This document shows, piece after piece, positions 1-43,962 of a DNA stretch of 43,962 bases. The notes below the pieces were generated by a model, which was not told where the DNA came from, made no database searches, and worked only from the letters and a program-made list of their open reading frames with translations. The DNA comes from Bacteroidota bacterium (GTDB lineage: Bacteria > Bacteroidota > Bacteroidia > Palsa-948): the NCBI GenBank assembly GCA_003164895.1, contig PLUL01000070.1, forward strand, positions 1 to 43,962, read 5' to 3'. The translations under genes were made by a program, and so were the position numbers. The number at the start of each line of letters is the position of its first letter. Within the stretch, counting starts at the first letter, position 1.

Positions 1-18
1 TCTACGACATCCCCCGCA

Positions 19-95
19 TGGTGGGCCCACCAGGACTTGAACCTGGGACCACTTGATTATGAGTCAAGTGCTCTAACCAACTGAGCTATAGGCCC
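19..95 (-). tRNA. tRNA with CAU anticodon, probably tRNA-Ile2 (lysidine)
   Basis: Read on the minus strand this folds as a complete cloverleaf: a 7-bp acceptor stem starting GGGCCTA, a D arm (AGCTCAGTTGGTTAGAGC), an anticodon arm with loop CTCATAA (anticodon at 59-61), a T arm with stem CCAGG, discriminator A at 22, and an encoded CCA at 19-21. A CAU anticodon can be elongator Met, initiator Met or Ile2. C4-G69 and C5-G68 in the acceptor stem are the pairs known in E. coli to favour TilS recognition of tRNA-Ile2 over tRNA-Met. I therefore prefer Ile2, which reads AUA after lysidine modification, but elongator Met is not excluded. Confidence 0.93.
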
Positions 96-102
96 TAATT
101 AT

Positions 103-110
103 TAACTTTG
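103..110 (+). promoter_or_regulatory. predicted -7 element for the HAD phosphatase gene
   Basis: TAACTTTG matches TAnnTTTG and ends 19 bp before the TTG start at 130. No convincing -33 element is visible. The motif alone is common by chance; its position between divergent genes is what supports it. Confidence 0.45.
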
Positions 111-116
111 CGCCTG

Positions 117-124
117 CAAATTTA
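117..124 (-). promoter_or_regulatory. predicted -7 element of the tRNA promoter
   Basis: TAAATTTG on the minus strand matches the Bacteroidota -7 consensus TAnnTTTG and lies 21 bp upstream of the tRNA 5' end. No clear -33 TTG is present. It interleaves with a plus-strand element at 103-110, so the two promoters are back to back. Confidence 0.5.
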
Positions 125-129
125 ATACT

Positions 130-753
130 TTGACTATACCAGCATCCATAAAGAATATCATTTTCGATTTTGGCGGAGTCATCCTCAACATTGATTACAA
201 ACTCACCGAAATTGCATTTGCAAAGCTTGGGCTAACAGATTTTGCCGGCATTTATTCTCAGGCAACACAAAAAGAATTATTTGACGAATTTGAAAAAGGA
301 TTGATTCCTTCTGCCGATTTCAGAAGAGAAGTAAAAAAATATATTAAACAAGTTGTGTCTGATGCACAGATTGATACAGCTTGGAACGCCATGTTGCTTG
401 ATCTTCCCGAAGAAAGAATTAAACTTCTTGACAAACTAAAAAAAAACTATCGTATTTTTTTGCTGAGCAATACCAACGAAATTCATTTCACCGCTTTTTC
501 ATCTTACATGAAAAATAAATTCAAGCGAGATATATTTTCAGAAGTATTTGAAAAATATTATGTATCGCATAAAGTAAAAATGCGCAAGCCCGACGCAGAG
601 ATTTTTGAATTGGTTGTTCAAGAAAATAAATTGCGAAAAGAAGAAACTCTTTTCATTGACGATTCCATTCAGCACATTGAAGGTGCAAAAAAAACAGGAT
701 TGAATGCATTGCTCCTTGAAAAAGAAAAAACGATTCTGGATATATTTACCTGA
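130..753 (+). CDS. HAD-superfamily hydrolase, YihX-like phosphatase
   Basis: This 207-residue protein has the HAD core. Motif I is FDFGGV near residues 12-17, with Asp13 as the presumed nucleophile and Gly in place of the second Asp, as in YihX-type sugar-phosphate phosphatases (DLGNV). Motif II is LLSNTN, the motif III Lys lies in the MRKPDAEIF stretch, and motif IV is FIDDS. A helical cap lies between motifs I and II. The likely activity is dephosphorylation of a small cytosolic phosphate ester such as glucose-1-phosphate or a nucleotide; the substrate cannot be read from sequence. The start is a TTG: there is no in-frame ATG before motif I, and motif I normally begins within the first 10-15 residues. 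The 3' end overlaps the convergent epimerase gene by 8 bp. Confidence 0.85.
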   Translation: MTIPASIKNIIFDFGGVILNIDYKLTEIAFAKLGLTDFAGIYSQATQKELFDEFEKGLIPSADFRREVKKYIKQVVSDAQIDTAWNAMLLDLPEERIKLLDKLKKNYRIFLLSNTNEIHFTAFSSYMKNKFKRDIFSEVFEKYYVSHKVKMRKPDAEIFELVVQENKLRKEETLFIDDSIQHIEGAKKTGLNALLLEKEKTILDIFT

Positions 754-1147
754 TCTCCTGGCAGAGTTCAACCAAAATTCCATTTGTACTTTTAGGATGT
801 AAAAAACAAATTAGTTTGTTGTCGGCACCTTTCTGAGGTTCATTATTTAAAAGTGTGAATCCTTCCTTTTCCAATCGCTTCATTTCAGATTTAATGTCTT
901 CCACTTCAAAAGCAATGTGATGAATTCCTTCACCACGTTTCTCAATAAATTTTGAAATAGCACTATCGGAATTGGTGGCTTCAAGCAATTCAATTTTAGT
1001 TTCTCCCATCTGAAAAAATGAAGTAGTTACTCCTTCGCGTTCTACTTTTTCTGCTTTGTACGATTTCTTTCCAAAAAGTTTTGTAAATAATTCGTTGGCG
1101 GATTCCAAACTTTTTACCGCTATTCCTATATGTTCAACTTTTTTCAT
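746..1147 (-). CDS. mce: methylmalonyl-CoA epimerase
   Basis: This 133-residue protein of the vicinal-oxygen-chelate (glyoxalase) fold interconverts (2S)- and (2R)-methylmalonyl-CoA in the cytosol. That step lies between propionyl-CoA carboxylation and methylmalonyl-CoA mutase. Two beta-alpha-beta-beta-beta modules are visible: VEHIGIAVKSLE at the N-terminus with His6, and GIHHIAFEVEDI around 74-85 with His76/77. IELLEA (about 52-57) and the C-terminal ILVELCQ with Glu127 supply the other metal-ligand positions. Length and sequence are typical for the family. It is convergent with the HAD gene. A hairpin terminator lies between it and the upstream co-directional gene, so it probably has its own promoter, which I cannot see. 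Confidence 0.93.
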   Translation of the reverse strand: MKKVEHIGIAVKSLESANELFTKLFGKKSYKAEKVEREGVTTSFFQMGETKIELLEATNSDSAISKFIEKRGEGIHHIAFEVEDIKSEMKRLEKEGFTLLNNEPQKGADNKLICFLHPKSTNGILVELCQEIR

Positions 1148-1160
1148 CGCTCTTTAAATA

Positions 1161-1186
1161 AAAAACCCCCGACAACGTGTCAAGGG
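1161..1186 (-). terminator. intrinsic terminator downstream of the secreted T9SS-like protein
   Basis: On the minus strand a stem-loop (outer CCC/GGG, an internal mismatch, then GACA/TGTC around a 3-nt loop) is followed directly by a run of six T and more T-rich sequence. It lies 27 bp past the stop at 1213 and 14 bp before the epimerase ATG. Confidence 0.75.
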
Positions 1187-1212
1187 AAAAATAATATTTT
1201 TTCTGCAAGAAA

Positions 1213-2004
1213 TTACTTTTTAATGAACTCAGCAGTTTTATTATCGTAGTTCAGATAATAAATACCTTTTGATAAATTACGGCAATCAACAACTTTTCCA
1301 AACCCTTTCTTAACCACATTTCCAAATTGGTCGTAAATCTCGAACAAAGTTTCAGCAGAAAATGTAATGTCGGTTGAAACTTTTACCGGTGCATAAGTTA
1401 CTTCAGGAATTTGAGACGAATATTTTACTGGTTTGGAATATCTGGGTTGGCTTGTATAATCAACCTGCTTGATGCGCAATTGGTTTTCGCCGGAATGAAG
1501 TGTGCTTACTTTAAATGTATAATCATTATTATCTCCAATTCCTTTTCCTTCAGCTTCTCCAACTTTCACCCATTTGTTCCAACGGTATTGTTCGATAATG
1601 AAAGGAAGTTTTCCGGTTTCATTTTTTGTATTCCATTTCAATGTTCCGTCATTTTCAAGTTTCATGGTAGTAACCTCAAACGTACTCTTAGGTTTCAACA
1701 CTTCGGGATTCAAGACTTTGGGTTTGCAATCATCTTTATGAGTAATCTTTACGGAAATTTTATCTCCAATTTTAAATTGGTAATTGGTAAAATCAATTTC
1801 AAATGCGCTGGAGTTAATTTCATCGGTAGTAACTTGTCCGTTCACTTCTACTTTCTGAACACAGAAACCAACACCTGAGCCAGCAAAGGGATTTTGGATA
1901 TAAAGATTCTTTCCTTGATAGTTTCCTTCCAAAATAATATTTCCGGCTGAAGAGATTAGCGCAATACTCAAAAGTGCCTGAATCAGAAGTGCTGTCTTTT
2001 TCAT
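1213..2004 (-). CDS. secreted protein with T9SS-like C-terminal domain
   Basis: This protein of 263 residues has a Sec signal peptide (KKTALLIQALLSIALISSAG). The middle is all-beta, with an Ig/fibronectin-like stretch around residues 130-200. The last 60 residues resemble a type A type-IX-secretion sorting domain: FEIYDQFGNVVKKG, then LSKGIYYLNYDNKTAEFIKK. It should be exported and either secreted by T9SS or retained at the cell surface; its activity is unknown. I chose the ATG at 2004. An in-frame GTG at 2034 would lie inside the predicted -7 element and would put charged residues ahead of the signal peptide. A strong terminator follows. Confidence 0.75.
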   Translation of the reverse strand: MKKTALLIQALLSIALISSAGNIILEGNYQGKNLYIQNPFAGSGVGFCVQKVEVNGQVTTDEINSSAFEIDFTNYQFKIGDKISVKITHKDDCKPKVLNPEVLKPKSTFEVTTMKLENDGTLKWNTKNETGKLPFIIEQYRWNKWVKVGEAEGKGIGDNNDYTFKVSTLHSGENQLRIKQVDYTSQPRYSKPVKYSSQIPEVTYAPVKVSTDITFSAETLFEIYDQFGNVVKKGFGKVVDCRNLSKGIYYLNYDNKTAEFIKK

Positions 2005-2033
2005 TTGATTAGGATACCGTTTTTTTAGTGCCA

Positions 2034-2041
2034 CAAATATA
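2034..2041 (-). promoter_or_regulatory. predicted -7 element of the T9SS-like protein gene
   Basis: TATATTTG on the minus strand matches TAnnTTTG. A TTG at 2058-2060 lies 16 bp upstream, close to the usual spacing. The expected transcription start is near 2028, leaving a leader of about 25 nt to the ATG at 2004. Confidence 0.6.
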
Positions 2042-2150
2042 ATATTTTATTCAAATACAACGTTTTTAAAAAGATTTTTATGAGCAGAATCAATTTGATA
2101 ATGTGTATTTTTAGCTTTACCTACTATATTTTCAGGTTTCAAGCACTATT

Positions 2151-2408
2151 ATGCAGCTTTATTGCCTTATAAAACCAAACAGCAAAATAGATAAGATAAC
2201 CATCAATTCGGATGGTTCTTTGCGCATAAAAATTAAAGCACCTCCTGTTGACGGCAAAGCGAATGAATACCTCATCGGGTATCTTGCCGAGATTTTTGAT
2301 CTGCCCAAGAAAAATATTCAGATCATTTCCTGCTTCACAGGTTCGCATAAAAGAATTAATATTGTAGCGGAAGAAGAAACCATAAAAGCCATCCTTCAAA
2401 AACTTTAA
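2151..2408 (+). CDS. DUF167/YggU family protein
   Basis: This is a small 85-residue protein with the DUF167 (YggU/UPF0235) pattern: an N-terminal strand, then the hallmark LRIKIKAPPVDGKANEYLIGYLA and a C-terminal stretch ending in GSHKRINI. The family is a compact alpha/beta fold of unknown function, found across bacteria and eukaryotes. It ends 10 bp before the aminopeptidase P gene and is probably cotranscribed with it. The near-consensus TATATTTT at about 2125 could be its -7 element. Confidence 0.88.
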   Translation: MQLYCLIKPNSKIDKITINSDGSLRIKIKAPPVDGKANEYLIGYLAEIFDLPKKNIQIISCFTGSHKRINIVAEEETIKAILQKL

Positions 2409-2418
2409 ACTTATTTTT

Positions 2419-3711
2419 ATGAGATACCATACTTTGCCCTCAAAACTTTTTACCGACAACCGTAACCGTTTTTCCAAAGAAATTAAATTCGGTTCGCTGG
2501 CGGTATTTAACAGTAACGACATAATGCCAACGAGTGCGGATGGCTCTATGGCTTTTATTCAGCAGACAGATATTTTCTGGCTTTCAGGTATTGACCAGGA
2601 AGAAAGCATCCTTCTGATATTTTCGGATTCAAAACTTGCTGAGCATAAGGAAATTCTTTTCCTGAAAGAAACAAATGAAAACATTGCCATCTGGGAAGGA
2701 GAAAAACTTACCAAGCAAAAAGCAACTGAAATTTCAGGAATCAAAACTGTTTACTGGCTTTCGCAATTCAAAACCATTTTCCGTTCGCTAATTTGCGAAT
2801 GTCAGCACGTTTATTTGAATACAAACGAACATCTTCGTGCGGTGCCGGAAGTGGAAACCCGCGATTCGCGTTTCATTAAATGGTGCAAAGAACAATATCC
2901 GCTTCATGATTATATGCGCGTTCAGCCGCTCATGTACAAACTTCGCGCGATAAAATCAAAAGAAGAAGTTGAATTGATGCAAACTGCCTGCGACATCACC
3001 GAAAAAGGATTTCGCAGATTGCTTGGATTTGTAAAACCCGGAGTTTGGGAATATGAAATTGAAGCTGAACTTATTCATGAATTCATTTGCAACCGTTCAC
3101 GCGGATTTGCATACAGTCCCATCATCGCTTCCGGATTCAATGCCTGTGTGCTTCATTATGTTGACAACAACAAACAATGCAAGGCAGGAGATGTGATTTT
3201 GCTGGATGTTGCTGCTGAATATGCAAACTACGCTTCTGATTTGTCGCGTTCCCTTCCAGTTTCGGGAAAATTCACCAAGCGCCAGAAAAATGTTTACAAT
3301 GCCGTGCTACGTGTGATGAAAGGCGCTACAGCTCTTTTAAAACCCGGAAACAACATCACGGATTATCACGAAGCAGTCGGAAAAATGATGGAAGAAGAAA
3401 TGATTAAACTTCGCCTGTTGCGCTTATCCTCAGTAAAAAAACAGGATCCTAAAAATCCGCTCTACAAAAAATATTTCATGCACGGAACTTCGCATTTCCT
3501 CGGACTGGATGTTCATGATTACGGAGACCGTTATAGAAAATTTGAAGCAGGAATGGTGTTCACTTGCGAGCCGGGCATTTACATCCGGGAAGAAAATTTG
3601 GGTATTCGTCTGGAGAACGATATTCTACTCACCAAGAACGGAAATATTGACTTGATGAAAAATATTCCCATTGAAGCGGATGAGATTGAAGAGTTGATGA
3701 ATAAAAAATAA
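2419..3711 (+). CDS. pepP: Xaa-Pro aminopeptidase (aminopeptidase P, M24B)
   Basis: This 430-residue cytosolic metallopeptidase releases an N-terminal residue preceding proline. The N-terminal creatinase-like domain (about 1-170) is followed by the pita-bread catalytic domain. The dinuclear metal ligands are visible in order: Asp in LLDVAAEY, Asp in ASDLSRS, His in GTSHFLGLDVHD, Glu in CEPGIYI and Glu in RLENDIL. Length and layout match PepP-type enzymes of Bacteroidota. It starts 10 bp after the DUF167 gene. A palindromic repeat lies directly downstream, between it and the alpha/beta hydrolase gene. Confidence 0.93.
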   Translation: MRYHTLPSKLFTDNRNRFSKEIKFGSLAVFNSNDIMPTSADGSMAFIQQTDIFWLSGIDQEESILLIFSDSKLAEHKEILFLKETNENIAIWEGEKLTKQKATEISGIKTVYWLSQFKTIFRSLICECQHVYLNTNEHLRAVPEVETRDSRFIKWCKEQYPLHDYMRVQPLMYKLRAIKSKEEVELMQTACDITEKGFRRLLGFVKPGVWEYEIEAELIHEFICNRSRGFAYSPIIASGFNACVLHYVDNNKQCKAGDVILLDVAAEYANYASDLSRSLPVSGKFTKRQKNVYNAVLRVMKGATALLKPGNNITDYHEAVGKMMEEEMIKLRLLRLSSVKKQDPKNPLYKKYFMHGTSHFLGLDVHDYGDRYRKFEAGMVFTCEPGIYIREENLGIRLENDILLTKNGNIDLMKNIPIEADEIEELMNKK

Positions 3712-3715
3712 CTGC

Positions 3716-3793
3716 TGTCATTTCGACCGCAGGGAGAATCTCCTGATGATACTGCAAATAGGATGGAGATTCCTCGTTTCACTCGGAATGACA
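3716..3793. repeat. palindromic intergenic repeat (about 78 bp)
   Basis: The left arm TGTCATTTCGACCGCAGGGA and a right arm whose complement begins TGTCATTCCGAGTGAAACGA form a long imperfect hairpin around a variable centre, and the arms end in CTCC/GGAG. It starts 5 bp after the pepP stop and ends 7 bp before the hydrolase ATG. Palindromes ending in TGTCATTCCGA are a recurrent class of intergenic repeat in Bacteroidota. No second copy is visible in this window, so repetitiveness is inferred from that resemblance. Confidence 0.65.
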
Positions 3794-3800
3794 TTTTTCT

Positions 3801-4598
3801 ATGATAAATTTTTCTGAATTCCGAAAAATAAAAGTCCGATACTCCGATAAAGGAAAAGGAAGAGTAATTGTTTTGCTTCACGGATTTTTGGAAAGTTTGG
3901 AAATCTGGGAAGAACTATCCGCTAAACTTTCAAAACGATTTCGCGTTATTGCAATTGATCTGCCGGGTCATGGACAAACTCCGGTCATCGGATACATTCA
4001 CAGTATGGAACTCATGGCAGAATGTGTGAAAGCCGTGATGGATTCCATCGGCTTGAGAAAATATGTTGTGGTCGGTCATTCCATGGGAGGATATGTTGCG
4101 CTGGCATTTGCCGAAAAATTTCCGCAGAATGTATCGGGGTTTTGCATTTTTCACTCCACAGCGCTGCCCGATTCCGAAGCAAAGAAAAAAGACAGGGACC
4201 GCGTTGTCGAAATCGTAAAGAAAGACCGCCAGCATTATATTTCAGAACTTATTCCAAAACTTTTTGCTGAAGAAAATATTCCGCTGCTGAAAAAAGAAGT
4301 CTCCAAAGCAAAACAAATTGCAATGCTGACTCCCAAAGAAGGAATTGTGGCTGCGTTATTAGGAATGAAGGAAAGAACCTCGCGGGAATTGGTTCTGAAG
4401 AATATCGCTTGTCCAGTTTTGTTTATGATAGGAAAAAAAGATGTGCTTCTTGCCTGGGACAATCTTTTGCTGCTCACCAGTTTACCAAAATCTTCCTACA
4501 ACCTTGTTCTTGAACACGCGGGGCACATGGGCTTTTACGAAGCTCCCGAAGAAACTTTTAAGGCGATAAGGAAATTTTCGAGGATGTGTTTTAGATAA
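3801..4598 (+). CDS. alpha/beta hydrolase
   Basis: This 265-residue cytosolic hydrolase has an oxyanion-hole region LLHGF at about 25-29 and DLPGHG at 53-58. The nucleophile elbow is GHSMGG (Ser94). The acid Asp214 lies in GKKDVLL and the base His242 in EHAGHMG. The lid region (about 120-195) is rich in Lys and Glu. The fold covers esterases, MenH-like enzymes and haloalkane dehalogenases; the substrate is not predictable. The ATG follows the palindromic repeat by only 7 bp, so the repeat would lie in the leader or promoter of this gene unless it is read through from pepP. Confidence 0.85.
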   Translation: MINFSEFRKIKVRYSDKGKGRVIVLLHGFLESLEIWEELSAKLSKRFRVIAIDLPGHGQTPVIGYIHSMELMAECVKAVMDSIGLRKYVVVGHSMGGYVALAFAEKFPQNVSGFCIFHSTALPDSEAKKKDRDRVVEIVKKDRQHYISELIPKLFAEENIPLLKKEVSKAKQIAMLTPKEGIVAALLGMKERTSRELVLKNIACPVLFMIGKKDVLLAWDNLLLLTSLPKSSYNLVLEHAGHMGFYEAPEETFKAIRKFSRMCFR

Positions 4599-4680
4599 AA
4601 AAGGAAGAATTAATATTTCAGAAATCCGTCTACATTTTTCCATATAATTGTAGCACAATCTATTTTTAATCCTCATCACC

Positions 4681-5997
4681 TTGAATCTTGCTTCACTATC
4701 TCCTGTAGAAGAAACCAAACGTATCATTTACCTGGATGTTATTCGCGGCATTGCCATTCTCGGTATTTTGTTAATGAACATTTACAATTTTGGAATGGTA
4801 AGTTATTTACAGGATCGGTCCGGTATTTATGAAGGACTGAGAACATTAAATTTTAATATCTGGTTCTTAGGAAATGTTTTTATTGACGGAAAAATGCGCG
4901 GAATTTTTTCTATACTCTTCGGTGCAGGAATACTCTTGTTTGCCAGCAAAGCCGACAAAGGAACAACAGGCGCACATTACCGCAGAATGTTATGGTTATT
5001 AATATTCGCATTCATTGACATTTTTGTTTTCCTATGGAAAGGCGATATACTGCACGAGTATGCCATTTGCGGTATGCTTCTTTTCCCGCTTCGAAAATTA
5101 AAACCCATTTACCTTGTAACTATTTCATTCCTGCTATTAACTTTTAATATTTACTACCAAAGCTCTGGATATATAGAAATTCATGAGTTACGACACTCAG
5201 TACTCGAGTCGGATTCCTTATTGGCAAAAGGAAAAACACTTACCAAAAAACAAGATGATGACAAAAAGCATTGGGAAAGAATTTTAGGAAGTCGCCTGCC
5301 TTTAAACGATGCGGCAAAATATCGTAATGACAGCACTTATACCAAAGAATGCAGCATGAGGCAAGGAGGTTATGTCAAAAATAGAGAAGATGTCATTGAA
5401 ACTGCACAGATTCTAAAAGATCCTGAATATTATCTTGGATTTTTACCGGAGATTATAGCCATTTTATTAGGCATGGCATTGTTCAAATGGGAGATTTTTT
5501 CAGGCACTACAAGAAGAAGAAATTATTTTCTCCTGTGCTTATTAGGTGTTATCGGACTGGGATTTCAATTTTATATAACCTCAGTCACACCTTATACTCA
5601 AACTGACTTGGTCAATTTTATTGACAAAGGCAATGTTTTTATTGCATTCTCAGATGAATTCATCCGCATTTCAATCTGCCTTGGATATATTGGAGTGATC
5701 ATGCTCGTTTGTTTTTCTGGACGGATGCAAAAACTGAAACACTTTCTTGCTTGCACGGGTAAAATGGCATTTACAAATTACCTGATGCAATCTATTATCT
5801 GCACATTTATTTTTAATGGATACGGATTAGGACTTTTTGCAAAACTCCAACGATATGAATTAATGTTTGTTGTTGTTGCGATCTGGATATTTCAAATGGC
5901 TTTCAGTACACTGTGGTTAAAACGATTTCGCTGGGGTCCAATGGAATGGCTATGGAGATCCCTCACCTACTGGAAGAGAATACCGAATAAAATTTAA
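4681..5997 (+). CDS. DUF418/YeiB-family multipass membrane protein
   Basis: This 438-residue inner-membrane protein begins with the family signature RIIYLDVIRGIAILGILLMNI. A run of hydrophobic helices and a C-terminal DUF418-like part follow (CLGYIGVIMLVCFSGRMQ, then ACTGKMAFTNYLMQSI and a final WGPMEWLWRSLTYW). A soluble loop with charged residues (about 165-245) interrupts the helices. The family is distantly related to acyltransferase-3-like membrane proteins, and transport or acyl transfer is suspected but not shown. The start is a TTG at 4681: the next in-frame Met is inside the first helix, and homologs begin 10-15 residues before the RxxxLDxxRG motif. It overlaps the convergent lipoprotein gene by 4 bp. 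Confidence 0.85.
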   Translation: MNLASLSPVEETKRIIYLDVIRGIAILGILLMNIYNFGMVSYLQDRSGIYEGLRTLNFNIWFLGNVFIDGKMRGIFSILFGAGILLFASKADKGTTGAHYRRMLWLLIFAFIDIFVFLWKGDILHEYAICGMLLFPLRKLKPIYLVTISFLLLTFNIYYQSSGYIEIHELRHSVLESDSLLAKGKTLTKKQDDDKKHWERILGSRLPLNDAAKYRNDSTYTKECSMRQGGYVKNREDVIETAQILKDPEYYLGFLPEIIAILLGMALFKWEIFSGTTRRRNYFLLCLLGVIGLGFQFYITSVTPYTQTDLVNFIDKGNVFIAFSDEFIRISICLGYIGVIMLVCFSGRMQKLKHFLACTGKMAFTNYLMQSIICTFIFNGYGLGLFAKLQRYELMFVVVAIWIFQMAFSTLWLKRFRWGPMEWLWRSLTYWKRIPNKI

Positions 5998-7034
5998 TGC
6001 TTGGGAATTCCCAATCCGTACATTTTCTTTTGCTTTTGCTTTTTCATTTCTTTTTTTGCAAGACGAGCATTTGAATTCATAGGGTTGTTTTCAATTTTGT
6101 CGCGCTGCCGTTCTTCCCTTGATTTAAACCTTAAATGAAACCAGCCTGATTTCCTTTTTGTTTTTCTGTCAGTTCCTTTTTCGGCACTGTACTGCGATTT
6201 TTTATTCACTTTTGTTTTCACAGCAAAAGCATCTCCTGCATTCTTTGACTTGCGTTCTTCTCTCCTGAATTTACGTTTGGGTTTTTGTCCGATTGCTTTC
6301 GACCCATACTCTTTTATATAATTCTGTTTAGAGGCAAACGCATCTCCCAATTTTTTTGACTTTCGTTCATCTCTTTTGAATTTCCTTTTTGGTTTTGAAC
6401 CTGTAGCTTTTGAGCCATAATCTTTTATATAACTCTGTTTAGACGCAAATGCGTCGTCTTGTTCCTTTGACTTGCGTTCTTTCCTGTGGAACCTTCCTCT
6501 GGCTTTTCCGCCCGATGCTTTCTCACCGTAATCTTTTGTATAATTTTGTTTGGACGCAAATGCATCACCTAAAGTTTGTTGGTTGACCACATTTCTTTTA
6601 CCTCTCCGTCCTCGTTTATCATTTGCTTTCTCTCCATAATTTTTGGTTTCAGTTTTTGAAGCAAACGCATCATTCAAAGTTTGTTGCTTGACCAAATTTC
6701 TTTTACCCCTTCGTCCTCGTTTGCCATTTGCTTTATCACCATAATTTTTTGTTTCGGTTTTTGAAGCAAAGGCATCTGCTGATTTGGATTTTATTCTGCG
6801 AGAAGATGATTGAAATGCATCTTTTTGTGTAGAACCTTTTACTTTTTGTTTTTTTGAACGAAAAAAATCTTTCTGAGAATTTGTTTTTTGTCCTGTCGGT
6901 TTACTGCTGAAAAAACCATTCTCCGTTGTTGTTTTTTGTTTAGCAGGAATATCAGCCGACGGCATTCCGTTCTTGCTTTTGCACGCGGAAAGAACGATCG
7001 TTAGAAAAAGAAACCATATCAACAGAATTCTCAT
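5994..7034 (-). CDS. highly basic lipoprotein with 35-37 residue tandem repeats
   Basis: I do not recognise this family. The protein has 346 residues from the ATG at 7034. A signal peptide ends in the lipobox LSAC (Cys18), so it should be a lipid-anchored envelope protein. DAFA recurs at residues 87, 122, 157, 194, 231 and 268, giving five repeats of 35, 35, 37, 37 and 37 residues. The consensus is roughly DAFASKxxYxKxYGxKAxGxK followed by a cluster of Arg and Lys, with earlier degenerate copies (DFFRSK, DAFQSS). The C-terminus is also Lys/Arg rich, so the mature chain is strongly positive and probably extended. It could bind nucleic acid, lipopolysaccharide or acidic polysaccharide; this is inference from charge. 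An upstream in-frame ATG at 7055 would add MVQQKKK. Confidence 0.7.
   Translation of the reverse strand: MRILLIWFLFLTIVLSACKSKNGMPSADIPAKQKTTTENGFFSSKPTGQKTNSQKDFFRSKKQKVKGSTQKDAFQSSSRRIKSKSADAFASKTETKNYGDKANGKRGRRGKRNLVKQQTLNDAFASKTETKNYGEKANDKRGRRGKRNVVNQQTLGDAFASKQNYTKDYGEKASGGKARGRFHRKERKSKEQDDAFASKQSYIKDYGSKATGSKPKRKFKRDERKSKKLGDAFASKQNYIKEYGSKAIGQKPKRKFRREERKSKNAGDAFAVKTKVNKKSQYSAEKGTDRKTKRKSGWFHLRFKSREERQRDKIENNPMNSNARLAKKEMKKQKQKKMYGLGIPKH
6234..6776 (-). repeat. tandem repeat array, five units of about 105-111 bp
   Basis: This is the DNA counterpart of the repeats in the basic lipoprotein. Units begin at each DAFA codon set. The first two units are close copies of each other (both contain KTETKNYG and KRGRRGKRN). 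The last three form a second subgroup with 37 codons. The subgroups suggest stepwise duplication. Confidence 0.8.
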
Positions 7035-7121
7035 TTTCTTTTTTTGCTGAACCATAAAGATAAGTAGAAAGAAAAACCTGTTAGAAAAATAATATTTTCA
7101 ATGCGGAAATACTGCACACAT

Positions 7122-7640
7122 TCAAAACACTTCGAATCCTTTTATAATTTTATCCATATCCTCATCGTAACGGCTCTTATTATTCTCAGTTGTGCCAATA
7201 ATGATTTTATAAATTTTATCAGAAACTTTTATTTCAGCTATCCGGTAATACACCTTTGTTTCGCGAGCGTTTCCGCGAATATTTCCTATAAATGCATCGT
7301 GATTATTTATCTTGATTGGAAAATATCTAACCAGATTTCCATGTTCCATTTTCGCAATGAAGTCATCAGAAAATTTTCTGAATTGGGTTTCAAACTTTTG
7401 TTGGCTGGTGTCTGTTTCTTTATAAACGAGCAGAAAAATTTGTTCTTTTTCATTCTTACACTGAAGCAAAGCTGAAGAATCTATGCTGTTTGTTTTAGAA
7501 AGATATTCCGGAATAGAAATGCTAAATTTCCCAGCAACAGTTACCGTATGAAATTTTGTTGGTTCAGAATGAAAAATTAAAACGAAGGCAATGGCTGATA
7601 AAAACAGAAGTAGAAAAAAATATAAAGGAAATTTTTTCAC
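7122..7640 (-). CDS. hypothetical membrane-anchored protein
   Basis: This 172-residue protein has a single N-terminal hydrophobic segment (about residues 4-23, LYFFLLLFLSAIAFVLIF) with no lipobox, so it is either cleaved or anchored in the inner membrane. The rest is a small alpha/beta domain (FSISIPEYLSK, then IFLLVYKETD, VRYFPIKIN, YYRIAEIKV, KIYKIIIGTT). The pattern resembles PsbP-like or stress-response lipoprotein domains, but I cannot assign a family. The start codon is GTG; no in-frame ATG is close. It lies 27 bp downstream of infB on the same strand and may be cotranscribed with nusA-infB. Confidence 0.65.
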   Translation of the reverse strand: MKKFPLYFFLLLFLSAIAFVLIFHSEPTKFHTVTVAGKFSISIPEYLSKTNSIDSSALLQCKNEKEQIFLLVYKETDTSQQKFETQFRKFSDDFIAKMEHGNLVRYFPIKINNHDAFIGNIRGNARETKVYYRIAEIKVSDKIYKIIIGTTENNKSRYDEDMDKIIKGFEVF

Positions 7641-7667
7641 AATTAAGAATGAAAGTAGAAAGCGGTA

Positions 7668-10334
7668 TTAAAGTTTTGCTTTCACTTCAACCTGCTCGTA
7701 TCCTTCAATGATGTCGCCTTTCTGAATATCGTTAAAATCCGTAATGCTCAATCCGCATTCTTGACCTGACACAACTTCTTTCACATCGTCTTTGAAACGC
7801 TTGAGAGAAGAAAGCGATCCGGAATGAATCACCACTCCGTTTCTGATAACACGGATTTTGGTATTGCGGCTGATTCTTCCGTCAAGCATCATGCAGCCGG
7901 CAACAGTTCCAACTTTGGTGATATTGAATACTTCGCGGATCTCGATGTTGCAGGTAATTTTTTCCTGAAACTCAGGAGCCAACATTCCTTCCATTGCATC
8001 TTTCACTTCATTGATTGCATTGTAGATGATGGAATAGAAACGAATGTCAATTTGTTCCTGCTCAGCAAGTTTTCTAGCGGAAGCAGAAGGGCGAACATTA
8101 AAGCAAACTATAATTGCATTGGATGCCGAAGCCAACAATACATCCGAATCGGTAATCTGACCAATTCCTTTATGGATAATACTAACCTGAATTTTTGGAG
8201 TAGAAAGTTTCAACAATGAATCTGACAGTGCTTCCACCGAACCATCCACATCGCCTTTTACTATAATGTTCAGCTGCTGGAAATCACCAATAGCAATTCG
8301 TCTTCCGATTTCATCCAGTGTAATATGTTTTTTCGTTCGAAGCGATTGTTCACGCTGTAATTGCATACGCTTGTTAGCAATTTCTTTTGCCTGACGCTCA
8401 TCGTCCATCGCATGAAATTTATCCCCCGCCTGTGGCGCGCCATCTAATCCGAGAATCTGAACCGGCGCAGATGGACCGGCTTCATCCACCGGAGTTCCGC
8501 GTTCATTATACAATGCTTTTATTTTTCCACTGAATGGTCCGGCAATTAAAACATCTCCCATGTGGAGTGTACCGGCTTTCACAAGGATGGTGGCAACATA
8601 TCCTCTTCCTTTATCAAGCGAAGATTCCACCACAGTTCCAACCGCATGTTTATTTGGATTTGCTTTTAATTCTTTTACTTCGGCTTCGAGCAACACTTTT
8701 TCGAGCAGAAGTTCAACATTTTTTCCTGTCTTGGCTGCAACTTCCTGACTCTGATATTTTCCGCCCCAATCTTCAACTAAATAATTCATTTGGGACAATT
8801 GTTCTTTTACTTTTTCAGGATTAGCGCCAGGTCTGTCAATTTTATTTATCGCAAAAACAATTGGAACTCCAGCCGCTTGCGCATGGTTGATGGCTTCTAC
8901 CGTTTGCGGTTTCACTCCGTCATCGGCAGCAACTACAATAATTGCCACATCTGTTACCTGAGCTCCGCGTGCGCGCATGGCGGTAAAAGCTTCGTGACCG
9001 GGAGTATCGAGGAATGTAATTTTTTTTCCGTTTTCGAGAATAACTCCATAAGCTCCGATGTGCTGAGTAATTCCTCCGGCTTCACCTGCAATTACATTTG
9101 CTTTTCGAATGTAATCGAGCAGCGAAGTTTTTCCATGATCCACGTGACCCATCACTGTAACAATCGGAGGTCGTGGCAATAAATCTTCGGGTTTATCTTC
9201 TTCTTCCTGAATATCTTCAAGCGCTTCAACGCTGATAAATTGAACTTGATATCCAAATTCGTCTGCTAAAAGTGAAATTGTTTCAGCATCCAAACGCTGA
9301 TTGATGGAAACAAAAATTCCAAGACCCATGCAGAAAGAAATTATATCTGTCGGCTGAAGTTCCATCATAGATGCCAACTGACTTACAGAAATAAATTCGG
9401 TTACTTTCAGAATCTGTTTTTCCGCTTCATCCTGCTGCGCCTGCTGATCCATCTTTTCAGTGAACGCCTCACGCTTGAGCTTTCTGTATTTAGCAGCGCG
9501 CGATTTTCCTGTTCCACCAATTTTGGAAAGTGTTTGTTTTATCTGCGATTGAATTTCTCCTTGCGTAAGTTCCGGACGCGGAGCGGATGTTCTTCCTCTT
9601 CCTCCACCACCTCTGCGTCTCTGCTGCTGTTGCTGATGTTGAAGGGGTTTTGCTTCCGTTGACTTGGTTGCATCACTCGCAAAACGTGCGTATTCAGTAG
9701 TTTGAACCTTTTGCTTTTTAATTCTCTTCTTTTTCTTTTTACTGCCGAATCCCTGATGCGAGTCGGATTCTTTTTCTACAGGCAGTTCAATTTTTCCAAC
9801 AATGGTTGGACCTTCCAATTTAGAAAATGTAGTTTTGTACATTTCCGGTTCAGGAACAACAATACGTTCTTCTTTTTTGGGAGGTTCAACTGGTTTTTCC
9901 TTTTCTTTCTCTTTTTCCTTGGGCGGTTCTTCTTTTTTCTTTTTTGAAAAAGAATCAAGGTCAATTTTTCCTACCTCTTTAATGTTAAACTGAGTGGTTT
10001 CTTTTGGAGCACGAATAACATTTTCTTCACCCATATTGCGGATGACCAACTCGCTATCTTCTTTTCTTCGTGAAGTGCGTTCCGGAATTATCTCCTCAAT
10101 AGGTTGGGTTTTTTTCTTTTCTTTCAGCTCCTGAATGCGTTTGGATTCTTCTTTATCTTTTTTCTCGGAAAGAAAACCATCCGAAAGCAAATCATATTGT
10201 TCTGCCGAAAGTTTTGCATTCGGATTACTTTCGATGGCATGCCCTTTACCTTTTAGAAATTCAACAATCGTACCCGTGCTGATGTTGAGTTCTTTGGCAA
10301 CTTTACTGAGGCGATGTATGACGGCTTCTGACAT
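7668..10334 (-). CDS. infB: translation initiation factor IF-2
   Basis: This 888-residue GTPase delivers initiator fMet-tRNA to the 30S subunit. The first 55 residues form the IF2_N helical module ([12 protein letters not shown], then FLKGKGH). A long low-complexity charged linker with KEKEKEK, a Gln run and [10 protein letters not shown] occupies about 56-290. The second IF2_N module is at about 310-370. In the G domain, G1 is GHVDHGKT (396-403), G3 DTPGHE (443-448) and G4 NKID (497-500). Domains II to IV follow, ending in [11 protein letters not shown]. Bacteroidota IF-2 is typically this long because of the linker. It follows nusA by 6 bp in the same operon. Confidence 0.98.
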
Positions 10335-10340
10335 AATTTA

Positions 10341-11612
10341 TTATTCAAATTCTGCTCTTAATATTTTCTTCACTTCATTAATTGTTTCTTCTTCAAGTTC
10401 GGTGCGTTTCACCAGATCTTCATTGGGTAATTCAAGCACTGCTTTTGCTGTATCGCATCCAATGCGTTTGAGTTCATCAATAATCCATTCTTCAATATCT
10501 TCTGAGAATTCATCCAGTTCAACGTCTTCAATTTCTTCTTCCACATCACGGAAAACATCAATTTCGTATCCAGTAAGTTTTCCTGCAAGGCGAATATTAT
10601 GTCCGCCTTTTCCAATTGCAAGAGAAATTTGATCCGGTTTGAGATATACTTCTGCGTGTTTTTTCTCGTCATCCAATTTAATCGTGGTGATCTTAGCTGG
10701 GCTAAGCGCACGCTGGATGAAAAGAGTTGAGTTGGATGTATAATTAATTACGTCAATGTTTTCGTTTTTCAATTCACGAACGATTCCGTGAATACGTGAG
10801 CCTTTCATTCCCACGCAGGCACCAACAGGATCAATACGATCGTCATAACTTTCCACCGCAACTTTTGCACGTTCACCCGGTTCACGAACAATTTTTTTGA
10901 TAGTGATGAGTCCGTCAAAAATTTCGGGAACTTCCAATTCAAACAAGCGCTCCAGAAATGCCGGCGCTGTTCTTGAAAGAACAATAACAGGATTGTTATT
11001 TTTCATATCCACGCGTGCAATCACCGCACGAATGGTATCGCCTTTTTTGAAAAAGTCACTTGGGATTTGTTCGGTCTTCGGCATGATAAGTTCATTGCCT
11101 TCATCATCCAGCACAAGCATTTCGCGTTTCCAAATCTGATAAACTTCGCCGGTGATAATTTCTCCGATGCGGTCTTTATATTTATTATACACTGCATCTT
11201 TTTCAAGGTCAAGAACTCTTCCGATGAGGTTTTGGCGAATGGTAAGAATTGTTCTTCTGCCAAAGTCATCAATCTTTACTTCTTCCGCAACATCTTCGCC
11301 AATGCTAAAATCCTTGTCAATCTTATGCGCTTCTTTCAAAGAAATATGTTTGGTTGGATCGTAATCAAAACTATCTTCCGCAAATTCATCATCAACGATA
11401 AGGCGGTTATGCCAGATTTCCGGACGACCTTTATCATTCACAATAACGTCAAAGTTCTCATCCGAACCGTATTTTTTACGGATGATGCCGCGAAACACAT
11501 CTTCGAGAATGCTGATGAGCGTAACACGGTCAATGTTCTTTACTTCTTTGAACTCAGAAAACGTCTCAATAAGGTTTGAAGCGTCAATTTTGGGAGCAGT
11601 TTTAGTAGCCAT
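10341..11612 (-). CDS. nusA: transcription termination/antitermination factor NusA
   Basis: This 423-residue protein binds RNA polymerase and modulates pausing, termination and antitermination. The N-terminal polymerase-binding domain covers about 1-130. The S1 domain follows (GEIITGEVYQIWKREMLVL), and then two KH domains with GACVGMKGSRIHGIVREL and ISLAIGKGGHNIRLAGKLTGYEID. The C-terminus is acidic (VEEEIEDVELDEF) and ends in a helix-hairpin-helix-like stretch. I chose the ATG at 11612 (MATKTAPKIDASN). The open frame runs further upstream, but that stretch covers the promoter and leader hairpins. infB follows by 6 bp. RimP, which usually precedes nusA, is absent here. Confidence 0.97.
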   Translation of the reverse strand: MATKTAPKIDASNLIETFSEFKEVKNIDRVTLISILEDVFRGIIRKKYGSDENFDVIVNDKGRPEIWHNRLIVDDEFAEDSFDYDPTKHISLKEAHKIDKDFSIGEDVAEEVKIDDFGRRTILTIRQNLIGRVLDLEKDAVYNKYKDRIGEIITGEVYQIWKREMLVLDDEGNELIMPKTEQIPSDFFKKGDTIRAVIARVDMKNNNPVIVLSRTAPAFLERLFELEVPEIFDGLITIKKIVREPGERAKVAVESYDDRIDPVGACVGMKGSRIHGIVRELKNENIDVINYTSNSTLFIQRALSPAKITTIKLDDEKKHAEVYLKPDQISLAIGKGGHNIRLAGKLTGYEIDVFRDVEEEIEDVELDEFSEDIEEWIIDELKRIGCDTAKAVLELPNEDLVKRTELEEETINEVKKILRAEFE

Positions 11613-11628
11613 TTTCAAATTGTTTATG

Positions 11629-11673
11629 TTCGTTTTATGAAACGAAAAGGGGGACTTTGTCAAATCCCCCTTT
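11629..11673 (-). promoter_or_regulatory. two stem-loops in the nusA leader, possible attenuator
   Basis: In the nusA 5' leader (minus strand) a GC-rich hairpin with arms GGGGGA/TCCCCC (11649-11670), extended by AAA/TTT, is followed by TTTTCGTTT, as in an intrinsic terminator. Immediately downstream, TTCGTTT and AAACGAA around a 4-nt loop (11629-11646) form a perfect 7-bp hairpin. The second hairpin takes up part of the U-tract, and its 5' arm could instead pair with ACGA upstream of the first stem. That allows alternative structures. No other minus-strand gene lies upstream, so this is leader RNA, not a terminator of a preceding gene. Confidence 0.55.
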
Positions 11674-11692
11674 CCAGTTTCGTATCGTGGTG

Positions 11693-11722
11693 CAAATATA
11701 AAAAATATTTCATTACGGCAAA
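11693..11722 (-). promoter_or_regulatory. predicted nusA-infB promoter
   Basis: On the minus strand TTTG (11719-11722), an 18-bp spacer and TATATTTG (11693-11700) match the Bacteroidota -33/-7 consensus well. The predicted transcription start is near 11687, giving a leader of about 75 nt that contains the two hairpins. Confidence 0.75.
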
Positions 11723-11753
11723 ATTTCATTTTATGGCAACAAATCCATTTTAC

Positions 11754-11761
11754 TACATTTG
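11754..11761 (+). promoter_or_regulatory. predicted -7 element, near-leaderless start
   Basis: TACATTTG matches TAnnTTTG and ends 6 bp before the ATG at 11768, so the transcript would start at or just before the start codon. It is divergent from the nusA promoter 31 bp away. No -33 TTG is evident. Confidence 0.5.
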
Positions 11762-11767
11762 TTTTCA

Positions 11768-12412
11768 ATGATTTTCAAAAAAATAATTTTCGTTCTGCCA
11801 TTGTTTTTTGCTGTGTCTGCGTTTGCGCAATTGCAAACCACCTCTGACACCGCCAGAATGGACACAATTTTTTTTCTCAATGGTGAAATCAGAGCAGTGA
11901 AAGTGGTAGATACCGCCTCGCATCGTATTTTGTTTTTTCCTGATGTAAAAACCAAAAAACCGCATATAAAGGATGTAGAAAAAGACCGTGTGTTCTCCGT
12001 AAAATTTTCCAATGGTCAGGATCGGATCATGTATTTTCACGATACAATCATTGGAAATGTGTTCTCCATTATTGAAGCAAAAATGTTTATGCTTGGTGAG
12101 CAGGAAGCGGATAGAAGTTACCGCAACAAATGGCCAGCACTTATTGGATTTGCAGTTGGTGCAGTTTCACCACTTGTTCTTGCTAATGCGGTTGCGCTGT
12201 CGCCAATTCCGGCGGCAGTAACTCCGTTGCACACGCTCTTTCCTTATATAAAGGTAAATACCAAAGCCATTCAAAACAAAAATTACCTGCAATACGACAC
12301 GTATATTATGGGTTATGAAAAGGTGGCGAGGAAAAAAAATTTCATGCATGCAATAATCGGTGCAGGAATTGGATTAGCTGCCGGATTTGGCGCGTGGGCG
12401 GTTCTCAAATAA
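11768..12412 (+). CDS. hypothetical secreted/membrane protein
   Basis: I do not recognise this family. The 214-residue protein has a clear signal peptide ending in AVSAFAQ. A small beta-rich domain comes next (MDTIFFLNGEIRAVKVVDT, then RVFSVKFSNGQDRIMYF), then a hydrophobic segment (LIGFAVGAVSPLVLANAVAL). A motif of the form YLQYDTYIMGYEKVARKKN follows, and then a final glycine-rich hydrophobic helix (IIGAGIGLAAGFGAWAVL). The same layout appears in the hypothetical protein on the other strand at 13228-14268. The ATG at 11768 gives a proper signal peptide. It is followed after 4 bp by the UbiA-like gene, which is probably cotranscribed. Confidence 0.7.
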   Translation: MIFKKIIFVLPLFFAVSAFAQLQTTSDTARMDTIFFLNGEIRAVKVVDTASHRILFFPDVKTKKPHIKDVEKDRVFSVKFSNGQDRIMYFHDTIIGNVFSIIEAKMFMLGEQEADRSYRNKWPALIGFAVGAVSPLVLANAVALSPIPAAVTPLHTLFPYIKVNTKAIQNKNYLQYDTYIMGYEKVARKKNFMHAIIGAGIGLAAGFGAWAVLK

Positions 12413-12416
12413 AAAT

Positions 12417-13247
12417 TTGATTGTGAAAACTAAAAAGTGGATTGATTTCCTGCTCTATTCCAACCTATTTATTTCTATTTGCGCTGCCGCAATAACTGCC
12501 GAAACGTATTTACTTATTCATTCAGACATTAATTGGCTTTACATAATATTTGTTTTTTTCTCTACCATTTTGCTTTATGCTTTTCCAAGTTTATTTTTTG
12601 CCGAAGAAGCTTTTTCGGTAAACCAATCCGAACGGCACCGATGGATTATTGAAAACAGAAACACACTTATTGGTTTTTCAGTAATTTCTTCTCTTGTTCT
12701 AGCAGTAACCGTTTTCTTTTTCCCGCTAAAATTTATTTTACTGATGATTCCGAATGTAGTATTGGCGTTCGCTTATTTTTTTCCACAAACTCGTTTGCGT
12801 AGCATAACCGGATTGAAAGCCATTATTGTTGCTTTTGTTTGGACGATGGTTACTTACGTTTATCCTTTCCTGCTCGACAATTTATCTTTAGAAAAAAGTT
12901 TGCTTGGCGCACTAGAACGATTTCTTTTTCTGATTCCAATTTGCATCATCTTTAATGTGCGCGATGTGGAAGCCGATAGAATTGCAGGCGTGAGAACCAT
13001 TCCTGTAATTTATGGAGTGAAGCCGTCAATAATTTCTTGTCTGATTTCTCTTTTACTTTTTTGTGCGTTTGTATTTTTTAATAGAGGATTTTCGGCAGAA
13101 GCAATTGCATTAACAGCTTCGGCAATCATAACCGGAATTTTAATTTTAAAATCCTCTCCCGAAAAGGACGACTACTTTTATTCCTTTTGGATTGATGGGA
13201 TGATAATTTTGCAGGCGGAATTGATAATTATGGACTCGCTATTATGA
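12417..13247 (+). CDS. UbiA-like prenyltransferase homolog (atypical)
   Basis: This is a polytopic membrane protein of about 276 residues with eight or nine hydrophobic segments. Residues 180-200 read FNVRDVEADRIAGVRTIPV, which matches the second Asp-rich motif of UbiA-superfamily intramembrane prenyltransferases (DxxxD before a conserved T-I-P). The first Asp-rich motif (NDxxDxxxD), expected in the early cytoplasmic loop, is not present. That region reads YAFPSLF and then ERHRWIIENR. The protein may be a divergent transferase or a non-catalytic relative. The start is TTG at 12417 or GTG at 12423; there is no ATG. It overlaps the convergent gene at 13228 by 20 bp. Confidence 0.65.
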   Translation: MIVKTKKWIDFLLYSNLFISICAAAITAETYLLIHSDINWLYIIFVFFSTILLYAFPSLFFAEEAFSVNQSERHRWIIENRNTLIGFSVISSLVLAVTVFFFPLKFILLMIPNVVLAFAYFFPQTRLRSITGLKAIIVAFVWTMVTYVYPFLLDNLSLEKSLLGALERFLFLIPICIIFNVRDVEADRIAGVRTIPVIYGVKPSIISCLISLLLFCAFVFFNRGFSAEAIALTASAIITGILILKSSPEKDDYFYSFWIDGMIILQAELIIMDSLL

Positions 13248-14268
13248 TAATTGGCACTATAACCCCAAAGCAAACTATTGCGCCCCATAAAACACCCCTA
13301 TCTACTGCTTGTTGATTTTTTGTCATTGCCATAGAAATATAACCTAATTTATATTTTTCATCATTCATAAATTTAGGATTTACTTCTGGGATTTTTATTT
13401 TATGATGTTTGGCTATGTGATCTCTTATAATTAACCCAGTAATTCCTCCTGGAAGAATAAAAAAACTAGAACCTATAAAAGTTGGCCAAAATATTTTCGT
13501 AGCTTTATAATATTTTTTTGCATCAAATATCCCTCGCATTACAACCAACGTATCCGTATGTGAAGATTTTTTTTGACTCCTCCACTCATTATATGAATCA
13601 ATAATTATCTTATAATTTATTGGAAAGTTTTTTCTTTCTATCAATGAAGATAAAAGTGAGTAATCAGAAACTAATTCGCTAAGCCATTTTCTATTTTTCT
13701 TTCCCCATGCACCAGTTGGGTAAGGGATATATTTGCCTTGTTTATAAGTAAAGAATGTGCCTTCTAAAAATTTTATTCCAGTAGCAGACGTAAAAAAATA
13801 ATATTCATAAATCTGTAGAAATTCATTTTCACCAAATGCATTTTTTAAAAAAACTTTATTATGACTTTGAAAATAAATATATCCATTTTGCAAACTCAAT
13901 GAATCAAACAAGTTTAATCTATCCGATTGGGATAAAACCGAAATTTCGTCAGAAGGTCCCCAACTTCCATTTGTAGAAAGATTAATTTCTTCTGCGCTAA
14001 AAACAGAGTAAAAAGAAAAATCTATTATCCTTAAGGTTGAATCCTTTTTTATCACAAATCCTTTAATTTCATTGGGATGAAAGGTTTTGCTCTCACCATC
14101 TGTAGTAATTATTTGTAATTTTTTCTGCAACTCAAGAATATCATAGTATAAAATTGTTGCTTGAATAGTATCATTATTTAGTGTAATGTAATAACCCTTT
14201 GTTTTTGATTGTGAAAAACAAGTTAAACAATAAAAAGTAAAAAAAATTGACAATTTTATTTTATTCAT
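13228..14268 (-). CDS. hypothetical secreted/membrane protein
   Basis: I do not recognise this 346-residue protein. It has a signal peptide (IKLSIFFTFYCLTCFSQ), then a domain starting GYYITLNNDTIQATILYYD that in places resembles the DUF-type beta domain of its neighbour at 11768. A long middle part follows, then two hydrophobic segments near the C-terminus (IFWPTFIGSSFFILPGGITG and GVLWGAIVCFGVIVPIIII) separated by a segment ending KYKLGYISMAMTKNQQAVD. The gene is visibly AT-richer than the neighbouring hemL. It lies 28 bp downstream of hemL on the same strand and overlaps the UbiA-like gene tail to tail. Confidence 0.65.
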   Translation of the reverse strand: MNKIKLSIFFTFYCLTCFSQSKTKGYYITLNNDTIQATILYYDILELQKKLQIITTDGESKTFHPNEIKGFVIKKDSTLRIIDFSFYSVFSAEEINLSTNGSWGPSDEISVLSQSDRLNLFDSLSLQNGYIYFQSHNKVFLKNAFGENEFLQIYEYYFFTSATGIKFLEGTFFTYKQGKYIPYPTGAWGKKNRKWLSELVSDYSLLSSLIERKNFPINYKIIIDSYNEWRSQKKSSHTDTLVVMRGIFDAKKYYKATKIFWPTFIGSSFFILPGGITGLIIRDHIAKHHKIKIPEVNPKFMNDEKYKLGYISMAMTKNQQAVDRGVLWGAIVCFGVIVPIIIIASP

Positions 14269-14296
14269 AGCTTCTAAATTTCCACCTACTGTTTAT

Positions 14297-15580
14297 CTAA
14301 ATCTTTTTCAAACACTCTCCAATCACTTCGCCTGCCTTCCTCAAATCCTCAACAGTATGTGCTTCGCTCACAAATCCAACTTCATATCCCGATGGTCCGA
14401 GATAAACTCCGCGTTCCAAAAGTTCGTGGTAAATTTTTCTGAAATATTTCATGGAGTCAGCATCAATTTCTTCCGCACTTTGAATCTTTTCTTTGTCGGT
14501 AAATGCCAGCCAGAAGATTGAGCCAACCGTAAAGATTTTCACTTTGCTATTTTTCCCTGCTGCTTTCTGAATTTCATCAATTAAAAATTGTGTCTTCCGT
14601 TCAAGCGATGCATAAAATCCGGGCTTCAAACATTCGGTAAGCTGGGCAATTCCTGCCGCCATCGCCACAGGATTTCCACTCAGCGTTCCTGCCTGATATA
14701 CATCTCCATCGGGAGAAATCTTGCTCATAATTTCCGAGCTCGCTCCATAAGCACCAACGGGAAGTCCGCCACCGATAATTTTTCCATATGTAATAATGTC
14801 TGGCTTGATATTGTAATGACCAGCAGCGCCTGTAAAACCAATTCTGAATCCTGAAATCACTTCGTCAAAAATCAACAGTGATTTATTTTCGGTACAAATG
14901 TAGCGGAGGAATTGCAAATAATCTTTATCCTGCAAAAGCAAACCGTTGTTGGCAGGAATCGGCTCGATGATAATGCAAGCAATTTCGTTTTTGAATTTTG
15001 AAAAAGCTTCTTTCACCGCATCTTTATTATTCAGCGGACAAACAATTGTTTCGTTCACAAAAGCTTCGGGAACTCCGGCAGAAGAAGTGTTTCCAAAAGT
15101 TACCAAACCGGAACCTGCTTTCACCAAAAGCGAATCGCTGTGTCCATGGTAACATCCTTCAAACTTCAAAATTTTATTTCTCTTGGTAAATCCTCTCGCG
15201 AGACGAATGGCGCTCATCACCGCTTCCGTTCCCGAACTCACAAAACGAATTTTCTCTATGAATTTATTATTCGACAAAATAAGTTCCGCTAATTTATTTT
15301 CCAATTCGGTTGGCGCACCAAACGAACTTCCCTTCTCAACGGTTTGTTTTATGGCATCCACCACTTTCGGATTTGCGTGTCCGAGAATCAGCGGTCCCCA
15401 CGAACAACAGAAATCAATGTACTCGTTTCCATCGGCATCCCATATATGTGCGCCTTTTCCGCGATCAATAAACATAGGCGTTCCTCCCACGGAACGAAAC
15501 GCGCGCACGGGAGAATTCACTCCTCCCGGGAAATAATTTTTCGCCTTTTCAAAAAGTTTTTCAGATTTATCTTTCTTCAT
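14297..15580 (-). CDS. hemL: glutamate-1-semialdehyde 2,1-aminomutase
   Basis: This 427-residue PLP enzyme of fold type I (class III aminotransferase) makes 5-aminolevulinate from glutamate-1-semialdehyde in the C5 branch of tetrapyrrole synthesis. Diagnostic stretches are YFPGGVNSPVRAF (16-28), RFVSSGTEAVMSAIRLARG (112-130), YHGHSD (144-149), IFDEVISGFR (237-246) and the Schiff-base lysine Lys267 in TYGKIIGGGLPVGAYG. Length is standard. No other heme genes are adjacent. Its predicted -7 element abuts that of the divergent kynU gene. Confidence 0.96.
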   Translation of the reverse strand: MKKDKSEKLFEKAKNYFPGGVNSPVRAFRSVGGTPMFIDRGKGAHIWDADGNEYIDFCCSWGPLILGHANPKVVDAIKQTVEKGSSFGAPTELENKLAELILSNNKFIEKIRFVSSGTEAVMSAIRLARGFTKRNKILKFEGCYHGHSDSLLVKAGSGLVTFGNTSSAGVPEAFVNETIVCPLNNKDAVKEAFSKFKNEIACIIIEPIPANNGLLLQDKDYLQFLRYICTENKSLLIFDEVISGFRIGFTGAAGHYNIKPDIITYGKIIGGGLPVGAYGASSEIMSKISPDGDVYQAGTLSGNPVAMAAGIAQLTECLKPGFYASLERKTQFLIDEIQKAAGKNSKVKIFTVGSIFWLAFTDKEKIQSAEEIDADSMKYFRKIYHELLERGVYLGPSGYEVGFVSEAHTVEDLRKAGEVIGECLKKI

Positions 15581-15599
15581 ATATAACGCGATTGAGGTG

Positions 15600-15607
15600 C
15601 AAATATA
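15600..15607 (-). promoter_or_regulatory. predicted -7 element of hemL
   Basis: TATATTTG on the minus strand, followed by CACC exactly as in the nusA promoter, lies 19 bp upstream of the hemL ATG. It directly abuts the plus-strand element of kynU. Confidence 0.6.
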
Positions 15608-15615
15608 TATCTTTG
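15608..15615 (+). promoter_or_regulatory. predicted -7 element of kynU
   Basis: TATCTTTG matches TAnnTTTG and ends 15 bp before the ATG at 15631. It also argues against the in-frame TTG at 15592 as start, since that codon would precede the transcription start. Confidence 0.55.
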
Positions 15616-15630
15616 AGGCAAGATTTCTTT

Positions 15631-16899
15631 ATGAAATATCAAAACAATTTATCTTTTGCCCGTTTGCAGGATAAAAAAGATCCACTGAAAAAATTCCGTG
15701 CAAAGTTTTTATTTCCAAAGCACAAAGGAAAAGATGTAATTTATTTTACAGGGAATTCCCTCGGACTACAACCCAGATCAACTTCAAAATATATTCAGCA
15801 GGAACTAAATGACTGGGCAAAATACGGAGTGGAAGGACATTTTCATGCGAAGCATCCATGGTTTTCATACCATGAGATTTTTTCAAAATCGGTTTCAAAA
15901 ATTGTCGGTGCAAAACCCAGCGAAGTGGTGATGATGAACCAACTCACCAGCAACCTTCATTTTTTATTTGTGTCGTTTTACCGTCCGACAAAAGAACGTT
16001 ACAAAATTTTGTGCGAGGCAAAAGCATTTCCATCCGATCAATATGTTCTGGAATCTCAGGTAAAGTTTCATGGATATCATCCTGATGATGACATCATTGA
16101 AATTTCTCCGAGAGAAGGTGAACATAACATTCGCCACGAGGATATTTTATCTACCATTGAAAAAAATAAAAATGAACTCGCGCTTGTTTTTATCGGTGGT
16201 GTGAACTATTACAGCGGACAGGTATTTGATATGAAATCCATCACGGACGCTGCACATAATGCAGGTGCAATGGTTGGTTTCGATCTGGCTCACGCGGCAG
16301 GAAATATTAAATTGAATCTTCACGACTGGAATGTGGATTTTGCTGCATGGTGTACTTACAAATATCTGAACTCTGGTCCCGGAAGTATTGGCGGTGCGTT
16401 CATTCACGAACGCCACCACACAACAGATCTTCCGCGTTTTGCAGGATGGTGGGGACATGATAAATCCTCTCGTTTCAAAATGGAAAAAGGTTTCAAACCA
16501 ATTCCTTCTGCCGAAGCATGGGCGTTAAGTAACGTGCCAATTATTTCTATGGCTTGTCATAAAGCTGCGGTAGATATTTTTGATGAAGCCGGAATGAACG
16601 CGCTGACAACAAAGAGCGAAAAACTAACCGGTTATTTGGAATTTATCATTCAAGAAATAAATTCACAAAATAAAAATTACAAACTGGAAATAATTACGCC
16701 TAACGAAAGAGGATGCCAGCTTTCTATCATTGCTCATGGCTTGGGAAAATCTTTTCATGAAAAATTGATTCAGCATGGAGTTATTGCCGATTGGCGCGAA
16801 CCAAACGTGATCCGCATGGCGCCTGCTCCTTTGTATAATTCGTTTGAAGATGTGTATCGCTTTGGAGAAATAGTTACAATGGCATTGCGAATGAAATAA
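15631..16899 (+). CDS. kynU: kynureninase
   Basis: This 422-residue PLP enzyme cleaves kynurenine or 3-hydroxykynurenine to (hydroxy)anthranilate and alanine in tryptophan catabolism or NAD synthesis. The substrate-binding stretch is FTGNSLGLQPRS (39-50). FDLAHAAGN (217-225) holds the PLP-contacting Asp218, and Lys244 in WCTYKYLNSGPG is the Schiff-base lysine. The C-terminal domain ends in WREPNVIRMAPAPLYNSFEDV. The ATG at 15631 fits known N-termini. No kynurenine formamidase or 3-hydroxyanthranilate dioxygenase is adjacent, but a kynurenine-aminotransferase-like gene lies at 23358. Confidence 0.95.
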   Translation: MKYQNNLSFARLQDKKDPLKKFRAKFLFPKHKGKDVIYFTGNSLGLQPRSTSKYIQQELNDWAKYGVEGHFHAKHPWFSYHEIFSKSVSKIVGAKPSEVVMMNQLTSNLHFLFVSFYRPTKERYKILCEAKAFPSDQYVLESQVKFHGYHPDDDIIEISPREGEHNIRHEDILSTIEKNKNELALVFIGGVNYYSGQVFDMKSITDAAHNAGAMVGFDLAHAAGNIKLNLHDWNVDFAAWCTYKYLNSGPGSIGGAFIHERHHTTDLPRFAGWWGHDKSSRFKMEKGFKPIPSAEAWALSNVPIISMACHKAAVDIFDEAGMNALTTKSEKLTGYLEFIIQEINSQNKNYKLEIITPNERGCQLSIIAHGLGKSFHEKLIQHGVIADWREPNVIRMAPAPLYNSFEDVYRFGEIVTMALRMK

Positions 16900-16964
16900 A
16901 ACTCTCAAAAAGAGATTTCGGAATTTTATTTTATCCCCCACGCAATTACATAAAATCGAATCGC

Positions 16965-17483
16965 ATGAAAAGAGCTATAAAATATTTTTTACTATTTCTG
17001 CTTTTACTTGCAATTGCATTTTTCTTCATTGGAATTATTATTCCATCCTTCACTTATGAAAGCAGAATCACCGTAAACAAACCGATAGAGCAATCATTCA
17101 AGGTTTTCAATAGTCCTTTTTTGCTTGCGGAATGGATTCCGGGTTTGAAAGGAGTGAGATGGATCAGCGGAACCCAAAATGAAATCGGAAGCAAATGGGA
17201 AATGACGATCGAACTGGATGGAAAAATTTATACTACCACAGAAGAACTTACTGTCTTCAAAGAGAATGAACTTCTTGCGTTTACATTAAACAGCGATGTG
17301 CTGTCAAGCAATGTGGAAGTAAAATTCATTAACAAAGGAGAATCAACCGAGATTATTTCTTCAAGCAAAGCGGAAGGATCTAATATTTTCTGGAAATCGA
17401 TTTTCGTATTTTACAAATCTATTTTCTCTAAACGCGATAAAGTAATGTACGATCGATTGAAAAAATTGATCGAAAGCAATTAA
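16965..17483 (+). CDS. SRPBCC-family (START/Bet v 1-like) membrane-anchored protein
   Basis: This 172-residue protein has one N-terminal transmembrane helix (about 5-27, FLLFLLLLAIAFFFIGIII). An SRPBCC/polyketide-cyclase-like domain follows, beginning YESRITVNKPIEQSFKVF and continuing EWIPGLKGVRWISGTQNEIGS, as in proteins that bind hydrophobic ligands in a helix-grip cavity. The ligand is unknown. It probably faces the periplasm. It follows kynU by 65 bp and overlaps the convergent small Cys-rich gene by 4 bp. Confidence 0.75.
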   Translation: MKRAIKYFLLFLLLLAIAFFFIGIIIPSFTYESRITVNKPIEQSFKVFNSPFLLAEWIPGLKGVRWISGTQNEIGSKWEMTIELDGKIYTTTEELTVFKENELLAFTLNSDVLSSNVEVKFINKGESTEIISSSKAEGSNIFWKSIFVFYKSIFSKRDKVMYDRLKKLIESN

Positions 17484-17608
17484 ACCTTCTCGTTGGCAGG
17501 ACATGAACTGCATCCTTTTGAAGATTTTTTTCTGAAAGATAAATAACCGCGATAACCTACATAGAAAACCGCGAGTGATAATATCAGATAAACAAGTATT
17601 TCTTGCAT
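17480..17608 (-). CDS. FeoB-associated Cys-rich membrane protein
   Basis: This 42-residue protein has one hydrophobic helix (EILVYLILSLAVFYVGY), a basic patch (SFRKKSSK) and then GCSSCP. That is the standard pattern of FeoB-associated Cys-rich membrane proteins, which usually sit next to feoAB and are thought to help ferrous iron uptake. No feoA or feoB is present in this window, so it is a stand-alone copy. The ATG lies 8 bp from a perfect palindrome, and a predicted -7 element is just upstream. Its stop codon overlaps the SRPBCC stop. Confidence 0.8.
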   Translation of the reverse strand: MQEILVYLILSLAVFYVGYRGYLSFRKKSSKGCSSCPANEKV

Positions 17609-17615
17609 GGAATTG

Positions 17616-17633
17616 GTAATCAAGATTGATTAC
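17616..17633 (-). promoter_or_regulatory. perfect palindromic operator candidate
   Basis: GTAATCAA and TTGATTAC separated by 2 bp form a perfect 8+8 inverted repeat. It covers the predicted transcription start of the Cys-rich membrane protein gene (about 7 bp past the -7 element at 17636-17643), a typical repressor position. It is neither a Fur-box nor an FNR/Crp-type half-site order. Confidence 0.6.
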
Positions 17634-17635
17634 AC

Positions 17636-17643
17636 CAAAAATA
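17636..17643 (-). promoter_or_regulatory. predicted -7 element of the Cys-rich membrane protein gene
   Basis: TATTTTTG on the minus strand matches TAnnTTTG and lies 27 bp upstream of the ATG at 17608. No -33 TTG is evident. Confidence 0.5.
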
Positions 17644-17708
17644 CGCTTATTTAAAGAATTTCATGTGCCATCTCTTAAAAATAAATGTGGAGAGTATCGG
17701 AATTTATA

Positions 17709-17716
17709 TATCTTTG
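17709..17716 (+). promoter_or_regulatory. predicted -7 element of the RRM protein gene
   Basis: TATCTTTG matches TAnnTTTG, 50 bp before the ATG at 17767. The leader would contain a 7-bp hairpin, CTTTTCC (17722-17728) with GGAAAAG (17744-17750), around an A-rich loop. Confidence 0.5.
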
Positions 17717-17766
17717 CTGTCCTTTTCCACAAAAAAATAAAACGGAAAAGTCTAAAAACAAGTTAA

Positions 17767-18111
17767 ATGAATATTTACGTTTCAAATCTCAGTTTCAAGC
17801 TTCAGGATGAAGACTTAAAACAAATTTTCACCTCGTTTGGTGAAGTAACCTCAGCAAAAGTAATCAGAGACAATCAGTCCGGCCGTTCCAGAGGATTCGG
17901 TTTTGTTGAAATGGCAAGCGATGACGATGCTCGCGCTGCTATCGAAAAATTAAATGGTACAGAAGTAGACGGAAGGTCTATCGTTGTAAACGAAGCACGC
18001 CCACGCACAGAAGGTGGCGGTGGTGGCGGTGGTTTCAAAAAACGTGGCGGTGGCGGCGGCGGTGGCTACGACAACAGAAGACAGCGCGACTTCAACAGAG
18101 ACAGGGATTAA
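17767..18111 (+). CDS. Gly-rich RRM RNA-binding protein
   Basis: This 114-residue protein has one RNA-recognition motif (1-80). RNP2 is IYVSNL (3-8) and RNP1 is RGFGFVEM. A Gly/Arg/Lys-rich tail follows with two Gly runs. Such proteins act as single-strand RNA binders or chaperones, often cold-induced or abundant, and in Bacteroidota may replace roles filled by CspA or Hfq elsewhere; the specific role here is inferred. A strong terminator follows, so it is probably monocistronic. Codon composition is more GC-rich in the tail because of the glycine codons. Confidence 0.93.
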   Translation: MNIYVSNLSFKLQDEDLKQIFTSFGEVTSAKVIRDNQSGRSRGFGFVEMASDDDARAAIEKLNGTEVDGRSIVVNEARPRTEGGGGGGGFKKRGGGGGGGYDNRRQRDFNRDRD

Positions 18112-18159
18112 TTTCCTTTCAAAAGTTTTTCTACTATTTTCTTGTTAGATAGATAATTT

Positions 18160-18209
18160 AACAATCGTCCTGATAATTTTCGGGACGGTTGTTATTGTTT
18201 TTTTATTTT
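18160..18209 (+). terminator. intrinsic terminator of the RRM gene
   Basis: AACAATCGTCC (18160-18170) pairs with GGACGGTTGTT (18183-18193) in an 11-bp stem with one G-T pair. A T-rich tract follows (ATTGTTTTTTTATTTT). It lies 48 bp after the stop codon. Confidence 0.9.
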
Positions 18210-18233
18210 CCAAGTCATTTTTATTTTTATGTT

Positions 18234-18995
18234 ATGAAAAAAGTTTTCCCCCTAATTTTTTTCGGACTAATCGCATCAATCGCTATTGCTCAACCAAGAA
18301 GTATTGGTGGGCAATGGATAGAAGTTGGTGCAAGAGGAACGGTTAATTCCACTTGGCTGTATAATCAAAACGAGTGGAACGACAAAGGCGTTAAATACAA
18401 ACCTTCCTGGGGCGGTTCAGGTGGCATTATGCTTGGTTTTCATTATGCAACTTGGGGCTCAATTAATGTGGAAGCACTTTACTCCACCTTCAACCAAAAA
18501 TTAACGAGCGGAATTGACAGTATAAAATGGTCAAACACCACAAAGCTTGCCTATCTTGAATTTCCTATTCTTCTTCATTTCGATACAAGAAAATTTAGCT
18601 ATTACGAAGCCGGAATAAAATTTTCGAGTTTGTTATCAGCACAGGGAAGCGAAAATTCTTCTCTTGTCAATTATTCAAATAAAGATGTAAAGGATAATTT
18701 TCAAAAATCAAATCTTGCACTTGTAGTTGGATTAGGCGGTCCCATTTGGGGAAGTGGTGGATTGCTTATTCATGGCGGCATTCGATTCACCTATGGATTA
18801 TCTGACATAACCGGTTCTTCTGGACAAGGAGTTCCTTATTTTCCTCTAGCGGATGGTGCAAAAGCTAAACAGGAACCATATGCAAAAACCAACACGGTTT
18901 CCCTTGGTTTTAATATCAGCTTAGATTATGATCTCGGCTGGTTTTTGTCTAACTCCTGTAACAGGAAGTACAAATTCTTTTTGTTCAATCATTGA
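18234..18995 (+). CDS. outer-membrane beta-barrel protein
   Basis: This 253-residue protein has a signal peptide (FPLIFFGLIASIAIAQ) and alternating amphipathic strands typical of PorT/OmpA-like small barrels of Bacteroidota. Examples are IEVGARGTVNSTW, GGIMLGFHYATWGSINVEALYS, KLAYLEFPILLHFD, YEAGIKFSSLL and VSLGFNISLDYDLGW. The fragment LAYLEFPILL is characteristic of the porin-family beta-barrel domain. The function may be structural or a small channel. The ATG at 18234 gives a clean signal peptide; the frame is open further upstream, but that part lies in the terminator tail. Confidence 0.8.
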   Translation: MKKVFPLIFFGLIASIAIAQPRSIGGQWIEVGARGTVNSTWLYNQNEWNDKGVKYKPSWGGSGGIMLGFHYATWGSINVEALYSTFNQKLTSGIDSIKWSNTTKLAYLEFPILLHFDTRKFSYYEAGIKFSSLLSAQGSENSSLVNYSNKDVKDNFQKSNLALVVGLGGPIWGSGGLLIHGGIRFTYGLSDITGSSGQGVPYFPLADGAKAKQEPYAKTNTVSLGFNISLDYDLGWFLSNSCNRKYKFFLFNH

Positions 18996-19069
18996 TAATT
19001 TATCTATCAGGCGATTCTCAAGATTTATCAAACGCTACGACAATAGCTGCTTATACTCCTCAAAGTTGC

Positions 19070-19077
19070 TATTTTTG
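19070..19077 (+). promoter_or_regulatory. predicted -7 element of the E1 dehydrogenase gene
   Basis: TATTTTTG matches TAnnTTTG, 29 bp before the ATG at 19107. Confidence 0.45.
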
Positions 19078-19106
19078 CTTCTCAAACAATACCCCATTTT
19101 GTTGTT

Positions 19107-21113
19107 ATGATAACCGCAAATTCACCTGTAATTTTCAATCGAAAAAATTATTCTGACGAAATTCTTCTTTCGCTTTATAAGGAATTGATAAAACCGAGAA
19201 TGATAGAAGAGAAAATGCGTATTCTTCTCCGTCAGGGAAAAATTTCTAAATGGTTTTCCGGAATCGGACAGGAAGCAAGCAGTGTAGGTGCTGCGATGGC
19301 GCTTGAGAAAGACGAATACATTTTACCGATGCACCGCAATCTTGGAACTTTTACGGTGCGTGGAATTCCTCTTGAAAAATTATTCGCACAATTTCAGGGG
19401 AAGAAAAGCGGGTTTACCAAAGGTCGCGACAGAAGTTTTCACTTCGGCACACAGGAATATAAAATCATCGGAATGATTTCGCATCTTGGTCCTCAGTTGG
19501 GTGTGGCAGATGGAATCGCGCTCGGACATCTTTTGAAAAAAGAAAAAAAAGTAACACTCGTTTATTCAGGAGATGGCGGAGCTTCGGAAGGAGATTTTCA
19601 CGAAAGCATAAATGTTGCCGCTGTATGGAACTTGCCTGTAATCTTTGCCATAGAAAATAATGGATGGGGTTTGAGTACACCAAGCAATGAACAGTTTCGC
19701 TGTAAACAATTTATTGATAAAGCCATCGGCTATGGAATGGAAGCTGTGCAAATTGACGGCAACAATGTTCTTGAAGTTTATGACACTGTAAAAAATCTTG
19801 CTGAATCTATCCGAAAAAATCCAAGACCGATTTTACTCGAATGTGTTACGTTTCGCATGCGCGGACACGAAGAAGCAAGCGGAACAAAATATGTTGACCC
19901 GAAACTTTTTGAAGAATGGGGAAAGAAAGATCCCATTTCTAAATATCAGGAATTCCTTCTCCGAGAAAATATTCTTAGTGAAAAAATAATTTCAGAATAC
20001 AAATCGGAGATTCAACATGAAATTGATAAAGGAATTGAAATAGCTTTTAGTGAAAAAAATATTATACCGGATACTGAAGAAGAAGTGAGGGATTTGTACG
20101 CAGTTTCTCCCGTTCAGGATGAGAACAAGATTGAGAAACTGAAATCAAAATCAGAAAAACGTTTGATTGATTCCATTTCAGATGGACTTCGTTTGGCAAT
20201 GAGAAAACATTCCAACCTTGTATTGATGGGACAAGACATTGCCGAATACGGTGGCGTGTTTAAAATAACCGATGGCTTTGTAAATGAATTTGGAAAAGAA
20301 AGAGTGCGCAATACTCCGCTCTGTGAAAGTGCAATTCTCGGTGCAGGATTGGGATTATCCATCAACGGAATGAAAGCGATGGTTGAAATGCAGTTTGCCG
20401 ATTTCGTGAGCGAAGGTATGACACAGATTTGCAACAACCTCGCAAAAGCTCATTGGCGCTGGAGGCAAAACGCAAGTGTGGTGGTGCGCATGCCCACGGG
20501 CGCAGGTGTGGCGGCTGGTCCTTTCCATTCGCAAAGTAATGAGTCATGGTTCTTTCATATTCCGGGATTGAAAATTGTTTATCCGGCTTTTCCTTTGGAT
20601 GCAAAAGGGCTTTTACTCGCTGCGTTTGAAGATAATAATCCTGTTATGTTTTTCGAACACAAAGCGCTTTACAGAAGTGTAACGCAAAATGTTCCTGATG
20701 ATTATTTTACAATTCCGATTGGGAAAGCAAAAGTTTTAAAAGAAGGAAATGATTGTACAATCCTTACTTACGGCATGGGCGTTCATTGGGCGTTGGAAAT
20801 AATTGAGAAAAATAAATTAGAAAATGTTGAGTTGATTGATCTGCGCTCGCTTGCTCCACTGGATACAGAAACTATTTTTGCGAGTGTGAAGAAAACCGGA
20901 AAAGCAATCATCCTTCACGAAGACACTCTCACAGGAGGAATTGGCGGAGAAATTTCTGCGCTTATCACCGAACATTGTTTTAATTATCTGGATGCTCCCG
21001 TTATGCGAGAAGGTTCTTTGGATACTCCCGTTCCTTTTGTTGAAACGCTGGAGAAAAACTTTTTACCGAAGGAAAGGTTTGAGAAGAAGCTGATGGAGTT
21101 GCTGAAATACTAA
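19107..21113 (+). CDS. fused alpha/beta E1 component of a 2-oxo acid dehydrogenase
   Basis: This 668-residue thiamine-diphosphate enzyme joins the E1 alpha domain (about 1-320) and the E1 beta domain (about 345-668) in one chain. The ThDP motif is GDGG at 155-158 followed by ENNGWG at 183-188. The beta part starts LIDSISDGLRLAMRKH and contains GQDIAEYGGVF and ITDGF. It decarboxylates a 2-oxo acid, either pyruvate or branched-chain 2-oxo acids, and acylates the lipoyl group of E2. Fused E1 of this kind is common in Bacteroidota. Neither E2 nor E3 is adjacent, so the substrate remains open; the branched-chain type is my guess from the alpha-domain sequence. Confidence 0.93.
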   Translation: MITANSPVIFNRKNYSDEILLSLYKELIKPRMIEEKMRILLRQGKISKWFSGIGQEASSVGAAMALEKDEYILPMHRNLGTFTVRGIPLEKLFAQFQGKKSGFTKGRDRSFHFGTQEYKIIGMISHLGPQLGVADGIALGHLLKKEKKVTLVYSGDGGASEGDFHESINVAAVWNLPVIFAIENNGWGLSTPSNEQFRCKQFIDKAIGYGMEAVQIDGNNVLEVYDTVKNLAESIRKNPRPILLECVTFRMRGHEEASGTKYVDPKLFEEWGKKDPISKYQEFLLRENILSEKIISEYKSEIQHEIDKGIEIAFSEKNIIPDTEEEVRDLYAVSPVQDENKIEKLKSKSEKRLIDSISDGLRLAMRKHSNLVLMGQDIAEYGGVFKITDGFVNEFGKERVRNTPLCESAILGAGLGLSINGMKAMVEMQFADFVSEGMTQICNNLAKAHWRWRQNASVVVRMPTGAGVAAGPFHSQSNESWFFHIPGLKIVYPAFPLDAKGLLLAAFEDNNPVMFFEHKALYRSVTQNVPDDYFTIPIGKAKVLKEGNDCTILTYGMGVHWALEIIEKNKLENVELIDLRSLAPLDTETIFASVKKTGKAIILHEDTLTGGIGGEISALITEHCFNYLDAPVMREGSLDTPVPFVETLEKNFLPKERFEKKLMELLKY

Positions 21114-21121
21114 CAAATTTT

Positions 21122-22816
21122 CTATCTCAATATCTTTCTCACAAAAGCAACGGTGAAATAACTCATCATAAACACGCCCATAAAACCTTCCATGGCGCTC
21201 ACCATCCTCAGCAATCCTGTTGTGTAATAATCGCCAAAGCCAACGGTGAGAAAAGTAACTGCGCTGTAATAAAACGCCACCGGCAATGAATGTGCATCAG
21301 GAAAATTATTGGAAGAAAAAATATTTGCATCACTTATCCGCGGCAAAATATAATATTGAGAACTGAACAAAGAGTAAACCACTCCCATGCTAAAAATTAC
21401 GCGGAGAGGATTAGTTGCATACTGCCCCATTTTATCGAACACCAGCCATTTGAAAAAATAAAACGGGTACGCCCACAATCCGTTTGTTTTATTTTTTTTC
21501 AATTCGGAATGCAACAGCCATTTTGCCTCGCAGCGCATAAATTCCACGTACGCTTTATCCTCGTCACCATATTTTCCAACCGCACGAAATTCTTCTTTGA
21601 GCATTCTGAATTGCTCTGCTTTTTCGAGCAACGATGTATCAGTTTGTTCGTAGATAAGATCTTTAACTCGGTTCTTTGTCCAGTCAATATTTATCCGCCC
21701 CATGCTTTTCATTCCTGAAAAATTAAAGATGAGGATGGGAATTTCATTTTCTTCAGGAACCAGATCAATGATGTCTCTCAAAATTGTTTCGCGTAAATTC
21801 AACAACGCGCACTGAGCAAAACGGAAATCAAAATACGCGCTCAATCGGCTTGCCTGAAAATTAATGGATACAACTTTTGATCTATAAAAACTTACTTTGT
21901 CGGACGAAAATTCTGTTCTTTCAAAAGACACTTCATTCGGACCAAAATCCACTTCTTCAAAATTCAAATCTCCTTTGCCAAAAACAGAAGAACGGAAACT
22001 CACCTTCGCATTGTTAAACTCACACCCTTCAAACGATACATCTCCATCGCCCCAATCCACGCGTTTGAAATCCACATGCTCGCCACCAAATTCCACCGCC
22101 TTGAAATCGGTTTTTCCGCTTCCAAAAGAACTTTTTTCAAATGAAACTCCTCCCTGAGTGAACTTTGCAAAACGGAAATCCGTTACGCCATTTCCCCATG
22201 TGACGGATTGAAAATCTATTTCCTTGCAATCGAATTTTGTATTTACAAAAAAAATATCACCCGAACCCAAATGCGCAAAACGAAAAGATAAATTTCCTGT
22301 TCCGAATTCAGCAAAACGAAAATCAAGGGTGCCTTCACCAAATCGTGTGCGCCTGAAACTTACCGCACCATTCCCGAATTTTGCATGGCTGAAATTAATA
22401 TTCCCATTGCCAAACATTGCTCCTTCAAACGTGATCTTGCTGTTCTCAAAAACAGAATGGGAAAAATCAACTTCAATATCACAATCAAAAAAAGCATTCT
22501 TGGCAAAGAATTTTTTCAACGTAACAGGCAAATGCTCAGTAAGAGAATTTCGTTTTCTAAATTCTGCAAGAGAAAAATTTTTGACATAACACTCATTCAA
22601 ACTGATGGGTTGATCCGTTTCCATCATTTCATAAATGGTATCGGCATGCAGATAACCATAATGTTTGGTTTCTTTTTTTCTTCCGTTTGCGTCAAAAAAA
22701 TCTATCTGGATCGTATTTCTATACACCGTTCCATCGGAAGAAGTAAATGGATTTTCAAGAATGGAAACTTTGAAATCAATCAGTGCGTGTTCCGGTTTAT
22801 GAAGAAGAATTTCCAT
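21122..22816 (-). CDS. two-helix potassium channel with 12-residue beta-solenoid-like repeats
   Basis: This is a 564-residue protein in three parts. Residues 1-110 are an N-terminal cap. Residues 111-314 form seventeen exact 12-residue repeats of pattern FGxGxxxFxxxx, with Phe at repeat position 8 in every unit and Phe, Leu or Trp at position 1 in nearly all. After a helical linker (about 390-440, FRMLKEEFRAVGKYGDEDKA), residues 470-564 form an Ion_trans_2 pore module: one helix, a pore loop with selectivity filter TVGFGD (524-529), and a second helix. It should be a tetrameric inner-membrane K+ channel with a large cytoplasmic repeat domain. Related channels carry 5-residue pentapeptide repeats; a strict 12-residue period is unusual to me. 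The gene converges on the E1 gene with an 8-bp gap. Confidence 0.88.
   Translation of the reverse strand: MEILLHKPEHALIDFKVSILENPFTSSDGTVYRNTIQIDFFDANGRKKETKHYGYLHADTIYEMMETDQPISLNECYVKNFSLAEFRKRNSLTEHLPVTLKKFFAKNAFFDCDIEVDFSHSVFENSKITFEGAMFGNGNINFSHAKFGNGAVSFRRTRFGEGTLDFRFAEFGTGNLSFRFAHLGSGDIFFVNTKFDCKEIDFQSVTWGNGVTDFRFAKFTQGGVSFEKSSFGSGKTDFKAVEFGGEHVDFKRVDWGDGDVSFEGCEFNNAKVSFRSSVFGKGDLNFEEVDFGPNEVSFERTEFSSDKVSFYRSKVVSINFQASRLSAYFDFRFAQCALLNLRETILRDIIDLVPEENEIPILIFNFSGMKSMGRINIDWTKNRVKDLIYEQTDTSLLEKAEQFRMLKEEFRAVGKYGDEDKAYVEFMRCEAKWLLHSELKKNKTNGLWAYPFYFFKWLVFDKMGQYATNPLRVIFSMGVVYSLFSSQYYILPRISDANIFSSNNFPDAHSLPVAFYYSAVTFLTVGFGDYYTTGLLRMVSAMEGFMGVFMMSYFTVAFVRKILR
21875..22486 (-). repeat. 17 tandem 36-bp coding repeats in the channel gene
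   Basis: The coding repeats correspond to residues 111-314 of the channel, with no insertion or deletion in 612 bp. Nucleotide identity between units is moderate, so the array is ancient and kept by selection on the protein pattern. Confidence 0.85.
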
Positions 22817-22946
22817 TGTATTGCAGAAAAATTAGCTAAAACAAAGATGAAACAAAAAGTTGAATGCCCGATAAAATGCAGAAAAAACTTTTTCCGGATA
22901 AAGATAAAAATCAGAGCAAAATTGATTTTGGTTTGATTTATGTTAG

Positions 22947-22954
22947 TACGTTTG
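22947..22954 (+). promoter_or_regulatory. predicted -7 element of the SMR gene
   Basis: TACGTTTG matches TAnnTTTG, with TTTG at 22927-22930 16 bp upstream. It shows that translation starts at 22973, not at the in-frame codon at 22940. Confidence 0.6.
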
Positions 22955-22972
22955 CAGAATAAATTCATCCTT

Positions 22973-23290
22973 ATGCAAATTTACTGGCTGTATCTTTTTC
23001 TGGGAATTATTTTCGAAGTATTGGGTACAATTTGCATGAAACTGGCTGACGGATTTTCCAAACCAATTCCATCCGTTTTGGTTTTTGTTTTTTATGGCGC
23101 ATGTCTTGGTTTCTTGATTTTGGTTTTGAAAAAAATGGAAGTTGGAATCGCTTATGCAATTTGGGCTGGACTTGGCACAGCACTCATTGCTGTTATTGGA
23201 TTTATTTGGTTTGATGAACCTGTAACAATTCCAAAAATAATTTCAATTTTGTTTATTATAGCTGGAATTTTTGGACTTGAACTATTTTAA
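22973..23290 (+). CDS. small multidrug resistance (SMR) family transporter
   Basis: This 105-residue protein has four transmembrane helices and the SMR signature: Glu15 in FEVLGTICMKLADGF (the proton/substrate-binding Glu14 of EmrE) and Trp64 in YAIWAGLGTALIAVIGFIWFDEP (Trp63 of EmrE). It works as a dual-topology dimer exchanging protons for small cations. SMR members export quaternary ammonium compounds or guanidinium; the KMEVGIAYAIWAGLGT stretch does not decide between Qac-type and Gdx-type here. I see no guanidine riboswitch in the short leader. Confidence 0.93.
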   Translation: MQIYWLYLFLGIIFEVLGTICMKLADGFSKPIPSVLVFVFYGACLGFLILVLKKMEVGIAYAIWAGLGTALIAVIGFIWFDEPVTIPKIISILFIIAGIFGLELF

Positions 23291-23343
23291 CTCTCAGCTA
23301 TTTTTATCAATTCAGTTTTCAAATTTTTAACGAGAGTATTTTT

Positions 23344-23351
23344 TATCTTTG
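23344..23351 (+). promoter_or_regulatory. predicted -7 element, near-leaderless start
   Basis: TATCTTTG matches TAnnTTTG and ends 6 bp before the ATG at 23358, so the mRNA should have almost no leader. The alternative TTG start at 23349 would overlap the element itself. Confidence 0.55.
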
Positions 23352-23357
23352 TTTTCT

Positions 23358-24515
23358 ATGCCAAAATATCCCAATAATATTTCTTCAAAACTTCCAAAAG
23401 TAGGCACAACAATTTTTACTGTGATGTCAGCTTTGGCGAACGAACACAAGGCGATAAATCTTTCGCAGGGTTTTCCAAACTTTGATGTGAATCCGAAATT
23501 GGTTTCGCTCGTAAATCAGAAAATGAAAAGTGGATTGAATCAATATGCGCCTATGCAGGGTGTTCCGCAACTGCGTGAGGTTCTCTGCGAGAAAATGGAA
23601 AAATTGTACGGAGCAAAATATCATCCCGATAAAGAAATAAATATTACTTCGGGTGGAACACAGGCAATTTATTCCGCGCTCACCGCAATAGTGCGCGAAG
23701 GTGATGAAGTGATTGTGATTGAACCGGCTTATGATTGTTATGTTCCAGCAATAGAATTAAATGGAGGAATTTCAATTTATGTGCAGTTGAAATCACCTCA
23801 TCACAAAATTGATTGGAACGATGTGAAACGAGTGATGTCTTCACATACAAAAGTGATTATGATTAACACGCCTCACAACCCGATGGGCTCGGTGATGACA
23901 GCCGATGATATGAAGCAATTGGAAAAATTAGTGAAAGGCACAAACATCATCATCATCAGCGATGAAGTGTATGAACATATAATTTTTGACGGACTAAAAC
24001 ACGAGAGCGTTTGCAAATATCCTCGACTTGCCGAAAGAAGTTTTATAATTTATTCTTTTGGAAAAACATATCACGCCACCGGATGGAAAATAGGATACTG
24101 TTTTGCACCGGAGAATCTGATGTCTGAATTTCGAAAAGTGCATCAATTCATTGTTTTTTGTTCCAATACTCCGATTCAATATGCGCTGGCGGATTATATA
24201 AAAGAATGTGATGACTACAACGAGCTTTCGGAATTTTACCAGGAGAAAAGAGATTTTTTTCTGAAACAAATAAAAGATTCACGATTCAAATTTATTCCAG
24301 CATCCGGTTCGTATTTTCAACTACTGAATTATAGTGCCATCACAAATGAAAAAGATACCGACTACGCAATCCGGCTGACAAAAGAAAATGGTGTTGCTTC
24401 CATTCCAACTTCGGTTTTTTATCACAAACCCATTGACAATAAACTTTTGAGATTTTGTTTCGCAAAGACAGATGACATTCTCAAAAAAGCTGCTGAGAAA
24501 TTATGCAAGATTTAA
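23358..24515 (+). CDS. YbdL-type aminotransferase (methionine/glutamine/kynurenine)
   Basis: This 385-residue PLP enzyme of aminotransferase fold type I shows the features of the YbdL/kynurenine-aminotransferase group: INLSQGFPNFD near the N-terminus, LNQYAPMQGVPQLRE, NTPHNPMGSV, SDEVYEHIIFDG and the Schiff-base Lys236 in SFGKTYHATGWKIGY. These enzymes transaminate methionine, glutamine or aromatic amino acids with a 2-oxo acid. Its last 13 bp overlap the omega-amidase gene. That supports a glutamine-transaminase/omega-amidase or methionine-salvage couple, in which the amidase removes the 2-oxoacid amide product. Confidence 0.93.
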   Translation: MPKYPNNISSKLPKVGTTIFTVMSALANEHKAINLSQGFPNFDVNPKLVSLVNQKMKSGLNQYAPMQGVPQLREVLCEKMEKLYGAKYHPDKEINITSGGTQAIYSALTAIVREGDEVIVIEPAYDCYVPAIELNGGISIYVQLKSPHHKIDWNDVKRVMSSHTKVIMINTPHNPMGSVMTADDMKQLEKLVKGTNIIIISDEVYEHIIFDGLKHESVCKYPRLAERSFIIYSFGKTYHATGWKIGYCFAPENLMSEFRKVHQFIVFCSNTPIQYALADYIKECDDYNELSEFYQEKRDFFLKQIKDSRFKFIPASGSYFQLLNYSAITNEKDTDYAIRLTKENGVASIPTSVFYHKPIDNKLLRFCFAKTDDILKKAAEKLCKI

Positions 24516-25282
24516 AAATAACGCTCGTTCAATCCAATCTTTATTGGGAAAACATTGATGAAAATCTTAAAATGTTTTCTCAAAAGATTTCTTCTATCAA
24601 AGAGAAAGCTGATCTGATTGTTCTGCCTGAAATGTTTAGCACAGGATTTACAATGAACAACAAACCTCTTGCCGAAAAGATGAACGAAAAAACTTTTCAG
24701 TGGATGCAAAAACTGGCAAAAGAAAAAAATTGTGTGCTGACAGGAAGTATTATTATTGAGGAGAACTCCAACTATTTTAATCGCTTGATCTGGATGCGGA
24801 CTGATGGAACTTTTGAGACGTATGACAAGCGCCACCTTTTCCGCTATGCAAATGAACAAGATCATTACACAGCAGGAAATAAAAAATTAATTGTTGAACT
24901 GAATGGTTGGAAAATCTGTCCGCAGATTTGTTATGATTTGCGTTTTCCGGTATGGATTCGCAATAGAAATAAAGAATATGATATCCTGATTTTTTCAGCT
25001 AACTGGCCTGAACGAAGAAATTATCCACGCGAAGCATTGCTTGTTGCTCGCGCCATAGAAAATCAAAGTTATGTTATCGGAGTAAATCGCGTAGGAAAAG
25101 ATGGCGGTGGAATTAATCACTCAGGTGATTCTGTAGCGATAAATCCACAGGGTGAAATTATCTGCCGCGCAAAACCAAATGAGGAAATTGCAATGACGGT
25201 TACTCTTTCTTATTCTGAGTTGGAAGAATGGAGAAAAAAATTCCCCGTGTGGATGGATGCGGATAGGTTTACTATTCAGTAA
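24503..25282 (+). CDS. omega-amidase (YafV/Nit2-type nitrilase superfamily)
   Basis: This is a 259-residue C-N hydrolase. The catalytic triad is visible: Glu43 in LPEMFSTGF, Lys109 in YDKRHLFRY and Cys143 in QICYDLRFP. The FSTGF and CYDLRFPVW stretches are those of YafV/Nit2 omega-amidases, which hydrolyse 2-oxoglutaramate or 2-oxosuccinamate to ammonia and the dicarboxylate. It overlaps the upstream YbdL-type aminotransferase, implying translational coupling and shared function. Its 3' end overlaps the convergent Big_5 lipoprotein gene by 11 bp. Confidence 0.93.
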   Translation: MQDLKITLVQSNLYWENIDENLKMFSQKISSIKEKADLIVLPEMFSTGFTMNNKPLAEKMNEKTFQWMQKLAKEKNCVLTGSIIIEENSNYFNRLIWMRTDGTFETYDKRHLFRYANEQDHYTAGNKKLIVELNGWKICPQICYDLRFPVWIRNRNKEYDILIFSANWPERRNYPREALLVARAIENQSYVIGVNRVGKDGGGINHSGDSVAINPQGEIICRAKPNEEIAMTVTLSYSELEEWRKKFPVWMDADRFTIQ

Positions 25283-26957
25283 TCTTCCAGTCCAATTCCA
25301 TGTCCCAATTAGAACGAATATTAATATCTCCAGAAAAGTAAATTACTTTTTCTGGCTGACGGTGGGTTAAATGATTTCCTGACGTCCATTTTCCGTCACC
25401 ATTCGCATCGTAAATAATTTTCAATTTATATTTCTGAGGATTGAGATAAGAATAATTTACGGTTTGAGGTTCTGAAATTAAATCCTGTTTGATAACATTT
25501 TCATTTTCATCAAGCAACTGAAGAATATATTTTGAATTTGATTTGATACCCTTTAAATTTAACTTCAATGTTCCGTAGAATTTTTCCTCCTGAGTTTTGA
25601 AATCAATTTTAATAGTATCATTTTTCAATCCAAAAATATCGGTGAATGTACCGGGTGGAATGAAAAGATGATAAGAGGTATTTTCTTTTAATACTTGTTG
25701 AGTTTTCTGAGGAGGATTTAACGAAATCTCATAATTTTTATGATCATTTACTGGAGATATGCTACTCCATTCTTTCGCTGCGTGTTCGTAAAGAAAATAA
25801 ATATTTTTTAGCATTGTATCTTGCCTCAAAACAATTCCCGCTGTATTGAAATAAAAAAAAGGATGATTAAACTTTAAATAAATATTTGACTGTATATCAA
25901 ACGGTCTATCCTTGCTAACATTCATTTTTACATTCAACTTCCACTTCGCTCCACGTTTTGAGTTTTGTATTTGCTCAAGCGTAATTGGATTTAAACGAAC
26001 CGTATCAATAATTTTATTTCCTTGTACAATCTGTATTTTCATAGTATCTTTCAAGTCATCAGCAAACCAATAATGAAGCGTATCCTTGTTTTGGGAATAT
26101 TCATAGAATACATTCTCTTTCGGTTTCTGAGATAAGAAATTTAATTTCAGAGAATCATTGGTTGATTTTATGAAAGCAAACATCAAATGTCCATGCTCAG
26201 AAACATTTGCTCTCATAAGTTTTTGTTTTGCAGGTTCTTCTTTGAACATTGTCAAATCCAATTTGGAATTTCCTTCAATTTTTATCAACGAATCTGAAAA
26301 GGCAATACTCTCTTCGCGAGAATCAAACAAATAATTTCCATTGACATCTTTTAGAGCGAAAACTTTGTACGTGTCGGCACGAATATGATTTATTTTGTAA
26401 GTACCATCGGCATTTGTCTTGGCAAAATAGGACGGGAGTTTTTTATATGGCACAGAATCATTTAAACTATCATAAAGCATCACCAGAATATCTTTTTCGG
26501 TTTTCAAATCAAATCCGTTTTTGACTTTTCCACTAAGTTGAAGTGAATCGATATAAGTTCCGGTAGAAAAAACATATTGAAAATCTTCCAGCATGTTTCC
26601 TTCGGTATAATCTTTTATGGATTTTCCGAAATTAAAAGTGTAAGTTGTATTTTTCTTCAGAGAATCTTTCAAATCTATAACAAGCATTTTTGCTTTTACT
26701 TTCACATCGGGCATTTTTTTCATAGGAGGGGAAATCAGCAGATTCTTTTGCACATCGTTGAGCTGAATAAATTCGTTGAACAAAATCACAATGCGTTTCG
26801 ATTTAAAATTTATTGCCGCGCTGTCAGGAGAATATTTTAATGCACGCGGCGGTTTGGTATCTTTCGGTCCACCGCCCGGAGTAACAATTTGAGCGCACTG
26901 ATTAGCCAATAGCCAATAGCCAATAGCCAATAGCCAATAAAATTTATTTCGATTCAT
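25272..26957 (-). CDS. Big_5 (Ig-like) domain lipoprotein with repeat-encoded signal peptide
   Basis: This 561-residue envelope protein has a short hydrophobic signal (residues 6-20) followed by Cys21 and the family hallmark CAQIVTPGGGPKDTKPP. It continues as a Big_5 Ig-like domain (about 35-135: KRIVILFNEFIQLNDVQKNLLISPP, NTTYTFNFG, FSTGTYID). Carboxypeptidase-like and further beta domains follow, ending in a stretch with DANGDGKW. Homologs are surface or periplasmic lipoproteins of unknown role. The signal-peptide core LLAIGYWLLA is encoded by five perfect copies of a 7-bp repeat, so slippage would shift the frame. The start overlaps the end of the GAF gene by 14 bp. Confidence 0.82.
   Translation of the reverse strand: MNRNKFYWLLAIGYWLLANQCAQIVTPGGGPKDTKPPRALKYSPDSAAINFKSKRIVILFNEFIQLNDVQKNLLISPPMKKMPDVKVKAKMLVIDLKDSLKKNTTYTFNFGKSIKDYTEGNMLEDFQYVFSTGTYIDSLQLSGKVKNGFDLKTEKDILVMLYDSLNDSVPYKKLPSYFAKTNADGTYKINHIRADTYKVFALKDVNGNYLFDSREESIAFSDSLIKIEGNSKLDLTMFKEEPAKQKLMRANVSEHGHLMFAFIKSTNDSLKLNFLSQKPKENVFYEYSQNKDTLHYWFADDLKDTMKIQIVQGNKIIDTVRLNPITLEQIQNSKRGAKWKLNVKMNVSKDRPFDIQSNIYLKFNHPFFYFNTAGIVLRQDTMLKNIYFLYEHAAKEWSSISPVNDHKNYEISLNPPQKTQQVLKENTSYHLFIPPGTFTDIFGLKNDTIKIDFKTQEEKFYGTLKLNLKGIKSNSKYILQLLDENENVIKQDLISEPQTVNYSYLNPQKYKLKIIYDANGDGKWTSGNHLTHRQPEKVIYFSGDINIRSNWDMELDWKITE
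26903..26939 (-). repeat. heptanucleotide tandem repeat in the signal-peptide region
   Basis: There are five perfect copies of TAGCCAA on the plus strand (TTGGCTA in the coding sense) from 26903 to 26937, plus 2 bp of a sixth. They lie between codons 7 and 19 of the Big_5 lipoprotein. Seven is not a multiple of three, so gain or loss of one unit would put the gene out of frame. Confidence 0.9.
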
Positions 26958-27432
26958 TCAAACCGTTTATTATTTCTGAAACCATTTCTAAATACTTTTT
27001 ATCCAATTCATCAAAAACTGAAAGCTTATCACTGTCAACATCCAGCACAGCAAAAACTTCACCATTCTTAAAACAAGGAATTACAATTTCTGATTTTGAA
27101 TCTGAACTGCAAGCAATATGTCCGGGAAATTTTTCTACATCTTCCACCACAATTATTTTCTTTTCTTTCCATGCAGTTCCGCAAACTCCTTTGCCAAATG
27201 CAATTCGCGTACAAGCAATTGGTCCTTGAAACGGTCCAAGTACCAATTCATTTTCTTTGACAAAATAAATTCCCACCCAAAAAAAATTCATTCCATATTT
27301 AAGAGCGGCAATAATATTTGAAACATTCGCTATGAAATCTTTTTCTCCTTCCACCAAAGATCCGATCTGCGGAAGAAGCGATTGGTACTTTTCTGATTTA
27401 GTTTCTCCTGAAACAGTTAAAGATTCTGACAT
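26944..27432 (-). CDS. msrC: free methionine-(R)-sulfoxide reductase (GAF domain)
   Basis: This 162-residue GAF-domain protein reduces free methionine-(R)-sulfoxide in the cytosol. All three redox cysteines of the fRMsr family are present: Cys74 in PIACTRIAFG, Cys84 in GVCGTAW and Cys108 in GHIACSSDSKSEIV. The conserved WVGIYFV, LGPFQG and VLDVDSD stretches also fit. The 3' end overlaps the start of the Big_5 lipoprotein gene. ComF lies 42 bp upstream in the same direction, so the three genes may share a transcript. Confidence 0.94.
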   Translation of the reverse strand: MSESLTVSGETKSEKYQSLLPQIGSLVEGEKDFIANVSNIIAALKYGMNFFWVGIYFVKENELVLGPFQGPIACTRIAFGKGVCGTAWKEKKIIVVEDVEKFPGHIACSSDSKSEIVIPCFKNGEVFAVLDVDSDKLSVFDELDKKYLEMVSEIINGLNESK

Positions 27433-27474
27433 TAAATAAATTATTAGAGTGCAAAGATGGAAAATTTGTGGTGA

Positions 27475-28158
27475 TTAATACATCGTGCTTGCAATAGTTG
27501 CCACACTCACTTTTGTATCCGGCACTTCAAGAATTTTATTTGCACATGCTTCCAACGTAGAGCCGGTGGTTACCACATCATCCACCAACAAAATATGTTT
27601 GCCAAGAATTTTTTCAGGAGAAACGACTTTAAATATTTCTTCAACATTTTCCCATCGTGCGAAACGGGATTTTCGCGTCTGTGTTTCTGAAGCATGAGTA
27701 CGAATAAGAAAATTACATCCGTTTTCTATCTGCATAGATTTTGCAATTCCCTGTGCGAAAGTTTCGCTTTGATTATAGCCTCGTTTTTTCAATTTCTTAG
27801 AATGAAGTGGAACCGGAATTACCATATTCACGGATGAAAATAATGGTGAAGATTTTAATTCGTTGCCATAGTAATTCCCGAGTGTTATTCCTATTTCTTT
27901 TTTGCCTCTGTATTTCAACTGATGAATCAAATGCTGAACTTTGCTTCCTTTGCTGAACGAATAAAACGATGATGCAGAATAAATATTTGTCCTTCCCCAG
28001 AAAAGTTTTACTACCGGATTATCATTGTAAAGGTGGAAATTTGTCTTTGGAAGTTTATAAAGACAAAAGGTGCAAATGCAATCCTCGCTCTTAAGTAAAC
28101 TTTTTCCACAAGCGTAACAAACTTTCGGAAATATCAATGAGAGAAAATCGTTCAGCAT
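27475..28158 (-). CDS. ComF family protein (phosphoribosyltransferase-like)
   Basis: This 227-residue protein has an N-terminal zinc-ribbon-like cluster (Cys14, Cys17, Cys27, Cys29, Cys32). A type I PRTase fold follows, with VNMVIPVPLHSKKLKKRGYNQSETFA and the PRPP-binding motif LLVDDVVTTGST near the C-terminus. ComF proteins are linked to natural transformation in some bacteria, but they are widespread and their catalytic role is unclear. I chose the ATG at 28158 (MLNDFLSLIFPKVCYACGK), which matches family N-termini; the longer frame from 28191 runs through the divergent promoter region. Confidence 0.9.
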   Translation of the reverse strand: MLNDFLSLIFPKVCYACGKSLLKSEDCICTFCLYKLPKTNFHLYNDNPVVKLFWGRTNIYSASSFYSFSKGSKVQHLIHQLKYRGKKEIGITLGNYYGNELKSSPLFSSVNMVIPVPLHSKKLKKRGYNQSETFAQGIAKSMQIENGCNFLIRTHASETQTRKSRFARWENVEEIFKVVSPEKILGKHILLVDDVVTTGSTLEACANKILEVPDTKVSVATIASTMY

Positions 28159-28165
28159 ACTTTTA

Positions 28166-28173
28166 TAACTTTG
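28166..28173 (+). promoter_or_regulatory. predicted -7 element upstream of the coiled-coil gene
   Basis: TAACTTTG matches TAnnTTTG, 45 bp before the ATG at 28219. The flanking sequence TAACTTTGCGC(C)TGCAAA is shared with the divergent promoter at 103-120. A minus-strand near-match, AATCTTTG, lies just beyond and could serve comF. Confidence 0.5.
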
Positions 28174-28218
28174 CGCTGCAAAGATTAACATTTAAACAGT
28201 ACGGCAATTTCATTTTTC

Positions 28219-29157
28219 ATGACCGAACAAACAAATTTACCGGAGAAGAAAGAGAGAAGAAAGGGGGAAATTATTTATCTCCTCCTGCTTTTTCTTTTGC
28301 TTTCTTCCAATGGATTGATGGGCTGGTTATGGTGGAAAGACAAAGGCAAAATTGAAATTATAACTGTTGAAAAAGAAAACGTAAAAAAAGATGCCGAAGT
28401 TGTTAAGCAGGAACTCATCGCACTGAATGCACAATATGATAATCTGAAAACAAATAACAAAAAAATGAATGAAGAGATTGAAGCTAAAAAACTTGAGATT
28501 GGTGAACTACAAAAGCAACTCGAAAAACATAAAGACGATTCCTATATCATAGCTAAATTGAAAAGAGAAACGCAAACACTGCGAGACATCATGCAGCATT
28601 TTGTACATGAAATTGATTCCCTGAATACTTACAATAAAAATATTATTGCTGAACGAGAAGTGGTGAAGAAAGAACTGAAAACAGAAAAAGAAAAAAACAC
28701 CCAGCTCACCAAAGAAAAAGAAGATTTACAAAGCACCGTGAATATTGCATCAATGCTAAAAGCCGTGAGCTTGTCTGTTTCTGCAATTGCAGAAAAAAGA
28801 GGAGGCAAAAAACAGGTGGAAACCAAAAAAGCAAAGCACACCAATAAAATAAAAATCACTTTCACGCTTGCCGAAAATGCGGTCGCACGAAAAGGCGATC
28901 ACATAATTTATACGCGCATTATTTCCCCTGATGGAAAAGAAATGACTCAATCAGATGACTCAACGCATACTTTTACTTTCGGAAAATCTCATGGATACTG
29001 GGCAACAAAAAAAACAGTTAACTACATCAATGAAAATACCGATGTGGTTATGTATGCCAGCCCAAAACCTGGTGAAACTTTTATCAACGGGAAATATATG
29101 ATTGAAGTAAATACCGATGGCGTAACTATTGGCAACACCTCTCTTAAACTGGAATGA
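28219..29157 (+). CDS. membrane-anchored coiled-coil protein, paralog A
   Basis: This is a 312-residue protein of unknown function. A short charged N-terminus and one transmembrane helix (about 17-38, IIYLLLLFLLLSSNGLMGWLWW) are followed by a long coiled coil (about 45-185). The coiled coil contains TLRDIMQHFVHEIDSLNT. The C-terminal beta domain of about 100 residues (KIKITFTLAENAVARKG to TIGNTSLKLE) looks Ig-like. Topology predicts the coiled coil and beta domain in the periplasm. The protein at 31386-32309 is a full-length paralog. Its stop overlaps the WG-repeat gene start as ATGA, so the two are translationally coupled. Confidence 0.8.
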   Translation: MTEQTNLPEKKERRKGEIIYLLLLFLLLSSNGLMGWLWWKDKGKIEIITVEKENVKKDAEVVKQELIALNAQYDNLKTNNKKMNEEIEAKKLEIGELQKQLEKHKDDSYIIAKLKRETQTLRDIMQHFVHEIDSLNTYNKNIIAEREVVKKELKTEKEKNTQLTKEKEDLQSTVNIASMLKAVSLSVSAIAEKRGGKKQVETKKAKHTNKIKITFTLAENAVARKGDHIIYTRIISPDGKEMTQSDDSTHTFTFGKSHGYWATKKTVNYINENTDVVMYASPKPGETFINGKYMIEVNTDGVTIGNTSLKLE

Positions 29158-31307
29158 AAAAATATATTTCTATTTTCTTTTTCCTTTTTATTAATTCAGT
29201 ATTTCTTTTTGCCGGCTCACTGGAGAAAGGATTTGAAGCTTTGAAAATTTACGATTACTTCCATGCAAAAGAATTATTTGAAAAATCTTTTAAGAATCAC
29301 CCGGCTGGCGCATCCTTCGGATTGAGTACGATTTTTTACAGAAATGACAATCCGTTTTCTAATATTGATTCTGCATATAAATACATTCTTATCTCTGAAA
29401 AAACTTTTAAATCTTCGGATGCAAAAGAAAAAGAAACTCTTCTAAAAGTTTCTATCAATCTGGTTGCGATTGATGATTTAAAAGAAAAAATAATTCAGAA
29501 AGCATTTGAAAAGGCAAAAACAGAAAATACAATTGAAACTTTTAATTGGTTCATAAAATGTTTTTCTCATCACACCCTGAAAAATGATGCAATCAAGTTG
29601 CGGAATAAGCTTGCTTTTGAGAACGCAAAAAAAATAAATACTCCTCAATCGTATAAAGATTTCATAGCAATTTATCCCGATGCGGATGAAATAAAAGATG
29701 CACAGTGGCTCTATGAATTCACGTTGTTTAATGCCATGACTAAACAAAACAACATTGAAACCTACGATGCCTTTGTAAAGAAGTTCCCAAAAAGTCCGTA
29801 TCGTTTTCAGGCGGAAGACAGTCTTTTTTCTTTTTCAACTCAGAATCAAACAGCTGAAGAATATCATCGTTTCATAAAAAAATATCCTGAGAATCACAAT
29901 GCAAAAAAAGCATGGGATAAAATTTATTTTCTTTCAACTGTTGATTTTACTCCTAAAGTAATTTCAAAATTCCTTTCTGACTTTCCTGATTTCCCAGACA
30001 AACCAAAAGCAAAAGCCGATTTGGAACGTGCTAAAATGAATTTATTTCCTGTTCAGCAGGATGGAAAATGGGGATTCATTGATTCTATTGGCGAAGCGAT
30101 TATTCCTTTTACATATGATTGGGCTGATAATTTTTCAGAAGGTGCTGCAGTTGTGATCCGTAGCGAAAAAGCCGGATACATTAACAAAGCAGGAAATATT
30201 ATCATCCCGCTTTCTTACGATGAAGCAAATTCATTTCATGGCTCTGTTGCAATTGCCAAAAAGAATAGCAAGTTTGGACTCATTCACAAAACTGGAAAAC
30301 AAATTCTTCCATTTGAGTTTGACGACATCAGCGAAAACGAAAATCCCACAGAAGAAAAAATAATTCATGCCCTGAAAGAAGGTGTTTCAAAATTTTATGA
30401 CACAAAGGGAAAACTTTTTGCTGAAGGAAAATTTGAGAAAGCAGGAGATTTTTCCTGCGGAAGAGCCTACATCGTTCAGAAAGGTCAATATGGTTTCATC
30501 AATAAAAGAGGTGAAATAATTATACCTGCAATTTATGAGTGGGTTGAAAATTTTCGCAATGGAACAGCCCGAATCAAGCTGGATAATAAATTCGGATTAA
30601 CAGATACTTCCGGAAAAATAATTCTTCCTTGTGAATACGACAGGATAGATGACTTTTCAGAAGGACTTGTGCGTGTTGCCAAGGAAAAGAAATTCGGTTT
30701 TGCAGATGAAAATGGAAACATTGTCATTCCGATAAAATATAATTACTCTTCTGAAATCTCTGAAACAAACGGATTTAAAAACGGGCTGGCAAAAGTTGAG
30801 CAAAATAAAAAACGCGGGTTGATTGATAAATCAGGAAAATTAATTATTCCTTGCGAGTTTGATGACATTCGTAATTTTTCAGAAGAACTTTGCGCTGTAA
30901 AACAAAAAAACAAATGGGGCTTCATTGATAAAAACAAAAAACAGAAAATAAATTTTCAGTTTGATTATGTATGGGATTTTTCGGAAGGATTTGCACGTGT
31001 AAAAGTAAAGGGCAAAATTGGTTTCATTGATCAAAAAGGAGTATTTATTACTCCTCCCGCTTACGATGATGCAACGGATTATAAAAACGGCTTTACTATT
31101 ATAATTCTTGGCGGAAAAAAAGGAGCCCTTGACCCATCAGGAAAGACTTTGAAATTTCAGGAGCCCTCGGGAACAGCAATGATTCCCTGCGAAATGGACG
31201 AAATAGAATTTCTTGGAAACGGAATGTTAAAACTTGAGAAGAACGGAAAGTCCGCTTACTTCAATCTCTCTCTTAAAAAACAAGTTTGGACTGAAACAGG
31301 GTTTTAG
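29154..31307 (+). CDS. WG-repeat protein with N-terminal helical repeats
   Basis: This is a 717-residue secreted or periplasmic protein with a signal peptide (ISIFFFLFINSVFLFAG). The first part (about 20-300) is helical and TPR-like, including YDYFHAKELFEKSFKNHP and a series of FxKxFPxS/YPE-type units that resemble sel1/YbgF-like repeats. From about 300 to the end there are about ten or eleven WG repeats, such as GKWGFIDSIGEAIIPFTYD and GQYGFINKRGEIIIPAIYE. WG repeats are presumed binding scaffolds. It is translationally coupled to the upstream coiled-coil gene, and a paralog of that gene follows 78 bp downstream. Confidence 0.88.
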   Translation: MKKYISIFFFLFINSVFLFAGSLEKGFEALKIYDYFHAKELFEKSFKNHPAGASFGLSTIFYRNDNPFSNIDSAYKYILISEKTFKSSDAKEKETLLKVSINLVAIDDLKEKIIQKAFEKAKTENTIETFNWFIKCFSHHTLKNDAIKLRNKLAFENAKKINTPQSYKDFIAIYPDADEIKDAQWLYEFTLFNAMTKQNNIETYDAFVKKFPKSPYRFQAEDSLFSFSTQNQTAEEYHRFIKKYPENHNAKKAWDKIYFLSTVDFTPKVISKFLSDFPDFPDKPKAKADLERAKMNLFPVQQDGKWGFIDSIGEAIIPFTYDWADNFSEGAAVVIRSEKAGYINKAGNIIIPLSYDEANSFHGSVAIAKKNSKFGLIHKTGKQILPFEFDDISENENPTEEKIIHALKEGVSKFYDTKGKLFAEGKFEKAGDFSCGRAYIVQKGQYGFINKRGEIIIPAIYEWVENFRNGTARIKLDNKFGLTDTSGKIILPCEYDRIDDFSEGLVRVAKEKKFGFADENGNIVIPIKYNYSSEISETNGFKNGLAKVEQNKKRGLIDKSGKLIIPCEFDDIRNFSEELCAVKQKNKWGFIDKNKKQKINFQFDYVWDFSEGFARVKVKGKIGFIDQKGVFITPPAYDDATDYKNGFTIIILGGKKGALDPSGKTLKFQEPSGTAMIPCEMDEIEFLGNGMLKLEKNGKSAYFNLSLKKQVWTETGF

Positions 31308-31320
31308 TTTGTATCGTTAA

Positions 31321-31328
31321 TATGTTTG
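31321..31328 (+). promoter_or_regulatory. predicted -7 element of coiled-coil paralog B
   Basis: TATGTTTG matches TAnnTTTG, 57 bp before the ATG at 31386. It sits inside an imperfect inverted repeat GTTAA...TTAAC. Confidence 0.4.
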
Positions 31329-31385
31329 TTAACATTTCACAATTTTTAACATTCATTCCGCGTTATCTATCCATAATTTTACTTT

Positions 31386-32309
31386 ATGGAAACAAACGAA
31401 ACCTCGCAACAAGAGAACAAGCCAAAGCGCGATAAACTCTTTCTCTATTTATTTATTTTCATGTCTGTTGCCTGCGCAGTTCTTGCATGGCTGTTTTGGT
31501 CGCAGAAAAATGAAACGCAAACCGTAGTTACCGAAAATATTCAAATCACTCAGGAATCGGAAGTAGTAAAAAAAGATCTGAACCAATTGCAAACCGAATA
31601 TGATGCGCTGAAAACTGATGACGAAGGAATAAAAAAAGAAATTGACGAAAAGAAAGAAGAGATCGCAAAACTTCAGACAGAAGCCGAAAAACACAAGAAC
31701 GATGCTTATATAATCTCCAAACTGAAAAAAGAAACCAAAACTTTGCGCGACATCATGCAGCATTTTGTGGTGGAGATAGATTCGCTGAACACAATGAATA
31801 AAAAACTTATTGCTGAGAAAGATTCCGTCAGCACAGAACTGCACAGCGAAAAGAAAAAAAGTTCTACGCTGCAATCAGAAAAAGATAATCTCTACAAAGT
31901 GGGGTCAGTGATAAAAGCAAGCGGGATGACGGTAACGGCTTTCAACGTAAAATCAAAAAGCAAAGAGAACGATACACAGAAAGCAAGGAAGACCGATAAG
32001 ATAAAAATCACATTTAATCTCAGCGAAAACAGAATTGCTCCCAAAGGCAAACGCGAAATTTATGTGCGCATGATTACACCCGATGGAAAAGAGTGGACCG
32101 AATCTGCCGATGCCGACCACATGTTCACTTTCAATAACTCAAAAGGATTTTTTGCCGCCAAGAAATCCATCACGTATGAGAACGATGAAATGCCTGTGGA
32201 AATTCTTGTGAAGAAAAAAGATAAAGAAGAATTTCTTCCGGGAAAATATCAGATCGAAGTGAACATGGATAACAACACGATCGGAAGTGCTTCGCTAGAG
32301 TTGGAATAA
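31386..32309 (+). CDS. membrane-anchored coiled-coil protein, paralog B
   Basis: This 307-residue paralog of the protein at 28219 has the same order of parts: one N-terminal transmembrane helix (LFLYLFIFMSVACAVLAWLFW), a Lys/Glu-rich coiled coil (about 45-180) and a C-terminal beta domain (KIKITFNLSENRIAPKG to TIGSASLELE). The two share the nearly identical core TLRDIMQHFVxEIDSLNTxNK and the SPDGKE/TPDGKE strand. The function is unknown. The duplication brackets the WG-repeat gene, so the three may form one envelope complex. Confidence 0.8.
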   Translation: METNETSQQENKPKRDKLFLYLFIFMSVACAVLAWLFWSQKNETQTVVTENIQITQESEVVKKDLNQLQTEYDALKTDDEGIKKEIDEKKEEIAKLQTEAEKHKNDAYIISKLKKETKTLRDIMQHFVVEIDSLNTMNKKLIAEKDSVSTELHSEKKKSSTLQSEKDNLYKVGSVIKASGMTVTAFNVKSKSKENDTQKARKTDKIKITFNLSENRIAPKGKREIYVRMITPDGKEWTESADADHMFTFNNSKGFFAAKKSITYENDEMPVEILVKKKDKEEFLPGKYQIEVNMDNNTIGSASLELE

Positions 32310-32377
32310 AAATCTATCCTTCTAAAAATTCATCTGTAGCTATACTGCTACTTTCTGTTATCTTCGCGCTCCTTTTT

Positions 32378-34297
32378 ATGGTATCAGTAAACGAAATATC
32401 GGTTCACTTTGGCGGTCGCACGCTGTTTGAGGAAATTTCTTTCCTAATCAACAAGCAGGATCGCATTGGTCTAGCCGGCAGGAACGGTGCAGGAAAATCC
32501 ACTCTGCTTAAAATTATTGCAGGTGAACAAACTGCCGATAGCGGTGAAGTTACCAAGCCGAACAATTGCACCATAGGTTATTTGCCGCAGGATATGACGC
32601 ATCAGCCAGGCAAAACTGTTTTTGATGAAACCGCTTCCGCATTCACCGAAGTGCAGGCGTTGGAGAAAAAGATCGCGCATGTGAACGAACAAATTGCCAC
32701 GCGCACGGATTATGAATCGGATGAATACATGCAGTTGATTCACGACCTGCATGATTACAGCGAGCGCATGAATCACCTAGGAGGTTATTCGCTTCATGCA
32801 GATATTGAATCCACTTTATTAGGACTTGGTTTTGAACGAACAGATTTCAACCGCAACACAGAAGATTTCAGCGGTGGATGGCGCATGCGCATTGAACTTG
32901 CAAAACTTTTATTAAGAAAACCGGATTTGCTTTTACTCGATGAGCCTACTAATCACCTCGACATTGAATCCATTCAGTGGCTGGAGGATTTTTTGAAAAA
33001 TTATTTTGGCGCTGTGCTGATGGTTTCGCACGATAAAGCGTTCCTGGATAACATCACCACGCGCACCATCGAAATTACGATGGGAAGAATTTACGATTAC
33101 AAATCGAATTACTCCAAATATCTGTTGCTGAGAAAAGAAAGAAAAGAATCTCAGATAGCTGCGGCAAAGAACCAGCAGAAATATATTGACAAGACAAAAG
33201 TGCTTATCAATAAATTCCGCGCTAAGAAAGATAAAGCAGCGTTTGCACAATCGCTGATAAAAAAATTAGATAAACTGGAAGTGGTAGAAGTGGATGAAGA
33301 AGATACTTCCAGTTTGAAATTCAAATTCCCTCCGGCTCCTCGTTCGGGAAGACTGGTAGTAATGGCAGAAGATGCAAAGAAACAATATGGTGATCATCTA
33401 ATTTTTTCTCACGTAAATTTCAGAATTGATCGTGGCGACCGCGTGGCGTTTGTCGGCAGAAACGGAGAAGGAAAATCCACGATGAGCCGCATCATTGTTG
33501 GCGAAGAAAAATGCGATGGCGAGCTCAAGGTGGGTGAATCTGTGGATATTGGTTATTACGCACAGAATCAGGCGGAAATATTAAATGGAAAACTAACGGT
33601 ACTTGAAACCATTGATGAAGTGGCAAAAGGCGACAGTCGGAAAAATGTACGCGCTATTCTTGGCTCGTTCCTTTTCAGCGGAGACGATGTGTTTAAACAA
33701 GTGCAGGTGCTGAGCGGTGGAGAAAAAGGACGACTCGCCATGTGTAAACTATTGCTTCAACCGCACAGTTTGCTGGTGCTCGATGAACCTACCAATCACC
33801 TCGACATGCGCTCGAAAGATGTGTTGAAAACCGCACTCTCGCAATATGACGGAACGCTGATTCTTGTTTCGCATGATAGGGATTTTCTGCAAGGGCTTAC
33901 CAACCGCGTGTTTGAATTCAGGCACGGGAATGTGAAACAGCACATGGGCGATATCAACGAATACCTGCGCGACAGAAAAGTGGGATCGTTCAGGCAAATT
34001 GAAACTGAAGTGCGAACTGAAAAGATAGAAGTGAAAAGCGAACAACCCGAAGCCAAAGAAGAGAACAAACAGAAAGAAAAAGACCTCAAGCAATTTCAGC
34101 ACCAGATTGCGAGGACCGAAAAGCAGATAGAGAAATTAGAAGCCGAGATAAAAGTAATTGACGAAAAACTTTCCAACCCCGAACACTACCAGCAAACGGT
34201 GAGCGACAAAGATTTCTTTGCCAACTACGAGAACCTGAAAAAACAGCTGGAAGAAGAAATGAAAAAATGGGAAGAGCTGCAAGGGAAGCTTGTTTAA
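32378..34297 (+). CDS. ABC-F family ATP-binding protein
   Basis: This 639-residue protein contains two ABC ATPase domains in tandem and no transmembrane helices. Walker A motifs are GRNGAGKST (N-terminal) and GRNGEGKST (second). The signatures are FSGGWRMR and LSGGEKGRL. The Walker B motifs are LLLLDEPTNHLD and LLVLDEPTNHLD. A linker helix (YLLLRKERKESQIAAAKNQQKYIDKTKVLINKFRAK) joins them, and a C-terminal coiled coil (about 560-639) resembles Uup. ABC-F proteins act on ribosomes or, for Uup, affect DNA stability; the interdomain linker is not of a recognisable resistance type. A near-consensus TATCTTCG lies at 32359-32366. Confidence 0.95.
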   Translation: MVSVNEISVHFGGRTLFEEISFLINKQDRIGLAGRNGAGKSTLLKIIAGEQTADSGEVTKPNNCTIGYLPQDMTHQPGKTVFDETASAFTEVQALEKKIAHVNEQIATRTDYESDEYMQLIHDLHDYSERMNHLGGYSLHADIESTLLGLGFERTDFNRNTEDFSGGWRMRIELAKLLLRKPDLLLLDEPTNHLDIESIQWLEDFLKNYFGAVLMVSHDKAFLDNITTRTIEITMGRIYDYKSNYSKYLLLRKERKESQIAAAKNQQKYIDKTKVLINKFRAKKDKAAFAQSLIKKLDKLEVVEVDEEDTSSLKFKFPPAPRSGRLVVMAEDAKKQYGDHLIFSHVNFRIDRGDRVAFVGRNGEGKSTMSRIIVGEEKCDGELKVGESVDIGYYAQNQAEILNGKLTVLETIDEVAKGDSRKNVRAILGSFLFSGDDVFKQVQVLSGGEKGRLAMCKLLLQPHSLLVLDEPTNHLDMRSKDVLKTALSQYDGTLILVSHDRDFLQGLTNRVFEFRHGNVKQHMGDINEYLRDRKVGSFRQIETEVRTEKIEVKSEQPEAKEENKQKEKDLKQFQHQIARTEKQIEKLEAEIKVIDEKLSNPEHYQQTVSDKDFFANYENLKKQLEEEMKKWEELQGKLV

Positions 34298-34321
34298 GAG
34301 CAATAGTGAGCAACATAGGAA

Positions 34322-35533
34322 TTAGTAAGTCTTCAGCTTCCCCGCAATAAATCCTGTTGTCCATGCGGCTTGGAAATTAAATCCACCGGTTACTGCATCA
34401 ATGTCTAATACTTCACCGGCAAAATAAATTCCGGGACAAACTTTACTTTCCATCGTTTCAAAAGAAACTTCATCTAGTGAAATTCCTCCACAGGTTACAA
34501 ATTCTTCCTTGAAAGTTGTTTTTCCTTCGGCTTTGTAGGAATCATTCACCAGCGTGTTCAACAATTTGTTCAAACTTTTTTTCTTCAGTTGATTCCATGT
34601 AGTTTCTGTATCAATCTCGTTTTTCTCAAGAAAAAAATGCCATAAGCGGTTTGTAATGTGAAAAGGATTTTTATTTCCAATTTGTCGCTTGCCAATAATT
34701 TTCAGTTCTGTTTCCAGCCAATTGCGAATCTCGTTTTCATTTTTATCTCCGAGCCAGTTAATGAGCACTTCAAATTTATAATTCATCGCCTGTAATTCCC
34801 GCGCTCCCCAGGACGAAAGTTTTAACACCCCTGGACCGCTCATTCCCCAGTGAGTGATAAGCAATGCGCCTTCGCTGGAAAGTTTTGTTCCTTTTATTTT
34901 TATCGACACAGGATTTGCCACAACGCCCATCAATTTTCTTATCGGTTCACTCGGCATGTTGAAAGTAAACAGCGATGGGACCGGTGTAACAATGGTATGA
35001 CCAAGTTGTTTCAGCCAATTAAAACCTTCCATTTTCTGACTGCCACCAGAAGCGATAATTATTTTATCGGCAATAATTTCTTTGCTACCCGATTTTAAGA
35101 TGAATTGATTTGCTTTTTTTGAAAGTCCTATAATTGAAACTCCTTTTCGAATGACAATACCAAGTTTATCTACTTCTTTCATCAGACAATCAATAATGGT
35201 TTGAGAATTATCTGTGGCAGGAAACATGCGGTTATCCGTTTCGGCTTTTAATTTCACACCTCTGCTCTCAAACCACTCGGCCGTATTCTTTGTGTTGAAT
35301 TGGTAGAATGCTTTTTTCAATTGCTTGCCTCCTCGCGGATAGAATTTAGATAGCTGATTATTTTCAAAGCAGGCGTGTGTGACATTACACCTTCCGCCTC
35401 CAGACACTTTTACTTTCGCAAGAAGTTTATCGGATTTCTCAAGAATAGTTACTGAATATTCCGGATGATGTTGCTTGCAGGACAGGGCAGCAAAAAATCC
35501 TGCGGCTCCTCCGCCAATCACAATGACATTCAT
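34322..35533 (-). CDS. HI0933/YhiN-type FAD-dependent oxidoreductase
   Basis: This is a 403-residue flavoprotein. The N-terminal dinucleotide fold reads MNVIVIGGGAAGFFAAL, followed by KSDKLLAKVKVSGGGRCNVTH, which is diagnostic for the HI0933/YhiN (BaiN-like) family. The C-terminal FAD contact is GIYFAGEVLDIDAVTGGFNFQ. Family members have no firmly established physiological reaction. The ATG at 35533 gives the standard start and lies 1 bp from the proC stop, so it is the last gene of a minus-strand run. Confidence 0.92.
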   Translation of the reverse strand: MNVIVIGGGAAGFFAALSCKQHHPEYSVTILEKSDKLLAKVKVSGGGRCNVTHACFENNQLSKFYPRGGKQLKKAFYQFNTKNTAEWFESRGVKLKAETDNRMFPATDNSQTIIDCLMKEVDKLGIVIRKGVSIIGLSKKANQFILKSGSKEIIADKIIIASGGSQKMEGFNWLKQLGHTIVTPVPSLFTFNMPSEPIRKLMGVVANPVSIKIKGTKLSSEGALLITHWGMSGPGVLKLSSWGARELQAMNYKFEVLINWLGDKNENEIRNWLETELKIIGKRQIGNKNPFHITNRLWHFFLEKNEIDTETTWNQLKKKSLNKLLNTLVNDSYKAEGKTTFKEEFVTCGGISLDEVSFETMESKVCPGIYFAGEVLDIDAVTGGFNFQAAWTTGFIAGKLKTY

Positions 35534-35534
35534 G

Positions 35535-36353
35535 CTAGTCTTTCTCGTACAATGCACCCGCTTTTTGCTGCGAAGTTCTGATTCCTTTTATCAACGCAGA
35601 GCTGAAACCTGCGTGTTCCATCTCGTTCAATCCGGCGATGGTGCATCCTTTTGGAGAAGTTACTTTATCGATTTCATTTTCAGGATGAGAATTATTTACA
35701 AGGAGAAGTGATGCTGCGCCCTTTGCAGTTTGTGCCGCCATGCGCAATGCATCTTCGGCATGAAATCCGATTTCAACTCCGCCCTGCGATGCCGCGCGAA
35801 TGGCTCGCAGGAAAAATGCAATGCCGCATGCGTTGAGCGCAGTGGCAGAGGTCATCAGTTCCTCGTGAATTTCTATGGTGATCCCTACCGTATCGAAAAT
35901 GGATTTCACCAGCGTCATATTTTCTTTCGATGCGCTTGACGATGCAATGCAGGTCATGGATTGCTGAATGGCAATGGCAGTGTTCGGCATGGCACGGACT
36001 ACTTCCACTTCTTTTCCAAGCCGATTGCTGAAATCTTTTGAAGTGACGCCCGACACCACAGAGATCAGGATATGTTTCTTCGGATCAACGGCTGGTTTTA
36101 TTTCATCAAGCAATGCATTTAGCTGTTGCGGAAGAACGGCAATGACAATTATTTCGCTGGATGCAACCGCCGATGGATTTTTATCGCTTGCTGTGAATCC
36201 CAACTTAGCGAGTTGACTCAGATGAGATTTATTTCTGCGCGTGATAGTGATCTCCTTGGCTTTGTACTTGCCGGCTTGCACCAATCCTTTTGCAAGTGAT
36301 AAGCCGATGTTGCCTGCGCCAAGTATTGCGATTTTTGGTTTTGAAGATTTCAT
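35535..36353 (-). CDS. proC: pyrroline-5-carboxylate reductase
   Basis: This 272-residue enzyme reduces 1-pyrroline-5-carboxylate to L-proline with NAD(P)H. The N-terminal Rossmann motif is AILGAGNIGLSLAKGL (9-24). ISVVSGVTS and VVRAMPNTAIAIQQSMT follow, and the C-terminal helical dimer domain ends ALNACGIAFFLRAI, EVTSPKGCTIAGL-like and AGFSSALIKGI. Its stop codon lies next to the start of the flavoprotein gene. Other proline genes (proA, proB) are not in view. Confidence 0.95.
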   Translation of the reverse strand: MKSSKPKIAILGAGNIGLSLAKGLVQAGKYKAKEITITRRNKSHLSQLAKLGFTASDKNPSAVASSEIIVIAVLPQQLNALLDEIKPAVDPKKHILISVVSGVTSKDFSNRLGKEVEVVRAMPNTAIAIQQSMTCIASSSASKENMTLVKSIFDTVGITIEIHEELMTSATALNACGIAFFLRAIRAASQGGVEIGFHAEDALRMAAQTAKGAASLLLVNNSHPENEIDKVTSPKGCTIAGLNEMEHAGFSSALIKGIRTSQQKAGALYEKD

Positions 36354-36375
36354 GATAAATAATTATTGAGTAAAA

Positions 36376-38382
36376 CTAAAACAATTCAGCAAGCAAATTA
36401 TCATCCACCAGATTCGGTAAAGTAACTTTCAAATTTTTGCTCCGTTTCATTTCCCGTTCAATGGCGAAGATTGCTTCTTTGTTTCGCGCCCAGCTTCTGC
36501 GTGCAATGCCGTTGTTTACATCCCAGAAAAGCATGGACTTCAGTCTTCGGTCGCAATCTTTTGAGCCGTCCAGCACCATTCCGAATCCTCCGTTGATCAC
36601 TTCGCCCCAGCCAACACCCCCACCGTTGTGAAGTGAAATCCAGGTTGCTCCGCGAAATCCGTCACCGACAAAATTCTGCACCGCCATGTCAGCCGTGAAT
36701 TGCGAGCCGTCATAAATATTTGAAGTCTCGCGGAAAGGAGAATCCGTTCCTGAAACATCGTGATGATCTCTTCCCAGAACAACCGGAGCGGAAATCTTTT
36801 TCTCCTTGATCGCTTTGTTGAATGCTTCCGCGATCTTTGTTCTGCCTTCTGCATCAGCATATAAAATTCTCGCCTGTGAGCCGACTACCAGTTTATTTTT
36901 CTGCGCTTCTTTTATCCAGTGAATGTTATCTGCCAGCTGCTGCTTTATTTCTTTCGGAGCTTTTTTATAAATTTTTTCTAAAACATTCGCAGCAATTTTA
37001 TCCGTGGTTTCCAAATCTTTTGGATTTGCAGAAGTGCACACCCATCGGAAAGGACCAAAACCAAAATCAAAACACATCGGTCCCATTATATCCTGAACGT
37101 AGGATGCATATTTAAATTTTCCATCCGGTTTTAAAATATCGGCACCGGCTCGGCTTGCTTCCAGAAGGAATGCATTGCCGTAATCGAAGAAATACATTCC
37201 ACGCTCAGCTAATTTATTTACGGCATTTACGTGGCGCACCAATGTTTTCTGAATTTCAATTTTAAATTGTGCAGGATCTTCTGCCATCATCATCTTTGCA
37301 TCTTCAAATGAAATCCCAACAGGATAATATCCACCAGAATAGGGATTGTGAAGTGAAGTTTGATCGGAACCTAATTCTACTTTTATATTTTTCTCTGCAA
37401 ATTTTTCCCAAAGGTCAACAATGTTTCCCTGATAAGCGAGCGAAACCGCTTCTTTTTTATTTCGTGCAACATCAATTCGTGCGATGAGTTTATCCAGATC
37501 AGAAAAAACTTCATCCACCCATCCTTGTGAATGACGCGTGTGCGTTGCTTTCGGATTTACTTCGGCAATAACGGCAATCGCTCCTGCGATCACAGCTGCT
37601 TTTGGCTGAGCGCCACTCATTCCGCCAAGACCGGAAGACACAAAAACTTTTCCTCCCAGATCGGTTTTTCCTTTTGAGATTTTTCTCCCGGCATTCAGAA
37701 TTGTAATTGTTGTTCCATGCACAATTCCCTGCGGACCGATGTACATAAACGAACCAGCTGTCATCTGCCCGTATTGCGTAACTCCGAGCGCGTTGAATTT
37801 TTCCCAGTCATCCTGTTTAGAATAGTTAGGGATCATCATTCCATTGGTGACTACTACGCGCGGCGCATCTTTGTGCGATGGAAATAATCCCATTGGATGA
37901 CCTGAATACATCACGAGCGTTTGCTCATCCGTCATCGTGGCGAGATATTTCATCGTGAGCAGATATTGCGCCCAGTTCTGGAACACTGCACCATTTCCAC
38001 CATAAGTAATAAGCTCGTGCGGGTGCTGCGCGACTGCGTAATCCAGATTGTTGGAAAGCATGTGCATGATCGCTCCCGCTTGTTTGGATTTGAAAGGATA
38101 TTCGTTTATCGGACGCGCAAACATTCTATAATCCGGACGAAAGCGGTACATATAGATTCTTCCATATATTTTTAGTTCGTCGGCAAATTCTTTAGCGAGA
38201 ACTGAATGAAATTTTTTCGAAAAGTATCTCAGTGAATTTTTTATCGCCAGTTTTTTTTCTTCGGCAGATAAAATATCTTTTCGCTTGGGTGCGTGATTGA
38301 GCGAAGCATCAAACTGTTTGGGCTCGGGGAGTTTATCTGGAATTCCTGCGAGAATTATTTTTTGAAATTCTTTAGTGGTCAT
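36376..38382 (-). CDS. hutU: urocanate hydratase
   Basis: This 668-residue NAD-dependent enzyme converts urocanate to imidazolonepropionate in histidine degradation. The NAD-binding glycine motif is SSGLGGMSGAQPKAAVIAG. GSDQTSLHNPYSGGYYPVG, FGFGPFRWVCTSAN and GRDHHDVSGTDSPFRETSNI are family signatures. It is longer than the roughly 560-residue Pseudomonas enzyme and matches the long form of Bacteroidota. No hutH, hutI or formimidoylglutamate gene is adjacent, so the pathway is split in this genome or incomplete. Confidence 0.96.
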   Translation of the reverse strand: MTTKEFQKIILAGIPDKLPEPKQFDASLNHAPKRKDILSAEEKKLAIKNSLRYFSKKFHSVLAKEFADELKIYGRIYMYRFRPDYRMFARPINEYPFKSKQAGAIMHMLSNNLDYAVAQHPHELITYGGNGAVFQNWAQYLLTMKYLATMTDEQTLVMYSGHPMGLFPSHKDAPRVVVTNGMMIPNYSKQDDWEKFNALGVTQYGQMTAGSFMYIGPQGIVHGTTITILNAGRKISKGKTDLGGKVFVSSGLGGMSGAQPKAAVIAGAIAVIAEVNPKATHTRHSQGWVDEVFSDLDKLIARIDVARNKKEAVSLAYQGNIVDLWEKFAEKNIKVELGSDQTSLHNPYSGGYYPVGISFEDAKMMMAEDPAQFKIEIQKTLVRHVNAVNKLAERGMYFFDYGNAFLLEASRAGADILKPDGKFKYASYVQDIMGPMCFDFGFGPFRWVCTSANPKDLETTDKIAANVLEKIYKKAPKEIKQQLADNIHWIKEAQKNKLVVGSQARILYADAEGRTKIAEAFNKAIKEKKISAPVVLGRDHHDVSGTDSPFRETSNIYDGSQFTADMAVQNFVGDGFRGATWISLHNGGGVGWGEVINGGFGMVLDGSKDCDRRLKSMLFWDVNNGIARRSWARNKEAIFAIEREMKRSKNLKVTLPNLVDDNLLAELF

Positions 38383-38413
38383 AATTTTAGAATAATTTAT
38401 AAAGTTAAAAAGA

Positions 38414-39865
38414 TTACCTCTTTTTCAAACTGTAAATTCTTATCGTTCCTTTTTGCATTATTAAACTGTCGAGAAAGTATTTTATTTCGTTTTTTTCATC
38501 GGTTTCTCTTGCATCAGAATAAAGGTATTTCGCTCCTTGATCAATCATCGTCTTTAGTTTTACTGAATCAATCTTGTTATTTTCAAACGCCCAACCTTTT
38601 TTATTTATGTAATAGAGAAAGATGTTTTTTGATTCGTCATTTCCGGCAATACAAAGTTCATTGTCAGGAACTGCATTTCTCAATTCGTTTTTATAAATCA
38701 GAAAATCAGAATTAAAACCCGGATCAATAGTATTCCATCTGGTATCAGCCCGAATAAAAGCCGTAAGCGGTAAAATCAATAAAAGAAAATAACTAAAGCG
38801 AACTAAAAATTTATTTTCACTGTTCAATAAATGAAAACATCCGTAAGAAACAGTTATAAAAATCAGAGGCAGAAAAGGGAATAAATAATAATCATGTACC
38901 TTGGCAATCAGATTCATTTCGAAAAAGAAATATAAAAGGATGGCAATGCTTAAAGTTAAAAATATTCTGAAGAAATATTTTTTGTAATCACGATTTTTAT
39001 AGACGAAATAAAATCCCGCTAAGAAAAAGAATACAGCTCCGTAATTTATCAGCAGCTCAGGTAAAGTGGAGACCAAGTTGAATTGGAGAATGTCAAGAAT
39101 GTCAAACAGCGATGATTTTTTTTCTCCTGTAATGCCGTAAATTACCGGATTGGTTTGCATGGTGGGAATAATTTTGATATACCATACGACAGGAAACGCT
39201 ATACAAGCTGTCAATATGGAAATAGGTAATATATAATTTTTTATTTTTTTTCGTTCCCAAAAGAAATAAATAATCGGCGCAGATAAAAATAAAATGAATG
39301 GCAGTTTAGCTAAAGCGCCTAACGAAAAAAATATTCCAGAAAAAATAATTTGAGAATACTTTCTTTCTGAAATCCAGCGAAAGAAAAACCCCAATCCCCA
39401 AATGGAACAACAAAGAGCAAAGTTGTCAGGAAGCGGATTCATGATATAATAATAAAATATAGGAGAAAAATTAAATGTCCATGCACCGATAAGTGCGATG
39501 GCAGTGCTTTGAAAAATATTTTTCAGAAGAGAAAATATTCCGAGCATTGAAAATATTCCGATAATAAAAGAAAGTATTCTGCTAATGATTAAATGGTCGC
39601 CAAATAATTTGTAAAAACAGGCGAATACCCATTGCATGATCGGAAATTCTAATCTCACAATGCCGTCCCCATTTCCCCGATCGTTTGTTCTAGGGTGAAG
39701 AATATTGAAATCTTCCTTGTAAAAATTTTCGATATTATTTTGAGTTTGAGTTTGCCTCCACACATGATATCCGACAAGATCAACGGTAAAGACATGAAAG
39801 TGCATTAAAAAACTTAACAGGATGGTTCCTGTCAAAATAAAAAATGGTGTTCTCTTTTTCAGCAC
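38414..39865 (-). CDS. GT-C fold glycosyltransferase (GT39/PMT-like membrane protein)
   Basis: This 483-residue polytopic membrane protein has about ten helices. An early periplasmic loop contains DLVGYHVWRQTQTQNNIENF, in which Asp and the WRQ motif resemble the acidic first loop of GT39/ArnT-like transferases that use polyprenyl-phosphate sugars. The C-terminal soluble part (about 395-483) contains YSDARETDEKNE. The likely role is transfer of a sugar to a lipid, polysaccharide or protein on the outer face of the inner membrane; the acceptor is unknown. The start codon is GTG, with no closer ATG, 6 bp after the DUF5522 stop. Confidence 0.75.
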   Translation of the reverse strand: MLKKRTPFFILTGTILLSFLMHFHVFTVDLVGYHVWRQTQTQNNIENFYKEDFNILHPRTNDRGNGDGIVRLEFPIMQWVFACFYKLFGDHLIISRILSFIIGIFSMLGIFSLLKNIFQSTAIALIGAWTFNFSPIFYYYIMNPLPDNFALCCSIWGLGFFFRWISERKYSQIIFSGIFFSLGALAKLPFILFLSAPIIYFFWERKKIKNYILPISILTACIAFPVVWYIKIIPTMQTNPVIYGITGEKKSSLFDILDILQFNLVSTLPELLINYGAVFFFLAGFYFVYKNRDYKKYFFRIFLTLSIAILLYFFFEMNLIAKVHDYYLFPFLPLIFITVSYGCFHLLNSENKFLVRFSYFLLLILPLTAFIRADTRWNTIDPGFNSDFLIYKNELRNAVPDNELCIAGNDESKNIFLYYINKKGWAFENNKIDSVKLKTMIDQGAKYLYSDARETDEKNEIKYFLDSLIMQKGTIRIYSLKKR

Positions 39866-39871
39866 GAAAAT

Positions 39872-40081
<210 letters not shown>

Positions 40082-40087
40082 TTAAGA

Positions 40088-40960
40088 ATGAAAATTCCTC
40101 TGCAGAAAATTTCAGATCCTGCAATTTCATCATCAGGAGTTAATTTGTTTGTTCTCAGGTTAGATTTAACCCACCAGCATATCAGCGGAAACAAATGGTA
40201 CAAGTTGAAATATAATCTTGAGGAAATAAAAAAGCAAAAAATAAAAACGGTTCTCACGTTTGGAGGAGCTTATTCCAATCACATTGCGGCAACCGCTGCA
40301 GCCGGAAAAGAATTTGGATTTAAAACAATCGGAATAATTCGTGGAGATGAAGAAAAAGAGTTGAACGCCACATTGCAGTTTGCCGAATCCGGTGGAATGA
40401 AATTGCATTTTGTTTCGCGTACAGAATATAGAAAGAAACATACGCCTGAATTTCTCAGCGCATTAACTGAAAAGTTTGGGAAAATTTTTATTATTCCCGA
40501 AGGTGGTTCAAACGAATTTGGAGTGAAAGGATGTACAGAAATTGTGAATGAAATAAATATTCCGTTCGATTTTATCTGCAGCGCCTGCGGAACCGGAGCT
40601 ACGATTTCTGGAATCATTATGTCACTGAAAGAAGATCAAAAGGCAATTGCATTTCCTGTACTGCATGCTCCAGGATATATTGAATCGGAAATTAAAAAAT
40701 GGATCACGCATTTCAATAGTAAAAACTTCTCAAACTTTCACGTGAACGAAGATTATGATTTCGGAAAATATGCCAAACATACGCCAGAGCTTCTGGCATT
40801 CATAGAACGTTTCGAAAAACAAAATAACATTCCTCTCGACCAGGTTTACACCGGCAAAATGATGTTCGGCATTTACGACCTCATCCGAAAAGGATACTTT
40901 GAAAAGAATAAAACGATCGTTGCCGTTCACACGGGTGGTTTGCAAGGCAAACTCCATTAA
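40088..40960 (+). CDS. PLP-dependent ACC deaminase/D-cysteine desulfhydrase-like enzyme
   Basis: This is a 290-residue fold-type II PLP enzyme. Lys36 in SGNKWYKLKYNL is the predicted Schiff-base lysine, as in ACC deaminase (GGNKTRKLEY). TFGGAYSNHIAATAAAGKEFG supplies the substrate carboxylate site. The phosphate-binding loop is CGTGATISGI, and HTGGLQG is the C-terminal signature. It probably acts on D-cysteine or a related amino acid. True ACC deaminase activity would need specific tyrosines that I cannot confirm. It is divergent from DUF5522, and the weak TATTTTTA at 40077-40084 could be its -7 element. Confidence 0.88.
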   Translation: MKIPLQKISDPAISSSGVNLFVLRLDLTHQHISGNKWYKLKYNLEEIKKQKIKTVLTFGGAYSNHIAATAAAGKEFGFKTIGIIRGDEEKELNATLQFAESGGMKLHFVSRTEYRKKHTPEFLSALTEKFGKIFIIPEGGSNEFGVKGCTEIVNEINIPFDFICSACGTGATISGIIMSLKEDQKAIAFPVLHAPGYIESEIKKWITHFNSKNFSNFHVNEDYDFGKYAKHTPELLAFIERFEKQNNIPLDQVYTGKMMFGIYDLIRKGYFEKNKTIVAVHTGGLQGKLH

Positions 40961-41015
40961 CATCTCTTTGTTTATAATGCTTTATTTCCCTGTATGAATT
41001 CTTAATCCTCTCAGC

Positions 41016-41023
41016 TATTTTTG
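41016..41023 (+). promoter_or_regulatory. predicted -7 element, near-leaderless start
   Basis: TATTTTTG matches TAnnTTTG and ends 4 bp before the ATG at 41028, so the transcript would begin at or inside the start codon. Confidence 0.45.
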
Positions 41024-41027
41024 TATA

Positions 41028-41984
41028 ATGAGGGATTTGTGTTCAATAAGAACGGTGAAACTATTTTTCACATTATTCATTTTCCATTTTCCATTTTCCA
41101 TTCTGTTTGCTCAGCCTTCCGAATACAAGATGTCGCGCATCGAGTATGTAGAAAAGTACAAGGACATCGCCATAAAAGAAATGCTTGTGAACGGAATTCC
41201 AGCCAGCATCACACTTGCACAAGGGTTGCTTGAATCCGACAACGGCAACAGCGGACTCGCCATGTATGCCAATAATCATTTCGGAATAAAATGTCATGAG
41301 GATTGGAAAGGCGAAACATATATTCAGGACGATGACAAAAAAGATGAATGCTTTCGGAAATACAAAGCTGCTGAAGAATCTTTTGATGACCATTCCAATT
41401 TTCTGAAATCAAAAGGTCGTTATGCTTTTTTGTTTGAACTCCGAAAAACCGATTACAAAGGATGGGCGGAAGGATTGCACGAAGCCGGCTATGCCACCGA
41501 CCGCAGTTATGCCGACCGCCTCATAAAAATTATTGACGACAACAAATTGTATCAGTACGACCGCATGCAAACGGTGGCGATTGATAAACGCGAAACAAAA
41601 AAATCAGCGCCACAAATTATCAAGCCAACGCTTTCCACCTATGCGGCAAAGAAAATTTTTCTGAACAACGATATAAAATACGTGGTGGTGCAGGATGGCG
41701 ATACTTATTACAAAATTGCGCAGCAACTCGACATGCGCCTGTGGCAGCTGCACAAATACAACGAGACCGGAAGACAAACCTGCCTACAAGTGGGCGATAT
41801 TGTTTATTTGCAGCCCAAACGCAGACATTCGCAAAAAGAAGAATTTCACACCGTGCGCTGGGGCGAAACCATGTATTACATCTCGCAGCTATACGGAATT
41901 AAAATGCGCCACCTCTACAAACTCAACCACATGCTGGACGGGCAAGAGCCGAATGCAGGGCAGAAGATTGTTTTGAGGAAATAA
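41028..41984 (+). CDS. glucosaminidase with two LysM domains
   Basis: This is a 318-residue exported peptidoglycan hydrolase. A signal peptide covers about residues 10-29 (ending LFAQ). The glucosaminidase/FlgJ-type domain (about 35-175) has GIPASITLAQGLLESDNGNSG with Glu69 as the presumed catalytic acid, then NNHFGIKCH. LysM domains follow at about 205-253 (YVVVQDGDTYYKIAQQL) and 262-318 (FHTVRWGETMYYISQLYGI). It should cleave glycan strands in the periplasm. The signal-peptide region contains a 7-bp tandem repeat. The final codons have a second, degenerate copy downstream at 42568. Confidence 0.92.
   Translation: MRDLCSIRTVKLFFTLFIFHFPFSILFAQPSEYKMSRIEYVEKYKDIAIKEMLVNGIPASITLAQGLLESDNGNSGLAMYANNHFGIKCHEDWKGETYIQDDDKKDECFRKYKAAEESFDDHSNFLKSKGRYAFLFELRKTDYKGWAEGLHEAGYATDRSYADRLIKIIDDNKLYQYDRMQTVAIDKRETKKSAPQIIKPTLSTYAAKKIFLNNDIKYVVVQDGDTYYKIAQQLDMRLWQLHKYNETGRQTCLQVGDIVYLQPKRRHSQKEEFHTVRWGETMYYISQLYGIKMRHLYKLNHMLDGQEPNAGQKIVLRK
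41078..41102 (+). repeat. heptanucleotide tandem repeat in the signal-peptide region
   Basis: There are three perfect copies of CATTTTC plus 4 bp, a 25-bp uninterrupted period-7 run, with a 5/7-matching copy before it. It encodes the hydrophobic core FHFPFSI of the glucosaminidase signal peptide. A unit gain or loss would shift the frame. Confidence 0.8.
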
Positions 41985-42003
41985 AAAAAAATTCCTAACG
42001 CAA

Positions 42004-42483
42004 CTACTTTTTCAGAAATACCAATTGACCCAAATGATTAGATAAATGATTTGTGCGACTCAGTAAAATATTCAGTTTATTCCGGTGCGGTTCTTTTGCA
42101 AAATCTTCGGCAGAAACCGAAGTATGTTTTTGAAACCATGCGTCCGGTTGCATCTTGCTGAAATGATCCGCCAAGGTTGAATTAATATTTTTCCAATACT
42201 GTCTCAACTCCTTTGCCGATGGCATTGCCGCTTTGGCGTTATCGGGATTTTTCAGAAAAGGTTCATTTAGCTGAGGATATAACTGTTCACCCAAGCCGAG
42301 CAAGGGCAGCATGCGGTCGTGAACGGCTATGAGATGCCCTAATAAATAAATCCCTCTGTTCCTGCCGGGAGCAACTTCATTCATTAATTGTTCGTCAGGG
42401 AGTTTCTCTAAAAGATCGTTTCCGTTTTTCAGTTGTGCGTTCCAGGCATCCAGCGCCATCTTTACCATTATTTGATTTGTCAT
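42004..42483 (-). CDS. DinB-like four-helix protein
   Basis: This 159-residue protein resembles the DinB/YfiT fold. A helix contains YLLGHLIAVHDRMLPLLG, whose His can be a metal ligand, and a C-terminal helix contains RTNHLSNHLGQLVFL, with the paired HxxxH typical of the family. Members are metal-binding, some being thiol transferases or DNA-damage-inducible proteins of unknown function. It converges on the glucosaminidase gene with a 19-bp gap. Confidence 0.82.
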   Translation of the reverse strand: MTNQIMVKMALDAWNAQLKNGNDLLEKLPDEQLMNEVAPGRNRGIYLLGHLIAVHDRMLPLLGLGEQLYPQLNEPFLKNPDNAKAAMPSAKELRQYWKNINSTLADHFSKMQPDAWFQKHTSVSAEDFAKEPHRNKLNILLSRTNHLSNHLGQLVFLKK

Positions 42484-42565
42484 ATGGGGTTTTGTTTAGG
42501 GGGTTGAAATATTGTTTTACGAAGTTATTAAATTCAGCAATTCGTTTAGATTTAAAGAGAAAGAG

Positions 42566-42601
42566 ATGAATGCAGGACAGAAAATTGTTTTTAGTCAGTA
42601 G
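42566..42601 (+). pseudogene. degenerate 3' end of a LysM-protein gene copy
   Basis: Positions 42568-42594 match 41951-41977, the end of the LysM gene, at 24 of 27 positions. Both encode NAGQKIV in the same frame, and the first two differences are synonymous third-position changes. A TAG follows at 42599. The rest of the 212-bp gap (42484-42695) shows no gene that I can support. Confidence 0.4.
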
Positions 42602-42683
42602 ATGAGAAAATAGTATACATTGTAAATACAATGCAGTTAACCTTTTTTAGGAAAATATCATGTCGTACTAATCACTCTTTTTC

Positions 42684-42691
42684 TACATTTG
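42684..42691 (+). promoter_or_regulatory. predicted -7 element, near-leaderless start
   Basis: TACATTTG matches TAnnTTTG and ends 4 bp before the ATG at 42696. It is the same octamer as at 11754. Confidence 0.5.
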
Positions 42692-42695
42692 TCAC

Positions 42696-43433
42696 ATGCA
42701 CTCTAAGCAGTTAAGTAAACCACCAATCAAAGAGGCTATTATTAGTGTGTCGTTTAAAAATGTAGCATCTGTAGAGTTGCTGAATAGTTTTTGCGATAGT
42801 ACCTTTATTAAAAAAAATTACCCAATAAGGAATAACCTCATGACTTTAGAGGTGAAAAGTGATGCAAATATCAAAAATCCTATATCAACATCGCACAAAC
42901 ATGAAGGATTTTTATTAAGTTGTGGGGCAGGGTGCAATAAATCTATTCAATCAAAAATTGGTCAACTAAGTTTTCATAATACGGATAGTTATATTGGTTG
43001 GGAAAACTTTTATGATGAATTTAAAAAGATTTGGAAAAACTATTGTGAGACTGTGGGAAAAATGGATGTAACACAATTGGGTGTTCGATATATTAATCAA
43101 TTATACTTTGATTTGCCATTACAAAATGGTTTTGAAGAATTTTTAAAATTCTTACCAATAATACCAGAGGGAATTAATAGAAGTGTAAATAATTTTTTTA
43201 TTCAATTAAATGTTCCCAATGAGAACAATACACTTACGGGAATTATAACAGAGACTTTAGGTATTTTACCAAAAGATAAATTACAAGTAATATTGGATTT
43301 GAATGTTATAAAAGCAAAAGATTTTGTGTGTAATAGCAATGAAATGTGGGCATCATTTAATGATATTCGTAATTTTAAAAATCATTTATTTTTTAAAAGC
43401 TTAACAGATAAAGCAATAAAACAATATGAGTAA
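42696..43433 (+). CDS. TIGR04255-like family protein
   Basis: This 245-residue protein matches what I know of the uncharacterised TIGR04255 family. The N-terminus is KPPIKEAIISVSF. The middle is VTQLGVRYINQLYFDLP. The C-terminus is MWASFNDIRNFKNHLFFKSLTDKAI. The family is sporadic across bacteria and has no established function. The gene and its partner are visibly AT-richer than the core genes to the left, with more ATT/AAA codons, which fits an acquired cassette. It overlaps the next gene by 8 bp, so the two are coupled. Confidence 0.65.
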   Translation: MHSKQLSKPPIKEAIISVSFKNVASVELLNSFCDSTFIKKNYPIRNNLMTLEVKSDANIKNPISTSHKHEGFLLSCGAGCNKSIQSKIGQLSFHNTDSYIGWENFYDEFKKIWKNYCETVGKMDVTQLGVRYINQLYFDLPLQNGFEEFLKFLPIIPEGINRSVNNFFIQLNVPNENNTLTGIITETLGILPKDKLQVILDLNVIKAKDFVCNSNEMWASFNDIRNFKNHLFFKSLTDKAIKQYE

Positions 43434-43911
43434 TATAACTTTGAATGCTGCAAATGCAGTAGGAAGTGGCATGAATATTCAGCAGTTAAAACAAAGCAAA
43501 TGTTTTGGACAAACTGAATACGATAAGATATTGAAGGATAATGAAGGCACTTTAACCCAAGTATACGGAGATGATGTAAATAGTATTTTTCTGGTAGCAT
43601 ATAATAATCTCATTCCAAATGATTTGCAAACAGAAATTTTACATTTGTTTCAGGAAAAGTTACATTACATTGAAAAACAAATTGACCCTGAGAGATTAAA
43701 GTTTACAATTACAAAAGCTATGGATAATGAAATTTGCATTAATCGTAAAGCCACATCTGGAGGAAGAATCAAATTAATTATCAATGATGATGGTGTAATT
43801 GCATTTTCTTTTTTACCAGATAAAGGAAATAAAAGAGAAAAGGTATTGAATTTTTATACAACGGAATCGGTTGACTTTGAAACTTTAGCTTTCGATTTTT
43901 TTAGCTTCTGA
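43426..43911 (+). CDS. hypothetical partner of the TIGR04255-like protein
   Basis: I do not recognise this 161-residue soluble protein. It has no signal peptide or membrane helix. The N-terminus (MSNITLNAANAVGSGMNIQQLKQ) looks disordered. The centre is mixed alpha/beta, including LQTEILHLFQEKLHYIEKQI, and the C-terminal part has strands RIKLIINDDGVIAFSFLPD and KVLNFYTTESVDF. Its start overlaps the upstream gene by 8 bp, implying translational coupling and possible complex formation. Confidence 0.65.
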   Translation: MSNITLNAANAVGSGMNIQQLKQSKCFGQTEYDKILKDNEGTLTQVYGDDVNSIFLVAYNNLIPNDLQTEILHLFQEKLHYIEKQIDPERLKFTITKAMDNEICINRKATSGGRIKLIINDDGVIAFSFLPDKGNKREKVLNFYTTESVDFETLAFDFFSF

Positions 43912-43962
43912 ATTTATTCTTATATCTCTTCCTACTTTGGAACCATGCCTCCTTTCATATAT
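43885..43962 (-). CDS. possible 3' end of a gene entering from the right edge
   Basis: On the minus strand a frame open from the window edge encodes 25 residues (IYERRHGSKVGRDIRINSEA, then KKIES) and ends at a TAA. It would overlap the plus-strand gene by 27 bp. The Arg/Lys-rich composition looks protein-like, but it is short and I do not recognise it. Confidence 0.25.
   Translation of the reverse strand: MYERRHGSKVGRDIRINSEAKKIES

Follow-up and report, generated by a model that had tools for sequence, protein, structure and literature searches.

A polycationic repeat protein of a Bacteroidota bacterium and an apparently undescribed class of exported basic proteins with DxF motifs

Results

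The repeat gene and its product

We analysed a stretch of 43,962 nucleotides from a Bacteroidota bacterium (contig PLUL01000070.1 of assembly GCA_003164895.1, positions 1 to 43,962), which we call the window. The initial annotation of this DNA had described a polycationic repeat ORF at 5994-7034, which lies on the minus strand, and both the ORF and its coordinates were verified: starting from the ATG at 7034 it encodes 346 amino acids, and another in-frame ATG at 7055 would add seven residues, giving a 353-aa precursor. The 3' end of the gene overlaps that of a convergent DUF418 gene by 4 bp, and the gene is single-copy in the genome (a 3.25 Mb assembly in 80 contigs). Scanning for promoter and terminator consensus sequences at the gene returned two promoter-like sites where 2.5 are expected, and none on the gene's strand. 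The features of the locus are as follows.

5994..7034, minus strand: coding sequence of the polycationic repeat lipoprotein precursor, 346 aa (ORF reading; other in-frame ATG at 7055)
6981..7034, minus strand: putative signal peptide, residues 1-17, and lipobox Cys18 (LSAC), assigned by eye; AF2 predicts a helix at residues 2-21
6777..6920, minus strand: degenerate DxF motifs (NGF, DFF, DAF) in residues 39-86 at intervals of 17, 16 and 15, from motif spacing
6672..6776, minus strand: full unit 1, residues 87-121 (35 aa), from repeat analysis
6567..6671, minus strand: full unit 2, residues 122-156 (35 aa), 87% identical in DNA to unit 1
6456..6566, minus strand: full unit 3, residues 157-193 (37 aa), from repeat analysis
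6345..6455, minus strand: full unit 4, residues 194-230 (37 aa), from repeat analysis
6234..6344, minus strand: full unit 5, residues 231-267 (37 aa), from repeat analysis
6123..6233, minus strand: diverged sixth unit from residue 268 on (DAFAVK, without YGxKA); the end at residue 304 assumes 37 aa
5997..6122, minus strand: C-terminal basic tail, residues 305-346, ending in KKQKQKKMYGLGIPKH, from the genus alignment and the AF2 model

The signal peptide, MRILLIWFLFLTIVLSAC, has a good lipobox, LSAC, at residues 15-18 as judged by eye, with Cys18 preceded by MRILLIWFLFLTIVLSA and followed by KSKNG. The mature chain of 329 residues contains 68 Lys, 29 Arg, 17 Asp and 16 Glu, which amounts to a net charge of +64 and a computed pI of 10.56, bearing out the strong positive charge that had been claimed for it.

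The five full units make up 181 of the 329 mature residues, and each starts with DAFASK, followed by a YGxKA motif whose Tyr lies 9 or 10 residues past the Phe and then by an Arg/Lys cluster. The tetrapeptide DAFA occurs six times in the protein, compared with a maximum of one in 10,000 residue shuffles, and YGxKA occurs five times. The initial annotation had assigned all three features to every repeat of 35-37 residues; this holds for the five full units, but the sixth unit has DAFAVK and no YGxKA, and a degenerate DAFQSS begins at residue 72, so that the three features are not found in every repeat. The motif intervals run 17, 16 and 15 near the N-terminus and then 35, 35, 37, 37 and 37. At the DNA level the units are 87% identical inside the 35-aa pair, 68-77% inside the 37-aa trio and 56-60% across these two subgroups, in agreement with the subdivision noticed earlier. 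The peptide DAFASK is identical in all five full units and yet shows synonymous codon differences at D, A, A and S, suggesting that the peptide is under selection.

An AF2 model of the protein, built from a two-sequence alignment with one partial relative, has a mean pLDDT of 49.8, with no element in the repeats and two short low-confidence helices at the C-terminus. The repeat chain is probably intrinsically disordered, for which a model from so shallow an alignment is weak support.

The window holds further repeat proteins of other kinds. A 564-aa protein encoded at 21122-22816 (minus strand) has F-rich repeats of about 20 residues that look pentapeptide-like by eye, for instance FGNGNINFSHAKFGNG, and its C-terminal stretch resembles, also by eye, a potassium-channel pore (VTFLTVGFGDYYTTG). 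At 28219-32309 (plus strand) a 717-aa repeat protein, WG-type by eye, is encoded between two similar coiled-coil membrane proteins of 307-312 aa; at L107:380-1390, upstream of yfiR, the same genome encodes a second protein of the WG type.

Homologs of the repeat gene in the genus

The repeat gene was found in all seven genus genomes searched, although G005 has only a piece of it, at the end of a contig. Five of the seven (the window's genome, G001, G003, G004 and G006) carry it downstream of infB and on the strand of that gene, infB being confirmed by Pfam in the window alone and recognized by likeness in the other four; the surroundings of the repeat gene in G002 are different. Among the invariant columns of the genus alignment are the D, F, Y, G and K of the motifs, and the C-terminal tail contains many such columns as well. 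The tail is thus conserved as part of the chain, which argues against a polyprotein precursor that cleavage at dibasic sites would break up into numerous small peptides. The KR and RR clusters within the units would suit such processing, but the basic residues are distributed along the units and not placed at their borders (by eye), and we regard this reading as the least probable of those considered.

Full units measure 34-38 aa across the genus, where motif spacing of 15-17 residues is confined to the part near the N-terminus, and the number of units varies by species. Adjacent units are up to 97% identical in DNA in G006 and 95% in G003, indicating a recent change in copy number, as the initial annotation had supposed. 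The six complete genus proteins have net charges of +61 to +116 and pI values of 10.4-10.6, where a fixed 22 residues were removed as signal in the five homologs. Such values, together with the free variation of length and unit number among species, would be expected of a purely electrostatic envelope binder, which coats or cross-links LPS, peptidoglycan or other polyanions, its aromatic motifs adding stickiness and no specific protein partner being involved.

A lipobox is present in only two of the six complete genus proteins, those of the window and G006. In the other four (G001-G004, the GTG start codon of G001 being our choice) the signal peptide ends in x-A/G followed by Q, and a small-residue end followed by Q is the signal-peptidase-I pattern given for Bacteroidetes as the Q-rule (PMC5837995). 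Therefore, the genus has no constant lipid anchor: the earlier view of a lipid-anchored protein stands, as a prediction, for the window protein and that of G006, but not for the four with a site of the signal-peptidase-I type. This inconstancy is also compatible with electrostatic binding.

Surface lipoproteins of Bacteroidetes, as characterized in PMC5080379, carry an acidic export signal of the QKDDE, SDDDD or SDDFE type after the Cys. The window protein resembles them in its phylum and in its precursor of the signal-peptidase-II type, but differs from them in that KSKNG contains no acidic residue and in that the lipobox is inconstant in its genus. By this rule, which may differ in the present lineage, the chain more probably lies in the periplasm than on the surface. 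A surface-exposed lipoprotein would bind the ligands suggested in the initial annotation, namely extracellular DNA, LPS or acidic glycans, and the lipobox and the strong positive charge of the window protein are in line with it; however, given the residues after the Cys and the missing lipobox in four of the six complete genus proteins, we find surface exposure and binding of extracellular DNA quite improbable.

A wider group of exported basic proteins with DxF motifs

The window protein had been thought to belong to no known family, and the searches agree: no Pfam or NCBIfam family scored over its cut-off, the best PHROG had an E-value of 0.08, and no PDB sequence matched at E<=1. Among nine relatives scanned against Pfam only FAINT reached the cut-off, in an f8 protein in which no single stretch passed alone, and five relatives scanned against NCBIfam matched no family. 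We also considered an origin from phages or plasmids and rejected it, as the window protein had no match in plasmids or phages and no relative by the genus alignment occurred among 600 pattern matches in viral contigs.

Searching 395 genomes of the class with a profile of the genus proteins recovered the seven genus members and one further genome, G138 (family f23), at 9.8e-12. In a search with the G138 protein, 14 of 99 genomes were matched, G138 included, and the proteins matched are exported and basic and consist of D-x-F-[AST]-x-[KR] motifs; we call them the DxF-16 group. The window protein has both an export signal (signals judged by eye) and the strongly basic chain typical of this group. 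The sequence D-S/T-x is an O-glycosylation motif, and we dropped it as an explanation of the DxF motif since the middle residue is often Ala.

When 15 distant exported repeat proteins were scored with the genus profile, eight of them reached E<=0.01 (Z 1000). Thirteen of the 15 outscored every one of their 200 composition shuffles, four of these 13 with negative scores. Reversing the sequence lowered the score in 15 of 15, as did swapping D/N and F within the motif. However, two f10 proteins, L054 and L055, were equalled by 78 and 14 of their 200 shuffles, so that their tie to the window protein consists of shared motif and architecture only. Moreover, since composition shuffles lose the repeat structure, these comparisons do not fully separate common descent from convergence of motifs.

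At the DNA level, a pattern of three DxF motifs at a period of 16 matched 53 of 365 genomes of the class, compared with 63 of 365 for the reversed control (counted from the table), so the bare tally shows no enrichment. The group is set apart only by runs of consecutive matches in exported basic frames: 20 genomes had consecutive in-register matches in such frames and four more had one such match, giving 24 accepted carriers among the 365, in families f4, f5, f10, f18, f23, f24, f46 and f55 (export signals by eye). The remaining 29 of the 53 pattern-matched genomes were rejected, with the ORF opened for G090 and the others judged from the listed matches; pattern loci L134-L163 were not inspected singly. 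Several of the rejected matches are low-complexity DNA, namely those in G276, the listed hits in G106 and three hits in G196 on another contig; G106 counts as a carrier by protein search and not by the DNA pattern. Adding f8, found by protein search, and f1, that of the window, to the eight families found by pattern gives a DxF group of ten families in the Bacteroidia.

Many C-termini look alike by eye (LFQPGVLPK, LFQPGIVPK, LFGPGVGPK, LFEPKVLWYK, LWGGTIGKR and LFGKPMF), but the f18 ends differ and the genus end, YGLGIPKH, is only a loose fit. A search of the open literature gave, among the matches listed, no title concerning such proteins, and the string 'DAFASK' was absent. These repeat proteins are apparently an undescribed class in Bacteroidota, of which the window gene is one member.

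The pattern search also led to two repeats of another nature. In G090, L176:1128-1958 (minus strand) encodes an exported protein of another kind, which is not basic and has a 16-residue repeat of the DQFGNPVAPQQNVVYV type. Contigs C24, C193 and C203 of G106 contain repeat DNA of the GATCGCTTCGCTGTA type, probably non-coding, that matches the DxF-16 DNA pattern.

Sixteen-residue spacing of the motifs

The related proteins have a 16-residue motif period, a feature absent from the initial annotation. Intervals between successive motifs are exactly 16 in 56 of 85 cases in f23, 10 of 12 in f10, 9 of 12 in f55, 8 of 12 in f18, 4 of 6 in f46 and 2 of 3 in f4; the corresponding count is 3 of 12 in f8, and f24 has seven intervals of 15 and seven of 16 among 18. 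Thus, most intervals are exactly 16 in six of the eight families tabulated. By autocorrelation of F positions, the top lag is 16 in 13 of 15 non-genus proteins, in 11 of which none of 500 shuffles reached it, and 39 in those of G013 and G196; f23 and f8 also have 39-aa units. In the six genus proteins the top lag falls at 34-37; no shuffle matched it in three of them, and for the window protein, G002 and G004 it was reached by 9, 54 and 136 of 500 shuffles, respectively. Given the 34-38-aa units of the genus and the 39-aa units of f23 and f8, a strict ruler of 16 residues does not fit the window protein.

We compared the linkers of successive 16-mers, taking pairs chosen for an F at +16, so that the linker figure alone is informative; the rows for G001 and G005 were left out of this table. 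Linker identity is 6-12% in f55 (one genome) and f4 (six genomes), where the background is 7-8%, which indicates that the spacing outlasts sequence likeness. Other proteins with at least five pairs have linkers 12-62% identical, so the regularity partly reflects recent duplication, especially in f23, f24 and f18.

This spacing, kept between linkers near background in two families, and the constancy of D and F are not needed for charge, and D is an acidic residue retained in a basic chain; both points weigh against the purely electrostatic reading. The same period would fit a regular fold, in which every 16-mer would form one coil or hairpin, either of a beta-solenoid or of an amyloid-like fibre, the F lying in the core and the basic residues outside. 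The f10 proteins lend this some plausibility, with a second F at +10 in 10 of 40 F sites and middles that are Gly-rich by eye. However, only 14-16% of the residues in the genus proteins are hydrophobic (ILVMFYW), the AF2 model of the window protein has no strands (from its shallow alignment), and f1, f8 and f23 have units of 34-39 aa, which do not follow the period, so that a regular fold appears unlikely.

Neighbouring genes and type IX secretion

Some of the relatives are encoded near genes of the type IX secretion system (T9SS). In f5 the repeat gene, a recO-like gene and porZ follow one another on one strand in all three genomes (G056, G092 and G285), where PorZ is over its cut-off in each and RecO, called on two, is below it. 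A PorV-like gene, below cut-off, occurs in f23, next to the repeat gene in G196 and second from it in G168. About 3 kb from the f8 repeat gene there is a PorV2 gene over cut-off, and a PorP-type gene is two genes away in f4 (G009) and several genes off in f24 (by eye) and f55. No neighbour of this type was noticed by eye in f10, f18, f46 or the genus loci. These genomes commonly hold T9SS-type genes, and we regard the por/spr linkage as tentative.

The window protein and five relatives were scanned against the Por and Gld families of NCBIfam, and none matched. SprA was found in 339 of the 350 class genomes, that of the window among them, and is therefore so nearly universal that its co-occurrence is uninformative on a role in T9SS. 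Against a strict tie to this system stands G004, a genus member whose genome is 95% complete and which has the repeat gene without an SprA match. Similarly, GldJ exceeded its cut-off in 12 of 18 carriers and in 8 of 18 genomes in which no DxF-16 protein was found, with some match in all 36, so there is no clear difference between the two sets.

We also rejected a link to the YfiR cluster. Among the 30 yfiR loci opened, from 111 genomes with a match, nine had a small basic exported ORF beside yfiR (seven of f33, one of f24 and one of f55), but none of the five genus f1 loci did. The f33 loci (L103, L104, L105, L108, L109, L113 and L117) encode very basic exported proteins of about 110-170 aa by a cluster of yfiR, TPR and HAMP-protein genes. 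Some of these short proteins carry one or two DxF or ExF motifs, and their homology to the DxF group is a candidate one. The last gene of this cluster resembles the phosphatase SiaA, below cut-off (G072).

Known systems offer two further comparisons. Nebulin, a ruler of the muscle thin filament, consists of repeats of about 35 residues with one SDxxYK motif each, and a series of these repeats binds a periodic partner (PMC3859903). The likeness, which is one of analogy only, lies in repeats of about 35 residues with one short motif each; nebulin differs in being eukaryotic and reportedly helical, and most of the related DxF families use a 16-residue unit. The proteins of the T9SS and gliding track (PorK/GldK, PorN/GldN and GldJ) are envelope proteins of the same phylum, and some of our relatives' genes lie near porZ, porV-like or porP/sprF genes, but the repeat proteins scanned had no Por or Gld match and no such linkage was seen beside the window gene or its genus homologs.

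The PorKN ring of P. gingivalis has about 33 units and outer diameters of 450 and 540 Å (PMC12421860), from which we compute 43-51 Å per unit, against 50-54 Å for 16 extended residues. One might accordingly imagine a nebulin-like tape of the T9SS or gliding track, with one DxF motif per protomer and the protomer spacing setting the 16-residue step. This idea derives from the coincidence in length and the patchy por gene linkage, and we hold it to be very unlikely.

Discussion

The sequences show the export signals, the charge, the repetition of the motifs, the constancy of their residues and, in most of the related families tabulated, the 16-residue spacing; we infer that the chain would be disordered, periplasmic and engaged in multivalent docking. 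We tentatively favour an exported polycationic tape whose many DxF motifs dock onto a repetitive partner in the envelope. The chain would be exported and most probably stay in the periplasm, sometimes tethered by a lipid. Each D-x-F-[AST]-x-[KR] motif, together with YGxK[AS] in the genus, would act as a short linear binding motif, and the serial copies may attach to a partner that is itself repetitive, situated at or close to the inner face of the outer membrane. The Lys/Arg linkers would keep the chain on anionic envelope surfaces such as LPS and peptidoglycan, and the copy number would set its length and avidity. Binding by charge alone is almost as likely as this tape, and is itself no better than possible.

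The finding amounts to an unannotated class of exported, highly basic and probably disordered proteins in Bacteroidota, a phylum whose envelope machines, type IX secretion and gliding, are under study. The 16-residue spacing in many of its members is a physical clue to what these chains bind.

Follow-up and report, generated by a model that had tools for sequence, protein, structure and literature searches.

The stretch of Bacteroidota DNA considered here (the window, 43,962 nucleotides) encodes a protein in which a long array of regular 12-residue repeats is followed by a potassium channel pore. This locus raises two questions: does the array represent a new type of repeat domain, as an earlier note on this DNA had proposed, or a version of a known one, and what might such a domain do when joined to an ion channel? 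We investigated these questions using profile searches, structure prediction and comparative genomics.

Gene and domain architecture

An open frame on the minus strand, from an ATG at 22816 to a stop at 21122, encodes a product of 564 amino acids (Table 1). A plus-strand reading of 21122-22816 was ruled out, the frame being interrupted by stops and containing no gene.

Table 1. Map of the channel gene and its predicted domains in the window
Feature	Residues	Positions	Strand	Basis
Whole gene (P0001): N-terminal beta domain, 12-mer beta-solenoid, helical hairpin, interfacial helix, 2TM K+ pore		21122..22816	-	frame, orthologues, dN/dS
Beta-rich N-terminal region and solenoid N-cap, no signal peptide	1-110	22487..22816	-	AlphaFold2, hydropathy
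17 x 12-residue units, F-G-x-G-x-V-[SD]-F-x-x-[AS]-x; coil of two units, 24 residues	111-314	21875..22486	-	sequence, Pentapeptide_3 search, AlphaFold2
Irregular C-terminal coils of the solenoid and cap, conserved G-x-I-x-I-D-W-x-x-N	315-384	21665..21874	-	orthologue alignment, AlphaFold2
Helical hairpin linking solenoid to membrane, conserved EQFRxLKEEFxxxGxYxDEDxAYVxFxRxE	394-441	21494..21637	-	alignment, AlphaFold2
Amphipathic aromatic interfacial helix, then Y-[AG]-T-x-P-x-R motif ahead of TM1	443-469	21410..21490	-	AlphaFold2, comparison with other channels
TM1	470-494	21335..21409	-	AlphaFold2, hydropathy
Pore helix and TVGFGD selectivity filter	511-529	21230..21286	-	sequence, Ion_trans_2, AlphaFold2
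TM2; RKILR ends the chain just past the membrane, no C-terminal regulatory domain	535-564	21125..21214	-	sequence, AlphaFold2, hydropathy

The Pfam model Ion_trans_2 (PF07885) matches residues 483-562 of the window protein with 39.6 bits against a cut-off of 22.5 (E 5e-10), and all scanned orthologues also match it. Sequence, AlphaFold2 and hydropathy concur in placing the TVGFGD filter between helices 470-494 and 535-563, in agreement with the earlier reading of a filter flanked by two C-terminal helices. All orthologues with the pore recovered in the same reading frame contain the motif T[VI]G[FY]G[DE], relatives having TIGYGD or TVGYGD and, in one case, TIGYGE. The protein would presumably assemble as a tetramer and conduct K+ selectively. 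The hairpin (0.68) is nearly as conserved as the pore (0.73) and exceeds the average of the solenoid (0.60). Helices comparable to those ahead of TM1, along with a Y/H-G/A-x-x-P-x-R motif, are also seen in other Bacteroidota channels and in a pentapeptide channel of Halorussus discussed below.

Hydropathy analysis of the window protein detected neither a signal peptide nor a strongly hydrophobic segment ahead of residue 470. Taken together with the C-terminal TM1-P-TM2 arrangement, this indicates that the solenoid should be cytoplasmic, and thus supports, as a prediction of topology, the placement that had earlier been deduced. Since the chain stops a few residues past TM2, it lacks an RCK or other C-terminal domain, and regulation, if any, would come from the N-terminal side. 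The K+ signature filter and the pore-loop architecture are common to the window protein and Kv, KcsA and MthK, and Kv channels likewise have a cytoplasmic N-terminal domain before their TMs; in contrast to these channels, the window protein has no voltage sensor, T1 or RCK domain.

Elsewhere in the window we observed a convergent plus-strand gene for a fused alpha/beta dehydrogenase E1-like component (19107-21113, 668 amino acids), which lies 8 bases from the channel stop. A minus-strand ORF (5994-7055) encodes a lipoprotein-like protein of 353 amino acids with about five basic tandem repeats of ~35 residues each (...DAFASKQNYTKDYGEKASG.K.KRKF.REERKSK...). In the plus-strand region 28219-32309, a 717-residue WG-type repeat protein (29154-31307, read by eye) is flanked by two membrane-anchored paralogues with coiled coils (28219-29157 and 31386-32309).

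The 12-residue repeat is a variant of the pentapeptide repeat

The repeat array consists of 17 successive units with no indels, in which position 8 is Phe without exception and position 1 is Phe, Trp or Leu in 16 of the 17. Position 6 is occupied by Val, Ile or Leu in 15 units, position 11 by a small residue (Ala, Ser, Val, Thr or Cys), and positions 2 and 4 by Gly in 11 and 10 units, respectively. None of 100,000 shuffles of the region gave 17 Phe residues in one phase (maximum 11), which bears out the strict period described earlier. That description had also called the repeats exact; this holds for the length of the unit and not for its letters, as the mean pairwise identity between units is 30%. 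The spacing of Phe alternates between five and seven residues, and each 12-mer reads as two pentapeptide-like faces, V-x-F-x-x (5) and A-x-F-G-x-G-x (7).

In a whole-genome profile search, Pentapeptide_3 (PF13576) matched the window gene at residues ~257-301 with 28.5 bits, barely above its curated cut-off of 27 bits, and two other stretches of this frame more weakly; the orthologue L007 scored 60.1 bits across 8 stretches. In contrast, an hmmscan of the window protein recovered Ion_trans_2 alone, with no pentapeptide match even at an E-value of 10. This discrepancy is probably an effect of the speed filter and may hide the repeat in routine annotation; standard Pfam scans overlook the 12-mer in many members of the family. 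The canonical pentapeptide model, PF00805, matched neither the window protein nor the scanned orthologues, and where the canonical definition calls for at least eight contiguous 5-residue A(D/N)LXX repeats, the unit here is 12 with a Phe spacing of 5+7.

A search of a plasmid collection recovered 77 records, chiefly from Streptomyces, with the matching proteins mostly annotated as 'pentapeptide repeat-containing protein'. Three actinomycete proteins from this search that we examined contain 16-25 consecutive 12-mers of the F-S-S-G-T-V-D-F-A-R-A-E type, in the same register as in the window protein, and score 61-109 bits with Pentapeptide_3; in a single comparison, one of them aligned with the window protein over ~200 residues without gaps at 33-34% identity (E 8e-32). 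WP_329583145.1 from a plasmid of Streptomyces sp. NBC_01361 and QKW32468.1 from Nocardiopsis flavescens share the unit F-x-x-G-x-V-[DS]-F-x-x-A-x and its register. The actinomycete proteins differ in having no K+ pore, hydrophobic N-terminal segments of another kind, and repeats that lie toward the C-terminus and are near-identical to one another. Convergence of short repeats could possibly account for the likeness, while at the level of sequence the register, residue pattern and profile all agree.

An AlphaFold2 model of the full-length protein, computed with 20 orthologues, had a mean pLDDT of 84.8, with values above 90 in the solenoid and lower ones in the membrane part; residues 54-384 modeled alone reached a pLDDT of 92.7 and a pTM of 0.89. 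Strand autocorrelation in these models peaks at 24 residues (0.78 in the full model and 0.86 in the domain alone), is about 0.5 at 12 and is negative at 20. The canonical pentapeptide coil consists of 20 residues, made of four pentapeptides (PMC8145042), and a 2026 study of knotted solenoids describes three-sided solenoids carrying a knot (PMC13123833). Nothing in the present data hints at a knot in the window protein. Judged from the predicted secondary structure, from which we derived the number of sides and the cross-section, the coil here would be a four-sided pentapeptide-like one of 5+7+5+7 residues, with two opposite sides each bearing two extra residues in a GxGx turn.

Foldseek searches of the PDB with the domain returned mostly pentapeptide proteins as top matches (EfsQnr, AlbG, QnrB1 and MfpA), these matches being weak (E about 1e-3, rmsd mostly > 10 Å). 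HetL aligned with the full model with a Z of 17.6 and an rmsd of 3.0 over 228 residues, and in VIA-align pentapeptide proteins rank below larger right-handed beta-helices such as the Sf6 tailspike (Z 22), suggesting that fold comparison by itself would not separate the pentapeptide type from other beta-helices. A search of the repeat profile against sequences of solved structures gave chance matches only. HetL, QnrB1, MfpA and AlbG, which are among the best Foldseek matches, have the same inward small/large pattern as the window solenoid, but are soluble proteins with a unit of 5 and a coil of 20. Overall, the data support a predicted right-handed parallel beta-solenoid of the pentapeptide type with a wider coil.

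A unit of 12 and a coil of 24, instead of 5 and 20, would suit a separate dodecapeptide family unrelated to pentapeptide repeats, as would the failure of hmmscan to report any repeat family and of PF00805 to match. This alternative is nevertheless largely refuted and appears very improbable to us: Pentapeptide_3 scores above its cut-off in both the window gene and L007, the same 12-mer is present in proteins whose annotation and profile scores are those of pentapeptide repeats, and the residues facing inward (small or aliphatic at i-2, Phe at i) follow the pentapeptide pattern. Thus, the repeat does not stand apart from pentapeptide repeats as the earlier note had suggested, but is a wider and uncommon version of the known Pentapeptide_3 solenoid. 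That note had reasoned that a good match to a pentapeptide-type Pfam model and an ordinary square helix would make it a known variant; such a model does pass its cut-off, whereas the predicted coil has 24 residues and not the 20 of the ordinary square.

Phyletic distribution and selection

Orthologues of the window protein show 51-82% identity within the genus and about 40-44% elsewhere in the class, and the 12-mer register is maintained at identities to the window protein of 35-82%. Searches of public genomes recovered 23 loci matching most or part of its length, all from MAGs labeled Bacteroidetes, Bacteroidales, Bacteroidia or Flavobacteriales. Among 395 genomes sampled from the phylum, the full protein was found only in its own genome, the remaining matches being pores only. 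Likewise, the repeat profile recovered its own gene and one weak match from these 395 genomes, indicating that, apart from this channel, few Bacteroidota proteins contain the 12-mer. Length variation comprises single-residue deletions in the orthologues L003 and L031, and 24 extra residues in the L015/L033 group, equivalent to two extra units and split by the aligner as 12+12, which fits the addition of one coil.

Against the nearest sequenced relative (82% amino acid identity), the repeats have a dN of 0.06 and a dS of 1.54, this dN being the lowest of the four regions compared, and most changes in the gene fall at third codon positions. Judged from these comparisons, the family is under strong purifying selection. 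A comparison of gene neighborhoods yielded no partner gene: the genus of the window and a Bacteroidales clade have different neighbors, and those conserved are housekeeping genes confined to one Bacteroidales clade. A defense role was considered and set aside, PADLOC having given no match.

Other solenoid-bearing channels and phage matches

The combination of a pentapeptide solenoid with a K+ pore has a precedent in the Halorussus caseinilyticus protein WP_276282428.1, which matches both Pentapeptide (2e-34) and Ion_trans_2 (5e-12). It shares with the window protein an N-terminal solenoid, a short helical linker with (Y/H)(G/A)-x-x-P-x-R, a TM1-pore-TM2 unit with a T-[LVI]-G-[YF]-G-D filter, an E-x-x-x-G motif in TM2 and a short tail; it differs in having canonical 5-residue A(D/N)LRx repeats, and its linker and pore are ~24% identical to those of the window protein. 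A further 12 haloarchaeal plasmid records contain relatives of the Halorussus linker and pore, which are labeled either as pentapeptide repeat-containing proteins or as potassium channel proteins. Hence, the fusion of a pentapeptide solenoid to a K+ pore is already found in public annotation. What survives of the proposal of a distinct domain is that a 12-mer solenoid is truly fused to a K+ pore; the kind of repeat and the kind of fusion are both known. What is distinctive is an orthologue family restricted to Bacteroidota in which the 12-mer solenoid is joined to a conserved helical hairpin and to a pore that lacks a C-terminal domain.

In certain other Bacteroidota channels (L011, L061, L013 and L066), a beta-solenoid-like region rich in Phe is present and the pore seems to be preceded by an additional TM; their filters include SLGFGS, TLGFGN, TLGFGD and TLGYGE. 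L011 and L061, for which the full N-terminus is available, begin with a signal-peptide-like segment; L013 and L066 are related channels represented without their N-termini. These features suggest that in channels of the L011/L061 type the solenoid lies outside the cytoplasm, inverted relative to the window protein.

Two PHROG families with no assigned function also gave matches: phrog_25690 to the 12-mer repeats (E 1e-31) and family 15350 to the pore (E 2e-4; for a relative, 1.5e-8). Some phages may therefore encode repeats of this sort as well as proteins resembling K+ channels. A tblastn search of phage records and viral contigs found no convincing encoded relative. We accordingly set aside a phage origin, as the phrog_25690 match came with no phage or viral relative and may reflect shared repeats only.

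Functional implications

We consider it fairly probable that the protein is a tetrameric 2TM K+ channel with the N-terminal cytoplasmic wide-coil solenoid of the pentapeptide type as its sole regulatory domain, which would sense a partner or ligand and gate the pore via TM1. The binding site for such a partner or ligand in the cytoplasm would be a conserved edge of the solenoid, on the coils around residues 226-271, where the outward-facing D237, R252, E263 and K271, invariant or near-invariant among orthologues, may mark the contact edge. The bound state might then be passed through the conserved hairpin and the aromatic interfacial helix to TM1, the movement of which would open or close the pore. 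The neighborhood comparison furnished no ligand or partner for the solenoid.

Less probable, though a serious competitor, is a passive solenoid without a part in gating, which would serve to assemble the tetramer or to anchor the channel at some cellular site. The T1 domain of Kv channels functions in tetramer assembly and in tethering to a cell site, and the solenoid resembles it in being N-terminal to TM1, besides being long and regular; furthermore, no conserved partner gene was found, and the repeat number varies by two units between clades while the pore is kept, as would suit a spacer or tether. However, constraint in the comparison with the nearest relative is strongest in the repeats, and the near-invariance of the four outward residues exceeds the needs of a spacer. 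The presence of EfsQnr, QnrB1, AlbG and MfpA among the closest Foldseek matches could also point to a module that mimics DNA or binds gyrase, as Qnr and MfpA do, with opening tied to DNA topology or gyrase. We give this almost no credence, as the net charge of the repeats is just -9 over 204 residues, including 23 Lys/Arg, the coil is longer than in Qnr/MfpA-type proteins and there is no linked gene. Control of TM1 by the solenoid, as an N-terminal sensor or gating tether, remains the reading we favor. A bolder form of N-terminal control, which we regard as unlikely, would be a class of K+ channels gated solely by an elastic wide-coil solenoid, acting as a spring or tether that turns mechanical strain or partner binding into opening.

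Conclusions

Our full-text search of a library of open-access papers found no study of K+ channels with a beta-solenoid as the only sensor, and nothing relevant on pentapeptide repeats with K+ channels, on domain architecture or on Pentapeptide_3. In the open-access papers searched, a defined Bacteroidota family that joins the 12-residue, 24-per-coil variant to a K+ pore seems to be undescribed. K+ channels with a solenoid as the only sensor occur in archaeal and bacterial records alike, and the label 'pentapeptide repeat' conceals the 12-residue, 24-per-coil variant. If elastic gating by an N-terminal solenoid were true, it would be a principle so far undescribed among prokaryotic channels. 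The family described here offers a compact and regular example (564 amino acids), in which the coupling between solenoid and pore could be tested by changing the repeat number in whole coils.
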